Origin: Chitinophagaceae bacterium
Lineage (GTDB): Bacteria; Bacteroidota; Bacteroidia; Chitinophagales; Chitinophagaceae
Assembly: GCA_947447465.1 (NCBI GenBank)
Contig: CANFKE010000004.1
Span: forward strand, 62,001-126,000
Reading direction: 5' to 3'
DNA: 64,000 nt
The position numbers and the translations under genes were made by a program. The notes under the pieces were generated by a model. The model had not been told where the DNA came from, did not search any database, and was given only the letters and a program-made list of their open reading frames with translations. The stretch's first letter is position 1; every line of letters begins with the position of its first letter. Shown one piece after another: positions 1-64,000 of this stretch.

Positions 1-2
1 AA

Positions 3-371
3 GGGGCGCAGCTATACGAATTTGTTGAAAAGCAGGTGCATATAGAGCCGGTTGGTATTGTGCCTTTGTATAAAAACGAAGGTTACGTGTTCATCAGATA
101 CGGGGCTTATTCCGAGGTCAGGATTTACAATTATTCGGTTACTCTTTTTGAACATAAAGACGACAAGTACAGAGGAATAAGAATGGAGTATATGGACAGC
201 AGGACTAAAAATCTCGCCAATACCTATGAGCAGATCAAGTTGGATATTATTCGGAGTTTTCGAATGTTGCCCAATCCCGCTGTCTATATGGTAGAATATC
301 CTGAAAATGTGCCGCTAAACGAAACCTTGCTGCCTGTTACCAAACGTCTGCTGGTAAGGCACTTGGCTTAA
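3..371 (+). CDS. Hypothetical protein, C-terminal part (5' end outside window)
   Basis: The reading frame is open to the left edge, so the gene begins before the window; a GTG at 36 could start it but the frame continues upstream without a stop. The 122 visible residues are rich in Tyr, Glu and Lys and end in VRHLA. I see no signal peptide, membrane segment or motif I recognise, and I assign no function. It converges on the ABC permease/peptidase gene and is followed by an 11-bp stem-loop. Confidence is for a real gene, not for a function. Confidence 0.6.
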   Translation, partial: GAQLYEFVEKQVHIEPVGIVPLYKNEGYVFIRYGAYSEVRIYNYSVTLFEHKDDKYRGIRMEYMDSRTKNLANTYEQIKLDIIRSFRMLPNPAVYMVEYPENVPLNETLLPVTKRLLVRHLA

Positions 372-401
372 TGATGATCATTGAATGAGGTTAGGCCATC
401 A

Positions 402-439
402 GACAATGATCGGCACCGTTAGTAGTGTCGATCATTGTC
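402..439. terminator. Stem-loop between convergent genes
   Basis: GACAATGATCG (402-412) pairs perfectly with CGATCATTGTC (429-439) around a 16-base loop. It lies between the ends of two convergent genes, so a two-way terminator is likely, but neither side has a good T-tract. Confidence 0.5.
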
Positions 440-469
440 CATCAAGACCTGTGCTATTAAAACTGAAGA

Positions 470-3400
470 TCACTTTTTAGCAGTAGTTCCGGTGATTTCC
501 AGCCTCTTCTCATTATCATCATTTTTCTTGTCTATCAGCAATACATGTGGGTCCAGTACTACCTTATATGGTTTTGTACTAGTAGGAATGCTCAATTTGG
601 TAATGCCATCCTTTAGCTTGTATCTTGTAGTTGAGAGTACTGTGTTCTTGTCTTTGTACACTGCAATATCTATATAGTCATTACAGCTTATCGGTGTTTC
701 TTTACCATCTCCTGCTGCGCTCAGTTTCTTTATATCTACGGTCACATTGGTTATATACTGATCTCCGTTTTTTGTAGCAGTGGCATCAGTTATCTTGTTA
801 TCGTAGATAATTATTTTTTCAAAGCCATCGGTTATCATGTATTGCATAGAGTCTGGTGTTACAGCGCGCATACAAGCCAGAAAGTCCAGTGTGGTAGGGT
901 ATGGAGGAGCTTTGAAACCATACTTGTTAATGAAGTTCCTGAGTCCCTTATTGATACTGTCTTCACCAATATACTTGCGTAGCGATGTCATGATGATGCC
1001 TCCTTTTTGGTAAAGAATGTATTGCTGCCCCCCGTCCACTAATGATAATGTCTTTTCTTTTTCAGATTCAGCTGAGCGGGCAGTAAGATATTTATCCATC
1101 TCTATACGCAGGAATTTCTTCAGGCGCTCTTCGCCATATTGTTTTTCCATAACAGTTATAGCGCCATATTGTGCCAGTGTTTCTGATAGCATATTAGAGC
1201 CTTCTACATTGGCACCCATTACCTGGTGGGCAAACCACTGATGGGCAACCTCATGGGCAGTAACGTAGAAGGTATAGTCTATATCCTCCTTGCTGCTGTC
1301 ATCAATGTTAGCTATGAAGCCTATCCCTTCTGAGAATGGAATAGTATTAGGGAATGATTGTGCAAATGTGCCGTAGCGCGGAAATTCCAGAATGCGGACC
1401 TGCTTATGCTGATATGGAGAGAAATGGGTAGTATAGTATGACAGAGCTTTTTTCATCCCGTTCAGCATGCGCTGCAGGTTGTATTCATGACCTTTGTGGT
1501 AGTATATTTCCAGATTTATACCATTAAATACTTCTTTCTTCAACTCATATCTTGCAGATAGGAATGAATAGAAATTCATGATCTTACTATCCATTTTGTA
1601 ATGGAAGTATCTGCGGCCGTTTTCTGTCCATTCTTTTTGCAGATAACCGGGGGCTATAGCTGTTTGGTCTGCAGATGTACTTACCGTAGCGTCAAAGGTC
1701 ACGAAGTCGGCATCCTTGAAGAATCCGTTGGTATTGTACTCGGCGGTATCAGTTATAGGATTCTCGGTAGCACGGTAGCCCAGACCATGCTTTTTTCGCT
1801 CTGTATTGTCCGATAATTCATAGCCATTGTTATAGCCTATAGATGGCATGAAGCTGGTATTGTTCATAAATGTGCCATTATATACCGGGCTCGATAATCC
1901 TGTGAAGTCATGAGGAAAACCACGACTTATTTTATCTACATTGAAAGCCAGGGTCACTGTATCTCCTGCCGCCAATGGCTGAGCCAGTTTGTATATTCTG
2001 TAGCCGAATGTAGTGTCATTCATCTGCATTTGTGCACCCTTACTAAAGGTCAGCAGGTTTACTTTTATCTCATCAGGGATCAGTATGTGAAGTGAATCAA
2101 TTGCTTTGCCTGTTTTGTTTTGAAGCACATAAGTTCCCGACGCATGAAGATTGCGCTCCATTGGGAAGATGTCCACTTTCACTACTACATCTGTGATCTT
2201 CGGTTGTGCGCTATGCTCAAATTTTTTATATTTCTTTTCAAAATCTGCCTGCAATTCACCTTGGTCATATCCACTCATGTGTTTATTCAGTACATTGGTG
2301 TTATAGTAGATGAAGCTGCCACAACCAATGAAAATGATTGCTGCTACTGTTATCAGCAAGAACGAACGTTGCTTTGCGCTTTTACTCGCTTGCGATAGCC
2401 TCCAGGAAAGGGTAGCTTCTGTTCCTCTTGCCCAAAGCAGGCTGCTCAATGCCGCCAATATCAGGCCGAATGCTGCCCAATAGGTTTTGAATATGATGAA
2501 CGGGAATACCGTATGGCCGAATCCATTCATGTCAGAATAGGCGACCCCTGCTGATGAATTGAGAACAAAAAGGTTATGTTTCAGCACGGTTGATGCAAAG
2601 AATGTATTCCACACGTAAAAGAGTACCACAATAAAGTAACCTATATACTTATTACGGACAAGCGTTTGTACAAACACGCACAATACAGCCAATATCCAGA
2701 AAGAGATAAGTCTGAATCCGAACAGGTATTTGATATAGAGCAGTGGTTCAAAATTGAAATATCCTTTGAACAGTTGCACGGTCATTCCGCATACCATGAT
2801 CAATGCTATAAGTATGCACTGCATAAAGATGAGACCGGAGAGTTTACTTACATAGAACACCCAGTTAGGCACCGGTAAGGCATCAAGGATATTGTCCATT
2901 CTGTTTTCACGGTTACGCCACACGATCTCTCCGCTGAAGAAAATGGTAAGGATAACAATGAATAATTGAAAGGTACTGCCGAAATACTCTACTACCTGAT
3001 AGGTTACAGGATAGGTAGCTGTGTCATAGATGGCCTTGCCCAATTGAAAGGAAACAATGAATAGGAACAACATTCCGAATAGAATGATGATCCTGAAATA
3101 TACGTTGCGCAATATAGTTCTGCACTCATTGACCGCAAGTCCCCATAGGTTTTTCAGATTGGTTGCTGCTGTGAATGAGCGGCTTGCCTGTGGTAATTTA
3201 TCTTGTGCAAATGAGATCTTCACAAATGCATTCGGGTTCGTTGGCGATTTTTCCTGTACTCCTGATTTACGGAAAGATATTCTTCTGGCCGACGAAGTAA
3301 ATGAGAAACTTAAATATCCGCTTATGAATACTAAAGCGGCAACTCCTAACCACAGCAATCTGTTCCACAATAGTACTCCTGTAAGTTGATAGGAAAGATT

Positions 3401-4105
3401 GTTCTTGTCATATGTACTCCAGTGTTTAGATATCACTTCTTTTGCCTGATCTCCCATAGGGTCCAGCAAGGCGGCCATTGTTTCATATTGTAGTGAGCCT
3501 ACAAATGCGCTGGCAAATCCTATGGTCACCCAGTAGATGATCAGTGATAACCAGATGATGAATATATCTCTGGCTATAAGGCTCACAGCAAAAAAGATAG
3601 CTCCCTGCAACAGAAGGTTAGGCACCACACTTTGAAAATAGGCCTGCACATAGGGCATCAAATGAAAGGCACCTACTTTGTCTGCACTCACCCATGGCGA
3701 TACATACGCCAGCATCATGCCGAATGCAGGACCGGTAAGTATGAGCATACATACGAATGACGCACCGGAAAATCGACCGAACAGATAACTGAATTTATTG
3801 ACCGGGGTAGAGAAGATGATATTATGCGTGTTATATCTGAAATCCTTTAGCACCGCATTGCCGATCACAGCTACAACTATAATTGCGCCTATCCATCCGT
3901 CTATCTGCGCAAACAGGCCATCTATCAGTAATGGAGAATTGGCCATTATCTTCTCTCCGGCCATGTTTACATTGGCACTTTTAAACGCGCCACCTACTAT
4001 CAGGGCAATGAAGAATGCTATCGCAAAAAGGATCGTAAAGTATATGTATGTGGAAAAGGTTTTGAGCAACCTCTTGACCTCAAATGAAAATATAGAACTG
4101 AACAT
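470..4105 (-). CDS. ABC-2 type permease fused to M1-family metallopeptidase
   Basis: A 1211-residue membrane protein. Roughly the first 600 residues hold two sets of hydrophobic segments of an ABC-2 permease; the rest is an M1 aminopeptidase-like domain. The zinc site is visible: HEVAH (His951, Glu952, His955) followed by Glu975. The Glu lies 19 residues after HEVAH instead of the usual 18, and the GxMEN substrate motif is replaced by a PFSEGIGF-type sequence; both fit the 'permease/M1 peptidase' fusion family as I recall it. The gene starts 22 bases after the ABC ATPase gene, so the two likely form one exporter. The substrate is unknown; the peptidase part may sit outside the inner membrane (inference). 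Confidence 0.9.
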   Translation of the reverse strand: MFSSIFSFEVKRLLKTFSTYIYFTILFAIAFFIALIVGGAFKSANVNMAGEKIMANSPLLIDGLFAQIDGWIGAIIVVAVIGNAVLKDFRYNTHNIIFSTPVNKFSYLFGRFSGASFVCMLILTGPAFGMMLAYVSPWVSADKVGAFHLMPYVQAYFQSVVPNLLLQGAIFFAVSLIARDIFIIWLSLIIYWVTIGFASAFVGSLQYETMAALLDPMGDQAKEVISKHWSTYDKNNLSYQLTGVLLWNRLLWLGVAALVFISGYLSFSFTSSARRISFRKSGVQEKSPTNPNAFVKISFAQDKLPQASRSFTAATNLKNLWGLAVNECRTILRNVYFRIIILFGMLFLFIVSFQLGKAIYDTATYPVTYQVVEYFGSTFQLFIVILTIFFSGEIVWRNRENRMDNILDALPVPNWVFYVSKLSGLIFMQCILIALIMVCGMTVQLFKGYFNFEPLLYIKYLFGFRLISFWILAVLCVFVQTLVRNKYIGYFIVVLFYVWNTFFASTVLKHNLFVLNSSAGVAYSDMNGFGHTVFPFIIFKTYWAAFGLILAALSSLLWARGTEATLSWRLSQASKSAKQRSFLLITVAAIIFIGCGSFIYYNTNVLNKHMSGYDQGELQADFEKKYKKFEHSAQPKITDVVVKVDIFPMERNLHASGTYVLQNKTGKAIDSLHILIPDEIKVNLLTFSKGAQMQMNDTTFGYRIYKLAQPLAAGDTVTLAFNVDKISRGFPHDFTGLSSPVYNGTFMNNTSFMPSIGYNNGYELSDNTERKKHGLGYRATENPITDTAEYNTNGFFKDADFVTFDATVSTSADQTAIAPGYLQKEWTENGRRYFHYKMDSKIMNFYSFLSARYELKKEVFNGINLEIYYHKGHEYNLQRMLNGMKKALSYYTTHFSPYQHKQVRILEFPRYGTFAQSFPNTIPFSEGIGFIANIDDSSKEDIDYTFYVTAHEVAHQWFAHQVMGANVEGSNMLSETLAQYGAITVMEKQYGEERLKKFLRIEMDKYLTARSAESEKEKTLSLVDGGQQYILYQKGGIIMTSLRKYIGEDSINKGLRNFINKYGFKAPPYPTTLDFLACMRAVTPDSMQYMITDGFEKIIIYDNKITDATATKNGDQYITNVTVDIKKLSAAGDGKETPISCNDYIDIAVYKDKNTVLSTTRYKLKDGITKLSIPTSTKPYKVVLDPHVLLIDKKNDDNEKRLEITGTTAKK

Positions 4106-4127
4106 GATTGAATTATTTTAAGCAGGC

Positions 4128-4988
4128 TTAGGCGATATTTGAGAAATAGATGTCTTCCAGTGTTGGCTTCTGTGGCACAAATCCGTTACCCGGATCTACA
4201 TCACTGTTCACATACACCATTACCTGTCCAGATGATAGCTTGGATAAGATCACTTTATACTTCGCCTGATACTCTGCTACCTCATCTTTTCTTACACGCT
4301 TGGTCCACACTTTATCTCTCAGGGTGTCCATAAGTGCGTCAGGGTGACCTTGTTGTCTTACTTCTCCGCCTGCTATTATGGCCATGTCATTACACAGCTC
4401 ACTTACATCATCTACTATATGCGTAGAAAGGATGATGACTATATTCTCACCTATCTCGCTCAACAGGTTATTAAAACGTAGTCTTTCTGCCGGGTCTAGT
4501 CCTGCGGTAGGCTCATCAACTATTATCAACTTGGGGTTGCCTATTAGTGCCTGTGCTATACCAAAGCGTTGTTTCATACCGCCTGAATATCCTGCAAGGT
4601 ATTTTTTACGGTGCTGATACAGGTTCACCTGCTCCAGTAATGCTTTTACCAGTGCATCTCTTTCTCCACCGTTAGATATGCCCTTGAGACGCGCTATATA
4701 TTGCAGCATTTCCTCCGCCGATACATTAGGATATACGCCGAATTCCTGAGGCAGGTAGCCCAGTGTCTTGCGCAGTTCCTCCTTGTTCTTCATAACGTCT
4801 ATATCTCCAAATAGGATACTGCCTGAGTCCGCATCCTGAAGTGTAGCAATGGTTCGCATAAGCGACGATTTACCCGCTCCATTGGGGCCAAGCAAACCAA
4901 ACATGCCGTTACCTATGTTCAATGATACGTTTTTGAGTGCCTGCACTCCATTAGGGTATGTCTTAGATAGATTGGAGATCTGTAACAT
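4128..4988 (-). CDS. ABC transporter ATP-binding protein
   Basis: A 286-residue ATPase that should power the permease/peptidase encoded 22 bases downstream. Walker A is GPNGAGKS at residues 34-41, the signature is YSGGMKQ, Walker B is LIIVDEPTAGLD, and the switch His is in LSTHIVDD. The roughly 75 residues after the ATPase core resemble the C-terminal extension common in ABC-2 exporter ATPases. It is first in a two-gene minus-strand operon. No exact promoter box was found upstream. The transported substrate cannot be read from the sequence. Confidence 0.93.
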   Translation of the reverse strand: MLQISNLSKTYPNGVQALKNVSLNIGNGMFGLLGPNGAGKSSLMRTIATLQDADSGSILFGDIDVMKNKEELRKTLGYLPQEFGVYPNVSAEEMLQYIARLKGISNGGERDALVKALLEQVNLYQHRKKYLAGYSGGMKQRFGIAQALIGNPKLIIVDEPTAGLDPAERLRFNNLLSEIGENIVIILSTHIVDDVSELCNDMAIIAGGEVRQQGHPDALMDTLRDKVWTKRVRKDEVAEYQAKYKVILSKLSSGQVMVYVNSDVDPGNGFVPQKPTLEDIYFSNIA

Positions 4989-5331
4989 TTTATGATGATT
5001 TATTTATGTGTGTATTTTTACCTGTTTTGCTCAGGTCGTATCTGTTAGTCGTTAAAGTACTCCTTTTGTTACAAAATTTGAAAATATTTTTCAGCACTAA
5101 CCATCATTGTGCAACAAATCGGTTGTATTTTTCTCATTTGAGGATGAGGCCCTCTGTCCCCAAGTATTAGTATGGGACGTATTCTAATTCAGATACGTGT
5201 ATAATTCAATTTTTGCCGCTGTTGTATCTCTTGACAAACAGTCATCGGATCAGTTCTCTTTTGCCGATATTATCCTATATTTGGTTTCAGGTGTTACAAA
5301 TACCACTTCATAACCAAAAACAAATAACGAA
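4989..5331. other. Divergent intergenic region, 343 bp
   Basis: AT-rich spacer between the ABC ATPase (minus) and the FKBP gene (plus). Apart from the FKBP -7 box I see no repeat, RNA gene or open frame in it. Confidence 0.6.
5276..5283 (+). promoter_or_regulatory. Bacteroidota -7 box TATATTTG for the FKBP gene
   Basis: Exact match to TAnnTTTG, 48 bases before the ATG at 5332. No convincing -33 TTG lies at the usual distance upstream. Confidence 0.55.
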
Positions 5332-5811
5332 ATGCTCAACACGATCAAGACCTTACTTTTTGCCTGCACTATGCTTTTTGCGGTGACAGCTGTTGCTCAG
5401 TCTCAAAATGAAAAAGATGAAGCAATCCTGAAGGAGTATTTCAAGAAGAATAAGATAAAGGCAACAAGAACAGCTACAGGCCTGTATTATGTAATAACGA
5501 AAAAAGGAACCGGAGAAAATGCCAAGAAAGGACAGACAGTTTCTATGAATTATCTGGGTATGTTCCTCGATGGTAAGAAATTCGATGGTAATGTAGATGA
5601 AAATTATAAAAGCATCAGAAGCCCGCTTAATTTTCAATTAGGTGTAGGACAGGTTGTTGCCGGTTGGGACGAAGGCATTCAATTGCTTAATCCGGGTACA
5701 CGTGCTACTTTATATCTCCCATCCAGTGTAGGTTATGGTCCGTCTGGTCGTGGTCCCATTCCTCCAAATACTATCATGGTATTTAATGTAGAATTATTGT
5801 CAGTTAAGTAG
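5332..5811 (+). CDS. Secreted FKBP-type peptidyl-prolyl cis-trans isomerase
   Basis: A 159-residue protein. Residues 1-22 form a signal peptide (hydrophobic core, cleavage near AVAQ-SQ), so it acts in the periplasm. The rest is one FKBP domain, with VSMNYLGMF, the GWDEGIQLLNPG strand-helix and the YGPSGRGPIPPNTIMVF end. It should speed proline isomerisation during folding of exported proteins. The domain begins after a short charged linker, so no extra N-terminal dimerisation domain is present. It is a single gene with its own promoter box and a strong terminator. Confidence 0.93.
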   Translation: MLNTIKTLLFACTMLFAVTAVAQSQNEKDEAILKEYFKKNKIKATRTATGLYYVITKKGTGENAKKGQTVSMNYLGMFLDGKKFDGNVDENYKSIRSPLNFQLGVGQVVAGWDEGIQLLNPGTRATLYLPSSVGYGPSGRGPIPPNTIMVFNVELLSVK

Positions 5812-5829
5812 TATTAAACTATTATATTC

Positions 5830-5861
5830 AAAAAAGCACCTGCATTCGCAGGTGCTTTTTT
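5830..5861 (+). terminator. Rho-independent terminator after the FKBP gene
   Basis: Fourteen-base-pair perfect stem (5830-5843 with 5848-5861) with an ATTC loop. The stem ends in a run of T on the plus strand, and the facing A-run suggests it may work in both directions. Confidence 0.85.
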
Positions 5862-5885
5862 GTTGGTGCATCTACTGAAAACAAA

Positions 5886-5911
5886 ACAGGCTAACCATCC
5901 GGTTAGCCTGT
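5886..5911 (-). terminator. Rho-independent terminator after lpxA
   Basis: Eleven-base-pair perfect stem (ACAGGCTAACC at 5886-5896 with 5901-5911), four-base loop. On the minus strand it is followed by TTTTGTTTTC. It closes the lpx operon. Confidence 0.85.
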
Positions 5912-5933
5912 CTGAATATGATCGTTAGGTGTA

Positions 5934-6737
5934 TTACTCTACACCCTCATTACTATGTCTGCGAATGTAACCCTTCATGATACCGCGGCCGGTTTCGCGC
6001 ACAAAGGTGATGATCTCATCACGCTCATCGCTCACAGGTATTTCGGTCTCTATTATGCTCAATGCCTTAGATACATTATAACCTCTTACGAACAGGATAC
6101 GATAGATGTCAAGAATATGATTGATCTGCTCTATCGAATAGCCTCTGCGCTTCATACCCACTGAATTCACACCAACATACGAAAGTGGCTCACGTGCCGC
6201 CTTTACATAAGGTGGAATATCCTTGCGCACCAACGATCCGCCGGTAACGAATGAATGAGAACCGATACGCACGAACTGCTGCACTGCTGTAAGTCCGGCC
6301 AATACTACATAATCTCCTACAATGATATGACCTGCAAGGGTAGTATTGTTAGAGAAGATACAGTGGTTGCCTATTTCACAGTCATGTGCAATGTGTGTGT
6401 AGGCCATTATCAGACAGTTGTTACCTATCTTGGTAGCATTCTTGTCAGATGTACCTCTGTTGATGGTCACACACTCACGTATTGTGGTGTTGTCTCCGAT
6501 TATGGTAGTGGTGTCTTCGCCTTTATATTTAAGGTCCTGCGGAATAGCAGATATAACAGAACTAGGGAAGATGCGTACATTCTTACCTATTCTTGCTCCC
6601 TCCATAATGGTTACGTTCGATCCGATCCATGTGCCTTCGCCTATCTCCACATTCTTGTGGATGGTAGTGAACGGATCGATCTTTACGTTTGGCGCTATCT
6701 TAGCGTCGGGGTGTACGTATGTAAGCGGGTGAATCAT
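5934..6737 (-). CDS. lpxA: Acyl-ACP--UDP-N-acetylglucosamine O-acyltransferase
   Basis: A 267-residue cytoplasmic enzyme for the first step of lipid A synthesis, adding a 3-hydroxyacyl chain to UDP-GlcNAc. The first two thirds are left-handed beta-helix hexapeptides of the I-G-x-N/G-x type. The catalytic His lies in MAYTHIAHDCEIG and the acyl-chain region in LAGLTAVQQFVRIGSH. The C-terminal helical part begins near MKRRGYS. The length is usual for the family. Its ATG overlaps the TGA of lpxC/fabZ by four bases, implying coupled translation. Confidence 0.96.
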   Translation of the reverse strand: MIHPLTYVHPDAKIAPNVKIDPFTTIHKNVEIGEGTWIGSNVTIMEGARIGKNVRIFPSSVISAIPQDLKYKGEDTTTIIGDNTTIRECVTINRGTSDKNATKIGNNCLIMAYTHIAHDCEIGNHCIFSNNTTLAGHIIVGDYVVLAGLTAVQQFVRIGSHSFVTGGSLVRKDIPPYVKAAREPLSYVGVNSVGMKRRGYSIEQINHILDIYRILFVRGYNVSKALSIIETEIPVSDERDEIITFVRETGRGIMKGYIRRHSNEGVE

Positions 6738-8200
6738 TTTTTATCTTTTCTTACTATTTGAGCTACTAGCTCTGCTTCTGTAGCGAGCTTGTTACCTACG
6801 TAAACCATTCCCCTCATTTCGCAGATACCTCTGCGTATAGGGCTTAACAATTCCAGTTTCAATATCAGGGTATCACCCGGAACAACTTTTTGCTTAAAAC
6901 GTACTTTGTCTATCTTAAGGAAATAAGTATCGTAGTTCTCAGGATCTACATAATTATTCAATGCTAGGATACCACCTGTTTGTGCCAATGCTTCTATCTG
7001 CAATACACCTGGCATTACAGGATTGCCGGGGAAGTGGCCCGGGAAGAAGTATTCATTCACAGTCACATTCTTGATGCCTACAACATGTGTATCACTCAGT
7101 TCTATGATCTTATCGACCAACAGGAACGGATACTTATGTGGCAATGCTCTTGATATCATATTGATATCATAGATCGCCGGCTGAGAAGGATCGTAATGAG
7201 GTATATCTGAAAGATGTTTGTTCTTCTTGATATACTGCTTGATCTTCTTCGCGAACTCAACATTTGATGCATGGCCCGGACGGCTGGCAATGATATGTGC
7301 GTTGATAGAATGACCTATTAGTGCCAGATCTCCTACTACATCTAGTAGCTTGTGGCGGGCAGGCTCATTGGTAAAGTGGAGCTGCACATTGTTCAATATG
7401 CCTTCCTGCTTTACCTCTATCTTTTGTTTGTTGAAGATCACCGCTAGTCTGTCAAGGGTATCCTGACTTACTACCTTATCTACCACAACTATAGCATTGT
7501 TCAGGTCTCCACCCTTTATCAGGTTATTGTCCAGCAGATACTCCAGTTCATGCAGGAAGCAGAAGGTACGGCAAGGTCCTATTTCCTTTTTGAAATCAGC
7601 TATATGCCTCATAGCGGCATGCTGCGTTCCCAGTACCGGTGAATTGAAATCGATCAACGTGGTGATCTGGTAATCTGAAGAGGGCACAGCAAGCATGTCC
7701 ACATTCTTCACCGGATCATAATAATGTATGTTAGTATCAATAGAGTAAACGATACGGCGCGCATCCTGCTCCTGTATCCCTACACTCTCTATAGCTTCTA
7801 TAAATTCACGCGAACTGCCATCAAGGATAGGAACTTCAGGACCATCCAGCTCTATCAATGCATTATCAACACCCAACCCTACCAGGGCGGCCATTGTATG
7901 CTCAATAGTGCTTACCCTCGCTCCGTGGTGCTCTATCGTTGTGCCCCTTGATGTATCAACAACAAAATCCACATCAGCCTTCACTATCGGCTTCTCAGGA
8001 AGGTCTATACGCTGAAAACGTACTCCGAAACCCGGATTCGCAGGCTTCATCGTCATTGTTACAATAGCACCGGTGTGTAATCCCACACCATGCACCGTAA
8101 CATTGCCTTTCAGCGTGTTCTGGTTCTTGCCCACGTTCGATTGATGTAAAGAATCGGTCTTTTTCTTACTTTCTGATCTTAAAGAAATATCGTCACTCAC
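6734..8200 (-). CDS. lpxC/fabZ: UDP-3-O-acyl-GlcNAc deacetylase / 3-hydroxyacyl-ACP dehydratase fusion
   Basis: A 488-residue fusion. LpxC (about residues 30-320) catalyses the committed deacetylation of lipid A synthesis; zinc-site sequences include STIEHTMAAL and the ASRPGHASN region. FabZ (about 335-488) has the hot-dog motif FFPGHFPGNPVMPG and the catalytic Glu in VLQIEALAQ. FabZ uses the same 3-hydroxyacyl-ACP pool that LpxA and LpxD draw on, so the fusion may balance lipid A with fatty-acid synthesis (inference). Such fusions are typical of Bacteroidota. Four-base overlaps with lpxD and lpxA fix both ends. About 25 N-terminal residues precede the usual LpxC start. Confidence 0.96.
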   Translation of the reverse strand: MSDDISLRSESKKKTDSLHQSNVGKNQNTLKGNVTVHGVGLHTGAIVTMTMKPANPGFGVRFQRIDLPEKPIVKADVDFVVDTSRGTTIEHHGARVSTIEHTMAALVGLGVDNALIELDGPEVPILDGSSREFIEAIESVGIQEQDARRIVYSIDTNIHYYDPVKNVDMLAVPSSDYQITTLIDFNSPVLGTQHAAMRHIADFKKEIGPCRTFCFLHELEYLLDNNLIKGGDLNNAIVVVDKVVSQDTLDRLAVIFNKQKIEVKQEGILNNVQLHFTNEPARHKLLDVVGDLALIGHSINAHIIASRPGHASNVEFAKKIKQYIKKNKHLSDIPHYDPSQPAIYDINMISRALPHKYPFLLVDKIIELSDTHVVGIKNVTVNEYFFPGHFPGNPVMPGVLQIEALAQTGGILALNNYVDPENYDTYFLKIDKVRFKQKVVPGDTLILKLELLSPIRRGICEMRGMVYVGNKLATEAELVAQIVRKDKK

Positions 8201-9270
8201 TTTTTATATTCCAGATTTTGGGTACTCAATAATGCTGTTAATTCATGAACGGTTTCTTCCAGCTTCAGAAGCCTCTGTTGCAATTCTGGCAAATTTCTGA
8301 AAATTGCCTGACTTTTCAACGAACTTTTATAATCAAACGCCGGAGAGCTGTTTAATACGGTATATGGTGTGGTCACAGACTTTGATATTCCGCTTTGTGC
8401 ATTGATCTTCGTGCCATCTGCTATCTGTATATGTCCTACCATTCCTACCTGCCCGCCTATAGTACAATATTTACCTATTTTAGAACTGCCCGATATACCG
8501 GTTTGTGCCGCTATCACCGTATGTTCACCTATTTCCACATTGTGCGCTACCTGTATCAGGTTATCCAGTTTTACACCTTTCCTGATGATGGTAGAACCCA
8601 TTGTAGCCCTGTCTATGGTAGTATTGGCGCCGATCTCCACATCATCTTCTATGATAACATTACCGATCTGGGCTATCTTCTTATAGCTGCCATCTTTCAG
8701 TGGTGCAAATCCAAATCCGTCGCCGCCGATTACAGTACCTGAATGTATCACCACACGGTTACCCAGTGAGCACATATCATATACTTTAACGCCGGCATAT
8801 AATTTGGTATCATTACCCAGTACTACATTGCTGCCAACATAACATCCCGGATATATTTTTACACCATCTCCTACCACCGCATTTTCTCCAATGTACGAAA
8901 AAGCACCGATATATACATCTTTCCCTATTTTGGCTGTAGCAGACACATAGCTTTGTGGCTCTATGCCTGTCTTTATGCCGCCCGACATCATTTCGTCATA
9001 TTTCTCCAACAAAAGTGCAAAGCTGCTATAGGCGTCTTTTACTCTTATCAATGTAGCACTTATCGGCTTTTCTATTTCCAGAGATTCATTGACTATGATA
9101 ATGGATGCCTTAGAGGTATAGAGGTATTCTTCATATTTTGGGTTAGCTATAAAGCTTAGTGATCCGGTTTTGGCTTCCTCTATTTTTGCTACGTCACTCA
9201 CCTGTACAGATGGATCACCTTCCAATCTTCCTTGCAATAGGGTAGCTATTTGCTGTGCTGTAAACTGCAT
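8197..9270 (-). CDS. lpxD: UDP-3-O-(3-hydroxyacyl)glucosamine N-acyltransferase
   Basis: A 357-residue enzyme that adds the N-linked hydroxyacyl chain, the third lipid A step. The N-terminal uridine-binding domain (about 1-100) is followed by a long hexapeptide beta-helix (about 105-310). The catalytic His is in NLIQVAHNVEIGEHTVI, with AAQTGISGSSKIG just after it. The C-terminal helix runs from about 330. It is the promoter-proximal member of the lpxD-lpxC/fabZ-lpxA cluster and overlaps the next gene by four bases. The HD-domain gene ends 57 bases before it and may be co-transcribed. Confidence 0.96.
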   Translation of the reverse strand: MQFTAQQIATLLQGRLEGDPSVQVSDVAKIEEAKTGSLSFIANPKYEEYLYTSKASIIIVNESLEIEKPISATLIRVKDAYSSFALLLEKYDEMMSGGIKTGIEPQSYVSATAKIGKDVYIGAFSYIGENAVVGDGVKIYPGCYVGSNVVLGNDTKLYAGVKVYDMCSLGNRVVIHSGTVIGGDGFGFAPLKDGSYKKIAQIGNVIIEDDVEIGANTTIDRATMGSTIIRKGVKLDNLIQVAHNVEIGEHTVIAAQTGISGSSKIGKYCTIGGQVGMVGHIQIADGTKINAQSGISKSVTTPYTVLNSSPAFDYKSSLKSQAIFRNLPELQQRLLKLEETVHELTALLSTQNLEYKK

Positions 9271-9327
9271 GTCAAATTAATTTTCAGTTATTATTACGCC
9301 CATTATTTCTTTTTGCCAAGGTTATTA

Positions 9328-10545
9328 TCAGGATTGGATATAGCAAATGTAGTTTTTATGAACGGCACGAGCAAGAGTTTGATTAACTAATGAATCGTCT
9401 ATTTCCGTTATATTTTTAACTGCGCCGCTTTTCGTTTCAATTTTAATTAATTCCTCATTCGTGTTGTATGTGCTGTTTTTGGCAACCCCATCGAATACGA
9501 AATAATGTAAATATTTATCCTCTATCCCAAATTCCTTTTGTAACGCTTCTCTTTTTTGCGTCAAAATGCTTGCCAAAGATTCAGAACTGAAGATAATTTT
9601 ATAAAGTTTTCTTAAAATCAGCATCTGACACAGTTTGGATAGTATTTTATCTTCATGTGTTTGCCATACTTTTATCGATGCCATCACATCTGTATCGTCC
9701 AACTGGCAATACTTTTCAAGATTCGATGGGTCATTTCTGAAATCTTCCTCAGTCAGATCGCGATATAAAAAATATTTGAACATTGGTGTGGCAAATAGGT
9801 CTTTCCCCTCTCTCGCCAGCTCTTTTGCTCTTTTAAGTATGTTGATCAACAACACTTCTGCACCTAATACTGTCTTGTGCAGATATACCTGCCAGTACAT
9901 AAGTCTGCGTGCTATTATAAATTTTTCTACTGAGTGAACGCCTTTTTCCTCTACCATCAGTTCATGGTCTCTCACGGTCAGCATCTGCAGTATTCGGTCA
10001 TAGCCTATTACTCCTTCCGATACTCCGGTAAAAAAGCTGTCCCTGTTCAGGTAGTCCATTCTGTCCACGTCCATCTGGCTCGATACCAATTGGTGCAAAT
10101 ACTGGCGGGGATAAGAACTATCGAATATTTCTATCGCTGTAGATAGCATACCGCCAAATTCTTTGTTCATCCGCTCCATTATCAGCTTCGACAATACTTC
10201 ATGATGAACGCCTACTATCGTGTTTTCCAGAGAGTGCGAATACGGTCCGTGCCCTACATCATGTAGTAGTGCGGCCAGTCTTGCGGCAATACATTCTTCT
10301 TTGCTGGTAATGATCTCTTTGGTCTTCAGCTCGTCCAATGCCTTACCCATAAGGTGGCACGCTCCCAGTGAATGGTGTAGTCTGGTATGTACAGCACCCG
10401 GATATACCAGATGCGCCATACCCATTTGTTTGATATTTCTCAGCCTTTGAAACCAGGGATGGTCTATGACTTTGATGACCTCAGGTTCAGGAAATCGTAA
10501 AAATCCATATACCGGGTCATTGATAATTTTTACTTTAATACCCAT
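9328..10545 (-). CDS. HD-domain phosphohydrolase (dNTPase/SAMHD1-like)
   Basis: A 405-residue cytoplasmic protein. The metal-binding HD signature is complete: RLHHSLG, then LLHDVGHGPYSHS, then the Asp of DVDRMDYLNRDS. This arrangement is that of the SAMHD1/YdhJ-like HD hydrolases, which act on nucleotides; the actual substrate is not evident. It lies just upstream of lpxD, an order I recall as common in Bacteroidota. It is transcribed with the neighbouring envelope genes, but nothing in its sequence ties it to lipid A. Confidence 0.85.
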   Translation of the reverse strand: MGIKVKIINDPVYGFLRFPEPEVIKVIDHPWFQRLRNIKQMGMAHLVYPGAVHTRLHHSLGACHLMGKALDELKTKEIITSKEECIAARLAALLHDVGHGPYSHSLENTIVGVHHEVLSKLIMERMNKEFGGMLSTAIEIFDSSYPRQYLHQLVSSQMDVDRMDYLNRDSFFTGVSEGVIGYDRILQMLTVRDHELMVEEKGVHSVEKFIIARRLMYWQVYLHKTVLGAEVLLINILKRAKELAREGKDLFATPMFKYFLYRDLTEEDFRNDPSNLEKYCQLDDTDVMASIKVWQTHEDKILSKLCQMLILRKLYKIIFSSESLASILTQKREALQKEFGIEDKYLHYFVFDGVAKNSTYNTNEELIKIETKSGAVKNITEIDDSLVNQTLARAVHKNYICYIQS

Positions 10546-10603
10546 CTACGCTGCTAGTATCGTCTGGTCTGAAATTGTTATTGATCTATTTCCCTCTGCT
10601 GCC

Positions 10604-12913
10604 TTATTCATAATCATCATCTTTGGCGGGAGCTCCGGCAGCATGCTCTTGTATATCTTCAGCCTTAGGTAGTGCTTTTCCTTTACTGTTTTTCATATCG
10701 CCTTTACCATCGCCCGCTGCATCAGCGCCCGTACCGCAATCATCAAATCCTTCAGGTGCTTTAAAGGTAGCCTGCGGATTGATGTTCAGGTTCTTGTCTG
10801 CATATACACGCCTCATAAAGAATGCCCATATTGGTAGTGCGGCTGCAGCACCTTGTCCCAATGATTCACTGCGGAATCTGAACTGTCTGTCATCACAACC
10901 AACCCAGGCTCCGGCTAGTAACTGTGGAGTATAACCTATGAACCACGCATCCGCCTGATTATTGGTAGTACCTGTCTTGCCCGCAATGTCATTCATAAGA
11001 CCATATCTGTGACGCATACGTCCACCCGTACCAAAGTCCACAACTCCCTTCATCATCTTCACCATCTTATAGGCGGTATTCGGATTGATGACTTCTTTTT
11101 GTGTAGGTGCGAAGTTCTTCAGCAACATACCATTCTTGTCCTCTATCCTTACCATAAAGTAAGGCTGAGTATTGGTACCTCCGCTCGGGAACATGCTATA
11201 TGCGCCCATCATCTCGAACAATGAAATATCTGATACGCCCAGTCCGACTGAAGGGAACTTGTCCATTCTGCTGGTGATATTGCATTTGTGTGCAAAGTCA
11301 ACGAACGCGTCTATCCCTACTTGCTTCAATATATATAATGCCGCATTGTTCAGAGACAAGGCTAATGCATACTTCATAGGTACATCGCCATACAACTCTC
11401 CGTTCTGTGCATCATAAGGCTTAGGCATCGATGGGAAACTTTGTGGAGTGGTCTGCACAATGCCGCATGGAGAGAAGCCGTTGTCCACCGCAAAGCAATA
11501 GAGTAGCGGTTTAATGGTAGAACCTACCTGACGTTTGGTATTCACATTCACGTGGTCATACTGGAAGAAGGTATGATCTATACCGCCCACCCATGCTTTC
11601 ACTTCACCGGTGAACGGGTCCATTGCCATAAAGCCCGACTGAAGGAAGGTCTTCATGTATTTGATCGAATCTATAGGACTGATAGTAGTATCCTTGTAGT
11701 GCAGTTTGTTCCAGGCAAATACCCTCGTCTTGTTAGGCTTTGCCATCATGGCCATGGCCTGCTTTTCAGTCATATTGATATCTCTGAACGACTGATAACG
11801 ATCACTGGCTTTGATACTGGAGGTAAGTATGTTCTCTATTGGTTTACCACCTTTGGTCCATATACTACCATCTCGGTAACCGTTTTGCGCCATGAATTGT
11901 TTTTGCAGTTCGGTAAGGTGCTCCTGCATGGCCTCTTCAGCATAGCGTTGCATTCTTACATCTATGGTCGTGTATATTTTTAAGCCGTCCTTATACAGGT
12001 CATACGGGGTCCCGTCCGGCTTTTTCATCTCCTTCAGTATCGCCTTTACCTGTCCTTCCAGCACTTGTCTGAAGTAAGGTGCTATACCGTCATGGTAGTC
12101 AATTTTATGATAATTAAGTGGTGTTTCGTGGTCTTTGAAGCTATCTGCCTGTCCTTCGGTTAGGTAGTTATACTTCACCATCTGGTCCAGAACGGTATTC
12201 CTTCTGTTCTTAGCGCGTTCCGGGTTTTTACGCGGGTTATAGATGGTATTACCTTTCAGCATACCTATCAATATCGCCGCTTCATCTATCGTTACTTTAT
12301 CAGGTGTCTTATTGTAAAAGGTAAGGGATGCATTACGGATACCAAATACATTGTCGCCAAATGGTACCGTATTCAGATAAAGGGTGATGATCTCATTTTT
12401 AGTAAGGTTGCGCTCCAGCTTCACTGCCAATACCCATTCCTTCAGCTTCACAAATGGCAGCAGGAATGTGTTTTCCATATTACGGGGGAACAGGTTCTTG
12501 GCCAACTGCTGGGTAATGGTAGATGAACCACGCTTTTTGTGGATCAGTGCATAGAATGGTATAGCTACAGTAGCTATAGGGTCAATACCCGAATGGTCAA
12601 AAAAACGTGCGTCTTCAGTGGCCAGCAGTGCATTGATGATGTTGGGAGAAATGTCGGTGTACTTACAATTCGATCTGTCCTGTACATAATATCTGCCCAA
12701 TACCGTTCCGTCCGCAGCATACACATCGCTCGATAATGCACTCTGGGGGTTTTCCAGCTCTATCATAGAGGGCATATAGCCTATCATGCCATGGTCTATA
12801 GCTACGATAAGCAAGATAAAGGTCACCAGAAAAAAGATAAAGGAGCGCCAGAGTATGCGTACAGAGCGTTTCCCGCGGGTTGTAGGTTTTATATTGTCAG
12901 GTTGGTTTTTCAA
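10604..12913 (-). CDS. Class A penicillin-binding protein (glycosyltransferase/transpeptidase)
   Basis: A 769-residue peptidoglycan synthase. There is one N-terminal membrane segment (about 20-42). The GT51 glycosyltransferase domain shows ATEDARFFDHSGID (catalytic Glu100) and GSSTITQQLAKN. The transpeptidase domain shows the acylation motif STIK (Ser465), then SLNN and KTGTTNN. The tail after about 735 is Asp/Lys-rich. It polymerises and cross-links cell wall strands in the periplasm. The gene lies 75 bases after the transglutaminase-like gene on the same strand. PBP1A-type is the nearest description. Confidence 0.94.
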   Translation of the reverse strand: MKNQPDNIKPTTRGKRSVRILWRSFIFFLVTFILLIVAIDHGMIGYMPSMIELENPQSALSSDVYAADGTVLGRYYVQDRSNCKYTDISPNIINALLATEDARFFDHSGIDPIATVAIPFYALIHKKRGSSTITQQLAKNLFPRNMENTFLLPFVKLKEWVLAVKLERNLTKNEIITLYLNTVPFGDNVFGIRNASLTFYNKTPDKVTIDEAAILIGMLKGNTIYNPRKNPERAKNRRNTVLDQMVKYNYLTEGQADSFKDHETPLNYHKIDYHDGIAPYFRQVLEGQVKAILKEMKKPDGTPYDLYKDGLKIYTTIDVRMQRYAEEAMQEHLTELQKQFMAQNGYRDGSIWTKGGKPIENILTSSIKASDRYQSFRDINMTEKQAMAMMAKPNKTRVFAWNKLHYKDTTISPIDSIKYMKTFLQSGFMAMDPFTGEVKAWVGGIDHTFFQYDHVNVNTKRQVGSTIKPLLYCFAVDNGFSPCGIVQTTPQSFPSMPKPYDAQNGELYGDVPMKYALALSLNNAALYILKQVGIDAFVDFAHKCNITSRMDKFPSVGLGVSDISLFEMMGAYSMFPSGGTNTQPYFMVRIEDKNGMLLKNFAPTQKEVINPNTAYKMVKMMKGVVDFGTGGRMRHRYGLMNDIAGKTGTTNNQADAWFIGYTPQLLAGAWVGCDDRQFRFRSESLGQGAAAALPIWAFFMRRVYADKNLNINPQATFKAPEGFDDCGTGADAAGDGKGDMKNSKGKALPKAEDIQEHAAGAPAKDDDYE

Positions 12914-12988
12914 TGCCTTACTATTTGTTTATCTGTAATATACTATTTTTTTGATTTACATAGCCTGTTCTCGTCACAAGCCGCAAAT

Positions 12989-15607
12989 TTACACTTCTTT
13001 TTCTTCATCCGGTGGCATGGTAAAAAAGCCGGCCATCCTCACCGGATTCATGAACCCGAACAATTTGTCACTAAATGCGGTTTTACTCCTGACAGTAGTT
13101 AAGAATGGCCGCAGAAATTCATTGACCAATTGTTTTTCTCGCTCATTCAGTGCTTGTTGCGCATATTTTTTCTTCAGGTAAACATTCATAAACGCGGTGA
13201 ACTCAGTGCCGTAATACGGATCTACCGACTGCTTGGCATACTGCATTGGTGTACGGTTGCCACGACTCACCCCTATCATATGCAGGTAATAGGTAGCTGC
13301 CCTGTATGCCCAGTACGGTTGGTCATTATCGGCCCGGGTCGTCTTATATTTATAGATAAAATAACGCAATACTAGCTCAGGCAGTAAGAGCATCAGTAGC
13401 AGGAACATACCTACTATACCCAGCCCTATCCACAGCAACTGTCTGGTCGATATTGGCTTTACCTCCGCTACTTTCTTCTGTTCTTCCTTTGGTGCTGCCT
13501 TGTTCTTATTTTTCAGATACACTTCGTCTATTGGCGTAGGCATAGGCAGACTGTTAATGAGCGATGTCGCGTTTTCATTATCAGCCGGCTCTATTTTTTT
13601 TAATATCTCAGCATAAGACACTGCAGTTCCCTCATCGCCCTTTTGCACCTTCCCTATAGGTATGGTCACACTATCTCTGAAGATGGCAGATACCTTCATG
13701 TCCAGCGATATGCTTACAGGCTGCTCGGGTTTGTATTCTTTATCATGAAATACATAATGCGCTACCTTGAACTGCATGGTCTTTTTCAGCGTGTCCACAT
13801 TTTCTACCACGCCCTCAGCAGCCAGCCAGGCCTTAGGTGGTTGCATGGGTGGTGTGCCGTCTGGTTGCGGGGTAGGGCGGTTCTCATCACTGTTCCCAAC
13901 GGTAGTGTCAAAGTCCAGCCAGCCAAATCCCGGAAAATAGACCTGTATCCAGGCATGTGCCTGATTGGCATAATACCAATACCACCCCTTGTTCTTATCA
14001 CTCCTGTCTTCTGTCAGAAATCCTACCGCTATACGTGATGGGATACCTATGGACCGGAGCATGAAGAGGGTAGCGCCTGCATAGTAGGCGCAATATCCTT
14101 TATGGTTCTCATTCAGAAAGTACAGCAGCTTTGAGGCATTCGGGATATCCGGCTCGCCGGGATTGTCCGTGTATTTATACAGATGCGCTCCGTTCTCGTC
14201 TTTAGAAAGAAAGTAATTTCTGATAGCAATTACCTTATCTACCGGCGTACGGGCGGTGTCTGTTACCTTATGAGCCAGTGCGGTTATCGATTTGAATTTA
14301 TCTCCGCTCGGCATGTAGGTATAGTACTTCATGAACTTGGCATCCACTTTTTCATACCCGCTCACGGTTCTCAATACCTTAAATCGCTGCTCCTGAAATT
14401 GTCTGATAGTAGGGGTGTCCATATTATAGACAAAGTAGGCGCTGTTCAGCGACGATACATAACTCTTGGTGCGGTAGGCCGATCTGAATTTTTCTCTGTA
14501 ATCTTTTTCTACAGTTATCGGCTGAACAAAAAAGCCCACATTAGGTGCCAGATAGGTGCTGGGAGACAGATTACAATTATAGATCTCCACATCCACAATA
14601 TTTCTGGCCATATTGCCCAGGCTATTATGTATCACCATAGTATCCATCTTGGTACCAAACAACGGTATTTTAGATGGGTCTGGCTCAAAGAGGTCATTAT
14701 AAGGAATGGTGGCATCCCTTTCAAACGTTTCGGTCGTAGTGTCGAACTTCGTAAAGTAGAAGGCCGTTAGGTAGAGCGGGTTGGGGTATTTGGTGCCGGG
14801 GAAGTAATTGTCTATGTGCGCACAGAACAGTAATTGTTTATCTCTGTTCAGCGAATTACTCAGTTTGGAATAATCTTTCAGATCAAAGGTGCCATCCTTG
14901 TTCTGCTTCATCATATTATTACCGCCCTTCTTACCGCCACCGCCATATTGGGCCACGGTCTCCTTTATCTGCTTATTCATAATAAGCACCACACTCCACA
15001 GCAGAATGCCCGCCAGTATGCCAAAGGCTACCAGTCGGCGGAAAAGGAACCACCAGAATTTCTTAGACTTGTCTTTATAATTATAGATCTGCTCAGCGGT
15101 AAATATGTTGTAGATAACATATGCTATAGTAGGCAGAAAGGACAGCAGCAATGTTTGTACCGTGTCTATTTTCGCTGTGGCTATAGTGGCTATACAGGCC
15201 GTTAGCATACTCACGGAAATGAACACCGCGAAATACCTGAGCCGTATATATCCCCAGCCTATTAGCCAACCCGCACTGAACAGGATAGCGAATACAAGGA
15301 ACCTTACTGAAGTAAAGAACGAGAACTCACTGGTCGAAAAAGCATCCATCCCCTTATAAGTGCTGAACAGCACAAAAAGCAGGGTCAGGTAAGTAGGCAA
15401 GAAACGAATACGGAAAGAATAGATGAGCGCCGCGGCACCCATACCGGCTGCCATATACAAACTCTGCAGCCATGCCTCGTTCTGCAGTATCGCATACCGC
15501 ACATTAAGGCTGTTGAGCAGGTAATAGCCAATAGCAGCAGTAGGCAACATCAGGAAAATAAGCTTTGCCAGAAACTCATTTACAGGTGTAGCACGTTGTA
15601 TATTCAT
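12989..15607 (-). CDS. Transglutaminase-like membrane protein (TgpA/DUF4129-type)
   Basis: An 872-residue protein. The first roughly 215 residues hold about seven hydrophobic segments, followed by a large extracytoplasmic region. That region contains a transglutaminase-like core: Cys in GYCAYYAGATLFML, His in QAHAWIQVYFPGFGW, and Asp in LDFDTT. Another membrane segment lies at about 720-745, followed by a cytoplasmic tail. The layout is that of TgpA-like proteins, whose substrates are mostly unknown. It precedes the penicillin-binding protein gene on the same strand, suggesting a cell-envelope role (inference). Confidence 0.87.
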   Translation of the reverse strand: MNIQRATPVNEFLAKLIFLMLPTAAIGYYLLNSLNVRYAILQNEAWLQSLYMAAGMGAAALIYSFRIRFLPTYLTLLFVLFSTYKGMDAFSTSEFSFFTSVRFLVFAILFSAGWLIGWGYIRLRYFAVFISVSMLTACIATIATAKIDTVQTLLLSFLPTIAYVIYNIFTAEQIYNYKDKSKKFWWFLFRRLVAFGILAGILLWSVVLIMNKQIKETVAQYGGGGKKGGNNMMKQNKDGTFDLKDYSKLSNSLNRDKQLLFCAHIDNYFPGTKYPNPLYLTAFYFTKFDTTTETFERDATIPYNDLFEPDPSKIPLFGTKMDTMVIHNSLGNMARNIVDVEIYNCNLSPSTYLAPNVGFFVQPITVEKDYREKFRSAYRTKSYVSSLNSAYFVYNMDTPTIRQFQEQRFKVLRTVSGYEKVDAKFMKYYTYMPSGDKFKSITALAHKVTDTARTPVDKVIAIRNYFLSKDENGAHLYKYTDNPGEPDIPNASKLLYFLNENHKGYCAYYAGATLFMLRSIGIPSRIAVGFLTEDRSDKNKGWYWYYANQAHAWIQVYFPGFGWLDFDTTVGNSDENRPTPQPDGTPPMQPPKAWLAAEGVVENVDTLKKTMQFKVAHYVFHDKEYKPEQPVSISLDMKVSAIFRDSVTIPIGKVQKGDEGTAVSYAEILKKIEPADNENATSLINSLPMPTPIDEVYLKNKNKAAPKEEQKKVAEVKPISTRQLLWIGLGIVGMFLLLMLLLPELVLRYFIYKYKTTRADNDQPYWAYRAATYYLHMIGVSRGNRTPMQYAKQSVDPYYGTEFTAFMNVYLKKKYAQQALNEREKQLVNEFLRPFLTTVRSKTAFSDKLFGFMNPVRMAGFFTMPPDEEKEV

Positions 15608-16154
15608 ATAGCTGCATAAAAATAGGGTTTAAACATTTAACGCGTTTGTTAAAATAGTATGGTTGACAAAGAAGCATTATTTTCTATAAATGTCGATCTC
15701 TCATGACGTCATAATATTTTCAGATTATTTGGGATAAATACGGTTCTCATATTTTAATAGTTTTTTACCCTACATGCAATTCGCTTGCAAAAATGAAAAC
15801 CCCAATAATTATATGCTTATAAAAAATATTCGTTACTTCAATTACCATATCCCAATCAACTCATAACCCGCTACTTACATCAATATGTCCACATTTTTGT
15901 GAATATCTTTATTTGCCACACCCATTTACCCGCATTAATTTACACTCGATTTATTTGTTATCCCAAGCTTTCGCAAGTGAAGGGTAGCAATGTTCTTTGA
16001 CATATAAACACTATCTCCACTCCATCCCAATGCCATAATTGGTGCTGATAATTCCTTGCTACTGGCGAACATGTACACCATACAATTGGTGAATAGTCGA
16101 TACGCTCCGTGAAAATGAACGATCTTGATAATAATTTCACCCTGATTTAGAAAA

Positions 16155-16312
16155 TAAAGTGGCAGAAAAACCGGCAGTAAGTGGCAATAAGTGGCAGAAA
16201 GTGGCAGTTTTTGGCAATTTGTTAAAACACACTCAAAACCTTACCCATAGAGCAATACAGCCCAAACACAGTCTCTAAAACTGCCACTTTTATTAAAAAC
16301 TGCCACTTTTCT
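16155..16312 (+). repeat. AAGTGGCA/TGCCACTT element, copy A
   Basis: The left arm has several direct copies of (A)AGTGGCA(G) spaced 10-11 bases apart. The centre carries CAAAACCTTACCCATAG at 16234-16250. The right arm has two inverted copies (CTGCCACTTTT) separated by ATTAAAAA. The arms are complementary and could form a long hairpin. It matches the reverse complement of 43394-43537 along its whole length with scattered differences. Confidence 0.8.
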
Positions 16313-16338
16313 GATCACAAGTAGTTTGTTCTCTGGTA

Positions 16339-16358
16339 GAGACGCATAATTGCGTCTC
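16339..16358. repeat. REP-like hairpin GAGACGCA-TAAT-TGCGTCTC
   Basis: Perfect 8-bp stem with a TAAT loop, preceded by GTA. GTAGAGACGCA also appears once, without its partner arm, at 43332-43342. Hairpins of this form are scattered repeats in many genomes; no T-tract follows, so it is probably not a terminator. Confidence 0.6.
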
Positions 16359-16432
16359 CACAGCGACAGTGCCCCATCGACCCGGTAAAAATATACATGA
16401 ACACCAACAGGTAACTTATTTAGTGAACCACA

Positions 16433-16846
16433 CTATTCAATAAACCTCTCTTTCAGCTCAGCAGTAGGCACCATGCATTCATTTTGTTCACCAAACCATT
16501 GATAACGGTGCTTGGCCACAAAATTATAGAGCCCGTCCCTCACAAATCGAGGAAGTATATAGCCCGCAAGCAGAAAAGAATACCAGCCTCCCAATAGCTT
16601 AAAGACTTGCAGTACGGCCGATGATCGGGTATAATATTGATGGTTGTAGAACAGTATGACACTGCCTGCCTTACCATCGGCTATCGTCACCTGCTTCAAC
16701 GCAGCGGCTCCTGCGGCCGACTGTAGCGGTGCAAAAAGGAATTGCTTCTTTTTATCTGATCTGATTATTCTTTGAACGGTAGCATTGCACAAATTGCAGA
16801 CCCCGTCAAAGAACACTATCGGCCTTCCGGATGTCTGCTGTTGCAT
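16433..16846 (-). CDS. Thiol-disulfide oxidoreductase DCC family protein (DUF393)
   Basis: A 137-residue protein with the family signature near its N-terminus: IVFFDGVCNLCNATVQ, where the two Cys of CNLC form the presumed redox pair and DGVC gives the family its DxxCxxC look. A later YTRSSAVLQVFKLLGG segment is also typical. No signal peptide is visible. Members are predicted thioredoxin-like redox proteins with little experimental work. It lies three bases downstream of the small lipoprotein gene on the same strand, so the two are probably co-transcribed. Confidence 0.88.
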   Translation of the reverse strand: MQQQTSGRPIVFFDGVCNLCNATVQRIIRSDKKKQFLFAPLQSAAGAAALKQVTIADGKAGSVILFYNHQYYTRSSAVLQVFKLLGGWYSFLLAGYILPRFVRDGLYNFVAKHRYQWFGEQNECMVPTAELKERFIE

Positions 16847-16849
16847 AAA

Positions 16850-17110
16850 CTATATTTTAGGTGTCTTTAAAGTGGTATCAGCTTTAGCATGTGCTTTTAT
16901 CAAAGAGTCTGCTTTCCCCTTTACTTCTATTTTAAGACGGTATTGCAGATCTCTGTTAGCCTGCTCTATAATGGCCTTACTTCTGGCATTCATAATAGAG
17001 TCCACCTGTTGTTTTATTTCTTTTTTGGTAAGCGGTACTGCTGCCTTCTCTTTTGTACACGAGGTCCACGTAATTGCTGAGACCATCAGTGCCAGCATTG
17101 TTTTATTCAT
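16850..17110 (-). CDS. Small predicted lipoprotein
   Basis: An 86-residue protein from the ATG at 17108-17110. A longer frame exists upstream but would run across the DUF4294 gene and its promoter, and is rejected. The start is supported by an exact -7 box seven bases upstream and by an immediate signal peptide ending in a lipobox-like TSC-T (Cys18). The mature part is short, charged and probably helical (Lys/Ala/Asp-rich). No family is recognised. It is co-directional with, and three bases from, the DCC oxidoreductase gene. Confidence 0.7.
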   Translation of the reverse strand: MNKTMLALMVSAITWTSCTKEKAAVPLTKKEIKQQVDSIMNARSKAIIEQANRDLQYRLKIEVKGKADSLIKAHAKADTTLKTPKI

Positions 17111-17117
17111 AAGGGTG

Positions 17118-17125
17118 CAAAAATA
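17118..17125 (-). promoter_or_regulatory. -7 box TATTTTTG (minus strand)
   Basis: Exact TAnnTTTG seven bases before the lipoprotein ATG. A TTTG lies 16 bases further upstream (17142-17145), close to the expected -33 spacing. The transcript would have almost no leader. Confidence 0.65.
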
Positions 17126-17236
17126 CTTTATATATCTGCTGCAAACAACGTGCCGATAAAGTAAGTATGGAATATTAACAGTTTGTTTGTAGCTGCTTGG
17201 GTTACTTTTTATAACAAATGCCATTAATAATAATAG

Positions 17237-17244
17237 TAAATTTG
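17237..17244 (+). promoter_or_regulatory. -7 box TAAATTTG for the DUF4294 gene
   Basis: Exact TAnnTTTG ending seven bases before the ATG at 17252, so the transcript is probably leaderless. No clear -33 element. Confidence 0.55.
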
Positions 17245-17251
17245 AATAAGG

Positions 17252-17905
17252 ATGTACAGGTCGTTCATATATATTGTGCTTTGGGTATCGGTGCTTTCCG
17301 GGGTATCTGCACGCACCTGTGCACAGCAGTTGGGTATAAACGATACTATTCGGTTGGGCGGAGTGATCGTTGATGGTAAGACCTATCCTTTTGTATTCTT
17401 GCCCGAATACGAGATCAAAGACAGGATGAGGAATGAACAGGAAAGGCTGCGCCTCAATCAGCTGCGCAGCAGGGTCTATGCTACTTATTCTTATGCGCTT
17501 ACCGCAGCCGCCATATTCAAAAAGGTAAAGGCCGATATGGACACCATGGACAGAAGGCGCGACCGCAAAAAGTATATGAGGGATATAGACCGCCAACTGG
17601 ATGCCGCTTTTAAGCAACCGCTTAAGAATATGTCTATAGAGCAGGGGCATGTACTCATTTCGCTCATTAACAGGCAGACTGGAGATAATTGCTACCATGT
17701 TATCAGAGAGTTGAAAGGTGGATTATCAGCGGTCATGTGGCAGTCTGTAGGCGTATTTTTCAATAATAACCTCAGAAAAGATTACGATCCCGAAGGGGAT
17801 GATAAAGACACCGAGATGATAGTACGGGAACTGGAAGCCTCTACTGCCTACCGTTATCAGCTCTACCTGCAGGATGAACTCATGAAAAAGGTGAGTAAAA
17901 GGTAA
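17252..17905 (+). CDS. DUF4294 domain-containing exported protein
   Basis: A 217-residue protein. A signal peptide at about 1-25 (cleavage near CAQQ) is followed by the family's opening strand segment (TIRLGGVIVDGKTYPFVFLP) and then a helical region rich in Arg, Lys and Tyr. I recognise it as DUF4294, a Bacteroidota-restricted family of unknown function. It is divergent from the small lipoprotein gene across 141 bases that hold both promoters. No catalytic motif is visible. Confidence 0.8.
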   Translation: MYRSFIYIVLWVSVLSGVSARTCAQQLGINDTIRLGGVIVDGKTYPFVFLPEYEIKDRMRNEQERLRLNQLRSRVYATYSYALTAAAIFKKVKADMDTMDRRRDRKKYMRDIDRQLDAAFKQPLKNMSIEQGHVLISLINRQTGDNCYHVIRELKGGLSAVMWQSVGVFFNNNLRKDYDPEGDDKDTEMIVRELEASTAYRYQLYLQDELMKKVSKR

Positions 17906-18002
17906 TTACCTCAAAGTAGGGTAGCACATCAGGTCACATACTAAACTGTTGTGCATTTAAGTAAAGCAAAAAATAAGATCACACAAACACACTAATATAT
18001 AC

Positions 18003-18557
18003 ATGTCACAACATAAATTATTTATGGTATTGATTGGCTGTCGTCCTCAGGGGCGCAGCATTGAGCAGCACGATATATTTTTCGGTATCGCCTCATCTAT
18101 GAAAGAACTTATTCCTGCTATCAAAGCATTCTGGCCCGAGGCCAAGGGCAAGATGCATGTCGATGCATGGAGAGAAGTGACCAATGCCAATGGATACAAA
18201 GTTGCCGTTGTAGAGAAAGGAGCCTCACCAACACAGGGCGGACAACTTTATTTCGTGAACCTGGGCGGCTACAAACCTGGAGATTTTGAAGAATACCATT
18301 ATAAGATGGTCATTGCAGGTCCCGATATGGCAGCCGCCGTAAAATTGTCTAAGCAGACGGCTTTCTACAAACACATGGGTTTTAAAGGTGCAGAGTCACA
18401 TATAGACGATAAATTTGGCGTAGATGTTGACGATATTTTTGTGGTACAGGATATGCTGCAAGGTGCAGCTCAGCATTTCGATATTCTGGTGGAGCCCGGC
18501 TTCGATGGCCCTGAAGATCAGATGAACATAGGTTACTTCAAACTCGATAAGTTATAG
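18003..18557 (+). CDS. DUF1543 domain-containing protein
   Basis: A 184-residue soluble protein. It opens with KLFMVLIGCRPQGRSIEQHD, typical of DUF1543, and a second similar half begins near GDFEEYHYKMVIAG, so the fold looks internally duplicated. No signal peptide. Function unknown. It is a single gene, 97 bases after the DUF4294 gene, converging on the NAD(P)-binding protein gene with a strong stem-loop between them. Confidence 0.82.
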   Translation: MSQHKLFMVLIGCRPQGRSIEQHDIFFGIASSMKELIPAIKAFWPEAKGKMHVDAWREVTNANGYKVAVVEKGASPTQGGQLYFVNLGGYKPGDFEEYHYKMVIAGPDMAAAVKLSKQTAFYKHMGFKGAESHIDDKFGVDVDDIFVVQDMLQGAAQHFDILVEPGFDGPEDQMNIGYFKLDKL

Positions 18558-18559
18558 TC

Positions 18560-18601
18560 TTTTGATAAGCCCGGCCTGTTTACAGGACGGGCTTATCAAA
18601 A
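18560..18601. terminator. Stem-loop between convergent genes
   Basis: Fourteen-base-pair perfect stem (18560-18573 with 18588-18601), with a smaller CCTG/CAGG hairpin nested in the loop. It sits three bases after the DUF1543 stop. A T-tract after the stem is absent on both strands, so terminator activity is probable rather than certain. Confidence 0.6.
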
Positions 18602-18650
18602 AATGGCTCAGGTAAACGGATTGCAAAAGGTCCTGAACTGAGGGTAAGAA

Positions 18651-19316
18651 CTATACGGCGGGTACAAGCTCCGATAATTTGAATAATGCTCCCGGACTAT
18701 AGGAATGGATACCTACTATATGTCTGAACGATGCGTTGATCATAGCCTTGGCAACTTCATGCCCGGTTATAGGTTGCAATGCCTTAAGTCCCGGTAGTTT
18801 GCTCACCAGGCCCAGTACGGCTCCACCTATTATTTCTCCGGTTCGTGTATTGTCTCTATGGCCTTTCAGCATGCCCGGTCTCAATATATGTATGGTCTCG
18901 AAGGGTAGCTTTCTGATATCCAGTTCCAGCTCACCTTTCATACGAGAATAAAAGATCTTTGATTCTGCAGAAGCGCCACCCGCAGATACCAGAATATACT
19001 TCTGTACGCCATTGGCCGCGGCTGTCTTGGCCATATTCAGCTGATAGGTATGATCTACCAGATATTGGGCCTCCTTACTGCCGGCCGCTTTTAGGGTAGT
19101 ACCCATAGCAGAATAGAGTATGTCTCCCGTAACCCATTTTTTCCAGGCATCGGGATTATTGAAATCTGCTACATGCTCCTCCAGTTTTGCGTGCGTGATA
19201 CCAGTGCTTCGCCTTACGAACAGCTTCACTTTTTCTATTCGTGAATCGTTGAGTAAAAGTTGGGTCAGCTCTTTGCCCACAAGGCCGGTAGCACCAATTA
19301 CAATAGCAGTTTTCAT
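18651..19316 (-). CDS. NAD(P)-binding oxidoreductase, atypical SDR (HTATIP2-like)
   Basis: A 221-residue Rossmann protein. The nucleotide-binding loop is GATGLVGKELTQLL at residues 8-21. The later YILVSAGGASAESKIFYSRMKGE resembles the active-site segment of atypical short-chain dehydrogenases, with Tyr-x-x-x-Lys as YSRMK. The C-terminal half contains HILRPGMLKGHR, also typical. The substrate is unknown. It is a single gene facing away from fmt. Confidence 0.82.
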   Translation of the reverse strand: MKTAIVIGATGLVGKELTQLLLNDSRIEKVKLFVRRSTGITHAKLEEHVADFNNPDAWKKWVTGDILYSAMGTTLKAAGSKEAQYLVDHTYQLNMAKTAAANGVQKYILVSAGGASAESKIFYSRMKGELELDIRKLPFETIHILRPGMLKGHRDNTRTGEIIGGAVLGLVSKLPGLKALQPITGHEVAKAMINASFRHIVGIHSYSPGALFKLSELVPAV

Positions 19317-19417
19317 TAAGTAAATTTACGTTTATATCATCAGTATAAAATTTATGCCACACCCTTTGTGTCAATATTGTGTAGTAGTTCTATTAGACCC
19401 TCTTTCTGTTTTTACAT

Positions 19418-19425
19418 TAACTTTG
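19418..19425 (+). promoter_or_regulatory. -7 box TAACTTTG for fmt
   Basis: Exact TAnnTTTG ending seven bases before the fmt ATG, implying a leaderless or nearly leaderless transcript. Confidence 0.55.
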
Positions 19426-19432
19426 CGCTCCA

Positions 19433-20365
19433 ATGAAACCATTCGACCAACTTCGTATTGTCTTTTTCGGTACCCCTGATTTTGCTGTAGCCTCATTAAA
19501 AGCCCTGGTAGATGCGGGGGCTAATGTTGTGGGTGTGGTAACGGCAGTAGATAAGCCGGCCGGCAGGGGAAAGCAGAATCATGCTTCTGCTGTTAAGGAA
19601 TATGCCGTGGCTAATGGTCTCTACCTTATGCAACCTGAAAAAATGAAGGCCGAATCTTTCCTTCAGCAGTTGCGCGCTTGTAATGCCGATCTGCAGGTGG
19701 TCGTTGCTTTTAGGATGATGCCCGAGGTAGTATGGAATATGCCGCCAATGGGCACGCTCAATGTGCATGGTTCTCTGTTGCCACAATACCGTGGCGCGGC
19801 ACCTATCAACCGGGCCATTATGAATGGGGAAACAGAAACAGGTGTCACCACATTCAAACTGAAGCATGAGATAGATACAGGTGATATTATGCTCCAACAA
19901 AAGGTAGCAGTTTTGCCTGACGATACTGCCGGCACAATGCATGATAAGTTAATGGAGGCCGGTGCTGAGTTGTTGATCAGAACTGTAAAGGCAATTGCTG
20001 AAGGCACTATTACAGAGATACCACAGGATAAGGTAGATGCAGGTGAACTAAAGAATGCCCCAAAGATATTTAAAGAAGACACTTTGATTCATTGGGATAG
20101 AAAGGTGGCGGAGATCAATAATTTCATCAGAGGTCTGTCTCCTTATCCCGCGGCATATACCATGCTGGGCGATAAGTCCGTAAAGATATTTTCTGCCGAA
20201 CCAACTCCCGTTAACCTGTCAGTAAAGCCGGGTACTTTCGAGACCGACCATACCACCTACCTGCGTTTCGCTGGCAATGATGGTTGGCTATACATTAAGG
20301 AATTACAGCAGGAAGGTAAAAAGAGAATGGATGTCGTTTCTTTCCTGAGAGGGTACAGAGGATAA
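19433..20365 (+). CDS. fmt: Methionyl-tRNA formyltransferase
   Basis: A 310-residue cytoplasmic enzyme that formylates initiator Met-tRNA with 10-formyl-tetrahydrofolate. The N-terminal domain begins IVFFGTPDFAVASLKALVDAG. The catalytic segment is NVHGSLLPQYRGAAPINRAI (Asn, His of the formyl-transfer site). The expected Asp follows in EIDTGDIM. The C-terminal OB-fold domain begins near KIFKEDTLIHWD. Length is normal. It is a single gene read from its own box; aroQ converges from the right. Confidence 0.95.
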   Translation: MKPFDQLRIVFFGTPDFAVASLKALVDAGANVVGVVTAVDKPAGRGKQNHASAVKEYAVANGLYLMQPEKMKAESFLQQLRACNADLQVVVAFRMMPEVVWNMPPMGTLNVHGSLLPQYRGAAPINRAIMNGETETGVTTFKLKHEIDTGDIMLQQKVAVLPDDTAGTMHDKLMEAGAELLIRTVKAIAEGTITEIPQDKVDAGELKNAPKIFKEDTLIHWDRKVAEINNFIRGLSPYPAAYTMLGDKSVKIFSAEPTPVNLSVKPGTFETDHTTYLRFAGNDGWLYIKELQQEGKKRMDVVSFLRGYRG

Positions 20366-20415
20366 GTGATAAGAACTAATATACTGACCACCTCATTACA
20401 GGTCAAAGCATCCCG

Positions 20416-20856
20416 CTAACCATTTGGATGGGTCTCGCTTCCTGCAAACCACCTTACAGCTAATTCATAACCCCTCATGCCCAATCCACTTATAGACCCT
20501 ACACACTTCGCCGCTATGAATGATGTTTTACGAAAATCTTCTCTCGCCAGTACATTGCTGATGTGTACTTCTACTACTGGTACACTAATGGCACTGATAG
20601 CATCGGCCAATGCAATGCTGGTATGCGTATATGCACCTGCATTCAAAATAATGCCCTGTTTTTTGCCCATACAGCTATGCAGGAAATTGATCAGCTCACC
20701 CTCTACATTGCTCTGATAATATTCTATTGCTACATCAGGAAACTGTTGCCTCAACTTGGATAGATAGTCCTCAAAGGTCTCACTACCATATATATGTGGC
20801 TCCCTTACTCCCAGGAGATTAAGATTGGGTCCGTTTACAATAGCCAGGTGTTGCAT
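20416..20856 (-). CDS. aroQ: 3-dehydroquinate dehydratase, type II
   Basis: A 146-residue enzyme of the shikimate pathway. It begins LAIVNGPNLNLLGVREPHIYG, with the catalytic Tyr in HIYG. The catalytic His lies in PVVEVHISNV, and NAGAYTHTSIALADAI is the usual substrate-binding stretch. The ATG at 20854-20856 is preferred over one 12 codons upstream, because it gives the standard family start and lies four bases after an exact -7 box. Confidence 0.94.
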   Translation of the reverse strand: MQHLAIVNGPNLNLLGVREPHIYGSETFEDYLSKLRQQFPDVAIEYYQSNVEGELINFLHSCMGKKQGIILNAGAYTHTSIALADAISAISVPVVEVHISNVLAREDFRKTSFIAAKCVGSISGLGMRGYELAVRWFAGSETHPNG

Positions 20857-20860
20857 GCAA

Positions 20861-20868
20861 CAAAAGTA
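20861..20868 (-). promoter_or_regulatory. -7 box TACTTTTG for aroQ
   Basis: Exact TAnnTTTG on the minus strand ending four bases before the aroQ ATG; it decides the start and implies a leaderless mRNA. A TTG lies 24 bases further upstream. Confidence 0.6.
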
Positions 20869-20936
20869 AAACATCTGGGTAAATCTCAGCATACAATTCG
20901 CTCTGCCCGAATTACTTCCGTAATTTGCAGCAGATC

Positions 20937-21836
20937 ATGTGGGAAGCATATATCAAAGGGTTCAAAGCTTATCTGATGTTGGAGCGGGGTATGTCAGACA
21001 ATACCGTTGAGGCATACTTGCACGATGTGGCCATGCTGCGCGATCACATGATTGCCGAACATCAGGATATATCGCTGCAGCAAATAGAACTGGCTCACCT
21101 GCAGTCATTTTTATTGTCTATTCATGAGTTGGAGCTGGCCGCCAGCACACAGGCAAGAATTCTCAGCGGGGTTAAATCTTTCTTTCGGTACATGGCACTG
21201 GAGGAGATCATCAGAAAAGATCCTACTCAATTGCTGGAAGCACCCAAACAAAAGCGGGCATTGCCTCATGTATTGAGTATTGAAGATATAGATAAGCTGT
21301 TTAATGCCATAGATCACAGCACTCCCGAGGGTACCCGCAACAGGGCCATGCTCGAAACTATGTATAGCTGCGGCTTGCGTGTGAGCGAGCTGATCACCCT
21401 CAAACTGACCAATCTTTATCTGGATGTAGATTTCATAAAAGTATTGGGTAAGGGAGATAAAGAAAGACTGGTACCCATTGGCGATGAGGCCATTAACCAG
21501 ATACAGATTTACCGCGATCATATACGCAGTCACATAGCTATAAAAAGAGGTCAGGAAGATGTACTATTCCTTAATAGGCGGGGGGCAGGTATGTCGCGTA
21601 TTATGGTATTCTATATTATCAGAGACCTTGCTGCCAAGGCAGGATTGAAAGGGGAGATACACCCGCATACTTTGCGGCATTCATTTGCTACACACTTGGT
21701 AGAGGGTGGCGCAGACCTGCGCGCAGTGCAGGAAATGATGGGCCACAAAAGTATTACCACCACCGAAATATACACCCACCTCGACCGCACCTACCTACGC
21801 GATACATTGGAGAAATATCATCCCCGGTATAAATAG
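20937..21836 (+). CDS. xerD: Tyrosine recombinase XerC/XerD
   Basis: A 299-residue site-specific recombinase that resolves chromosome dimers at dif. An N-terminal SAM-like core-binding domain (about 1-90) precedes the catalytic domain. Catalytic residues are visible: Arg in CGLRVSELI, Lys in GKGDKERLVP, HPHTLRHSFATH, GHKSITTTEIYTH with the Tyr nucleophile. Start at the ATG at 20937; a TTG four codons earlier is less likely. A near-consensus TAATTTG ends nine bases upstream. XerD is favoured over XerC by general look only. Confidence 0.92.
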   Translation: MWEAYIKGFKAYLMLERGMSDNTVEAYLHDVAMLRDHMIAEHQDISLQQIELAHLQSFLLSIHELELAASTQARILSGVKSFFRYMALEEIIRKDPTQLLEAPKQKRALPHVLSIEDIDKLFNAIDHSTPEGTRNRAMLETMYSCGLRVSELITLKLTNLYLDVDFIKVLGKGDKERLVPIGDEAINQIQIYRDHIRSHIAIKRGQEDVLFLNRRGAGMSRIMVFYIIRDLAAKAGLKGEIHPHTLRHSFATHLVEGGADLRAVQEMMGHKSITTTEIYTHLDRTYLRDTLEKYHPRYK

Positions 21837-21837
21837 A

Positions 21838-22044
21838 TCATTCAGCATCTGCTCCCAGGATTGTGTTCCATGCGCCACATTTGTCGCAGATAAGCCATCG
21901 TTCTACTTTGCCTTTTCGGTCCATGATCGGCTCATCTTTTATCATAAGCGTTCCTTCCTCACAATCGGGGCAAGCAACAATAATGCTCTTGTCTTTGGAT
22001 AACGAAATGCCGGCACTTAGCCACTTTCTGGTTGTCTCTTTCAT
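21838..22044 (-). CDS. Small zinc-ribbon protein
   Basis: A 68-residue protein with two Cys pairs, CPDC and CDKC, 33 residues apart, which should bind one zinc. I choose the ATG at 22042-22044 because it overlaps the preceding stop as TGATG, a translational-coupling arrangement; a longer version would reach 22071 inside that gene. Function unknown; the shape resembles small regulatory or structural zinc ribbons. It converges on xerD with one base between the stops. Confidence 0.7.
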   Translation of the reverse strand: MKETTRKWLSAGISLSKDKSIIVACPDCEEGTLMIKDEPIMDRKGKVERWLICDKCGAWNTILGADAE

Positions 22045-22772
22045 CACTTCTTCAAATTGCTCGCAAACCATTTCTTTATATCTAATAGTTCCTCCATACT
22101 GATCGTATGCACCATCTTATACTCGTGATACTCGGTTTTAATATTCTTAATGGTCAGGTAGGCGTGGGCTTCGCGGCCTGTCGCTATCGGTATCACCTGG
22201 TCTTCTGTGCCATGAGCCTCAAATATGGAAACCTTATTGATAAGCTCCGGTTTGACCATCTTGTTCTTAGTCTCTTCAATCAGTTTTCCGCTCAACATAG
22301 CGATACCATGCACTCGCTCAGGCTGAGTAAGGGCTATGTTCAGACTCATCATGGCACCCTGACTGAAACCAACAAGGTATATACGAGCAGCCGGTATCCG
22401 ATATTTTTTAGCAGCTTGGTCTATAAACTGCAACATCAATTGTCTGCTTCTTTCTGGCGCCGCCGGGTCTTCTTTATCGCCAAATCTGGCAACAGGAAAC
22501 CATGCATATCCATTGGCCAATTTAATAGGTGCTCTCACCGCTACTACTATAGCCTCTTGTGGTAGTTCCTTAGTAAGACTGAACAGATCTGCTTCATTGC
22601 TCCCATAGCCATGAAGTAATATTATAAGTGGGGTAGTGCTGGTTTTGACAGATGGCTCTTTCACTATATACTTTAGTGCCATATCCTTCTGCAGGATCTT
22701 GGTCTCTTTAGCAGTTGTTGCTAAAGAACAAAGCAGTGAGATGCTGAATATAAATGCATGTATTATGTTCAT
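22044..22772 (-). CDS. Exported alpha/beta-hydrolase, phospholipase/carboxylesterase family
   Basis: A 242-residue protein from the ATG at 22770-22772, which places a signal peptide (about 1-21) at the very start; a TTG/ATG 11 codons upstream is less likely. The oxyanion loop is LLHGYGSNEADLF, the nucleophile is Ser in GFSQGAMMSL, the acid is Asp in GTEDQVIP, and a His near YKMVHTIS is the likely base. Substrate unknown, ester hydrolysis expected, outside the cytoplasm. Its TGA overlaps the zinc-ribbon ATG. Confidence 0.86.
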   Translation of the reverse strand: MNIIHAFIFSISLLCSLATTAKETKILQKDMALKYIVKEPSVKTSTTPLIILLHGYGSNEADLFSLTKELPQEAIVVAVRAPIKLANGYAWFPVARFGDKEDPAAPERSRQLMLQFIDQAAKKYRIPAARIYLVGFSQGAMMSLNIALTQPERVHGIAMLSGKLIEETKNKMVKPELINKVSIFEAHGTEDQVIPIATGREAHAYLTIKNIKTEYHEYKMVHTISMEELLDIKKWFASNLKK

Positions 22773-22877
22773 TTTTCCAGTATTGACTTTGACGAAGTTA
22801 TACAAAGTAATTTTTCCAACGCCCTGATCAGATCATTGGCACAATTGTTATGTGGTAAAAAAATAAAAACGCTGATA

Positions 22878-23153
22878 ATGGTTTTCGATGTAACGATAGA
22901 ATACGACGGAGTGCTCTATGAGTGTGGCCTTATGGAGCGAACGGCTGATGAAGCCATATGTTTTTCGGTAGATATAAGAATACCCGGCTATGGGAAAACG
23001 TTAAATACCCAATTGCATAGTCTTGAATTGATCCTCGACCCGCATTGTGGTAAATTCAAATTCAAACAACATGTACTTGGTATTCCTCCCGATATAATAG
23101 TGCTGGAGACCAAGTTAAATGAGGCTATAAAGAAGGTCGCTGACAATAATTAG
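22878..23153 (+). CDS. Small hypothetical protein, paralog of the protein at 61764
   Basis: A 91-residue soluble protein from the ATG at 22878. A longer version reaching 22758 would overlap the esterase gene and lacks protein-like content. It shares an opening IEYDGVLYECGL-like strand, a later LELILDP strand and a C-terminal LETKLNEAIKKV helix with the 83-residue protein encoded at 61764-62015 (VEYRGSVFSFNV, IEVVYEP, CEKLDALKHL). The family is unknown to me. No signal peptide. Confidence 0.65.
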   Translation: MVFDVTIEYDGVLYECGLMERTADEAICFSVDIRIPGYGKTLNTQLHSLELILDPHCGKFKFKQHVLGIPPDIIVLETKLNEAIKKVADNN

Positions 23154-23245
23154 TAATTACTTTTCTTGTCTGACAACTACTAAATATAGGTGCTTGTGAG
23201 GTCGCAATAGTCTCATATATGAGCGAGTGGTAATAATGAATTACA

Positions 23246-23272
23246 TTTACAGCTATTAAAAGTAGCTGTAAA
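23246..23272 (+). promoter_or_regulatory. Hairpin directly before the RluF-like start codon
   Basis: TTTACAGCTA (23246-23255) pairs with TAGCTGTAAA (23263-23272) around a 7-base loop, ending seven bases before the ATG. It would cover the ribosome landing site and may control translation. Confidence 0.5.
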
Positions 23273-23279
23273 GCCAAAG

Positions 23280-24680
23280 ATGAAACAAATAGAAAGCGAA
23301 TTAGTAAGTCTGAATAAGTATATCAGCTCATCGGGATTTTGTTCCAGAAGAGAAGCTGATAAATTAATAGAGCAGGAAAGAGTGACAGTCAATGATCTTC
23401 CCGCATTTCCCGGCGATAGAATTATGCCCGGCGATAAAGTGGAAGTTGATGGAGAGCCGATAAAGAAAAAAAAGAAGACCGTCTACATTGCCTGTAATAA
23501 GCCAACCGGCATAACCAGTACTACAGATGTAAGAGATAAGACCAATATCATAACTTTTCTTAATCACCCTACTCGTATATTTCCTGTAGGGCGATTGGAT
23601 AAAGATAGTGATGGTCTTATATTACTGACCAACGATGGTGATATTGTGAACAAGATCCTTCGCGCCAGTAATAACCATGAAAAGGAATATATAGTCATAG
23701 TAGATAAGAATATTACACCAGAGTTCATTCAGCAAATGAGCAATGGCGTGCCTATTTTGGGTACTCGTACTAAAAAATGTGAGGTAAGACAGGAAGGTAA
23801 TAAGCGTTTCCGCATTACCCTTACACAGGGACTTAATCGCCAGATCCGTCGTATGTGTGAGTATCTTGGTTATGAAGTAGTGAAACTTACCCGTATCCGC
23901 ATTATGAATATCAATCTGGAAGGGATGGCAGTAGGGCACTGGCGCTACCTTAGTCAACCGGAAATGGATAGGATGAATGACATGATGAGCGGATCGAGCA
24001 GTGAAGCAAAGCCGGGTAAACCAAGGTCTGCCAGAAAACCTTTCAACCCGGATGATAAACCGGAGACTGAAAAAGAGATGAAGGCAAGATTGCGTAAAGA
24101 AGCATTTCTGGAACGTGGTGCAGATGAAGGTGTAAGCACCTCAGGCAATGATATCATCGGAGTAAAGAAGGTGACCAGCCGAAAAGAAAAGGCTAAAAGA
24201 GAGAAAGAGAACTACTTTAAGATAAAGAAGGAAAAGGAGCAGAAGGCAGGCATACCCAAAGTAAAGAAGGGTAAAGCAGGTCGTGTGGTCACTGATTTTG
24301 AATCAGCAGGATTTGATGAGCAATCTATGGCAGTGGATCCGATGAGGCCGCGCAAGAAAAAAAGTGACAGTTACAAAGGTTTCAGAGATAAAGGTGGAAA
24401 GAAGGATAAGCCTGGTTTTGATGCTAAAGGAAACAAGGTCGTCAAAGGTAAAAAAGAGACCAAGGGTAGGGACAAAGGAGATGCAGGTGTTGGTAAAAAA
24501 GCCGAAAAGGGTGCAGGGCGAAGAGATGAAAAGCCAAGAAGATTAAGGCAATCTGACAGCGATGCAGCCAAGAAGAAGACTAGAAGTGAAGAAAAAGGAA
24601 AAGCCTCTACACCAAAGGGCAAACGAGCCGCAGTAAACTTTAAGACAGCTAACAAACCTACCCCAAGAGGTAGAGGATAA
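23280..24680 (+). CDS. RluF-like pseudouridine synthase with long basic C-terminal tail
   Basis: A 466-residue protein. S4 RNA-binding domain at about 11-60 ([20 protein letters not shown]), then an RsuA-family catalytic domain with the catalytic Asp107 in [10 protein letters not shown], which matches the RluF type (23S rRNA U2604 in E. coli). The family core ends near residue 235. The remaining 230 residues are Lys/Arg/Gly-rich low-complexity sequence with no domain, probably disordered and RNA-binding. It is followed by a clear terminator and preceded by a hairpin. Confidence 0.88.
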
Positions 24681-24697
24681 CCAGAAGAGATATTTAA

Positions 24698-24728
24698 GCA
24701 GAACGTACAGGATACGTTCTGCTTTTTT
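24698..24728 (+). terminator. Rho-independent terminator after the RluF-like gene
   Basis: Ten-base-pair perfect stem (GCAGAACGTA with TACGTTCTGC), five-base loop, then six T. Confidence 0.88.
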
Positions 24729-24730
24729 AT

Positions 24731-25336
24731 TTAAAATCTGTATCCCAGCTTCAATCCACCCTCAGCTAATCCATTAATTCCCTGATTCTCGCCGTCTAGT
24801 TTGTGTATGTAGGTGAATCCAAAACCAAAGTCCAAACCTAGATAGAAATGAGGTGTAGCATTAAAATTGATCGAATTATTGACCATTATTCCCAGCAGAA
24901 AATTACTTCGTGTTTTATATTCGGTAACAGCCGGGTTGTAAACAGGATCTGTCTTTTGACCTGCGCCAATTACAAGAGATGGTCCGATAGCGTACTTTAT
25001 TTTCCCAAAACCGCCGGTAGGATAGAATTTTATGCCGGGCATAAAGTAAAACATAGCATCTTGTTTATTGCCGTTTATCTGGTCATGCGCAAGGTTAAAA
25101 GTGACCACTACAGGAAGTATATAAGCAACAATAGCCTCTCTATCAATAGCCTGTTCAAAACTAACAGCCAAACCCACGCCGTTCTCTGAGAATTGCATTG
25201 GAGCAATGGCTAAAACTTTGTTGAAAGCTGATAAAACAGGAGTTGCAGGGTATCTATAGCGAGTGGTGTCTTGTGCGTAAGCATCTTTTGTCATTGCGAG
25301 AATTATGGCTACCTGAGCAAGTAATCTTAATGTCAT
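24731..25336 (-). CDS. Tandem paralog family member 1, exported, probable beta-barrel
   Basis: A 201-residue protein from the ATG at 25334-25336, giving a signal peptide that ends near AYAQ. It is the last of four adjacent paralogs. Shared blocks are APMQFSENGVGLAVSFEQ, then MFYFMPGIKFYPTGG, KYAIGPSLVIGAGQ, NNSINFN, FYLGLDFGFGFTYIHKL and a final GLKLGYRF. The alternating strands and the terminal aromatic residue suggest an outer-membrane barrel (inference). I do not recognise a named family. Confidence 0.78.
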   Translation of the reverse strand: MTLRLLAQVAIILAMTKDAYAQDTTRYRYPATPVLSAFNKVLAIAPMQFSENGVGLAVSFEQAIDREAIVAYILPVVVTFNLAHDQINGNKQDAMFYFMPGIKFYPTGGFGKIKYAIGPSLVIGAGQKTDPVYNPAVTEYKTRSNFLLGIMVNNSINFNATPHFYLGLDFGFGFTYIHKLDGENQGINGLAEGGLKLGYRF

Positions 25337-25412
25337 GATCGTGTATTTCCATTGATCTAACAGTAACCATGCCACCGGCAGTTTTTTAGGGTCCTTATTA
25401 CACCTTAAAACA

Positions 25413-25444
25413 AAAGTGGGATAAATCGATGTTTATCCCACTTT
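25413..25444 (-). terminator. Terminator between paralogs 2 and 1
   Basis: Thirteen-base-pair perfect stem (AAAGTGGGATAAA with TTTATCCCACTTT), six-base loop, followed on the minus strand by TGTTTTAAGG. It separates paralog 1 from the upstream genes. Confidence 0.75.
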
Positions 25445-25466
25445 ACATTATTTATTAGAAGTGCTG

Positions 25467-26090
25467 TTAGAATCGATAACCAATTTTAAATCCGCTTTGT
25501 ACAACGCCGGTGATGCCATCGTTTTTACCACCTATTTTATTGATGTAAGTAAAACCAAAACCAAAGTCGAGACCCAGATAAAAGTGTTCTGTTGGATTGA
25601 TGTTCAATGAGTTGTTGACCAAAATGCCCACTATAAATTTACTCTGGGTGTTGTAAGTTGTTGTGGTGGTATATGGATAATTGGGGTCATAGCTTGTGCT
25701 GCTTTTTGTTTTCTCGCCCGCACCTATTACTAAAGATGGGCCGATAGCGTACTTCACATTGCCATAGCTGCTTGTAGGATAGAATTTCAGACCCGGAGAA
25801 AAATAGAACATTGCATCCTGGTGATCGCCATTCGAAACATTGTTATTGAGGTTGAATGTTGCGATCAGCGGTAGGTAATAAGATACGATGCCACCTTTAT
25901 CTATTCCCTTTTCATAGCTGAACGACAAGCCTACTCCATTCTCAGTAAACTGTATCGGCGCTATAGCAATGATATTACTATTGTAAGCGTTGTGTGTAGT
26001 TGACTTTGCCGGTGCTTCGTCTGACTGTGCCTTAGCTACTCCTGAGATCAACAAAGGAAGTGCCATTATCATGAATTTTTTCCTGAACAT
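25467..26090 (-). CDS. Tandem paralog family member 2, exported, probable beta-barrel
   Basis: A 207-residue protein with a signal peptide (cleavage near AKAQ). It contains all the shared family blocks: IAPIQFTENGVGLSFSYEKG, MFYFSPGLKFYPTS, KYAIGPSLVIGAGEK, NNSLNINP, FYLGLDFGFGFTYINKIGG and GFKIGYRF. The variable middle carries a Ser/Thr/Tyr-rich loop (about residues 130-148), as expected of a surface loop. It lies 35 bases after paralog 3, so the two probably share a transcript ending at the 25413-25444 terminator. Confidence 0.78.
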   Translation of the reverse strand: MFRKKFMIMALPLLISGVAKAQSDEAPAKSTTHNAYNSNIIAIAPIQFTENGVGLSFSYEKGIDKGGIVSYYLPLIATFNLNNNVSNGDHQDAMFYFSPGLKFYPTSSYGNVKYAIGPSLVIGAGEKTKSSTSYDPNYPYTTTTTYNTQSKFIVGILVNNSLNINPTEHFYLGLDFGFGFTYINKIGGKNDGITGVVQSGFKIGYRF

Positions 26091-26125
26091 ATTTGTAGTG
26101 TTAAATGATTTTTTAATGTTGATGT

Positions 26126-26968
26126 TTAAAACCTGTAGCCAATTTTAAAACTGCTCTGTACCATGCCTGTAATGCCCTGATTGTTGCCGCTAAGTTGATT
26201 GATATATGTGAATCCGAAACCAAAGTCAAGACCTAAGAACATGTGAGGTGAGGGGCTGATGTTCAATGAATTGTTGACAAGAATTCCCAACATGAACTTA
26301 GTATGTGTTTCGTAAGGGTTGAAGCCGGTGAGGTATGAATAATTATCCCAGTAATGGTATTCGCCACCGGTTGTTTTTTCACCGGCACCAATTACCAAAG
26401 ATGGTCCAACTGCATATTTAGCTTTCCCGTTCTTACCTGTAGGGTAAAATTTAAGACCGGGAGCAAAGTATAACATCATATCCTGGTGTTTGCCATTATG
26501 AGCTTCTGTCTGATTGTTCAGATTGAAAGTAGTCATTACCGGCATGTAATATGATATGATGCCGCTCCTGTCAATAGTTTTTTCATAACTAACAGACAGT
26601 CCAACACCATTTTCAGTTAGTTGTATAGGAGCTATGGCCAAAATATTATCGCTCAATTTCATATTGACACCGCCATAAATGTGATTGCTGCCGTGTAGTC
26701 TGTTTTTAACGTTGCCACCTTCATTTTCACCGTTAAAATGTTCTTCGGTGCCATTTTCGTAACGCACTTTTTCTACATCCCTCAGTGGTATTGAATAGAC
26801 GGATCCATTGGCATTGTTCCAATTCCAGTAAATGATATTAGTACCATTGATCTCTTTTATTTTAGATTCAATAACATTTCCATTGCTTTGGAATATTCTG
26901 TCCTGAGCATACATGTTGCCCATAGAGAATAATGATACTACAGAAATAATAAATGTCTTTTTGATCAT
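26126..26968 (-). CDS. Tandem paralog family member 3, with extra N-terminal domain
   Basis: A 280-residue protein from the ATG at 26966-26968; an upstream start 17 codons earlier would spoil the signal peptide (cleavage near MYAQ). Unlike its siblings it has about 65 extra residues after the signal: an IFQSNGNVIESKIKEI...IPLRDVEKVRYENGT segment, which looks like the small beta-domain found at the start of some Bacteroidota outer-membrane proteins. The usual family blocks follow, ending SFKIGYRF. It begins 96 bases after paralog 4. Confidence 0.76.
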   Translation of the reverse strand: MIKKTFIISVVSLFSMGNMYAQDRIFQSNGNVIESKIKEINGTNIIYWNWNNANGSVYSIPLRDVEKVRYENGTEEHFNGENEGGNVKNRLHGSNHIYGGVNMKLSDNILAIAPIQLTENGVGLSVSYEKTIDRSGIISYYMPVMTTFNLNNQTEAHNGKHQDMMLYFAPGLKFYPTGKNGKAKYAVGPSLVIGAGEKTTGGEYHYWDNYSYLTGFNPYETHTKFMLGILVNNSLNISPSPHMFLGLDFGFGFTYINQLSGNNQGITGMVQSSFKIGYRF

Positions 26969-27064
26969 AAATAAGGTATGTGTTAGATTATCAGCATTAA
27001 TTATGCCAAAAAATAGCAATTGGCAGTATTTTATTGAGGATAAATAGAATACTGTTTAATATTA

Positions 27065-27721
27065 TCAAAAACGATAGCCGATTTTCAGTCCGCCCTGACT
27101 CAATCCTTCCACCCCATTATTTACTCCATTTAATCTGTTAAGATAGGTAAATCCTAAACCCAGTTCTACACCAAGATAAATATGATCGGTTGGGTTAAAG
27201 TTGATCGAATTATTGAGCATGACGCCAAATAAAAATTTGTCGTATGTTTGATATGTTCCCCAATAATACCCATCAGAACGTTGTTTGCCGGCACCAATAA
27301 CCATTGACGGACCAATGGCGTATTTAATTTTTCCGTAGCATGATTTGGGGTAAAATTTCAATCCGGGCATCAGGTAGAACATAGGATCCTGGTGTCGTTC
27401 ATCGGTTTGATAAGTTGTTGATGAATTAAAAGTTAACACAGCCGGCAATATGTAGTTGACAATGCCATTCTTATCAATGCTATGTTCATAGCTAAGGCCG
27501 AATCCTACACCAATTTCTGTGAACTGCATAGGTGACAGCCCCAAAACTTTATATTTTCTTGCTGCTGGTAATTGGTGACTTTCATTCATGTGAATGCCAC
27601 TAGGCATGCCCTTATCATTTGATCTTGTATTATCAGCTTTGTCATCATCATCGGTTTGTGCAAATGCGCAACTAATTGACAATATTGAAAATGCAATTAA
27701 CCCGGTCAAAAACTTGGACAT
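27065..27721 (-). CDS. Tandem paralog family member 4, exported, probable beta-barrel
   Basis: A 218-residue protein from the ATG at 27719-27721, giving a signal peptide ending near AFAQ. Family blocks: LGLSPMQFTEIGVGFGLSYEHS, MFYLMPGLKFYPKS, KYAIGPSMVIGAGK, NNSINFNP, IYLGVELGLGFTYLNRLNG and GLKIGYRF. It is the most divergent member in the last strands (GVELGLGF against GLDFGFGF). An Asp-rich linker follows the signal peptide. It lies 54 bases downstream of purM, on the same strand. Confidence 0.78.
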   Translation of the reverse strand: MSKFLTGLIAFSILSISCAFAQTDDDDKADNTRSNDKGMPSGIHMNESHQLPAARKYKVLGLSPMQFTEIGVGFGLSYEHSIDKNGIVNYILPAVLTFNSSTTYQTDERHQDPMFYLMPGLKFYPKSCYGKIKYAIGPSMVIGAGKQRSDGYYWGTYQTYDKFLFGVMLNNSINFNPTDHIYLGVELGLGFTYLNRLNGVNNGVEGLSQGGLKIGYRF

Positions 27722-27775
27722 GTAAAATGGTTGTAGAATTATGAATATCAATAGTAAATATACACTATATATTTA

Positions 27776-28942
27776 TTATCCATTGTAGGTAAATGTTCCG
27801 TAAGGACCTGATATCACCAATTCTTTTTTATCTGATTCTGCTACATATCCGGATATCTGAGCTTCAATATTGAAACTTTTGGATATGGCAATGATATTTT
27901 CGGCCGTAGCCTTGTCCGTAAATATTTCCAGTCGCTGTCCCATATTGAATACCTGATACATTTCTTTCCAACTTGTACCTGCAGACTCCTGTATCATTGT
28001 AAATAACGGAGGAACCGGTAATAAATTGTTTTTGACTATGCGTAATGGTTTAGGCAAGTAATGCAGGCATTTTGTTTGCCCGCCACCACTACAATGTATG
28101 ATGCCATGAATAGCATCAAAATGTTGTTCCAGCACTTTTAAAATCACTGGTCCATATGTACGTGTGGGGGAGAGAATCATTTTACCCACATCCAGCCCGG
28201 TTTCGGTTTTGTCGGTAAGTGAATATTTACCATTATAAACTACCTCTGCGGGTAAGTTGGGATCTACACTTTCCGGATAGAGGCGCGCGTAATCATTTTT
28301 CAGCATTTCATGTCTCGCACTGGTCAAACCATTGCTGCCCATGCCGCTGTTGTATTCATCTTCATACGTAGCTTGTCCGTAGCTAGCCAAAGATACGATC
28401 ACATCGCCGGCCTGCATTTTTTCTGTTGTTACCAACTTGTCACGGCGCATGCGGCAGCCCATGGTGCCATCTACAATAACAGTTCTAACTACATCACCTA
28501 CGTCGGCTGTTTCGCCACCCATCAGGTGAACAGTCAGTCCATATTCGCTTAGTTTATCAAAATAAGATTGTGTACCGTTGATCAATTCGGCTATTACTTC
28601 AGCAGGAATAAGATTTTTATTTCGGCCAATCGTTGATGAGTATGTGAACGGACCCACTGCGCCTACGCAAAGCATATCGTCTATGTTCATTACAATAGAA
28701 TCGATAGATATTCCTTTCCATACGCTAAGGTCGCCTGTTTCTTTCCAGTACATATAGGCCAGTATGGATTTGGTTCCTGCACCATCTGCATGCATCAGAT
28801 TACAGTAGTCTTCGTCATTGCCCCAATAATCAGGATATACCTTGCAAAATGCATTCGGGTAAAGCCCTTTGTCCAGCTTTTCAATGGCTTTGTGTACGTC
28901 TTCCTTCTGTGCGGATACGCCGCGTTGGTTATATCTGTTCAA
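27776..28942 (-). CDS. purM: Phosphoribosylformylglycinamidine cyclo-ligase (AIR synthase)
   Basis: A 388-residue enzyme of purine synthesis that closes the imidazole ring with ATP. It has the start RYNQRGVSAQKEDVHKAI of the Bacteroidota version, HADGAGTKSILAYMYW for substrate and metal contact, MGGETADVGD, and the C-terminal HCSGGGQTKCLHYL. The start is a TTG at 28940-28942: a stop lies two codons upstream and no ATG is available that keeps the conserved N-terminus. An exact -7 box lies 18 bases upstream. Confidence 0.92.
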   Translation of the reverse strand: MNRYNQRGVSAQKEDVHKAIEKLDKGLYPNAFCKVYPDYWGNDEDYCNLMHADGAGTKSILAYMYWKETGDLSVWKGISIDSIVMNIDDMLCVGAVGPFTYSSTIGRNKNLIPAEVIAELINGTQSYFDKLSEYGLTVHLMGGETADVGDVVRTVIVDGTMGCRMRRDKLVTTEKMQAGDVIVSLASYGQATYEDEYNSGMGSNGLTSARHEMLKNDYARLYPESVDPNLPAEVVYNGKYSLTDKTETGLDVGKMILSPTRTYGPVILKVLEQHFDAIHGIIHCSGGGQTKCLHYLPKPLRIVKNNLLPVPPLFTMIQESAGTSWKEMYQVFNMGQRLEIFTDKATAENIIAISKSFNIEAQISGYVAESDKKELVISGPYGTFTYNG

Positions 28943-28960
28943 TGTCTATGTTTCAGACCG

Positions 28961-28968
28961 CAAAAGTA
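28961..28968 (-). promoter_or_regulatory. -7 box TACTTTTG for purM
   Basis: Exact TAnnTTTG on the minus strand, 18 bases before the TTG start of purM. It supports that start because it leaves a short leader. Confidence 0.6.
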
Positions 28969-29016
28969 ACCTTTTGAAAAGTAAAAAGTAAACACTAAAG
29001 CCTAAAAGCTATAGAA

Positions 29017-29025
29017 GGGGGGGGG
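29017..29025. repeat. Homopolymer of nine G
   Basis: Nine consecutive G between the end of the CapD-like gene's terminator and the purM promoter. Upstream distance to the purM -7 box is about 48 bases. Confidence 0.9.
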
Positions 29026-29061
29026 ATGTTTCTATGTTTTACTTGCCGACAAGACAAAAAA

Positions 29062-29086
29062 AGATCTCCCGTATTTCGGGAGATCT
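29062..29086 (-). terminator. Terminator after the CapD/FlaA1-like gene
   Basis: Ten-base-pair perfect stem (AGATCTCCCG with CGGGAGATCT), five-base loop; on the minus strand seven T follow. Confidence 0.87.
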
Positions 29087-29108
29087 AAGTATGAGATGAT
29101 ATTTATAT

Positions 29109-31037
29109 TTATTTGCTTGCCGCATTTACCTTCTCGTATGCCACATTAGTGCTTACAAACTCAGGTACAAGATCTTTCATAAGATATACCGTCTCCAGCG
29201 TATAGTGCTGCTTTGCGCAGGCTATTAATTTTTCCACTCTTTTGCTTACATCCGCAAAGTTATATTCGCGTACATCAGCTATCAAGATCTTTTCATGATA
29301 CGTAGGACGAGTATTTTCCGCGTTATTGAGCAGTTCTTCATAGAGTTTCTCACCCGGTCTTAGTCCGCTGTAAACGATCTGAATATCAACGTCAGGTTCT
29401 TTACCTGCAAGTCTTATTACTTTTTTCGCCAGATCAGCGATCTTGACCGGTTTGCCCATGTCAAAAACAAATATTTCTCCACCCTGTCCCATTACTCCTG
29501 CTTCCAGCACCAATACACATGCTTCAGGTATGGTCATGAAATAACGAGTGATCTCGGGGTGGGTAACAGTAATAGGGCCGCCTTTTTCCAATTGCATTTT
29601 AAAGCGTGGTATTACAGAGCCATTCGATCCCAATACATTACCAAATCGAGTGGTAACAAACTTGGTAATGCGTGGACTGCCATCTTCTTTGTGCAGTTCC
29701 ATTTCATTGAGCATCGATTTGTAGAAACTCTGTGTAAAGATCTCGGCAATACGTTTGGATGCTCCCATTACATTAGTTGGGTTTACCGCTTTATCTGTAG
29801 AGATCATTACAAATTTTTCTACGTCATTGGCTACCGATAATTCTGCGAGGTTTTTTGTGCCAAGCACATTGTTCATAACAGCTATCGAGGGATTGTCTTC
29901 CATCAATGGCACATGCTTGTAGGCAGCAGCGTGAAATACTATTTGAGGATTATAGACCTCGAAAAGATGTTCCATACGTTGCCGGTCTGTAATATCTCCT
30001 AAGTAGGCCTTTATGTTAGCATTTTTGTATTTCTCCTGTATTTCAAGCGTAAATTCATGCATCGGTGTCTCTGCCTGATCGCATAATATGATCAGAGACG
30101 GACGATAGTTAAGTAGTTGGCGTACCAGCTCACTTCCTATTGATCCGGCTGCTCCTGTAACCAGAATTTTCTTGCCTTTTAATTCAGTATATATTGCTTC
30201 ATTGTGGATCTTGATGACCTCTCTTTCCAACAGATCTTCAATGTTGATATTCTGTAGTTGTTGAGTATCCAACTTGCCATTCAGCCAGTCGCGCATAGTA
30301 GGTACTTGCTGTATCCTTATGCCATATTGAAGGCAATTATCTACCAATGCATTCAATTTCTCTTTTTCATTGATCTTATTGACAAAGATCACCAACTCTA
30401 CGCCTTCATCTTTTAATTTACCAATGTTACTTTCGCTGGTCGTGTAGATAGGAATACCTTCCAGTAATTTACCGTTGCCACTCAAATTATCATCGAGGAA
30501 TGCAACCACCTGCATATCGCCATTTGGCAGGTTGTTCATAACATTCTTGATGTGAAGGCCGTTGGCCGAAGCATTGTAAACCGCAACTTTTTTTCTTGGT
30601 ACTTTCTCGCCTTCTGAATATAATTTATAGAATTGGAAGCAATACCTTACAGCCAATCTGTACGATATAATAACAAAGCTGGTAATGAAAAAGTTGATGG
30701 TAACCAACTGGAGGGTAAAATAGTTCTGAGAGTGATAGACAAAAATATTAACTGCCAGATAAAAAAATGATGCTATCGCATTCACCATTACCAGTCTGGA
30801 TGTGTCCTCAATATTCGTATATCTTACTATGCCGGCATAGCTTTTGAAAATGTAAAATAATGCAGCATTGAGCAGCAATACAACTGCCGTCATAGATCTA
30901 AGTCCCACTACTACATGAGGCCATAAAAAATTCATTTTCAATGCTCTTGCCAAAAAGAGGCAGAAACAAACTAAAAACAAATCCAATAAGAAAACCAGCC
31001 ATCTGGGAAGAATGCGTATCTTATAAGCCATAATCAA
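29109..31037 (-). CDS. Membrane nucleoside-diphosphate-sugar dehydratase/epimerase (CapD/WbpM type)
   Basis: A 642-residue protein. Four membrane segments occupy about 12-125, followed by a CoA-binding-like domain (about 145-275) and a C-terminal extended SDR domain. The nucleotide loop is VTGAAGSIGSELVRQLL, and the active site has the Ser-Met-Lys form typical of 4,6-dehydratases (FVMISTDKAVNPTNVMGASK). It should make a UDP-sugar precursor for surface polysaccharide at the inner membrane. It stands alone here, without glycosyltransferases beside it. Confidence 0.9.
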   Translation of the reverse strand: MIMAYKIRILPRWLVFLLDLFLVCFCLFLARALKMNFLWPHVVVGLRSMTAVVLLLNAALFYIFKSYAGIVRYTNIEDTSRLVMVNAIASFFYLAVNIFVYHSQNYFTLQLVTINFFITSFVIISYRLAVRYCFQFYKLYSEGEKVPRKKVAVYNASANGLHIKNVMNNLPNGDMQVVAFLDDNLSGNGKLLEGIPIYTTSESNIGKLKDEGVELVIFVNKINEKEKLNALVDNCLQYGIRIQQVPTMRDWLNGKLDTQQLQNINIEDLLEREVIKIHNEAIYTELKGKKILVTGAAGSIGSELVRQLLNYRPSLIILCDQAETPMHEFTLEIQEKYKNANIKAYLGDITDRQRMEHLFEVYNPQIVFHAAAYKHVPLMEDNPSIAVMNNVLGTKNLAELSVANDVEKFVMISTDKAVNPTNVMGASKRIAEIFTQSFYKSMLNEMELHKEDGSPRITKFVTTRFGNVLGSNGSVIPRFKMQLEKGGPITVTHPEITRYFMTIPEACVLVLEAGVMGQGGEIFVFDMGKPVKIADLAKKVIRLAGKEPDVDIQIVYSGLRPGEKLYEELLNNAENTRPTYHEKILIADVREYNFADVSKRVEKLIACAKQHYTLETVYLMKDLVPEFVSTNVAYEKVNAASK

Positions 31038-31300
31038 TATTTAAAAAATCACAAATCAAAACCACAATCTTAACTTTCTGAATGACAAAAGTACATTGTA
31101 TTCTTCGGCAATACAATGATCAAAATGAACATTAATAATACCTTAATGCGTAAGTCATTTACTGCAATATACTAATGTTCTAAATAAAAAACAAACAAAC
31201 ATATGTTATAAGGAGTTATAAGTAAATCTATTACTAATTAATTTTTATTTTTTTATGTTGTCAAAAATAACGAATTTAGCAGGAATTAAATACAGGGAAT

Positions 31301-31699
31301 TTGCTGGAAGGTAAAAATATACTCATAGTAGATGATAATAAGCTGAATCAGAAGATACTAAGCTTTGTTCTCGAAAAGAATGGTGCGCTGATAAAGGTGG
31401 CAGATAACGGATTGGAAGCGGTAGAATGTGTACTTTTTCAACGCTTCGATGCGATAGTTATGGATATCCAGATGCCTGAATTGGGTGGACTGGAGGCTTC
31501 GCGCTACATAAAATTTGAGATGGGGTTAAATATTCCGATCATAGGACTTACTGCTAATAATGTTGAAGACGAGAAAGCAGTCTGGACTGCAGCGGGAATG
31601 AATATGTGCGTCTCCAAGCCTTTCGATCCCCCAGCATTATGCGAACTAATTATTCAGCTCATTGAAAATAATATGGCATGCCAATACAACACCCTTTAA
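31301..31699 (+). CDS. Single-domain response regulator
   Basis: A 132-residue receiver with no output domain. Acidic pair in ILIVDDN, phospho-acceptor Asp55 in IVMDIQMPE, Thr in IGLTANN, Lys106 in CVSKPFDP: all active-site residues are present. The start must be a TTG (31301), since a stop lies eight codons upstream and there is no ATG in frame before the domain begins. Its last 22 bases overlap the HPt gene, so the two proteins are very likely co-translated partners in a phosphorelay. Confidence 0.88.
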   Translation: MLEGKNILIVDDNKLNQKILSFVLEKNGALIKVADNGLEAVECVLFQRFDAIVMDIQMPELGGLEASRYIKFEMGLNIPIIGLTANNVEDEKAVWTAAGMNMCVSKPFDPPALCELIIQLIENNMACQYNTL

Positions 31700-32031
31700 T
31701 TGATCTCAGCTACATAAATGAAATTTCGGGCGGGGATGAAGGATACATCCGCGAGGTAGTAGGCATATTTGTAGATACAATGGCTTCCGGTATGCCGAAA
31801 CTTACTGATCTTATAAGGAACAGTGGAGATTTTGACAGTATTCAAAAGCAGGCACATTTTCTTAAATCATCTGCGGGGATCATCAAGATCACCGGTGTTT
31901 ATGATAATTTGGTGAAGATTGACCTGCTTTCAAAACAAAGAACCGGTCTTGATGAGATCAAACAATCACTCAATGTGATCATAACAAATTACAACGAAGC
32001 TCTTCCTTTCCTTATTGCAGGAAGGTCATAA
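31678..32031 (+). CDS. Histidine phosphotransfer (HPt) domain protein
   Basis: A 117-residue helical protein. The phospho-accepting His60 is in AHFLKSSAGI, the standard HPt motif. It overlaps the receiver gene by 22 bases in another frame. It should shuttle phosphate between a hybrid kinase and a receiver, most simply the one encoded next to it. No kinase gene is adjacent; the nearest kinase genes are 15 and 25 kb away. The C-terminus ends right before the RluB-like promoter. Confidence 0.87.
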   Translation: MPIQHPLIDLSYINEISGGDEGYIREVVGIFVDTMASGMPKLTDLIRNSGDFDSIQKQAHFLKSSAGIIKITGVYDNLVKIDLLSKQRTGLDEIKQSLNVIITNYNEALPFLIAGRS

Positions 32032-32110
32032 TTCTATATCTGTAAGACATTTAACATATACTGTAGGAAGGTCGGGGCAATTCTCTTAGGGTTGTTGGCT
32101 ACATATGTAT

Positions 32111-32118
32111 TACCTTTG
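32111..32118 (+). promoter_or_regulatory. -7 box TACCTTTG for the RluB-like gene
   Basis: Exact TAnnTTTG 25 bases before the ATG at 32144; a TTG lies 16 bases upstream (32092-32094). A possible start at 32105 lies upstream of this box and is therefore rejected. Confidence 0.65.
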
Positions 32119-32143
32119 CACCCTCCAAAAAAAGCGAATACTC

Positions 32144-34240
32144 ATGAACAAGAAATCAGGTTCTGCATCCGGCAGAGAAAATAATAATGAAAACGGGTAT
32201 CAACGCAAGGAGGATGGCGGTACCGGAAAGCCATTTGGCAGAAGTAAATATGCAGGTGGAGATAGTAATCCATTTAAGAGAAGCAGCGCAGCAAAAGAAG
32301 ATAAACCATATAAGAAAGACGGTGCAGATAAGGTAAGACCTGCTTTTCAAAAGCCGGCTGATGATGCAGACAATCCGTGGAAGCGGCCAAGCAAAGGTGG
32401 TGATAAGAAAAAGCCATTTGCCAAAGCAGAGGGTCAGGAAGCAGATAGCGATAATCCTTGGAGAAGAGAGAAAAAAGGTGGTGCACGCAGCAAGCCTTTT
32501 GAAAAAAGAGATGCTGATAGTTCTTTCAATGACCGTAAACCTCGTGAAGAGGGTGATAACCCGTGGAAGCGTGAAGGAAAAGGAGCAGACAGAAAGAAGC
32601 CATTTGAAAAAAGAGATGGTGACGCGCCTTATGCCGATCGCAAACCGCGAACAGATGCGGATAATACATGGAAGAGAACAGAGAAAGGTGATAGAAAGAA
32701 GCCTTTTGAAAAGAGAGATAGTGATAGCAGATATCCACGTGAGGAATACAATGGTAAAGAAGCTGAAGTAAAGTGGGAGCGTAGTAATGAGGATGGTAAG
32801 AAACCATTTCCTAAGAAAGACCGAAACGAGAAAAGACCTTTCCCTAAAAAGGACGGAGATGCTGCATTTGGCGCTCGTAAACCTTTTGCGAAGAAAGATG
32901 GTGCCGCACCTTATGCCCGTAAAACACGCACAGAAGGCGATGCAGAGGGTACATGGAAGAAAAAAGATGGTGCAGAAGGAAAGAAGCCTTTTGCTAAAAA
33001 GGATGGTTCTGAAGGTAGCTTATGGCAGAAGGGTATAGATTATAGTGATAGGGGGATGCCCAAAAAGACCGGCGAAAAGCGAGCTATAAAGGAAAGTGAT
33101 AAACCTTTCTTCCAACGCGATGCCGCTAAGGGTGCGAGTGCAGACATGGATGCAGCTGAAGAGACCCAATACGAATCTTTTGAGATCAATGATGAGTTGC
33201 TGGAAGAAAAGCGCAAAAACAGGAAGACAGCTGTAAGAAAGGACGATCCTGCACGTGCATTTAAGAAAGAGACCAATCAGCCAATCTCATCAAGATATGG
33301 TGATAAACCTGTAAAGAAGGAAGCCGCTGATCGCAAGCCTAAGAATAAAATAGAAAAATCGGACGAAAAGAGGCCATTCAAAAAGGCTCCGGGAGAGGGT
33401 AAAAAACCATTTGATCGTAAAGACAGACATCCGGAAACAGATGCTGATTTTGATGATGAGCCGATCCGTAAAAAGAAAAGACGCCATCATGATGATGACG
33501 ATTATGAAGAGGAAGAAGTAAAGGGGCCTGAATCTATGCCGTTGAACAAATACCTTGCACATAGTGGGGTATGCAGTCGCAGAGATGCTGCTGTATTGGT
33601 AAAAGAGGGTAAGGTCAAGATCAATGGAGAAGTGATCACTAATCCGGGACATAAAGTTGAGGATAATGATGTTGTTTATTTCAATGATAAAAAACTGACC
33701 ATCCAAAGAGGTATGGTCTATATTTTACTCAACAAGCCAAAAGATTATATAACAACTAATGATGACCCTCAGGGCCGCAAAACGGTGATGCAGTTAGTAG
33801 CAACTGCGGAGGGTGAGCGACTTTTCCCTGTTGGTCGTTTAGATAGGAACACATCCGGTCTTTTGCTGATCACTAATGACGGTGATCTGACCCAGAAGTT
33901 GGCTCATCCGTCAAACAGAGTAAAGAAAATATATCAGGTAACACTTGATAAGCCTGTAACTAAGGCAGATTTTGATAAGATCATCAACGGTCTAGAGTTA
34001 GAGGATGGTATAGCTCATGTAGATGCGCTGGCGTACCTGGAAACCAAGAGTGAACTGGGTATAGAAATTCATATTGGTCGTAATAGAATTGTAAGGCGTA
34101 TATTCGAAAGCCTGGGTTATGTAGTAGAAAAACTGGATAGGGTGATGTATGCTAATCTGACCAAGAAAAACCTGCCTCGTGGAAAATGGCGCTATCTTAA
34201 TGAGCGTGAGATCGTATTATTAAAGCATTTCAAATCATAA
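32144..34240 (+). CDS. RluB-like pseudouridine synthase with long repetitive N-terminal extension
   Basis: A 698-residue protein. Residues 1 to about 460 are a low-complexity, highly charged extension with about a dozen K-K-P-F-x-K-x-D units (such as KKPFEKRDGD) interspersed with N-P-W-K-R units. The family core follows: S4 domain from about 464 (LNKYLAHSGVCSRRDAAVLV) and the catalytic domain with Asp567 in GRLDRNTSGLLL, the RluB type (23S rRNA U2605 in E. coli). The extension is probably disordered and RNA-binding. A strong terminator follows. Confidence 0.88.
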   Translation: MNKKSGSASGRENNNENGYQRKEDGGTGKPFGRSKYAGGDSNPFKRSSAAKEDKPYKKDGADKVRPAFQKPADDADNPWKRPSKGGDKKKPFAKAEGQEADSDNPWRREKKGGARSKPFEKRDADSSFNDRKPREEGDNPWKREGKGADRKKPFEKRDGDAPYADRKPRTDADNTWKRTEKGDRKKPFEKRDSDSRYPREEYNGKEAEVKWERSNEDGKKPFPKKDRNEKRPFPKKDGDAAFGARKPFAKKDGAAPYARKTRTEGDAEGTWKKKDGAEGKKPFAKKDGSEGSLWQKGIDYSDRGMPKKTGEKRAIKESDKPFFQRDAAKGASADMDAAEETQYESFEINDELLEEKRKNRKTAVRKDDPARAFKKETNQPISSRYGDKPVKKEAADRKPKNKIEKSDEKRPFKKAPGEGKKPFDRKDRHPETDADFDDEPIRKKKRRHHDDDDYEEEEVKGPESMPLNKYLAHSGVCSRRDAAVLVKEGKVKINGEVITNPGHKVEDNDVVYFNDKKLTIQRGMVYILLNKPKDYITTNDDPQGRKTVMQLVATAEGERLFPVGRLDRNTSGLLLITNDGDLTQKLAHPSNRVKKIYQVTLDKPVTKADFDKIINGLELEDGIAHVDALAYLETKSELGIEIHIGRNRIVRRIFESLGYVVEKLDRVMYANLTKKNLPRGKWRYLNEREIVLLKHFKS

Positions 34241-34257
34241 AATATGTTAGTTGTAAG

Positions 34258-34290
34258 AAAGGGCATAAAACGAATAGTTTTATGCCCTTT
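34258..34290 (+). terminator. Terminator after the RluB-like gene
   Basis: Fourteen-base-pair perfect stem (AAAGGGCATAAAAC with GTTTTATGCCCTTT), five-base loop, then CTCATTTTAT. Confidence 0.82.
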
Positions 34291-34530
34291 CTCATTTTAT
34301 GTACATATTCCGAGTAGATATCAGCAAAAATTGTTGGTAACTGAATTTAAAAGCTTATTTATTTATAATTAGCTATCTATAAATATTATTTATTTTATTA
34401 ACTTGCGCCAGAAGAAAAAATAATTGTCATTACTAACAATTGTAGTGCTACTGTCGTCATATATAACAGACACAGTAAATGCTGTATTAATAAATAAAAA
34501 TATAATTAACTAACCATCAAAAAAACAGTT

Positions 34531-36414
34531 ATGAAAAAACATTTCCTATTGACCATTGTCGCATTGTTGGCATGTGTTGCCTCCTTTGCTTCCATATCAG
34601 GACCAACCTCGGCCTGCACCGGCGTTACCGTTTATTATCACGATAGTGTTTCTACCGGTGGAACATGGAGTAGCAGTAACACTGCTGTTGCTACCATTAA
34701 TTCATCTACGGGTGTAGGTGTTACAGTAGGGGTAGGTACTACCACTATCAGCTATACTACATTACTGACCACAGATACCTATGTATTGACCGTTTCAGCT
34801 GCACCGGCACCTATTACAGGTACTTTAAGCGTTTGTGCTGGTGCTACCACAACACTTGCTGATGCTACAATTGGTGGAACCTGGAGCTCATCTGCTTCCT
34901 ACATTGCTACTGTTAATTCAGGTGGTACTGTATATGGAGTTGCCGGCGGTTCTGCAACAATATACTATACCGTTGCCGGCGGTTGTTCTGTAAGTGCTAC
35001 AGTAACTGTAGGCGCTCCTTTTGTTGATTCTATATATGGAGGTGGTTCTATATGTATTGGAAGTTCAACAACCTTAACAGATGTTACAATTGGTGGTGTT
35101 TGGACTGTAGCAAATCCTACTGTTGCTACTATTAGTCCTACAGGTATAGTTACAGGTCTTACAGCTGGAGGTACATTGGTATCATACACTGTTTCTGGTT
35201 CTTGCGGATCATCTACTGCTGTTGCTTATGTAAGTGTATCGGGTACTACAGGAACCGGTTCTATTTCAGGTCCTTCTTCTGTATATGTAGGTAATACTAT
35301 CAACCTTACAGATGGTGTTTCTGGTGGTGTATGGAGTTCTTCAGCTTCAAGCGTTGCAACTGTATCTGCAACAGGTGTTGTTACAGGAGTTACAGCAGGT
35401 ACAGCTACTATCAGCTATGGTGTTACAGGTTGCGGTGGATTGGCCTATGCTACTCATTCTGTTACAGTTAGTGCATTTGGTGGTATATCAGGTAATGTTA
35501 ACTTCGGATCTACTGCACATTATGGTCCGGTAAAGATCTGGGTGATTACTCTGAGTGGTACAATTCTGGCTGCTATCGATTCAACAGTGGTTTACTCTGC
35601 AGGTACAAGTGTTCCTTACTCTTTCGCAAGCGAACCAACTAATTCATATCGTATCAAGGCAGCTACTATGGATTCAGTATTCGTAGGTACAGGTTTCATT
35701 CCTACTTACCACACCAGTAGCTTCTATTGGAGCACTGCCAATGTTCTGGCTCATACAGCTGGTGTTGCAGATATCAACCAGGATATCAATATGGCATATG
35801 GTACTGTTACTTCAGGTCCTGGTTTTGTAGCAGGTGATGTTACTTCAGGAGCAAACAAGGGTACTGCTTCAGCTGTTCCGGTTTCCAATATGATCATGTA
35901 TATTTTCAACGCATCTAGTTTGCAGCTAATGCAGGCGGTACGTACAGATGCTGCGGGTCATTATTCATTCAGCAATTTGCCTGTAGGTGCTACTTACTAT
36001 GTATTCCCTGATTCATTGAACTATCAGACAACGCCATATTCTTCAATATCGCTCACAGCGGCTGCGCCCTCAGTAACAACAGCCAGCTTCTATCAGCATA
36101 CAGTGGCACCTTTAACTATTAAGCCAATATATGCAGTAGGTGTTAACGAGGTTGCTGCTACAGCATCTATCCTTGCATTCCCTAACCCTACAAATGGTAA
36201 GGTACATATTACATGGAACATGCCATCTGCAGAAGATGCTACAGTGATAGTTGCTGACATCACCGGTCGTGAAGTTTTCCGTAGCAACATTAACATGACT
36301 GCAGGTGCAGGTGTTAACCAGATAGATCTGTCTTCATTGACCAATGGTTTGTACACTATCTCTGTAAAGTCTGCTGCTGTTAATTACAACAACAAAATAC
36401 AAGTACAGCACTAA
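34531..36414 (+). CDS. T9SS-sorted surface protein with Ig-like repeats, copy 1
   Basis: A 627-residue secreted protein. A signal peptide (about 1-20) is followed by four Ig-like (Big_2-type) repeats, each with a G-G-x-W-S-S...A-T-[IV] core and a later G-V-T-A-G-T-A-T-I-S-Y strand. Next comes a CarboxypepD-like region (ISGNVNFGSTAHYGPVKI...) and a type IX sorting domain of about 80 residues (FPNPTNGKVHITW through NKIQVQH). It should be exported by T9SS and attached to the surface. The last 234 bases are almost identical to those of the next gene. Confidence 0.87.
   Translation: MKKHFLLTIVALLACVASFASISGPTSACTGVTVYYHDSVSTGGTWSSSNTAVATINSSTGVGVTVGVGTTTISYTTLLTTDTYVLTVSAAPAPITGTLSVCAGATTTLADATIGGTWSSSASYIATVNSGGTVYGVAGGSATIYYTVAGGCSVSATVTVGAPFVDSIYGGGSICIGSSTTLTDVTIGGVWTVANPTVATISPTGIVTGLTAGGTLVSYTVSGSCGSSTAVAYVSVSGTTGTGSISGPSSVYVGNTINLTDGVSGGVWSSSASSVATVSATGVVTGVTAGTATISYGVTGCGGLAYATHSVTVSAFGGISGNVNFGSTAHYGPVKIWVITLSGTILAAIDSTVVYSAGTSVPYSFASEPTNSYRIKAATMDSVFVGTGFIPTYHTSSFYWSTANVLAHTAGVADINQDINMAYGTVTSGPGFVAGDVTSGANKGTASAVPVSNMIMYIFNASSLQLMQAVRTDAAGHYSFSNLPVGATYYVFPDSLNYQTTPYSSISLTAAAPSVTTASFYQHTVAPLTIKPIYAVGVNEVAATASILAFPNPTNGKVHITWNMPSAEDATVIVADITGREVFRSNINMTAGAGVNQIDLSSLTNGLYTISVKSAAVNYNNKIQVQH
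36181..36414 (+). repeat. Near-identical 3' tract, copy 1
   Basis: Covers the T9SS sorting domain. By eye, 230 of 234 bases match 38416-38649; the four differences are at 36243, 36312, 36379 and 36402. Upstream coding DNA of the two genes differs strongly, including at many synonymous sites. Confidence 0.9.
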
Positions 36415-36438
36415 TATTTAGTGAGTATGTTTAGTTTT

Positions 36439-36477
36439 ATCACAGGGGAAGCAGAAATGCTTCCCCTGTGATTTTTT
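36439..36477 (+). terminator. Terminator after Ig-like protein copy 1
   Basis: Fifteen-base-pair perfect stem (36439-36453 with 36458-36472), GAAA loop, followed by a run of T. Confidence 0.9.
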
Positions 36478-36678
36478 GTAAATAACTGGCTGATGTGTCT
36501 AAACTCTGTCATTTTTCGGGACTAAAAATATTGAATTAATATTTTTTTGTTTTTCTCAAATAAAAGCAAACCATTTATAAAGTATTGGTGTCTTTTAAAT
36601 AGCAATGGATGATATTTTGAAAAATGTTACCATTAGATAGCGTTGTTATTAATTTTAACTGTAAACTAATAATCGATT

Positions 36679-38649
36679 ATGAAAAAGGAAATTCTACTCA
36701 GTCTGGGCATCTTGCTGATATGCCTTAAATCATTTGCTCTTACCCCAATTACAGGTGTTTTCGGGAGTTGTGTATCAGGTACTCAACCACTTTATAATGT
36801 CACTCCGGGTGGCTCCTGGGTGAGTCATGATTTGACGATAGCTACTGTTTCACCAAGTGGGGTTGTTACTGGTGTGAGTGCAGGCACTGTAATTATTCAC
36901 TATTATGTGGCACCTGATACAGTGATGATATATTTTACAGTATCTCCACAACCAGCACCCATAAACAGTGGTGCTGTTTCTTATGCGCAGATGTGCTTGG
37001 GCGTCCCTTATAATTTTACAAATACTGTACCCGGTGGGGTATGGTCGAGTACTAATACTGCTATCTCAACCATTGATGCGTCTTCAGGAGTTGCATATGG
37101 AGTAGGTTATGGATATTGTAATACAGTATATACAATGGGTACGGGGTGTAGTACCACTTTACCAGTGTGGTTAGTTGGGTATACAGATACGCTTATTTCA
37201 GGCAACCCGGGCACATCTACCACTTTTTGTGTGGGGTCGGCTATAACCTTATGGGATAGTACTTATACGGGTACCTGGTCGTCGTCCAATCCTGCGGTGG
37301 CGACTATTTCAGCACATGCTTTAGGTGGCTGGGGTGGCACCACTTACTGGGGTGATACGGGCATGATAGTAGGCCTTTCTGCAGGTACAGCTGTAATATC
37401 GTACAGCTCAACCAGTGTCTGCGGCCCACAGCTGGCTACAACAACTGTGCATATAGTTGGTAGTGTGGCTGCAATAGCAGGACCTGCCTCGGTTATGAGC
37501 GGGTCTTCTATAACCCTTGTAAATGCGGTAACAGGTGGCACATGGTCTGTCTCGCCTTCATCCATTGCAAGTATAGATCCGGTGACTGGTGTGTTGACCG
37601 GCCTTTCGCTGGGTACGGCAATTATTACTTATTCAGCCTCAGGTACAACATGCGGCCCGTCATCTGTAACCCATACAGTGACGGTTACCAGTAGCGCCCC
37701 GCCACCAACAGGTATTTCAGGTCACGTCAATTTTTCAGGTACTCCTGTAACAGGCCCTATCAAAGTATGGCTAATACAGGATTCGTCTTTTATGTTATAC
37801 GCCGTTGATTCAACAATAACTTATAGCACAGGGTCTAGCGCTGCTTATAATTTTATAGTGCCCACTGCGGGCACATTCAGGGTCAAGGCTGCAGTGACCG
37901 GTATAACTTATGGCATTTCTACAGCGGGGTATATTCCTACCTATCATACCAATGATTTTTATTGGTTCTCATGCAATTTAATTAACCACATTGCCGGAGT
38001 AGATGATGTAAATCAGGATATAAATATGGCATATGGCACAGTAACTACAGGGCCCGGATTTATTGCAGGTCATGTTTATTATGGTGCTAATAAGGGAACG
38101 AGCACAGGAATTCCCGTTGGTGGAATGATGATGTATGTCTTCAACGCCACAACGTCTCAGCTGATGCAGTCGGTGCGTACCGATGCTACAGGGTACTATT
38201 CGGTCTCAGACCTTCCAGTTGGGGCTACTTACTTTGTATTCCCCGATTCGCTCAATTACCTAACGACTCCTTTTAACGGTATAACGCTTACTTCAGCGCA
38301 TCCTGATATGACATCAGCAAATTTTACACAGCATACTATTGCCGGTACTATCACCCCCGACGTTACGACTGATATAAGTACTAATAAGCCATGTACAGCG
38401 TCTATCTTAACATTTCCTAACCCTACAAATGGTAAGGTACATATTACATGGAACATGCCATCTGCAGAAGATGCTACCGTGATAGTTGCTGACATCACCG
38501 GTCGTGAAGTTTTCCGTAGCAACATTAACATGACTGCAGGTGCAGGAGTTAACCAGATAGATCTGTCTTCATTGACCAATGGTTTGTACACTATCTCTGT
38601 AAAGTCTGCTGCTATTAATTACAACAACAAAATACAGGTACAGCACTAA
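36679..38649 (+). CDS. T9SS-sorted surface protein with Ig-like repeats, copy 2
   Basis: A 656-residue paralog of the preceding protein with the same order: signal peptide, four Ig-like repeats (GGSWVSHDLTIATVSPSG and others), the CarboxypepD-like region (ISGHVNFSGTPVTGPIKV), and the sorting domain. The region around DVNQDINMAYGTVTTGPGF is well conserved in protein but not in DNA. The final 234 bases are nearly identical to copy 1, pointing to gene conversion or recent domain exchange. It has its own terminator. Both may be adhesins or surface fibres (inference). Confidence 0.87.
   Translation: MKKEILLSLGILLICLKSFALTPITGVFGSCVSGTQPLYNVTPGGSWVSHDLTIATVSPSGVVTGVSAGTVIIHYYVAPDTVMIYFTVSPQPAPINSGAVSYAQMCLGVPYNFTNTVPGGVWSSTNTAISTIDASSGVAYGVGYGYCNTVYTMGTGCSTTLPVWLVGYTDTLISGNPGTSTTFCVGSAITLWDSTYTGTWSSSNPAVATISAHALGGWGGTTYWGDTGMIVGLSAGTAVISYSSTSVCGPQLATTTVHIVGSVAAIAGPASVMSGSSITLVNAVTGGTWSVSPSSIASIDPVTGVLTGLSLGTAIITYSASGTTCGPSSVTHTVTVTSSAPPPTGISGHVNFSGTPVTGPIKVWLIQDSSFMLYAVDSTITYSTGSSAAYNFIVPTAGTFRVKAAVTGITYGISTAGYIPTYHTNDFYWFSCNLINHIAGVDDVNQDINMAYGTVTTGPGFIAGHVYYGANKGTSTGIPVGGMMMYVFNATTSQLMQSVRTDATGYYSVSDLPVGATYFVFPDSLNYLTTPFNGITLTSAHPDMTSANFTQHTIAGTITPDVTTDISTNKPCTASILTFPNPTNGKVHITWNMPSAEDATVIVADITGREVFRSNINMTAGAGVNQIDLSSLTNGLYTISVKSAAINYNNKIQVQH
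38416..38649 (+). repeat. Near-identical 3' tract, copy 2
   Basis: Partner of 36181-36414, offset 2235 bases; the boundary is sharp on the left, where GCATTC in copy 1 faces ACATTT in copy 2 just before the shared CCTAACCC. Confidence 0.9.
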
Positions 38650-38673
38650 TTGTGCGATCAGTTCTATTTTTTA

Positions 38674-38702
38674 AATGAAGGAGGCAATTTGCCTCCTTCA
38701 TT
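38674..38702 (+). terminator. Terminator after Ig-like protein copy 2
   Basis: Perfect stem AATGAAGGAGGCA (38674-38686) with TGCCTCCTTCATT (38690-38702) around a 3-base loop; the T-tract after it is weak (GCATTTG). Confidence 0.72.
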
Positions 38703-38790
38703 GCATTTGAGGTGTGAGTGTTTAGTTAAATTGATCTATCTGTTTGATTGGTATCATTTAATGATGATAGCTTTTCTATAAATTTATAAT

Positions 38791-39912
38791 ATGGTCAAAC
38801 TACCTGCACTGATATTATGTTTCCTTTCTGCATTTTGTGTTACTGCTCAGCAATTGAAGCCGGGTTTTGATGCGGCTGAATATGAGGCTACACTGAGAAG
38901 GTCGGCTGTGCAGGTAGATACCAAATTCAGGGGTGCTACACCAAAGGAGACTGGATACACAAGAGTTTACAGAGGCAAGGAAGTAGGGTTGCATAATAAG
39001 TGGGATCTATGGATCAACAGAGATACCAGTATCATGGTCATCAATTTCAGGGGGACAACGTATGATGTGGACAGTTGGCTGGAGAACTTTTACAGTGCAA
39101 TGATACCTGCCACAGGAGAACTGAAACTGGATAGTAATTATACTTTTCATTATAAGTTGGCCAGTGATCCGAAAGCAACTGTGCATGTAGGTTGGACTAT
39201 AGGATTGGGAAGTATGGCTCCTGAGGTGATGGCAAAAGTTAAGGAATACAGGGCCCGCGGAGTGAAGCAAGTAATAATAGAAGGACATAGTCAGGGTGGG
39301 GCATTGAGTACGTTAATGACTTCTTATTTACATTATCAACAGGTGGACGGGAACCTGCCTAAGGATATTGTATTTAAGACCTATGCAAGCGCAGCACCTA
39401 AAGTTGGTAATCTATATTATGCTTATGACTTTGATTATATAACCCGCGGAGGTTGGGCATTCACAGTAGTGAATACCGCCGATTGGGTGCCGGAAACCCC
39501 GGTGTCCATTCAAACACCGGGTGACTTTAACAAGCTCAATCCATTTACTAATTCTCAAGAACAAGTGGCGTCTCAGAAATGGTATATAAGACTGGCTTTA
39601 AAGCATGTTTATGGCAGATTGTCAAAGACGCCGCGACGAGCGCAGCGAACCTATGATCGATATGTAGGAAAGCAAGCATACAAACAAGTAAAAAAATATT
39701 TGCCACGTTTGGAACAACCCAGATATAGTGGTACCTGTAATTATATGAGAGCAGGTAGTCCTATTGTGTTGCAGCCGGATGGTGACTACTATAAGAAGTT
39801 TCCGGATTCAGGGAACAATGTATTCAGGCATCATATATTTGAGCCGTACTATTATCTGATCAAGAAGACCTATAGCCCTGTAATTGCACCAGATAGTAAA
39901 GGAATTAATTAG
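38791..39912 (+). CDS. Secreted class 3 lipase family protein
   Basis: A 373-residue protein with a signal peptide (cleavage near VTAQ). The alpha/beta-hydrolase core shows the nucleophile motif GHSQGGAL, the class 3 lipase form, preceded by VIIE. A likely catalytic Asp lies in NTADWVPETP, and the base may be the His in FRHHIFEPYY near the C-terminus. A ModeS like MVINFRGT (FRGT) is the oxyanion segment of lipase 3 proteins. It should hydrolyse lipid esters outside the inner membrane. Its end overlaps the next gene's end by four bases, convergently. Confidence 0.84.
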   Translation: MVKLPALILCFLSAFCVTAQQLKPGFDAAEYEATLRRSAVQVDTKFRGATPKETGYTRVYRGKEVGLHNKWDLWINRDTSIMVINFRGTTYDVDSWLENFYSAMIPATGELKLDSNYTFHYKLASDPKATVHVGWTIGLGSMAPEVMAKVKEYRARGVKQVIIEGHSQGGALSTLMTSYLHYQQVDGNLPKDIVFKTYASAAPKVGNLYYAYDFDYITRGGWAFTVVNTADWVPETPVSIQTPGDFNKLNPFTNSQEQVASQKWYIRLALKHVYGRLSKTPRRAQRTYDRYVGKQAYKQVKKYLPRLEQPRYSGTCNYMRAGSPIVLQPDGDYYKKFPDSGNNVFRHHIFEPYYYLIKKTYSPVIAPDSKGIN

Positions 39913-40397
39913 CTTTTTCTGCCGCCTTCTAATTCAAGAAGCGCTTCGAGTACATGATGTGTGATGGGGCATGATAGTGAGTTTTTAAGGGTGAGGGGGA
40001 CTCGTTTTATGAGCACGTCTTCATCGGTATAAGGGTAGCGGGCACAATCGCCGGGGCGGTCATCATAGATATTGCAGGTATTATATTCGGCCAAGAAAGG
40101 ACATGGTTTTGTGCGAGACACATAGTCTCCTTCGCTGTCAAGTATCAAGTATCGAGCTACCAACTCACCTTCTTTTATTCTCAGGCTTTTGGCAATACGT
40201 TTGATATCCGGTTGTTTAAACCGAGGAGAATAATTCTTGCAACAATTGGCGCATTCCAGACAGTCGATCTTTGCAAAAGCTTCATCATTAAGACGTGGCA
40301 ATGCTCTAAGAATATTGTTCTTGTTGCCCCGCTCCAGCATATATTTATACTGTTTCTGATGTTCTTTCGATTCTTTCTCCCAGTCTGCGTCTATCAT
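39909..40397 (-). CDS. YkgJ-family Cys-cluster protein (zinc/iron-chelating domain)
   Basis: A 162-residue cytoplasmic protein. The family's cysteine pattern is clear: CLECANCC, then KPCPFL, CNIYDDRPGDC, then a later lone Cys in LSCPI. Members are thought to bind a metal or iron-sulfur cluster; function is unknown. It lies six bases after parB and is on the same strand, so it may be third in a parA-parB transcript. Its 3' end overlaps the lipase gene's by four bases. Confidence 0.86.
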   Translation of the reverse strand: MIDADWEKESKEHQKQYKYMLERGNKNNILRALPRLNDEAFAKIDCLECANCCKNYSPRFKQPDIKRIAKSLRIKEGELVARYLILDSEGDYVSRTKPCPFLAEYNTCNIYDDRPGDCARYPYTDEDVLIKRVPLTLKNSLSCPITHHVLEALLELEGGRKS

Positions 40398-40403
40398 GAC
40401 CTA

Positions 40404-41339
40404 TTATATACTCATTTTGTCCATTATTCTTTCCAGGTCTTCGTCGCTATAGAATTCTATAAGGATGCTTCCCTTGCCGTTCTTTTTACGAGCCAGCTTT
40501 ACTCTGGTGGAAAGTTGTGAAGCCATGTTGTCTTCTATGCGTTTATATGCGGGCGGCAATTTGGCAGTAGTCAGTGCGGCTTCTTTAGGCGCACGTTCTG
40601 TAGCCATGTCTTTTACCAACTGTTCAACTTGTCTTACAGATAGTCCGCGGGTAATTGTCTCGCGGAAGGCATACAATTGCTGATCTACATGGTCGAGGCC
40701 AATGATAGCTCTTGCATGACCCATGCTCAATTGACCGTCTCTTACCGCCTTTTGTACATCAGGTGGTAACTTCAATAAGCGCAGATAGTTGGCAACAGTG
40801 CTGCGTTCTTTCTTCATACGGTCTGATACCTGCTCTTGAGTGAGTTCGCACTCATCCATAAGCCTGCGGTAGCTCATTGCAATTTCAATTGCATTGAGGT
40901 TTTCGCGTTGCAGGTTCTCGAGTAAAGCCATTTCGAGTAATTCCTGACTACCTGCTGTACGAACGTAAGCAGGAATATCTGTAAGGCCGGCCATTTTTGA
41001 AGCGCGCCAGCGGCGTTCTCCTGAAATAAGCTGGTATTTATTGGTGCCGGTCTTTATGACTGTTACCGGTTGAATAATATCATGGAGTTTTATACTCTCA
41101 GAAAGTTCCTTGAGAGCCTGCTCATCAAAATCGTGGCGAGGCTGTTTAGGGTTTACTTCTATCTGGCTAACTGGAATGCGGGCAATACTATTGGTATTGT
41201 TGCTATTTGCTGCATTGTTGTTATTTTGTCCGGCAGCAGCAGGAACACCCTGTTTTGGTGTGTTTATTTCTTCGTCTATATTATCGAGCAGTGCGCGAAT
41301 TCCTTTACCCAGCGCTGATTTCTTATTTAATTGCGACAT
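40404..41339 (-). CDS. parB: Chromosome partitioning protein ParB
   Basis: A 311-residue DNA-binding protein that loads at parS sites and spreads with CTP. N-terminal LGKGIRALL box, then an Asn/Ala-rich linker, then the ParB/Srx domain with IPVSQIEVNPKQPR, GERRWRASKMAGL and ENLQRENLNAIEIA. A helix-turn-helix follows (LTQEQVSDRMKKERSTVANYLRLLKLP), then the C-terminal dimer region. It is one base downstream of parA. I found no sequence resembling the parS palindrome in the window. Confidence 0.94.
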   Translation of the reverse strand: MSQLNKKSALGKGIRALLDNIDEEINTPKQGVPAAAGQNNNNAANSNNTNSIARIPVSQIEVNPKQPRHDFDEQALKELSESIKLHDIIQPVTVIKTGTNKYQLISGERRWRASKMAGLTDIPAYVRTAGSQELLEMALLENLQRENLNAIEIAMSYRRLMDECELTQEQVSDRMKKERSTVANYLRLLKLPPDVQKAVRDGQLSMGHARAIIGLDHVDQQLYAFRETITRGLSVRQVEQLVKDMATERAPKEAALTTAKLPPAYKRIEDNMASQLSTRVKLARKKNGKGSILIEFYSDEDLERIMDKMSI

Positions 41340-41340
41340 G

Positions 41341-42144
41341 CTATTTCTCGAAAATTTTATCTTCGTTCTTGATATTGGTCATGTTATTCTTCTGGAGTAT
41401 TTCTTTAGCCAGATTGAGGTAGTTGACCGCACCAGTGCTTTCTGCATCGTATAACAGTACCGGCTTACCGAAGCTAGGAGCCTCTCCCAGACGGGTGTTG
41501 CGATGAAGAATGGTGTTGAATACTAATTCGGAGAAGTGATTTTTAATTTCTTCGACGACCTGATTAGAGAGTCTTAGGCGACCATCGTACATGGTCATCA
41601 ATATACCTTCTATCTTGAGTTCTGAATTGATGCGAGTTTGGACGATCTTAATGGTGTTGAGCAATTTACCCAAACCTTCCAATGCAAAGTATTCGCATTG
41701 AACAGGAATGATAACGCTATCGGCAGCAGACAGAGAGTTGACGGTGATCAGACCCAATGAAGGAGAGCAGTCGATAATGATGAAATCATAGTTGTTCTGT
41801 TCAGCTTCGAGTGCTTTGCGTAATACATGTTCTCTGTTGGGATGATTGATCAATTCTATCTCGGCACCTACTAAGTCAAGATGGCTTGGTAATAAGTACA
41901 GATTAGGCGTTTCTGTCTCTAAAACGACCTGATTTACGGGTGTTTCGTTGACCATACAATCGTAAAGGCTCAACTGAATATTTCTCAGATCAAACCCGTT
42001 ACCTGTAGTGCTGTTGGCCTGCGGATCAGCATCTACCAATAATGTTCTATATTCCAGTACAGCTAAACTGGCTGCAAGATTGATTGCAGTTGTTGTTTTG
42101 CCTACTCCTCCTTTCTGATTCGCTATCGCGATTACTTTTGCCAT
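41341..42144 (-). CDS. parA: Chromosome partitioning ATPase ParA (Soj)
   Basis: A 267-residue ATPase. It begins MAKVIAIANQKGGVGKTTTA, with the deviant Walker A motif KGGVGKTT; Walker A' is LLVDADPQAN and Walker B IIIDCSPSLG. The ATG at 42142-42144 is chosen since it starts the conserved strand; the frame is open 11 codons further. With ParB it moves the origin region. It is first of a parA-parB-(YkgJ) set. The genes around it do not by themselves show that the origin is near. Confidence 0.94.
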   Translation of the reverse strand: MAKVIAIANQKGGVGKTTTAINLAASLAVLEYRTLLVDADPQANSTTGNGFDLRNIQLSLYDCMVNETPVNQVVLETETPNLYLLPSHLDLVGAEIELINHPNREHVLRKALEAEQNNYDFIIIDCSPSLGLITVNSLSAADSVIIPVQCEYFALEGLGKLLNTIKIVQTRINSELKIEGILMTMYDGRLRLSNQVVEEIKNHFSELVFNTILHRNTRLGEAPSFGKPVLLYDAESTGAVNYLNLAKEILQKNNMTNIKNEDKIFEK

Positions 42145-42285
42145 TTTTATGTTTTTGCAAAGGGGGTAAAGTATCAAGTAAGAGATATAAAGTATTGCTG
42201 AATATCCTTTTACTCAATGTTCTTGTATATCCCCAATGTGTAATATACCTTGTTGTTGTTTTCGTATAGAACGAATTCCACTTAA

Positions 42286-42963
42286 TTACATTTCGATGGT
42301 CTCGCCAATTGCAGGTAGCAGCAATTCATTGCCGGCGGCGCTGAACTTAGCCAATGCGTCTTCTTTGTTGATCTTGATGTAACCAAACGTATCGTAATGT
42401 ACGCCAATTATTTTTTTACATTGGATAAATTCTGCTGCTATTACTGCGTCGTCCATATCCATAGTGAAGTTGCCACCAATAGGTAATACGGCGAAATCGA
42501 GTTTAGCATAACGCGGGATCAATTGCATGTCCATTGTAACGCATGTATCACCGGAATAATAGAATTTCTTTTCTGCACCATGCAGGATAAAACCGCCGGG
42601 AGCACCACCGCTGCTGCCATCAGGCATAGTGCTGCTGTGAGCTGCAGGAACAAAATGCAACTTGCCGAAAGGGAAGGTCATTGACCCGAAGTTGATAGGA
42701 TGAATATTTTCCACACCTTGTTTCTTCACCCAGTCGCATACTTCATAAGCAGCAATTACCAATGCACCTGTGCGCTTAGCAATACTTGCCGTGTCAGCAA
42801 CATGATCACCATGACCATGAGACAGCAAGATAAAATCTGCTTCGATTGTATCTACATCAATATGTTTTGCCAATTCATTGTGCGTAATGAATGGATCAAA
42901 AAGTATCTTTTTGCCACCTGTTTCTACCGCAAAACATGCGTGTCCATAGAAAGTAAATTTCAT
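42286..42963 (-). CDS. UPF0173-family metal-dependent hydrolase
   Basis: A 225-residue metallo-beta-lactamase-fold protein. The metal-binding motif is LLSHGHGDHVAD (HxHxDH), with further ligands in FVPAAHSS, YYSGDTCVT and GVHYDTFG. It is of the UPF0173 type (YtkL), with no known substrate. It has an exact -7 box 27 bases upstream and is separated from parA by 141 bases, so it is a single transcription unit or the first gene before parA. Confidence 0.9.
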   Translation of the reverse strand: MKFTFYGHACFAVETGGKKILFDPFITHNELAKHIDVDTIEADFILLSHGHGDHVADTASIAKRTGALVIAAYEVCDWVKKQGVENIHPINFGSMTFPFGKLHFVPAAHSSTMPDGSSGGAPGGFILHGAEKKFYYSGDTCVTMDMQLIPRYAKLDFAVLPIGGNFTMDMDDAVIAAEFIQCKKIIGVHYDTFGYIKINKEDALAKFSAAGNELLLPAIGETIEM

Positions 42964-42990
42964 ACCTAATGTTGCTGATTTTTAAAGGTG

Positions 42991-42998
42991 CAAAGTTA
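42991..42998 (-). promoter_or_regulatory. -7 box TAACTTTG for the UPF0173 gene
   Basis: Exact TAnnTTTG on the minus strand, 27 bases before the ATG. No -33 TTG at the expected distance. Confidence 0.55.
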
Positions 42999-43393
42999 GT
43001 TATTCTACTCGTAAGAATATTAAGAATGTGAGAATGTAGCGAATATGAAAATATGAATTGTGTTGGTTATGGGGTAAGTCATCTATTTTCAGTTCATAAG
43101 AGGTGTTTTTTTATCAATTGTTCATTTTTTTAGTGTTTATATGGCTTAATTGTTTGGAGATTAGTGTGTTGTATATGATTTAATATTCTTTTGAGAATTT
43201 ATTTTCCCGGATTTCTACTATTGACTTGTCCCAAGATTGGTTTGTTGGCTCTTTTCGAGCGTTGCAAACGACCTGCAGATGAACCCTAGTTGCGAACCAG
43301 GGCCAGTGTTGGGATGTTTTGTTCTGCAGGTGTAGAGACGCAACCTTTGATATAAACTCCGTGTGAACATTAGTCACTACAAAAGGTTTATTT

Positions 43394-43537
43394 GAAAAGT
43401 GGCAGTTTTTAATAAAAGTGGCAGTTTTTTGATGGGTATTTCACTGAATCGCCCTATAGGTAAGGTTTTTGAGGTTTCAGATGAATTGCCACTTTCTGCC
43501 ACTTTCTGCTACTTTTTGCCACTTACTTCCACTTTTG
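43394..43537 (-). repeat. AAGTGGCA/TGCCACTT element, copy B (inverted)
   Basis: Read on the minus strand it has the same layout as 16155-16312: AAGTGGMA units (AAGTGGCA, AAGTAGCAG, AAGTGGCAG, AAGTGGCA), then CAAAAACCTTACCTATAG (43454-43471), then two CTGCCACTTTT copies separated by ATTAAAAA. Similarity continues beyond the core on both sides with gaps. Confidence 0.8.
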
Positions 43538-43869
43538 AGAACTGTCATTCGAGGTGCCTCGTCCCTAAATAGGTTTATACATTGGTCAGATAATCCCTGT
43601 ATTTGTTTAGTGATATTATAATCGGGTTATCTATGATCGCAGATCGTATGGGTGTTTATCAGATAGTTCTATATTTCAATGATCAACAGAAAATGATGCT
43701 TGAGGGGTGCAAATTAGGATGTGAATCAGGATTTGAAAAATAAAGATATTCACAAAATTTACGTCTGAGTCGTCTGAAACGTGCTGTGGGTAAGGTTTTG
43801 GGTGGGGGGATTTTTGTGGATATGTTTTTTTGAATGATGTACAAACCATAAAGAAATTTGACCTAACCT

Positions 43870-43893
43870 AAAAACGCCCCGAAGGGCGTTTTT
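43870..43893 (-). terminator. Terminator after the beta-barrel protein gene
   Basis: Ten-base-pair stem (AAAAACGCCC with GGGCGTTTTT), CGAA loop. It overlaps the TAA of the gene by one base; the U-run lies in the stem's own arm. Confidence 0.72.
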
Positions 43894-44582
43894 TATTTCA
43901 GCATTGCGTTTGGATCTTTAGGATTGCTGTTCATCTTTTTCCATCCTATTATTTTATGGAGACCGAAATGGAAGGATTGGCCAATGTTAAGGTTAATGGC
44001 ATTTACTGCTGCATTACCTCCACCAGATCTTAAGTAACTAATTCCCCCCACGTCTGCATGAATACCATAGCCTTTTATCAGATTGATACCTACGGCAGGT
44101 AGCAGCGTTACGTTAAGACCATTCGGCTGAGTAGCGGAAATAAAATAAGGTTGATACACAACCGGGTAATTATATTGTAGTACTGTGCTATTCATAGTAT
44201 AGTCGTGATGGGTAGCAGATAGTTGAGAATATAGATAAAGGTTTTTAGAGACCCAATAGGTATATCTGCCGTATATACCTATGTTCCAGGCCTTGAAAGT
44301 TGCTTTATATGTATTAACACCGGAATTATCGCCTATAAGTTGTTGCTGGCTGCCATAACCGCCAAGTATGCCGACAGCAAAGTGATCGTTCAATTGTCGG
44401 CCTACAGCAATGTTGACAGATGCTCCGTTCAAGGATAAGTCGGGGCTACTGCTTGAGTAGGAAGGTATAGATTGGTGGTTGGCAGCAGCGCCGGCATCCA
44501 CTATCCAAGTGTTTTTTTGCGCGAAAGAAGTGGTTGAGGAGAGCAGGATAGCAGAAGATGCCAGCAAAATGATCTGTTTCAT
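43893..44582 (-). CDS. Outer-membrane beta-barrel protein
   Basis: A 229-residue exported protein with a signal peptide (cleavage near SFAQ). The rest alternates short Gly/aromatic strands with polar loops: VNIAVGRQLNDHFAVGILGGYG, WNIGIYGRYTYWVSKNLYLYSQ, and GINLIKGYGIHADVGGISY, as in OmpA/W-like barrels. The end of the sequence (FHFGLHKIIGW then a polar tail) lacks the terminal Phe of many barrels. It is unrelated to the four tandem paralogs by eye. Function unknown. Confidence 0.8.
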   Translation of the reverse strand: MKQIILLASSAILLSSTTSFAQKNTWIVDAGAAANHQSIPSYSSSSPDLSLNGASVNIAVGRQLNDHFAVGILGGYGSQQQLIGDNSGVNTYKATFKAWNIGIYGRYTYWVSKNLYLYSQLSATHHDYTMNSTVLQYNYPVVYQPYFISATQPNGLNVTLLPAVGINLIKGYGIHADVGGISYLRSGGGNAAVNAINLNIGQSFHFGLHKIIGWKKMNSNPKDPNAMLK

Positions 44583-44899
44583 AAATAAGTGGTTTGTGAG
44601 TGAGTTGTAAATGTATAAGATGAATTCATTATGAATTGTTAAGGTAGTATGGCATATTTATAAGAAAATATTAAAATGACTTTTTACTGTTTAAATGATC
44701 TCGGAGAGTTAACTCAACTTTTGTTGTTAGTTATTTCGTGATAAAAAGAAAATATGGAATGAATCTCAGTGAAAGTCATCCATATCTATGGTGGGTAGGG
44801 TGACAAAAGTGATCATACTACATCAAGCATAGGGTAATACAACAAACAACCCGTTACAACAGAGTTGTAACGGGTTGAACTATTGTTGTGTGAAAAATA
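44583..44899. other. Intergenic region, 317 bp
   Basis: Between two minus-strand genes. Apart from the atpC terminator I see nothing that I can name; it is AT-rich and probably contains the promoter of the barrel gene, though no exact TAnnTTTG box was found. Confidence 0.6.
44847..44877 (-). terminator. Terminator of the atpD-atpC unit
   Basis: Fourteen-base-pair perfect stem (CAACCCGTTACAAC with GTTGTAACGGGTTG), AGA loop; on the minus strand it is followed by TTTGTTGTATT. Confidence 0.85.
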
Positions 44900-45154
44900 C
44901 TAAGCTAGAGCAGTAGCATCTTCGATAAGTACACTAGTCTTGTTATTGAGTACTTCGACAAAGCCTGCAGAAATTTCGTAAACATCTGTGTTGTGCTTAT
45001 CCACAAGTACTTTCATTTTTCCCTTACCCAGAGCCGCGATCATTGCGGCGTGGTTGTCGAGTACTTCAAATGAACCGTTGGTGCCCGGTAACTGAATACC
45101 GTAAACGTTTCCTGCAAATACTTTATGTTCGGGTGTTAATATTTCTAATTGCAT
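44900..45154 (-). CDS. atpC: F1 ATP synthase epsilon subunit (short form)
   Basis: An 84-residue protein: the N-terminal beta-sandwich of epsilon (MQLEILTPEHKVFAGNVYGIQLPGTNGSFEVLDNHAAMIAALG) with no C-terminal helical hairpin. Short epsilon subunits of this type are common in Bacteroidota, so this is not a truncation. It couples the rotor to F1 at the inner membrane. It follows atpD after a 126-base spacer containing a hairpin. Confidence 0.92.
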   Translation of the reverse strand: MQLEILTPEHKVFAGNVYGIQLPGTNGSFEVLDNHAAMIAALGKGKMKVLVDKHNTDVYEISAGFVEVLNNKTSVLIEDATALA

Positions 45155-45280
45155 GTAATTATTATTAGCTGATTTGGTTATTAGCTGATCAGCTGAGTGA
45201 ATCGGCCAATTTAGCTGTTTGAGATCAATTATATAAAGATGGGAATAATCAGCAATGAGCTAATTATTCCCATCAGCTAA
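45155..45280 (-). promoter_or_regulatory. atpD-atpC spacer with hairpin and palindromes
   Basis: The spacer holds an inverted repeat (GATGGGAATAAT at 45238-45249 with ATTATTCCCATC at 45263-45274), three copies of TTAGCTGAT or its complement, and the palindrome AGCTGATCAGCT near 45183. It may trim or attenuate the message to set the atpD:atpC ratio (inference). Confidence 0.5.
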
Positions 45281-46789
<1,509 letters not shown>

Positions 46790-46828
46790 TTAAAGTATAA
46801 AAAAAAGTTAAGTCTGCTAAATTTCGTG

Positions 46829-46858
46829 CAAAGGTAACTGGAACTCATGAAAAATCAA
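46829..46858 (-). promoter_or_regulatory. Promoter of atpD-atpC: TTG-N19-TACCTTTG
   Basis: The clearest promoter in the window: exact -7 box TACCTTTG (plus 46829-46836) and -33 TTG (plus 46856-46858) spaced by 19 bases. The leader is about 40 bases. Confidence 0.75.
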
Positions 46859-47035
46859 AAGCCAAAATGCAAAAGGTTTGAATAATTACCAATGAATACA
46901 CAAGTTAGTAGTACAGGCGTTGATTTTTTTATATTATTACACCGTTATTATCTGAGATTTATCTGTAAATTGATAGTAAAAATTATGTTAACAATTAGAA
47001 AACATAGTTTATTATTGTGAAATAATTGATTGCCA

Positions 47036-49039
47036 ATGTGTTGTAAAGTATATATCCCACTATGTTTTTTTGTAGTTCTGTTCCTCTTGCCCGGAAAAGT
47101 GTCTTCGCAGACAAATATTGCCCAATTACATGCTCAGTTAGTGCTGGCAAAAGAAGATACTGCAAAAGTAAGCCTATATAGAAAGATCGTGGAGTACTAC
47201 CGGAAAACGATCCCCGATTCAGCCTATAAATATGCTGAGGAGGGTTTAAAGCTTTCAGAGAAGGTGAATTCTGTTGCCGGTGAAGGATTTATGTCGGGTC
47301 AGTTAGGATCGATAGATCGTCTGGAAGGACGATTAGGACTTGCAAAAGTGAGGTTACAAAATGCCCTTGATATCTATGAACACCAGATAGGTGAAAAGAA
47401 ATATATAGCACAGTTGCAAAATGAGTTAGGCGTAGTAGTTGGGTCTCAGGGGAACTTTGATGAGGCCACGAAGTTATTTATTTCCGCACTTAAGATATAT
47501 GACGGACTGTCTGACACACTTGGTAAGGTGCAGTCTTATATTAAGTTGGGTACTATCAATGATTATATGGATAATCTGGAGAAGGCCCATTCTTATTTTA
47601 CAAATGCGCTTGAATTAAGCAAGATCATAAAAGACACGATAGATATGGCCTATCTCTATAACAACATGGCCATTAATCAAGGGAAGCGAGGCAACTATGA
47701 CGAGGCGCTTAAATATTGCGGACTCGGGTTATCTTATTGTACATCAGATCGTTTTAATGATGTTAAAGTATCGCTGATCCTGAATCTCGGAATTATATAT
47801 AAGGAGAGGGGAGATGAACTAATGGCACTTGACCAGTTCAATAAAGCGCTGACCATAGCAAGAAAAAATGAGATGGGCCATGCAATACCTAATCTACTAC
47901 TGAATATCGCAATGTTGCGCAAGGCTGTGCCTCATGAACAAAAGATACCATTATTACTGGAGGCCCTGACCACAGCAAAGGAGATAGGGCAGAAAGATAT
48001 TGTGGCCAATATATACGAGGTGATATCTGAAGTATATGTTGAGGAAAATAATTACAAGGCTGCCTACTTCTATAAGGATAGCGCCAATAATCTGCGACAT
48101 GAAATGTTCTCCTTACAAAAGAATGCAGAGATAGCCAATTTGGAGGCCTTATATGATCTTGATAAATCGCATCATAAAGTAGCGCAACTTGAAGAGCAAA
48201 GCAAGAACAGAAATTTTCAGCGGAACATTGTTATCATAATTGCATTTGCAATAGCCGTAGCACTTGTTATGCTGTATATGAATTACAAAAAGATCATAGC
48301 ATTAAATAAGCAGTTACAAACAGGCAAGGAGCAACTTGCAGTAGCCAATAAGGTAAAGGATAAAATATTCTCAGTGATAGGTCATGACCTGCGAACTCCT
48401 ACACATACTATAATAGGTATGCTAAAAGTGCTGGATTCGGATGGACATGGAATGAGCCATGAGGAAGAGGCAAAAATCTTTAAGATGCTCAAGGAACAAA
48501 GTGAGGCATCATTGGAGACCCTGAATAAATTATTGCTATGGGGCAGCAGACAGATAAAAGGAATAAGTCTTGAGAGAGAGCAATTTGAAGTTCATTCTAT
48601 AATAGAGAGCAATTTTAAATTGTTGCATGAAAACGCAGTGGAAAAACATGTTGAGCTTATCAATAAAGTGCCTGAAGGAACGAGTGTTTATGCGGATGTT
48701 TCACATTTTGATTTTGTTGTGAGGAATCTGCTTTCTAACGGATTGAAATTTTCTAAGAATGCAAGTGAAGTAGAGATAGGTGTAGGAACAACAAGCAGCG
48801 ATAATATGGTCTGTTTTTACGTAAAAGACCATGGCGTAGGTATAAAGAAAGGAGAGGAAGATCACATTTTTGGTTTGCACAGTACCAGTAGTTTGGGCAC
48901 CAGCAATGAGAAAGGAACGGGATTGGGTCTGGTATTGTGCAGAGATTTTGTAGAAATGAATGGTGGTAAAATATGGGTAGAGAGTGAAGAAGGAAAGGGT
49001 GCAATATTTTATTTTACTATAAAGCAAAATGGGGCATAA
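47036..49039 (+). CDS. TPR-containing sensor histidine kinase
   Basis: A 667-residue inner-membrane protein from the ATG at 47036 (a TTG two codons earlier is less likely). Signal segment about 1-24, then a periplasmic TPR superhelix (about 30-380; units such as GNFDEATKLFISALKIYDGL). One membrane segment at about 396-416, then HisKA with His450 in VIGHDLRTPTHTIIGML and a HATPase domain (NLLSNGLKFS, DHGVGIKKG, GTGLGLVLCRDFVEMNGGKIW). No receiver is attached. The receiver gene at 49539 is a candidate partner. Confidence 0.9.
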   Translation: MCCKVYIPLCFFVVLFLLPGKVSSQTNIAQLHAQLVLAKEDTAKVSLYRKIVEYYRKTIPDSAYKYAEEGLKLSEKVNSVAGEGFMSGQLGSIDRLEGRLGLAKVRLQNALDIYEHQIGEKKYIAQLQNELGVVVGSQGNFDEATKLFISALKIYDGLSDTLGKVQSYIKLGTINDYMDNLEKAHSYFTNALELSKIIKDTIDMAYLYNNMAINQGKRGNYDEALKYCGLGLSYCTSDRFNDVKVSLILNLGIIYKERGDELMALDQFNKALTIARKNEMGHAIPNLLLNIAMLRKAVPHEQKIPLLLEALTTAKEIGQKDIVANIYEVISEVYVEENNYKAAYFYKDSANNLRHEMFSLQKNAEIANLEALYDLDKSHHKVAQLEEQSKNRNFQRNIVIIIAFAIAVALVMLYMNYKKIIALNKQLQTGKEQLAVANKVKDKIFSVIGHDLRTPTHTIIGMLKVLDSDGHGMSHEEEAKIFKMLKEQSEASLETLNKLLLWGSRQIKGISLEREQFEVHSIIESNFKLLHENAVEKHVELINKVPEGTSVYADVSHFDFVVRNLLSNGLKFSKNASEVEIGVGTTSSDNMVCFYVKDHGVGIKKGEEDHIFGLHSTSSLGTSNEKGTGLGLVLCRDFVEMNGGKIWVESEEGKGAIFYFTIKQNGA

Positions 49040-49105
49040 CAACAAGATATAATTTCTTAACAGCCGTAGGTAAAATATCATCTATGAGAACTGAAAATCC
49101 TTAAC

Positions 49106-49515
49106 ATGAACGAGGATATAATCATGTATCAGCATATGGTCGAAGAGATCGAGGATTATGCTATTCTATTCCTTGATAAGAAGGGGTTTATTAAGAACTG
49201 GAATAAAGGTGCAGAAAAGATATAGGGTTATAGTGCAGAGGAGATAGTAGGTAAGCATTTTGTATATTTTATATAGTTGAGGATGGGAGCGCAGGATCGC
49301 CAGTTTAAATAATCATGCAGACTACGATAGAGAGAAAAAGCTGCCGCAAAAGGCTTGAGTTTGTGCTTTAGAATGATTTTCACTATCATACAGAAGGAAA
49401 GGGTATAGGGTTGTATAAGGTAAGGACCCAAATTGAAACATTAGGAGGCAGGATACGAGTAAATAGTGAGGTGAATAAATGAACTGAGTATATAATAGAA
49501 TTTGAGATCAATTAA
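49106..49515 (+). pseudogene. Remnant of a PAS-domain histidine kinase
   Basis: From the ATG at 49106 the frame reads a PAS start, ending ...NWNKGAEKI, then stop, then GYSAEEIVGKHFVYFI and a stop. A second piece starts in another frame near 49375 (FHYHTEGKGIGLYKVRTQ) and resembles the last part of a HATPase domain; it carries one internal stop (TGA at 49480) and ends EFEIN before TAA at 49513. The middle of the gene (rest of PAS, HisKA and most of HATPase) is gone. The end resembles that of the large kinase at 57048-61640. Confidence 0.85.
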
Positions 49516-49538
49516 TAGCAAAAGATAGTACTAAACAT

Positions 49539-49943
49539 ATGATACAACAAACATTGCCTGACTTTATGGTAATAGATGATGACCCTGTAAATAATAAGAT
49601 CTGCAGCATCATTATCAATAAACAATTTCCCGGTAAGCATATTGATAGCTTTACCGACCCGGAGGAAGGGCTTGCTTTTATCACAGAGAAATATGCTGAT
49701 GCGAGTACTAACAAAGTTGTATTGTTATTAGATATCAATATGCCTGTGCTGACCGGTTGGGATGTGTTGGACAGGTTTGGTAAAATGGACGATAATATCA
49801 AGGATCGTTTTACGATCTATATATTGTCATCATCAGTTGATCATTATGACAAACAGAAGGCAAAGAACAATAAACTTGTATCGGGGTATATAGAAAAGCC
49901 GTTGACGATTGCAGCTATACAGGGATTTTTTAATGCTATATGA
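49539..49943 (+). CDS. Single-domain response regulator
   Basis: A 134-residue receiver. Acidic cluster in MVIDDDP, phospho-acceptor Asp65 in LLLDINMPVLTGWD, Ser in ILSSSVD, Lys120 in GYIEKP: complete active site. There is no output domain. It lies 23 bases after the wreck of a PAS kinase, which probably was its partner. It may now serve the TPR kinase upstream, or another kinase (inference). Confidence 0.88.
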   Translation: MIQQTLPDFMVIDDDPVNNKICSIIINKQFPGKHIDSFTDPEEGLAFITEKYADASTNKVVLLLDINMPVLTGWDVLDRFGKMDDNIKDRFTIYILSSSVDHYDKQKAKNNKLVSGYIEKPLTIAAIQGFFNAI

Positions 49944-50035
49944 TCTATAAGCCAGTAAAAGCCGGTGGCATGATCTTGTTAAGAAGATGAGGTATTATTA
50001 TTTCAGTCAGCAATGTTGCTACTGATAACCTCAAT

Positions 50036-50323
50036 ATGTGTTGTATGAATCAGGTGCAGTTTTTTTACGATGAAGATCTGATGACTTTGCAGGGGCAAAT
50101 AAATATGTGGCTGAGAGATAACAGAGCAATAGATGTAGTTGAGACCCACTTTGCTATGGGGGGATCTTCTTCAAATGTTCCGGGAGTAAAAGATAAGGCA
50201 GCTTTCGTTTTTTGTATATTTTACCGGACTAATAGCCAGCATATAATGCAAGAGCAGGTGTCGGCAGTGCAAGAGATAGCGGGATTGATCAATGATAGTG
50301 TGACAATAAATATGACTAATTAA
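50036..50323 (+). CDS. Small hypothetical protein
   Basis: A 95-residue soluble protein; an ATG three codons downstream (50045) is an alternative start. Opening strand QVQFFYDEDLMTLQGQINMWL followed by a second strand (VVETHFAMGG), a third (FVFCIFYRT) and a C-terminal helix (QEIAGLINDSV). The pattern, a short strand then a helix around an Asp/Glu-rich start, recalls small Cse60-like proteins, but only weakly. Function unknown. It ends just before a 42-base palindromic terminator. Confidence 0.65.
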   Translation: MCCMNQVQFFYDEDLMTLQGQINMWLRDNRAIDVVETHFAMGGSSSNVPGVKDKAAFVFCIFYRTNSQHIMQEQVSAVQEIAGLINDSVTINMTN

Positions 50324-50335
50324 TAAGGCAGTTGT

Positions 50336-50377
50336 ATAATAGAAAGAGGAGCGAATATTCGCTCCTCTTTCTATTAT
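50336..50377. terminator. Two-way terminator, 42-base perfect palindrome
   Basis: The 21 bases at 50336-50356 are the exact reverse complement of 50357-50377 (core GCGAATATTCGC), with a T-rich arm on each side. It serves the small gene on the left and the methyltransferase gene on the right. Confidence 0.88.
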
Positions 50378-50384
50378 GTTCAGA

Positions 50385-51566
50385 TCATACTCTGTTTTCA
50401 AATGCTGTCTTTCTAGAACCTTCGTAAAGTTCATATTCCAGAAGTCTGCAATCAATAGTACTGGTATAAAATTCAATACGACGTTTTGCTTTGAGGCCTA
50501 TTTTTTTAGCAAGATCGAGGTTGCCGGTAAATATGTAGCCAAAATAACCGCCACATTCTTTTTTCATATAATCACCTATTCGTGCATAGGTAGCTTCCAG
50601 TTCAGGTTCATTACCAAGTCGTTCGCCATATTCAGGGTTCATGAACATGACACCTCCCTGGCCCTTAGGAGTGGGGGTGGCTGCGAAGTCGCAATTGGAG
50701 AAGCTGATAAGATCGGCAACACCTGCGGCAATAGCATTTCTTTTAGCGTTGGTTATGGCCATGTCGCTATAATCTGTTGCTATTATTTTAAGACCGGGGA
50801 CATCTTTTATCTGACGATCCAGCAACTCCATTTCCTGCAAATAGACCTCTTTGTCATATCCTTGCAGATGCATGAAGGCATAGTTGAGCCTGAAGAGCCC
50901 CGGACGGGTATTGGTAGCTATCAAAGCGGCCTCTATGGCCACTGTTCCCGATCCGCACATAGGATTGACGAATGGCGATACTTTATCCCAACGTGTAGCC
51001 ATAATAGATGCAGCAGCTAGTGCTTCGAGCATAGGCGCACGACCAGGAATTTTACGATAGCCGTGACGAGCCAGAGAATCACCCGAAGTATCAATAAAAA
51101 TCTCGGCCTGCTCATTCTTCCAGAAAAGATGTATTACAGTGCCTATGAGCTCTGCACCTGTATTAGGGCGATTGCCTCTTTTCTCTCTCATCCTATCAAC
51201 AATAGCGTCTTTGACCCTAAGGTTGGCAAACATGCTGTTGTTGATCGTATCATTCATTACATTACTGGTAATGGAAAAATACCCTGGGTCGGGAATGATA
51301 TTCTCCCAGGGTAATGCGAGAACATTCCTATATACATCGTCGGCATTGTCGGCAAAAAATTGTTTCAGGCTATAAAGGACCTGACTGGCACAACGAAGGT
51401 TGAGGTTGAGCTTAATGCAATCATTTATAGTTCCGGTAAGTCTTACCCCGGTTATGAACGTTTCATCTATGGTAAACCCCAGCTCTCTTACTTCCTGCTC
51501 GAGATATGGCGCAATGCGCTTGTGGCAGGTAATGGTAATGGGTGCTTTTGTAGTATATAAAGACAT
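50385..51566 (-). CDS. THUMP-domain SAM-dependent RNA methyltransferase (RlmL type)
   Basis: A 393-residue enzyme. An N-terminal THUMP RNA-binding domain (about 1-160) precedes a Rossmann methyltransferase: motif I PMCGSGTVAIEAAL, the acidic ribose-binding DYSDMAITNAKRN, and the catalytic NPEYGERLG (NPPY-type) motif. This is the layout of the RlmL N-terminal half (23S rRNA m2G2445 in E. coli). The second (RlmK) half of the E. coli fusion is absent, as is common outside gammaproteobacteria. It may methylate 23S rRNA guanine. Confidence 0.88.
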   Translation of the reverse strand: MSLYTTKAPITITCHKRIAPYLEQEVRELGFTIDETFITGVRLTGTINDCIKLNLNLRCASQVLYSLKQFFADNADDVYRNVLALPWENIIPDPGYFSITSNVMNDTINNSMFANLRVKDAIVDRMREKRGNRPNTGAELIGTVIHLFWKNEQAEIFIDTSGDSLARHGYRKIPGRAPMLEALAAASIMATRWDKVSPFVNPMCGSGTVAIEAALIATNTRPGLFRLNYAFMHLQGYDKEVYLQEMELLDRQIKDVPGLKIIATDYSDMAITNAKRNAIAAGVADLISFSNCDFAATPTPKGQGGVMFMNPEYGERLGNEPELEATYARIGDYMKKECGGYFGYIFTGNLDLAKKIGLKAKRRIEFYTSTIDCRLLEYELYEGSRKTAFENRV

Positions 51567-51691
51567 AATTGGTGGTAAAGGTAAAGTTTATAGATGGATT
51601 GCAATTAATTAACTGATATGATCGCATGACTAATGATTGATCAATGATATGAAGAATTGTGAAAATGCATGAAATGTGTCCTAGTGTTTGG

Positions 51692-51699
51692 TAATTTTG
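51692..51699 (+). promoter_or_regulatory. -7 box TAATTTTG for alkB
   Basis: Exact TAnnTTTG ending nine bases before the ATG at 51709. A possible TTG start at 51688 lies upstream of the box and is rejected. Confidence 0.6.
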
Positions 51700-51708
51700 T
51701 TTGTGAAT

Positions 51709-52302
51709 ATGAATGATCTTTTCTCTCTTCCACCTACCAACATCCTGCCATATGGCGGAGCGGCTATTTTATTCGAAAAACTATTTACGCAGCAGGAGAG
51801 TGAAGATATCTATAATGAACTTGTTGCACATATTGAATGGAAACAGGAGCCTATAAAAATGTTTGGCAAGATGGTGATGCAGCCAAGGCTAACTGCATGT
51901 TATGGAGAGAAGAGTGTAGCTTATTCGGGTATAACTATGAAAGTCTATTCGTGGACAAAAGAATTGCTGGCGATCAAGGCCAGGGTAGAGGAACAAACTG
52001 ATGCCCGGTTCAACAGCGTACTACTGAACTATTACCGTGATGGTAACGACAGTATGGGTTGGCACAGGGATAATGAACGGGAGCTTGGACAAAGCCCGAT
52101 AATTGCATCTGTCAGTTTTGGAGCAACGCGCAAGTTCCAGATGCGAACTTATAAGGACAAAAGGGATCTTGTATCAATAGGCTTGACACCCGGTAGTCTG
52201 CTATTGATGCAGGGAGAAAGCCAACATGTATGGGAACATTGTTTGCCCAAGACCAAACATGCCGGTGGGAGAGTGAACTTGACCTTCAGGTGTATTAATT
52301 AG
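51709..52302 (+). CDS. alkB: Alpha-ketoglutarate-dependent dioxygenase AlkB
   Basis: A 197-residue Fe(II)/2-oxoglutarate enzyme that repairs alkylated bases. The iron site shows HRDNE (His-x-Asp), with the second His in ESQHVWEHCLPKT, and the oxoglutarate-binding Arg is in NLTFR. Also typical are LLNYYRDGNDSMGW and IASVSFGATRKFQMR. The start at 51709 follows an exact -7 box by nine bases, implying a leaderless message. It is of the short, ALKBH2/3-like form. No ada or other adaptive-response gene is adjacent. Confidence 0.93.
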   Translation: MNDLFSLPPTNILPYGGAAILFEKLFTQQESEDIYNELVAHIEWKQEPIKMFGKMVMQPRLTACYGEKSVAYSGITMKVYSWTKELLAIKARVEEQTDARFNSVLLNYYRDGNDSMGWHRDNERELGQSPIIASVSFGATRKFQMRTYKDKRDLVSIGLTPGSLLLMQGESQHVWEHCLPKTKHAGGRVNLTFRCIN

Positions 52303-52399
52303 TTTGCTGATAGAAAATAGTCGATTCTGTTGTGGCGTTGAATATTCGCCTCCATCTTCTATCCCTGTTTTATCAGTTCGTAAGTCCCGCCCCGGCAGT

Positions 52400-53731
52400 C
52401 TATTTAGTCTTCGAAAAATTATAAGTAGCTCCTCCTTGTTTGAGTGTCATTTCATTTTTAGCCGCATCAAAACTCATCTTGATGCCGGCTTGTGTGAATT
52501 GGAAATTCTTGTTGTCAACTGCTTCCAATGGAAATTCACCTTGTCCGGTTGCCTGTGCAAATAAAGTAGTGCCTTTAACGGTTACTGTTATTTTTAAAGG
52601 CATTTGTGATGATGAGTATATGCCTGCGTAACTATTGAGTTCTGCAGCAGCGACCGCAACTGTTTTAAACGAAGGTATCTCATAAGGTTTGTTGAAGTAA
52701 ATAGATAAGGCGCCGATCATTATGTCGTTAGTGCTCAATACAGCTCCATTATTACAGTAAGCTATAGATAAACTATCGTCGGGGAAGTAGGCCAGACTTG
52801 ATGAAAACCCATCAATACCACCAGTATGACCATAACCTTTTTTAGAGCCGAATGGGATCTGAAACATCCCCATTCCATATCGGTCGGTCTGTGTCTTCAT
52901 AAGTTCCAGACTTTCTTTCTTAACAAGTTTGCCGGTAAACAGCGCATCGATGAACATATTGAGTTCAGCCGGTGTTGATAGGATAGCTCCTGCACCACCC
53001 GGTACGCTCATGTCAGTTTCCGGCTCCTGTTCCCATGTTGCCGCTAATTTGTAAGAAAATGCCTCATTTTTATCGGGGTTGGTGTTGCCACCGTAATATG
53101 TATTGGCAAGTCCTATTTTCGATGTTATTCGTTTTTGGAGCTCTTCTTTGTAGGTGTGTCCTGTTATTTTTTCAATGATGTATCCCAACAAGACGAAGTT
53201 GGAATTGCTGTAGTCGGCTTTACTTCCCGGTGTGAAATCAGACCCGCCTTTAATGATGATATTCACCATTTCAGCCTGGGTGTGAGGTCTGCTATGCCAC
53301 AGCAGGTATTCGCTGTCGTTTGTGAAATTATGTATGCCGCTACGGTGATTCAATAGGTTGCCTATTGTTATTTTTTTGGCATTGAGTACTTTGGGAAAGA
53401 ATTTATCGATAGGTGTCTTTAGTGTCAACTTTCCTTCTTCGATCAACTGAAAGATCATTACAGTTGTAAACATCTTAGTGATAGAACCTATGCGGTATTT
53501 TGTGGCATAATCAGCATGTGTTTTTTGCTCACCATTTATGTTGCTGTAGCCAATAGATCTGGTGTAGAGGATCCTTCCATTCTTTGAAAGCGCAATGCTT
53601 CCCATTCCTTTGTTATTGCTTTCAATAGCCATGAACAGACTGTCCATTTTTGCTTTATTGAAAGATTGAGCAACAGCAGTATGAGCTATGCTTGCTGAAA
53701 AGATAATAGCAAGAGATATGTTTTTGAGCAT
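52400..53731 (-). CDS. Serine hydrolase, beta-lactamase/D-Ala-D-Ala carboxypeptidase family
   Basis: A 443-residue exported protein with a signal peptide (cleavage near AVAQ). Acylation motif SITK with Ser83 and Lys86, then YSN in ADYSNSNFVLLGYII, then HTGG in GYGHTGGIDGF as the KTG-box equivalent. This is the class C beta-lactamase/ESTHER-like fold; members include esterases and peptidases. The last roughly 85 residues form a separate beta-rich domain, a usual add-on. Substrate unknown; resistance cannot be inferred. Confidence 0.88.
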   Translation of the reverse strand: MLKNISLAIIFSASIAHTAVAQSFNKAKMDSLFMAIESNNKGMGSIALSKNGRILYTRSIGYSNINGEQKTHADYATKYRIGSITKMFTTVMIFQLIEEGKLTLKTPIDKFFPKVLNAKKITIGNLLNHRSGIHNFTNDSEYLLWHSRPHTQAEMVNIIIKGGSDFTPGSKADYSNSNFVLLGYIIEKITGHTYKEELQKRITSKIGLANTYYGGNTNPDKNEAFSYKLAATWEQEPETDMSVPGGAGAILSTPAELNMFIDALFTGKLVKKESLELMKTQTDRYGMGMFQIPFGSKKGYGHTGGIDGFSSSLAYFPDDSLSIAYCNNGAVLSTNDIMIGALSIYFNKPYEIPSFKTVAVAAAELNSYAGIYSSSQMPLKITVTVKGTTLFAQATGQGEFPLEAVDNKNFQFTQAGIKMSFDAAKNEMTLKQGGATYNFSKTK

Positions 53732-53783
53732 GGAATCTAAGTTTACTACAATACCACAATAGTAAACGAAAAAAGTGATCTTT

Positions 53784-54422
53784 TTATAATTCTGAGTTTT
53801 GAGTTGATGTAGGTATCTGCCAATTATTGATCTTTAATAATTTAAAGAATTCGGTCTCTTCTATTTCTTTTACACAGCCCGGCTGCAGGTCGCCAAGCAA
53901 AAGGTCTTCTATAGAGATTCGGATAAGCCGTATGCACCGATGACCAACAGCAAACACCATTTTACGTACCTGATGAAACTTGCCTTCCGTCAGCGTTATA
54001 GTTAGCCATGTGTGTGGTATTTCGGGGCGGTATTTGAAAGCCCCTTCGAAAAAGTTGTCAGGCCTTTGAACGATCTGCACATCACATGGAGGAGTAGTGT
54101 AGTCAACTCCCCCTTTTACTCTTATAGTAACCCCTGTGCGCAGTATTTCAAGTGTTTCCTGAGTCATTTGATGGCGAACCATTACCAAATATGTTCGTTC
54201 ATGTGGGGTTTTGCTTTCAAAAAGTAATTTAGTGACCCGCTTGTTGGTGGTTAATATCAGTAGTCCTTCAGAATGGTTGTCCAGCCTACCAATTGCATGG
54301 ATCCCTTCCGGGAATTCAAAATCAAGATCTCCCAACAACCCCACTTCATCGGGGCTGATGAACTGAGATACCATGTTGAATGGTTTATTGATGATGTAAT
54401 ATTTATAGGGTGTAGGTGACAT
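53784..54422 (-). CDS. RluE-like pseudouridine synthase
   Basis: A 212-residue enzyme of the RsuA family without an S4 domain. It begins YKYYIINKPFNMVSQF, with the catalytic Asp48 in GRLDNHSEGLLIL and the later TLTEGKFHQVRKMVFAVGH. This matches RluE (23S rRNA U2457 in E. coli). It is the third RsuA-family synthase in the window and the only one without a long basic tail. The start (54422) is an ATG at the beginning of the domain. Confidence 0.88.
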   Translation of the reverse strand: MSPTPYKYYIINKPFNMVSQFISPDEVGLLGDLDFEFPEGIHAIGRLDNHSEGLLILTTNKRVTKLLFESKTPHERTYLVMVRHQMTQETLEILRTGVTIRVKGGVDYTTPPCDVQIVQRPDNFFEGAFKYRPEIPHTWLTITLTEGKFHQVRKMVFAVGHRCIRLIRISIEDLLLGDLQPGCVKEIEETEFFKLLKINNWQIPTSTQNSEL

Positions 54423-54469
54423 GAGTACAAGTAATTAATTCGTCATTTCGGGGTCATCAGAAATTAAAA

Positions 54470-54492
54470 ACGGAGGTCGTAAAGACCTCCGT
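54470..54492 (-). terminator. Terminator after aspA
   Basis: Nine-base-pair perfect stem (ACGGAGGTC with GACCTCCGT), five-base loop; on the minus strand it is followed by TTTTAATTT. Confidence 0.85.
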
Positions 54493-54499
54493 CAGGCAT

Positions 54500-55909
54500 T
54501 TATTGATTGATAAATTTGGGGTGAATGAGATTTTCTATGCAATAGATCTCATCCCATTTTTCCTGCGATATTAGCTGTTTTTCAGTTACCGCGATGTCGT
54601 GAATGGACTTTCCTGTAGCTAATGCTTCTTTAGCAATCGAAGCACACATTTCATACCCTAATATAGGGTTAAGAGCAGTAACTATACCAATACTATTCAG
54701 CACCATGTTGCGGCAAACATCTACATTGGCAGTGATACCTTTTACACATTTTTCTGTAAGGGTATTGATAGCGTTGCCCATATATTTAAGCGATGTGAAC
54801 AGGCTAAATGCAATGACCGGCTCCATCACATTAAGTTGTAATTGACCGGCTTCAGCTGCCAGCGTAATAGTAAGGTCAGTGCCAATAACATAATAAGCAG
54901 TCTGATTGACTACTTCAGGTATTACCGGATTTACCTTGCCCGGCATGATAGATGATCCCGCCTGCATACGAGGCAAGTTAATCTCATTGAGACCGGTGCG
55001 CGGACCCGAAGACAGCAAGCGTAAGTCGTTGCATATTTTAGAGATCTTGATCACACTACGTTTTAACGTGCCTGATATTTGCACATATGCGCCCGTGTCA
55101 GAAGTAGCTTCTATGAGGTCTTCCGCTAGTGTAATGGGAAGTCCTGATATTTCGGCCAGATATTTAGTACATAGTTCAGGGTATCCTTCAGGAGCATTGA
55201 TACGTGTGCCTATAGCCGTAGCGCCCATGTTACATTCTGTTATCAGGTTTCGTGCTTCTTGTAGTCTTCTCACGTCTTCACCTATAGTAGTTGCAAAGCC
55301 ATGAAATTCCTGTCCCAAAGTCATAGGAACAGCATCCTGTAGTTGAGTTCTGCCCATTTTCAATACATCGTCAAACTCTTCTCCTTTTTCAGCAAATGCT
55401 GCCTGCAAAGCCTCTATATCTGTAATGTACTCATCTATCTTGCGGTATAATGCAATTCTGAATGCGGTAGGGTATGCGTCGTTGGTAGATTGAGAGCAAT
55501 TGACATGGTTATTGGGATGTAAATGCTCGTATTCTCCCTTTTTATGTCCCATGTGTTCCAGACCAATATTTGCGATGACCTCGTTCACATTCATATTGAT
55601 AGAAGTACCTGCTCCACCTTGTATGAGGTCTGTAACAAACTGGTCCTGATATTTACCGGCTATCAATTCATCACATGCGAATATGATGGCATCAGCAATT
55701 TTGGTGTCCAGAACACCGCAGTCGCGATTGGCCATCGCTGCGGCTTTCTTCACATAACCAAATGCCTGAATGAATAATGGTTCATTTGCATTTGTGATGC
55801 CGGTGATATTAAAGTTCTCAACTGCTCTTAGTGTTTGTACGCCATAGTATGCATTATTAGGTATTTGTTTCTCTCCAAGAAAATCATGTTCTATTCTATA
55901 TTGACTCAT
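54500..55909 (-). CDS. aspA: Aspartate ammonia-lyase
   Basis: A 469-residue enzyme that converts aspartate to fumarate and ammonia. The signature loop is GSSIMPGKVNPVIPEVV (around residue 318), and other conserved segments are VNCSQSTNDAYPTAFRIALY, GRTQLQDAVPMTLGQEF and MGATAIGTRINAPEGY. It is distinguished from fumarase C by the overall segment pattern and the N-terminal EHDFLGEKQIPNNAYYGVQT. Length is normal. It is a single gene with its own terminator. Confidence 0.94.
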   Translation of the reverse strand: MSQYRIEHDFLGEKQIPNNAYYGVQTLRAVENFNITGITNANEPLFIQAFGYVKKAAAMANRDCGVLDTKIADAIIFACDELIAGKYQDQFVTDLIQGGAGTSINMNVNEVIANIGLEHMGHKKGEYEHLHPNNHVNCSQSTNDAYPTAFRIALYRKIDEYITDIEALQAAFAEKGEEFDDVLKMGRTQLQDAVPMTLGQEFHGFATTIGEDVRRLQEARNLITECNMGATAIGTRINAPEGYPELCTKYLAEISGLPITLAEDLIEATSDTGAYVQISGTLKRSVIKISKICNDLRLLSSGPRTGLNEINLPRMQAGSSIMPGKVNPVIPEVVNQTAYYVIGTDLTITLAAEAGQLQLNVMEPVIAFSLFTSLKYMGNAINTLTEKCVKGITANVDVCRNMVLNSIGIVTALNPILGYEMCASIAKEALATGKSIHDIAVTEKQLISQEKWDEIYCIENLIHPKFINQ

Positions 55910-56053
55910 AACAGATGGCTGTGAATTTTAGTTTTGGTAATCAATGAGTATAAAGTAGTGATGGAGGAGGGTAAAATTAGTTTTTTTAGATAGTTTTCCT
56001 AACCTTTTGTTGAAACAATGGACATGCGGTAAAGAAAAGAACTTTAATGTTTG

Positions 56054-56614
56054 TCAATTAGGTGTTTTCACGATGCAGCGTTCTTTGACCAACAAAGCAT
56101 TGTAGCTTTCCATTTTCATGGGCATCTTTATACTGTTAACTGTCATTTTATTTTGCTTTGACAGCTCCCTGCGTTTCATGGTCTCTACAAACCGCCTTAC
56201 TTCGTCCTTAGTTTCCAGTATCAATCCCGGAACCTGAACGGGTTTATGGTCGTCTCCCATAGCTACCATAGTGAAGTAGCTGGTATTGGTATGTTTGATC
56301 ACCTGTGTCTTTACATTTTCTGAACTTACCCTGATGCCTACGATCAATGATGCGGTGCCTACGTAATTCACTGATGCTTTCAGGGAGACAAGTTCTCCAA
56401 CTTCTACCGGTGCCAGAAAGTCAACACTATCTATTGATGCTGTAACGCAGTAAGTACCCGCATGTTTGGCGGCACACACATAAGCTACTTTGTCCATAAG
56501 AGATAATAATATGCCTCCATGTATCTTCCCTCCGAAGTTGGCGTAAGATGGAATCATTAGTTCTGTAATTGTGGTTTTAGATTCACGTACTGTTTTGTAT
56601 CCCGGAATATCCAT
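56054..56614 (-). CDS. Acyl-CoA thioesterase, hot-dog fold (YciA/BACH type)
   Basis: A 186-residue enzyme expected to hydrolyse acyl-CoA. The hot-dog domain has NFGGKIHGGILLSLMDKVAYVCAAKHAG, with Asp of LMDKVAY as the usual catalytic acid and the SIDSVDFLAPVEVGELV strand after it. The C-terminal roughly 35 residues (MKRRELSKQNKMTVNSIKMP...) are an additional basic tail. A near-consensus TAATTTG lies 21 bases upstream on the minus strand. Confidence 0.88.
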   Translation of the reverse strand: MDIPGYKTVRESKTTITELMIPSYANFGGKIHGGILLSLMDKVAYVCAAKHAGTYCVTASIDSVDFLAPVEVGELVSLKASVNYVGTASLIVGIRVSSENVKTQVIKHTNTSYFTMVAMGDDHKPVQVPGLILETKDEVRRFVETMKRRELSKQNKMTVNSIKMPMKMESYNALLVKERCIVKTPN

Positions 56615-57047
56615 TATATTATTGTTGACCGCTACAAATTAAGTATAAAACCAGTAATATTTTCCCGTGTCGTTTGGTCGGTCATATTCAGACGTCCTGA
56701 TCTGCCGAAAATGTAACAGACTACCATGTAGCATTTCGTATCAGGAAATTGCGCCCATCCGCAATTATTAGTATGACCAGATCGTCCACTTGAGAGGTGA
56801 GATGGAGTAGTCGGACAAACAAAATCCTACTTCATTAAGTATTAATTTTTATGCATAAATGTATTTTGTTGGTTAGTAACTGCATTAATTAGTATTTTTG
56901 TATATTTTTAAAGCGTATTAACACTTATTTGCAATATTCGAATTGTAATGATTGTAGTAGTTGTTTGTTTGATGAGTCATGTGTATGAAAATATCGATAA
57001 CAAAAAGCAATAGGTGGAATTTTAATTATTAGTTGAATCCTGTGCAT
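56615..57047. other. Divergent intergenic region, 433 bp
   Basis: Between the thioesterase gene and the large kinase gene. It holds the kinase promoter; the rest is AT-rich with no repeat or open frame that I can support. Confidence 0.6.
56869..56900 (+). promoter_or_regulatory. Promoter of the large kinase gene: TTG-N21-TATTTTTG
   Basis: -33 TTG at 56869-56871 and exact -7 box TATTTTTG at 56893-56900 spaced by 21 bases, giving a leader of about 140 bases. Confidence 0.65.
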
Positions 57048-60000
57048 ATGAAGAAAATACTCCTTGTTGATGATAAACCAATATCGTTAGAGATCGGTAT
57101 TCAGATATTTAAAACGGCAGGCATTGAGGTGGTAACTGCATCCAATGGTGTGGAAGGTTTGAATAAAATGGGAGCTGATCAATTTGATGTTGTGGTCACT
57201 AACCTGGTTATGCCGGTAATGGATGGCTATAGCTTCTGTTTCTCTATCAGGCAAGGTTCTATTCAGGTAGATGTGCCCGTAATTATATACTCTACTACTT
57301 TTACCAATACTGAACATGAGGCATATGCATATGCAGTAGGCGCAGACAAGTACATCACTAATCCTACAGGAATGGTTCCCATATTAGATGCTGTGAATAA
57401 ATTGTTGTCGGGAGATACAAAAAGAAGATATCAACAGTATACAGCATTAAAACTTCAGGATGTTATTTATCAATATGGGACATGGTTAATAGATAAGTTA
57501 GAAAATAAGAATGAGCTATTTAATGTAGCGAAAGATGAGTTATCTAAAAGTGAAGCTAGATTCCGGACACTTTTAGAGCATAGTACAGATGTTCTGTTAT
57601 TGGCAGATGAGCATGGTCGGATAATTTATAATTCTCCTGCGGCCAAACAACTATTGGGATACAATATTGAGGAAACGCTTGGTAAGCAGGCAGTGGATCT
57701 TTTTCATGATGATGATAAGGCAGATGTAGTAGCCCGGTTAAAATTTGCTGCCCAGAATCCCGGTAAGCCTATATTCAGGAGTAACAGGATGAGGCATAAA
57801 GCCGGACATTACATTTGGACAGAGGGCACTACTATTAATTTGTTGCATGACCCGCATGTAAATGCTGTTGTAGGTAGTTTCAGAGAAATAACAGATAAAA
57901 AAGATACTGCTGATAAGAATGAGATCAATGAAATCAGGCTGGAAGCTGAACGTAAAAAGATAGCTGATCTTTTTGAACAGGCACCGTCATATATATGCAT
58001 ACTTTCCGGTCCCGATCTTGTCTATGAAATGGCTAATCCATTGTATTTGCAGATCACCGGCAAGAAAGATATTATTGGTAAAAAGGCTATAGAAGTTTTT
58101 CCTGAATTGGAAGCACAAGGCTTTCTGCACCTTATCACAGAGGTATATAGAACTGGTGTACCATTTGCTGCAAATGAAGTAGCGATAAAATTGCTAGATG
58201 AAGTTAACGGAGGGTATGTTGAGCACTTCATGAATTTTGTTTATCAACCTTATCGCGATGATGCAGGCAATGTGGCCGGAGTATTTTTCTTTGCCAATCT
58301 GGTAACAGATATGGTAAGGGTAAGAGAAGAGATATCAGTAAAAGAAAAGCGTTTCAGAGCACTTGTTGAGCACGGAAGTGATGCTGTTGCTATCTTGGAC
58401 GCGCATGGAACTCCCACTTATGTATCACCATCATTCTCTAAGTTGTTGGGATATAATGAGGAAGAAGCAAGGGGCATAAATTTGTTCGAAATTACACATC
58501 CGGATGATCTGGAGGATGAGAGAATGGGCATGCTAGAGATCATGCAGCATCCCGGAGTTGTATTTGAGGGAAGGATCAGCAGGTTGAAACATAGGAATGG
58601 TGCCTGGAGGTGGTATGAAGCAACGATAACTAATCTGCTGCATGATCCTTTGATCAATGGAATTGTTGATAATTTCAGGGACATCACAGATCGTAAATTG
58701 GCTGAAGAAAAAATAGAACATGCGAGCAGGCTTTATGCATTTCTAAGTCAGATCAATAAAGCTATCGTTCATATTGATAACGGAGCAGCAGTATTTGAGG
58801 AAGCATGCAATATTGCACATAATGTTGGTAAGTTCAGCATGGCCTGGATCGGAATGGTTGACAAAGATCGTTCAATGGTCAATCTGGTTGCAAGCAAGGG
58901 TGTGCCCGAGGATGATAAGCATTTGTTTTCGAATATTATTTACCGGCCTGAGGGTGGTATAGGTCATGTTATGCGAACTAAAACCTCATTCGTTTGCAAT
59001 AATATCGAAGAGCACGATGGCATGAAACCGTGGGCACCGTATGCAAATTTGCGCAAACTTAAGTCTGTAATGATATTGCCGCTGAAACTGAATGGAGAGA
59101 TAATTGCTACGTTCAATCTGTATGCAGGAGAATATGATTTTTTTGACCATGAAGAGATAGATCTATTGGAAGAAGTATCCAATGATATTTCATTTGCATT
59201 GGAGGTATTAGAAAAAGAAAAGATCAGAAAAGGAATAGAGGCCAAGTTGGTACACAACGAGCTAAGGTTCAAACAGGCCCAGGCCATTGCTCATGTGGGG
59301 AGTTGGGAGCTAGATCTGAAAGCAAACTTATTTATATGGTCAGAAGAGGCCTGCAGGATATATGGGATCCCTCCTGACGAAAATATATTCTCCTATGAAT
59401 CGTGGTTGGAATTTATACATCCGGAGGATAGAGAAGATGTGTTAAAGGCCATTGAACAAAGTGCCTCAGCGCTCAGCAGCATCTCCTTCAATCATAGAAT
59501 AGTAAGAAAAGATGGAGCCGTAAAACATATTTATTCTGAGGCGCACTATGAATTTGATGAGTATGGAATACCTATTGGTATGTATGGAGTAGGGCATGAT
59601 GTTACTAAAGCTAAGGAAGCAGAAGAAAAGATAGTTAATGTGTCTCGTTTGTATGCCTTCATTAGTCAGATCAATCAGGCAATTGTACAAGTCACTGATG
59701 AAATTCCTTTATTTGAAGCAGTGTGTGAGATAGCAAGGGTATATGGTAAATTTGATTTGTCGTGGATCAGTTTATGGGACGAGGATATTGATGAATTGAA
59801 TGTTGTGGCTTACTGTAATATCTCGGAGGCGGATCTGCAGTGGTTGAGGAATACAAAATATAAGCAGGGTGGCCCTGTTGCAAGCGTACTACGAAATGGA
59901 GTAATAGCAATAGTTAACGACATCGTTAATGAGTCTGCTAACGAAAGATTTAAACAATATTGTATCTCAAGAGGTTTTAAGTCTGCTATTATTTTGCCAT

Positions 60001-61640
60001 TAAAGAAAGGAGGAAAAGTAATAGGTGCATTTAATTTATTGTCTTCGCATGTAGGATTATTTGATGATGAAGAAGTATTGTTGCTTACTGAGGCGACCAA
60101 TGACATTTCTTTCGCTCTTGATGTATTTGAAAAGGAAAGACATCGAAAAGAGATGGAAGAAGAGATCATGAGGAGTGAGGCTAATCTTAAGAATGCACAA
60201 GCAATAGCACATTTCGGCAGTTGGGACATTGATTTCATAACCGGTTCAGTAGTATGGTCAGAGGAGACTTGCAGGATATTTGGCATTCCTTTAGAGGATC
60301 GCTATACACAGTCATTTGATTCATGGATATCTCATATTCACCCCGATGATGTAGCACACATACTCAAGGTGACCAAAGAAAGTGAAACTACATTAGCCCC
60401 TTGTATGTTCTATCACAAGATCGTTCGCAAATCGGGGGAGGTAAGGCATGTATTTTCTGAGGCTCGTTATATTATCAATAAGGAGGGGAAAGCAATAGGA
60501 TTGACAGGTGTTGTTCATGATATTACAGATACTAAAGAAGCTCAAGAATCGCTTAAGAGGTCAGAAGAAAATCTGAGAATGATCATGGATGTTATTCCTC
60601 AGTACATCTGCGCGAAGAATTTTGATGGCAAATATGTTTTTGTAAATAGTAGTTATGCCAAGCTCTATGATACTACCCCTGATGCCATAATCGGGAAATA
60701 TTTGCGAGATGTGATGCCTGCCGAGAGTGATCCAGATAGGATAATTGAAGAGAACAGAGTAGTGGTCAGGTCAGGTAAAATGTTGGTAATTCCGGAAGAA
60801 AAATTCTTTGATAGTAATGGCAAATTGAAATTGTTTTATACGATCAAGGTTCCGTTTACTGTAGCTGGTACTAATGAAATAGCATTGTTGAGTGTATCTC
60901 TTGATATTACAGAACAAAAGGCTGCCGAGGCTGAACGTACAAAGATCATAAACGATATAGTGCAGCGAAATAAGGATCTTGAGCAGTTCTCTTATATAGT
61001 TTCACACAACCTAAGGTCGCCTGTTGCCAATATTATGGGTTTGACGAGTGTGCTTACTGATGTGGATCTGGACAGATCAATGCAAATAGACCTGATGGGC
61101 GATCTGACAATGTCTGCTCAGAAGCTAGATAATGTAATATCAGATCTGAATAGTATTCTTGGATTGAAGCATACAGAGAACAAGCAAAAAGAGCTGGTGA
61201 GATTTTCAACACTGATGCAGGACATTCAAGTAAGTATGGAAAGTCTCATTAAAGAGAATGAGGTTAAAATAATTTCTGATTTCTCTGCTATTGATGAGTT
61301 ATTCACTTTGAAAAGTTACCTCTACAGTATATTCTATAACCTATTATCTAATAGTATCAAATACAGGCGTGCTAACGCTGCTCCTGTATTGGAAGTAACT
61401 TCAGCTAAGGATCATAATAAAGTTGCCCTGACATTTAAAGACAACGGGCTTGGTATAGATCTAAAGAAACGTGGAGATGAGGTCTTTGGTCTTTATAAGC
61501 GCTTCCATACTCATGTAAATGGAAAAGGCATGGGGCTGTTTATGGTGAAGACGCAGGTAGAGTCATTGGGTGGAACTATATCCATTGAAAGTGAGGTCAA
61601 TAAGGGTACTACATTTACAGTAGAGTTTGAATTGAGCTAA
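57048..61640 (+). CDS. Multi-sensor histidine kinase with degenerate N-terminal receiver
   Basis: A 1530-residue soluble kinase. N-terminal receiver-like domain (2-120), then PAS domains near 172-290, 307-430 and 435-550, GAF about 557-725, PAS about 740-855, GAF about 864-1030, PAS about 1045-1165, PAS about 1174-1295, then HisKA with His1320 in VSHNLRSPVANIMG and HATPase (NLLSNSIKYRR, DNGLGIDLKKRG, GKGMGLFMVKTQVESLGG). In the receiver the phospho-acceptor position is Asn52 (VVTNLVMPVMDG) and the conserved Lys is Asn105 (KYITNP), so it should not be phosphorylated. The GAF-PAS unit is duplicated in tandem. Start at ATG 57048 (MKKILLVDD). Confidence 0.9.
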   Translation: MKKILLVDDKPISLEIGIQIFKTAGIEVVTASNGVEGLNKMGADQFDVVVTNLVMPVMDGYSFCFSIRQGSIQVDVPVIIYSTTFTNTEHEAYAYAVGADKYITNPTGMVPILDAVNKLLSGDTKRRYQQYTALKLQDVIYQYGTWLIDKLENKNELFNVAKDELSKSEARFRTLLEHSTDVLLLADEHGRIIYNSPAAKQLLGYNIEETLGKQAVDLFHDDDKADVVARLKFAAQNPGKPIFRSNRMRHKAGHYIWTEGTTINLLHDPHVNAVVGSFREITDKKDTADKNEINEIRLEAERKKIADLFEQAPSYICILSGPDLVYEMANPLYLQITGKKDIIGKKAIEVFPELEAQGFLHLITEVYRTGVPFAANEVAIKLLDEVNGGYVEHFMNFVYQPYRDDAGNVAGVFFFANLVTDMVRVREEISVKEKRFRALVEHGSDAVAILDAHGTPTYVSPSFSKLLGYNEEEARGINLFEITHPDDLEDERMGMLEIMQHPGVVFEGRISRLKHRNGAWRWYEATITNLLHDPLINGIVDNFRDITDRKLAEEKIEHASRLYAFLSQINKAIVHIDNGAAVFEEACNIAHNVGKFSMAWIGMVDKDRSMVNLVASKGVPEDDKHLFSNIIYRPEGGIGHVMRTKTSFVCNNIEEHDGMKPWAPYANLRKLKSVMILPLKLNGEIIATFNLYAGEYDFFDHEEIDLLEEVSNDISFALEVLEKEKIRKGIEAKLVHNELRFKQAQAIAHVGSWELDLKANLFIWSEEACRIYGIPPDENIFSYESWLEFIHPEDREDVLKAIEQSASALSSISFNHRIVRKDGAVKHIYSEAHYEFDEYGIPIGMYGVGHDVTKAKEAEEKIVNVSRLYAFISQINQAIVQVTDEIPLFEAVCEIARVYGKFDLSWISLWDEDIDELNVVAYCNISEADLQWLRNTKYKQGGPVASVLRNGVIAIVNDIVNESANERFKQYCISRGFKSAIILPLKKGGKVIGAFNLLSSHVGLFDDEEVLLLTEATNDISFALDVFEKERHRKEMEEEIMRSEANLKNAQAIAHFGSWDIDFITGSVVWSEETCRIFGIPLEDRYTQSFDSWISHIHPDDVAHILKVTKESETTLAPCMFYHKIVRKSGEVRHVFSEARYIINKEGKAIGLTGVVHDITDTKEAQESLKRSEENLRMIMDVIPQYICAKNFDGKYVFVNSSYAKLYDTTPDAIIGKYLRDVMPAESDPDRIIEENRVVVRSGKMLVIPEEKFFDSNGKLKLFYTIKVPFTVAGTNEIALLSVSLDITEQKAAEAERTKIINDIVQRNKDLEQFSYIVSHNLRSPVANIMGLTSVLTDVDLDRSMQIDLMGDLTMSAQKLDNVISDLNSILGLKHTENKQKELVRFSTLMQDIQVSMESLIKENEVKIISDFSAIDELFTLKSYLYSIFYNLLSNSIKYRRANAAPVLEVTSAKDHNKVALTFKDNGLGIDLKKRGDEVFGLYKRFHTHVNGKGMGLFMVKTQVESLGGTISIESEVNKGTTFTVEFELS

Positions 61641-61751
61641 CTAATACGTGAATAAATATAATGATGGTTACATAATCATATTCGGCATCTTCGTTTTGGG
61701 GTGTTGCCTTTTATTTGTTTCGTCAGTAGTTAATAAACAAGTGGTAGTTTA

Positions 61752-61759
61752 TAACTTTG
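61752..61759 (+). promoter_or_regulatory. -7 box TAACTTTG for the small gene at 61764
   Basis: Exact TAnnTTTG ending four bases before the ATG; the message would be leaderless. Confidence 0.6.
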
Positions 61760-61763
61760 AGTA

Positions 61764-62015
61764 ATGGAAGACGGAATGAGTATTGATGTAGAATATAGAG
61801 GGTCTGTATTTAGTTTTAATGTTAAGTTAGCTACTACAGGATACGCTCACAATTTCCATGTATTGATCAATAATATTGAGGTGGTATATGAGCCTGACGA
61901 AGAGCGAAACTACCGAGCTGTGGTGAATGCTGATATTGCACCTACACTTAAAGGCAACGACAGGGATCTGATCCAACTGGTGTGTGAAAAATTGGACGCA
62001 CTAAAGCATCTCTAA
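61764..62015 (+). CDS. Small hypothetical protein, paralog of the protein at 22878
   Basis: An 83-residue soluble protein. Opening strands SIDVEYRGSVFSFNVKL and FHVLINNIEVVYEPDEE, then a C-terminal helix (LIQLVCEKLDALKHL). It aligns by eye over most of its length with the 91-residue protein encoded at 22878-23153. Unknown family. It has its own -7 box and lies 123 bases after the large kinase gene, but there is no sign that it is part of the same transcript. Confidence 0.68.
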   Translation: MEDGMSIDVEYRGSVFSFNVKLATTGYAHNFHVLINNIEVVYEPDEERNYRAVVNADIAPTLKGNDRDLIQLVCEKLDALKHL

Positions 62016-62069
62016 TGTTCCAGGATCGGTTCTGGCCAATAATCGGATCGAACTGTCATAGATGTCAAT

Positions 62070-62105
62070 ACAAACAGGACCACTTCAAAAAGTGGTCCTG
62101 TTTGT
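62070..62105. terminator. Stem-loop between convergent genes
   Basis: Sixteen-base-pair perfect stem (62070-62085 with 62090-62105), CAAA loop. The arms end in TTTGT on either strand, giving a weak T-tract within the stem. It lies between two converging small genes. Confidence 0.65.
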
Positions 62106-62127
62106 AAGGTGTAAATTCACATCAGAA

Positions 62128-62319
62128 CTATTGTTTTCTTTTGTGTTCTGATTTTTTGTCTTTCTCATTATGGGTTATATCTTCCCCTTTAATGGTCTGT
62201 TCCTCATGTTGGCGACTATCCAGATCATCTTTGTTTTCCGGTTTGTGACCTCCACTTTGCGATGCATGGGCATTAGTGCGAACATTATTGGCGTTCTCGT
62301 TCTGATTGTGTTGTTTCAT
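62128..62319 (-). CDS. Small hydrophilic low-complexity protein
   Basis: A 63-residue protein made almost only of polar residues (Asn, Gln, His, Lys, Asp, Glu), with no hydrophobic core, so probably disordered. Comparable tiny polar proteins occur in many Bacteroidota, some stress-linked (from general knowledge, not tested here). ATG at 62317-62319. It converges on the 61764 gene and faces away from pth. The composition is odd enough that it may be a real gene, but no motif confirms it. Confidence 0.55.
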   Translation of the reverse strand: MKQHNQNENANNVRTNAHASQSGGHKPENKDDLDSRQHEEQTIKGEDITHNEKDKKSEHKRKQ

Positions 62320-62423
62320 AATTGTAGTTTTGAATAGTAATGTAATAATTGAGCCAATGAATGAGTTGCTTCAGTCAAATCCATTGGTAGGATACTTATT
62401 ATCTTTTCACTTATTTTCGCGTT

Positions 62424-62984
62424 ATGAAATTTTTACTTGCCGGACTGGGTAATATAGGTAGTGAATATGACTCTACCCGTCACAATATTGGTTTTGATAT
62501 CGTTGATACATTTGTGCTGAGACATGGCGGGTCATATACGCTAGATCGTCATGCTCAGGTAGCTGAGATCAGATGGAAAGGCAGGATCTTTATTGTGATC
62601 AAACCCACTACTTATATGAATCTGAGTGGAAAGGCGGTAAAATATTGGTTGGACAAGGAAAAAATACCAATGGAAAATTTGCTGGTAATAGCCGACGATC
62701 TTGCATTGCCATTGGGTACTATCAGGATGAGGGCTAGTGGTAGCGCAGGCGGACAAAACGGATTAAAGAATATCGAGCTTTTGCTCACCAGCAATGCTTA
62801 CCCAAGGCTTAGATTTGGTGTGGGTAATGATTTTCCAAAAGGAAGGCAGGTAGATTATGTTTTGGGCAAGTGGACTCCCTCTGAAATGCCCGTTCTCAAA
62901 GATACGGTCATCAAAAGCGTAGATGCTATTGAATGCTGGGCTTTCCAGGGTATTGGTAAGGCGATGACCGAGTTCAATAAATAA
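62424..62984 (+). CDS. pth: Peptidyl-tRNA hydrolase
   Basis: A 186-residue enzyme that frees tRNA from stalled peptidyl-tRNA. It opens FLLAGLGNIGSEYDSTRHNIGF, with the catalytic His in TRHNIGF; other family segments are KPTTYMNLSGKAV, IADDLALPLGTIR, and GSAGGQNGLKNI. Length is normal. TATTTTCG, one base off the -7 consensus, lies just before the ATG. It converges on the AI-2E-family gene with ten bases between. Confidence 0.95.
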   Translation: MKFLLAGLGNIGSEYDSTRHNIGFDIVDTFVLRHGGSYTLDRHAQVAEIRWKGRIFIVIKPTTYMNLSGKAVKYWLDKEKIPMENLLVIADDLALPLGTIRMRASGSAGGQNGLKNIELLLTSNAYPRLRFGVGNDFPKGRQVDYVLGKWTPSEMPVLKDTVIKSVDAIECWAFQGIGKAMTEFNK

Positions 62985-62994
62985 TTGATTGAAA

Positions 62995-64000
62995 TTAAAG
63001 GTGCTCTTTCTTGCTTATTTCTTTATCTCGCTTCCTTTGAAGTAGTTGCGTAAGTTTTGATGTTGTATTGTCAGTGCTTTCATCGCCCAGCAGCAACCCC
63101 CATTGACGAAGGTTTGTAGATTTGTCGAAAAATATCTTTAATACAGCTATCACAGGTATAGAGAGGAACATCCCCGGTACCCCGGCAAGTTCTCCGCCTA
63201 TCACTATACTTACTATGCTTGCCAAAGCATTGATTTTTACTTTTGATCCAACAATTCGGGGCATAAGTATGTTGTTGTCCAGAAACTGGACCACAGCTAT
63301 ACTTCCTAATACCGCCCATATTTGCCACATTTCTTGCGACGAAGTAAGTGTAAGGACCACTCCTATCAGGTTTCCTATCAAAGCACCTATGTAGGGTATG
63401 AGGTTAAGTATGGCAAATGTTATTCCGATCAAAATGGCATGTTTGATGCCTAAGAGCAACAAGATGCCACCCAGCAATACTGTCAGGTAGCTGATCTGTA
63501 TGAGTAGTCCTCCGAGATAATATTTAATGATAACTTCAGTTTCCTTGATCGCTTCCGATACCTTGGGGTGATGCGCCTTATCGAACCACATATAGGTAAA
63601 CTTCAATAGCGATCTGCGATAAAAAAGAATAAGGAATATATAGATGGGTAGTAACCCTACAAATATCAGGATATTGCTCAATGATGAAAATGCTCCTTGA
63701 AGATAACCGGTGATATTAGTGCTTGCAGTAGTAGCTTGCTTATGGATCATGGCCATCTGTTGCTCCAATGACAAGTTCGTTTTTGTGCTGATCCAAGTAC
63801 TTAGTTTATTCCAGTGTATCAGCAGATTTTCCTTGATGGTATCTATATCTGTGACCAGCCCGCCAACCTGATAAGATAAGAATGTTGCAATACCTGCAAT
63901 GATGATAAAGAATGTTGCAATACAGAGTATGATCGAAATTGTTTCAGGTATTTTATGTCGGGTAAGCCACCTGAGAATGGGAAGCATAAGCAATGCAAAG
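62995..64000 (-). CDS. AI-2E family transporter (5' end outside window)
   Basis: An integral membrane protein of the AI-2E/TqsA/YdiK family, at least 334 residues visible. The frame is open to the right edge (FALLMLPILRWL...), so only a short N-terminal part is missing. There are about seven membrane segments. Family features are seen in the loop between segments 3 and 4, the NLIPYIGALIGNLIGVVLTL segment and the GVPGMFLSIPVIAVLKIF segment. Substrate unknown; the autoinducer role shown for TqsA should not be assumed. Confidence 0.88.
   Translation of the reverse strand, partial: FALLMLPILRWLTRHKIPETISIILCIATFFIIIAGIATFLSYQVGGLVTDIDTIKENLLIHWNKLSTWISTKTNLSLEQQMAMIHKQATTASTNITGYLQGAFSSLSNILIFVGLLPIYIFLILFYRRSLLKFTYMWFDKAHHPKVSEAIKETEVIIKYYLGGLLIQISYLTVLLGGILLLLGIKHAILIGITFAILNLIPYIGALIGNLIGVVLTLTSSQEMWQIWAVLGSIAVVQFLDNNILMPRIVGSKVKINALASIVSIVIGGELAGVPGMFLSIPVIAVLKIFFDKSTNLRQWGLLLGDESTDNTTSKLTQLLQRKRDKEISKKEHL

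Follow-up and report, generated by a model that had tools for sequence, protein, structure and literature searches.

Modular intergenic elements with a promoter-boxA-type leader and phased repeat arrays form a dispersed family in Flavipsychrobacter

Results

Two related non-coding elements lie in opposite orientation

The stretch of DNA analysed here (the window, 64,000 nucleotides) belongs to a draft, 92% complete genome of the genus Flavipsychrobacter, Chitinophagaceae (G000), and holds two related non-coding elements. Copy A, on the forward strand, is neighboured by a transglutaminase-core gene and a DCC1-like gene, and copy B, on the reverse strand, by a gene with a sub-threshold match to an autotransporter barrel and a metallo-beta-lactamase-superfamily gene. 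An intrinsic-terminator-like hairpin at 43871-43893, recognised by eye as AACGCCC..GGGCGTT with a T run, lies just after the gene ending at 43893 and separates that gene from copy B.

A preliminary description of the window had proposed that 15893-16358 and 43332-43823 carry the same series of signals in opposite orientation, and direct pairwise comparison confirmed this. When 15880-16360 (+) was aligned with the reverse complement of 43330-43830, the repeat and centre part agreed in 79.7% of 148 columns (E 2e-29), while TTTGTGAATATCTTTATTT formed a second, separate block common to both copies (20/20, E 1.3e-6), these E-values being valid for that single pair; the similarity therefore exceeds one short run. 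Other short matches between the copies were weaker, and many set one repeat unit against another. The absence of a coding frame was likewise borne out, with zero open reading frames of at least 100 amino acids over either copy. The claim that the order of the blocks is kept broke down for the GTAGAGACGCA block. This block is a palindrome in its own right, found inserted at further loci as well, and copy B carries one half of it only, in the opposite direction relative to the rest. In the second copy two features had gone unlisted, a further arm upstream and an additional P motif (43774-43826), and the element extends from about 43395 to 43826. The promoter/boxA leader, the size of the family and the relatives in other genera were all absent from that first reading. 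No Rfam family reached its gathering threshold within the 64-kb window.

The leader module

We divide the elements into a leader module, H, and a repeat module, R, either of which sometimes occurs alone (L039, L048). From its 5' end, H comprises an inverted repeat around TGTGRATAT, a predicted promoter with 19-nt spacing, a small hairpin and an rRNA-like boxA. The inverted repeat takes either a wide form, AACATATCCACAAA ... TTTTGTGGATAT with a P motif between the arms, or a short form, GATGTTCACATTTTTGTGAATATC. It is followed by TTTATTT(G) and, after 19 nt, by TTAATTTGCACC, the spacing being 19 in 45 of the 46 H blocks of G000 and the related genome G004. The left arm was present in 44/46 blocks and the right arm in all 46, the latter because the search was built on the right arm.

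Copy A has the short-spaced inverted repeat ATATGTCCACATTTTTGTGAATATC together with the -33 element TTTATTTG (15882..15915, +), and its -7 box TTAATTTAC (15935..15943, +) lies 19 nt after the -33 TTTG. On the reverse strand, copy B presents in turn the left arm AACATATCCACAAAAA (43811..43826), an extra P motif lying between the two leader arms (43774..43800), the right arm with the -33 region TTTTGTGAATATCTTTATTTT (43737..43757) and the -7 box TAATTTGC (43709..43716). The fourth -33 base was G in only 17/46 H blocks and T in 21/46. Scored over 39 G000 sources (38 loci plus the window, counted once), the -7 box fell into the TAnnTTGY class in 21 and read TAATTTAC in 14. Transcript mapping in Flavobacterium psychrophilum distinguishes a TAnnTTGY box from the sigma-A TAnnTTTG box, according to the available excerpt of that study (PMC9723704), and the -7 box described here resembles the TAnnTTGY class, a resemblance that is only suggestive because our leader models favour that box.

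The hairpin 5' of boxA varies in sequence (mean z -1.41 over 36 loci, 21 of them below -1). In copy A it sits directly 5' of boxA in a boxB-like position (15954..15991, +; fold -12.2 kcal/mol), and the boxA itself, GTTCTTTGACATA, occupies 15992..16004 (+); the boxA of copy B, GATCATTGAAATAT (43671..43684, -), is degenerate and the hairpin upstream of it weak (-0.6 kcal/mol). With up to two mismatches allowed, boxA was found in 36/46 H blocks against 1/46 upstream and 0/46 antisense controls. The rRNA operon of G004 carries the copy A string, GTTCTTTGACATA, in its 16S-23S spacer and GTTCTTTGAAAGATTGG before the 16S gene. The nut-like arrangement, in which the promoter is followed by a hairpin and boxA, is thus found in Flavipsychrobacter and, elsewhere, in some genera only.

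The repeat module and inserted sequences

Module R consists of an array of X units, a core P (approximately CAAAACCTTACCCACAAAGCATTTCAGCC) and then two copies of CTGCCACTTTT, termed X', which are inverted relative to X. In copy A (+) these parts are an array of GTGGCA-type units with a 10-nt period (16157..16217), the core P, CAAAACCTTACCCATAGAGCAATACAGCC (16234..16266), and the X' pair CTGCCACTTTTATTAAAAACTGCCACTTTT (16281..16310); in copy B (-) the array lies at 43487..43536, P at 43445..43473 and the X' pair, again CTGCCACTTTTATTAAAAACTGCCACTTTT, at 43395..43424. X runs of three to six GTRGMA units in strict 10-nt register characterise 72 of 73 R modules, and the distance from the last X unit to X' is 63-65 nt in 59/73 and 73-75 nt in the other 14, a class in which we read the last X unit as degenerate. 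Pairing of X with X' appears in the predicted fold of all 73 modules. The antisense strand folds equally well (mean z -3.35, against -3.19 for the sense strand), and GTAGCA, a frequent variant of X, does not pair with TGCCAC. Locus L049 contains, upstream of a normal GTGGCA unit, a unit in which GTGGAA repeats precede the usual P and CTTCCG and CTTCCAC follow it, so that both sides have changed together. Tandem X-P-X' units occur in L025 and L027. No conserved fold was found for P and its surroundings, and a conserved RNA fold of P was accordingly rejected.

REP-like palindromes and M blocks are inserted between modules at many loci. Copy A carries such a palindrome, GTAGAGACGCATAATTGCGTCTCC, outside the core (16336..16359, +), a sequence present at only some loci and in varying positions, and copy B an M block, TAAACAAATACAGGGATTATCTGACCAATGTATAAACCTATTTAGGGACGAGGCA (43555..43609, -), which resembles contig-end repeats of another genus. 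An M block in L101 of G010 is missing from the G004 counterpart, L098. The contig-end repeats in question, GTAAACC..CAGGATTATC..GGACGAGACA, were seen in G023 (L053-L057) and in similar form in G002 (L058); they may mark the terminus of a multi-copy insertion element at which the assembly breaks. The termini of IS21-family elements adjoin the istA/istB genes. The M block was rejected as an IS21 terminus: it is similar only to the multi-repeat contig ends of G023, no gene was found attached to it in the regions covered, and M-type repeats were lacking from the two IS21 gene regions L086 and L087 and from the G000 region with full-length IstB. In L061 of G004 (3369-3650) a sequence containing GTTTGTAACGC and an AACATATCCACAAA arm is repeated in tandem upstream of an element, with three copies spaced by about 96 bp and a fourth further on.

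About 40 loci in one genome

The two window copies are short intergenic elements of a large family that occupies about 40 loci in their own genome. Copy B (43332-43823) as a query gave at least 76 matches there at E<=0.001, itself included, so that the pair is no two-copy coincidence; 40 of 68 first-look candidates were scored. We grouped the 76 matches into 40 loci, 38 outside the window and the two window copies. The elements are hence short, non-coding (as judged by the absence of frames of at least 100 amino acids over the two window copies) and dispersed, as MITEs are. Five of 39 genomes matched: besides G000, G004 (32 matches) and G010 (29) were comparable, and G002 (1) and G023 (5) yielded fragments only. 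Among GTDB 220 contigs the X' pattern returned 40 stretches, all from Flavipsychrobacter stenotrophus (strain RB1R16 or MAG JR-DAM-100519-112), and among viral contigs it returned none, scans that may leave out records of the window's own genome; a viral origin was rejected on this count.

A triple GTRGCA pattern occurred 69 times in G000, 62 times in G004 and not at all in four sister genomes, the reversed pattern giving 0 in all six. Within G000, 68 of the 69 triplets lie inside the 40 loci and the remaining one at the edge of contig C32. The arrays are specific to these elements, and an autonomous transposon with GTGGCA ends was rejected on the G000 counts. By a crude open-reading-frame rule, the gene upstream of the Flavipsychrobacter loci is on the same strand in 27 cases and the opposite strand in 20, and the downstream gene in 25 and 20, respectively. 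This absence of an orientation bias indicates that the Flavipsychrobacter unit is not the 5' leader of one type of gene, and the unit looks autonomous.

Motifs outlast the sequence between them

The preliminary description had taken the conservation of motifs amid drift as a sign of a functional element, and this conservation holds at orthologous sites in related species. Over 16 ortholog pairs, motif positions agreed at 1550/1872 (0.83) and other positions at 3344/6506 (0.51), with gaps counted as mismatches; because members recur among them the pairs are not independent, there is overlap between some of the motif labels, and one pair (copy B with L137) is partly misaligned. By class, agreement was 0.68 for boxA, 0.76 for the X array, 0.93 for X' and 0.95 for the right arm with the -33 element, and motif conservation was also visible by eye in the inspected parts of the aligned ortholog sets. 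That motifs outlast linkers at orthologous sites suggests that the leaders and X' are under constraint.

The copies nevertheless turn over, as shown by sharp-edged paralogs, one relative without the element and swapped interiors. L025, L027 and L036 are recent paralogs, 85-94% identical, with one sharp left edge at three unrelated sites; on the right they do not stop at a common point, the end falling behind X' in some and behind M in others, and no target-site duplication was seen. G010 has no element at the L036 site, around which the sequence has diverged. Comparison of G004 with G010 revealed wholly different interiors inside 89-96% identical flanks (L112/L067 and L119/L069).

Relatives in other genera

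A model of the long leader with boxA (R1), derived from Flavipsychrobacter alone, found matches in 8 of 117 family genomes, with 21 matches in G094 and four each in G104 and G058. A strict leader-to-boxA pattern matched just two of 396 genomes of the order (G000 and G094; reversed control, 0) and was too exact, so that a model of the short leader without boxA (R2) was used instead. R2 matched 20 of 394 family genomes in 12 of 101 genera, its own included; at least four matches were found in seven genera (again including its own) and one to three, partly near threshold, in the other five. Copy numbers per genome are lower bounds, since at most 14 matches were scored in each; seven of the 20 genomes had one to three matches (G005, G067, G092, G473, G556, G575 and G670). 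At four loci (L248, L250, L254 and L258) the R2 match is a plain promoter that lacks an array and lies 64-126 nt ahead of a gene, and because some matches are such simple promoters the R2 class is not clean.

Sixty of the listed R2 matches were taken regardless of what lay downstream. Short motifs were enriched (p<=0.02, 100 shuffles) downstream of 28/58 loci against upstream of 2/59, and boxA with one mismatch was present in 19/60 against 1/60 and 0/60 in controls; without the four G004 loci the figures were 25/54 against 1/55 for enrichment and 16/56 for boxA. In all, boxA was seen in six genera: its own and those of G058, G589, G116, G104 and G094, the last solely in loci retrieved with boxA-containing models or patterns. 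At one mismatch it was found in none of the loci from G006 (0/10), G522 (0/6), G559 (0/5), G087 (0/5), G486 (0/2), G497 (0/2) and G575 (0/2).

One leader type precedes different X families. The arrays are built of AAATGTC/GACATTTT in G087, G486 and G058, of GGAAATAA, TCGGGCA and ATAGTCAAT in G589, of GTGAAA in G116 and of TAGTGC in G104, with CCGGAAATT and TGGGGCA also in G058; several of these motifs were picked by eye, and only 2/9 G058 loci passed the enrichment test. G006, a sister species in the same genus without GTGGCA arrays, has leaders with repeat enrichment at 1/10 loci only and copies of CGGCAGAAA and TGCCGG recognised by eye; at G559 enrichment was 1/5. In G589 some copies after P share the direction of the copies that precede P. 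A direct-repeat chain test of 21 loci with 60 shuffles gave 0/60 for L163, L165, L173, L175 and L180 and 1-3/60 for L166, L168, L170, L172 and L182, the remaining 11 not being outstanding, and some of the other X motifs have 10-11-nt periods (L175, L180).

A P-like string with up to seven substitutions followed the leader in 10/75 loci outside the F. stenotrophus group, against 0/75 antisense and 2/750 shuffles. These loci belong to three genera (G087, 5/5; G486, 1/2; G058, 3/14; G589, 1/10), and no such string was found at that threshold in the loci of G006, G094, G104, G116, G497, G522, G559 and G575. At nine substitutions 25/75 loci scored, but so did 11/75 antisense and 75/750 shuffled sequences. 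For G006, G589, G522 and G559 the next gene is on the same strand in 25 of 31 cases, on the opposite strand in five and missing in one; over all 74 other-genus loci the counts are 40, 26 and eight (crude open-reading-frame rule). Rfam returned five weak hits in 20 loci outside the F. stenotrophus group, all below gathering, the best to a piece of cspA (L228, 1-280).

Discussion

We have described a family of dispersed intergenic elements in which a leader with promoter-type and boxA-type signals precedes a helix-phased repeat array, a core and an inverted pair of repeats. The interpretation that we put first, at not quite an even chance, is that the elements are small, modular, mobile transcription units making an untranslated RNA under purifying selection. 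According to this model, RNA polymerase would start at the leader under the control of a putative TGTGRATAT-binding protein, and NusB/S10 loaded at boxA would let it pass the untranslated stretch without a Rho stop. The transcript would fold X against X' and present P in a loop of about 65 nt, where P could be the acting part, on some RNA or protein partner. X may be able to change provided that both sides change jointly, in which case X families would turn over as the leader, and P in part of the genera, stays. Copies would spread via duplication or transposition. Of the three options raised in the preliminary description, a structured RNA and a protein-binding array both remain, but a decayed mobile element fits poorly as worded, since the copies, for all their turnover, retain promoter, boxA and arrays instead of losing them to decay.

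The strongest rival is that the elements are selfish, non-autonomous MITE-like transposons whose X arrays bind transposases or recombinases encoded elsewhere, the promoter being cargo or a by-product and the X families reflecting different enzymes; we regard this as a serious possibility, though less likely than the transcription unit. It would readily account for the common sharp left edge of L025, L027 and L036 (85-94% identical at three unrelated sites), for the L036 site without an element in G010, for the wholesale swapping of interiors within 89-96% identical flanks between G004 and G010, and for the tandem X-P-X' units and the patchy distribution. However, copies would then be expected to decay evenly, yet motifs are kept at orthologous sites, and a common leader would be unexpected if X alone matters. 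Nor was an enzyme found with the arrays: of the 69 G000 GTRGCA triplets, 68 fall within the 40 loci, and the exception is at a contig edge. The enzyme families covered were PF13102, one strict tyrosine-recombinase motif and IstB. The strict motif, applied to 287 loci and the window, matched once, inside the window at 4.6 kb from the closer of the two elements; G006 and G058, both rich in leaders, lack PF13102 integrases; and none of the tested arrays occurred at 26 integrase loci, where a single weak leader-like string (L297) and two chains of three were all that turned up. A separate proposal, that the arrays are the attachment site of a tyrosine recombinase, was rejected, as no recombinase (by PF13102 and the one strict motif) lies beside the arrays or is present in every genome that has them.

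Transcription would be secondary if X units on one helix face load a cooperative binder, as in an operator array or a nucleoid or centromere-like site, with P between the arrays. Plasmid parC sites have arrays of approximately 11-bp repeats on either side of a core, a likeness to X-P-X'. We judge a protein platform at the DNA level improbable overall, but the non-pairing GTAGCA variant, the same-direction copies and the equally good antisense fold make a DNA-binding array a serious rival. The tolerated GTAGCA variants and the same-direction copies of G589 are easier to reconcile with a binding site in double-stranded DNA than with a stem in RNA, and a platform would likewise suit the strict 10-nt register of three to six units per run (72/73 modules), the 10-11-nt periods of some other X motifs (L175, L180) and the two X-X' distance classes of 63-65 nt (59/73) and 73-75 nt (14/73). 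Against it, boxA works only in RNA and yet is seen in six genera, and several X families within one genome (G058, G589) would call for several binders for one job. That the elements are a neutral graveyard, repeats having accumulated by chance in long intergenic gaps into which REP-like palindromes and M blocks are also inserted in many copies, is very improbable given their fixed order and spacing and the conservation of motifs at orthologous sites.

If, as in the transcription-unit model, the leader is active, this bacterium would run some 40 additional transcription units bearing rRNA-type antitermination signals, and its dispersed repeats, instead of being debris, would supply regulated RNA. 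The leader, and partly also the core, persists through exchanges of the repeat motif, which offers a natural experiment on the functional parts of a dispersed element. A broader generalisation, which we hold to be on the doubtful side, is that these loci represent a class found throughout the Chitinophagaceae. Its members would be untranslated RNA genes or gene leaders, numbering dozens in a genome. Each would join a fixed promoter, in many cases with boxA, and a recognisable core P to recognition arrays that are helix-phased and exchangeable, the specificity motif being swapped from one locus to the next. They would stand alone in relatives of F. stenotrophus and mostly before same-strand genes in some other genomes.

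We found no description of this element in the open-access literature. The nearest known kinds, going by the excerpts available of their descriptions, are transcribed small interspersed repeats, namely pneumococcal BOX and Porphyromonas BrickBuilt, from which the antitermination-type leader and the motif swapping separate our elements as far as those descriptions allow. BOX of Streptococcus pneumoniae is similarly dispersed, structured, in part transcribed, slow to turn over and with relatives in few other species, and its authors favour a parasitic over a functional nature; the excerpt of its description, the sole basis of this comparison, mentions no promoter-boxA leader or swapping of repeat motifs, whereas here the leaders and X' are under apparent constraint (PMC3049150). 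The BrickBuilt MITE of Porphyromonas gingivalis, from the same phylum, is likewise intergenic, with 19 copies in one strain and a leader-array-tail plan, and promoter activity is recorded on the BrickBuilt side; compared by its excerpted description, it differs in having abutting 23-nt units and small inverted-repeat ends, in contrast to the 10-nt register, the inverted copies after the core and the boxA leader of the present elements (PMC4596501). Outside rRNA operons boxA is a known regulatory signal, according to the portion available of one account (PMC5725501). Such non-rRNA boxA leaders share with ours a promoter and then boxA ahead of an untranslated or regulated RNA, but here boxA precedes no rRNA or fixed gene and there are dozens of copies. 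The TAACTGA repeats of Beggiatoaceae also form many sets, are short, direct and intergenic, occur in a limited range of genomes and are possible regulator sites; they differ in that most lie just upstream of start codons in the main genome, and the available excerpt describes no common leader or core (PMC4679880).

Some individual loci in other genera deserve mention. A TCGGGCA element lies upstream of a uvrB-like gene (product from translation only) in both G589 (L246) and G522 (L251), a shared placement that suggests an old position. A leader-type promoter without an array stands about 100 nt before a ComM/Mg-chelatase-like gene, also identified from translation only, in G522 (L250) and G559 (L254). 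Finally, L263 of G087 holds two tandem units 178 bp apart, with GACATTTT arrays and a P-like core, much as R modules are repeated in tandem in L025 and L027.
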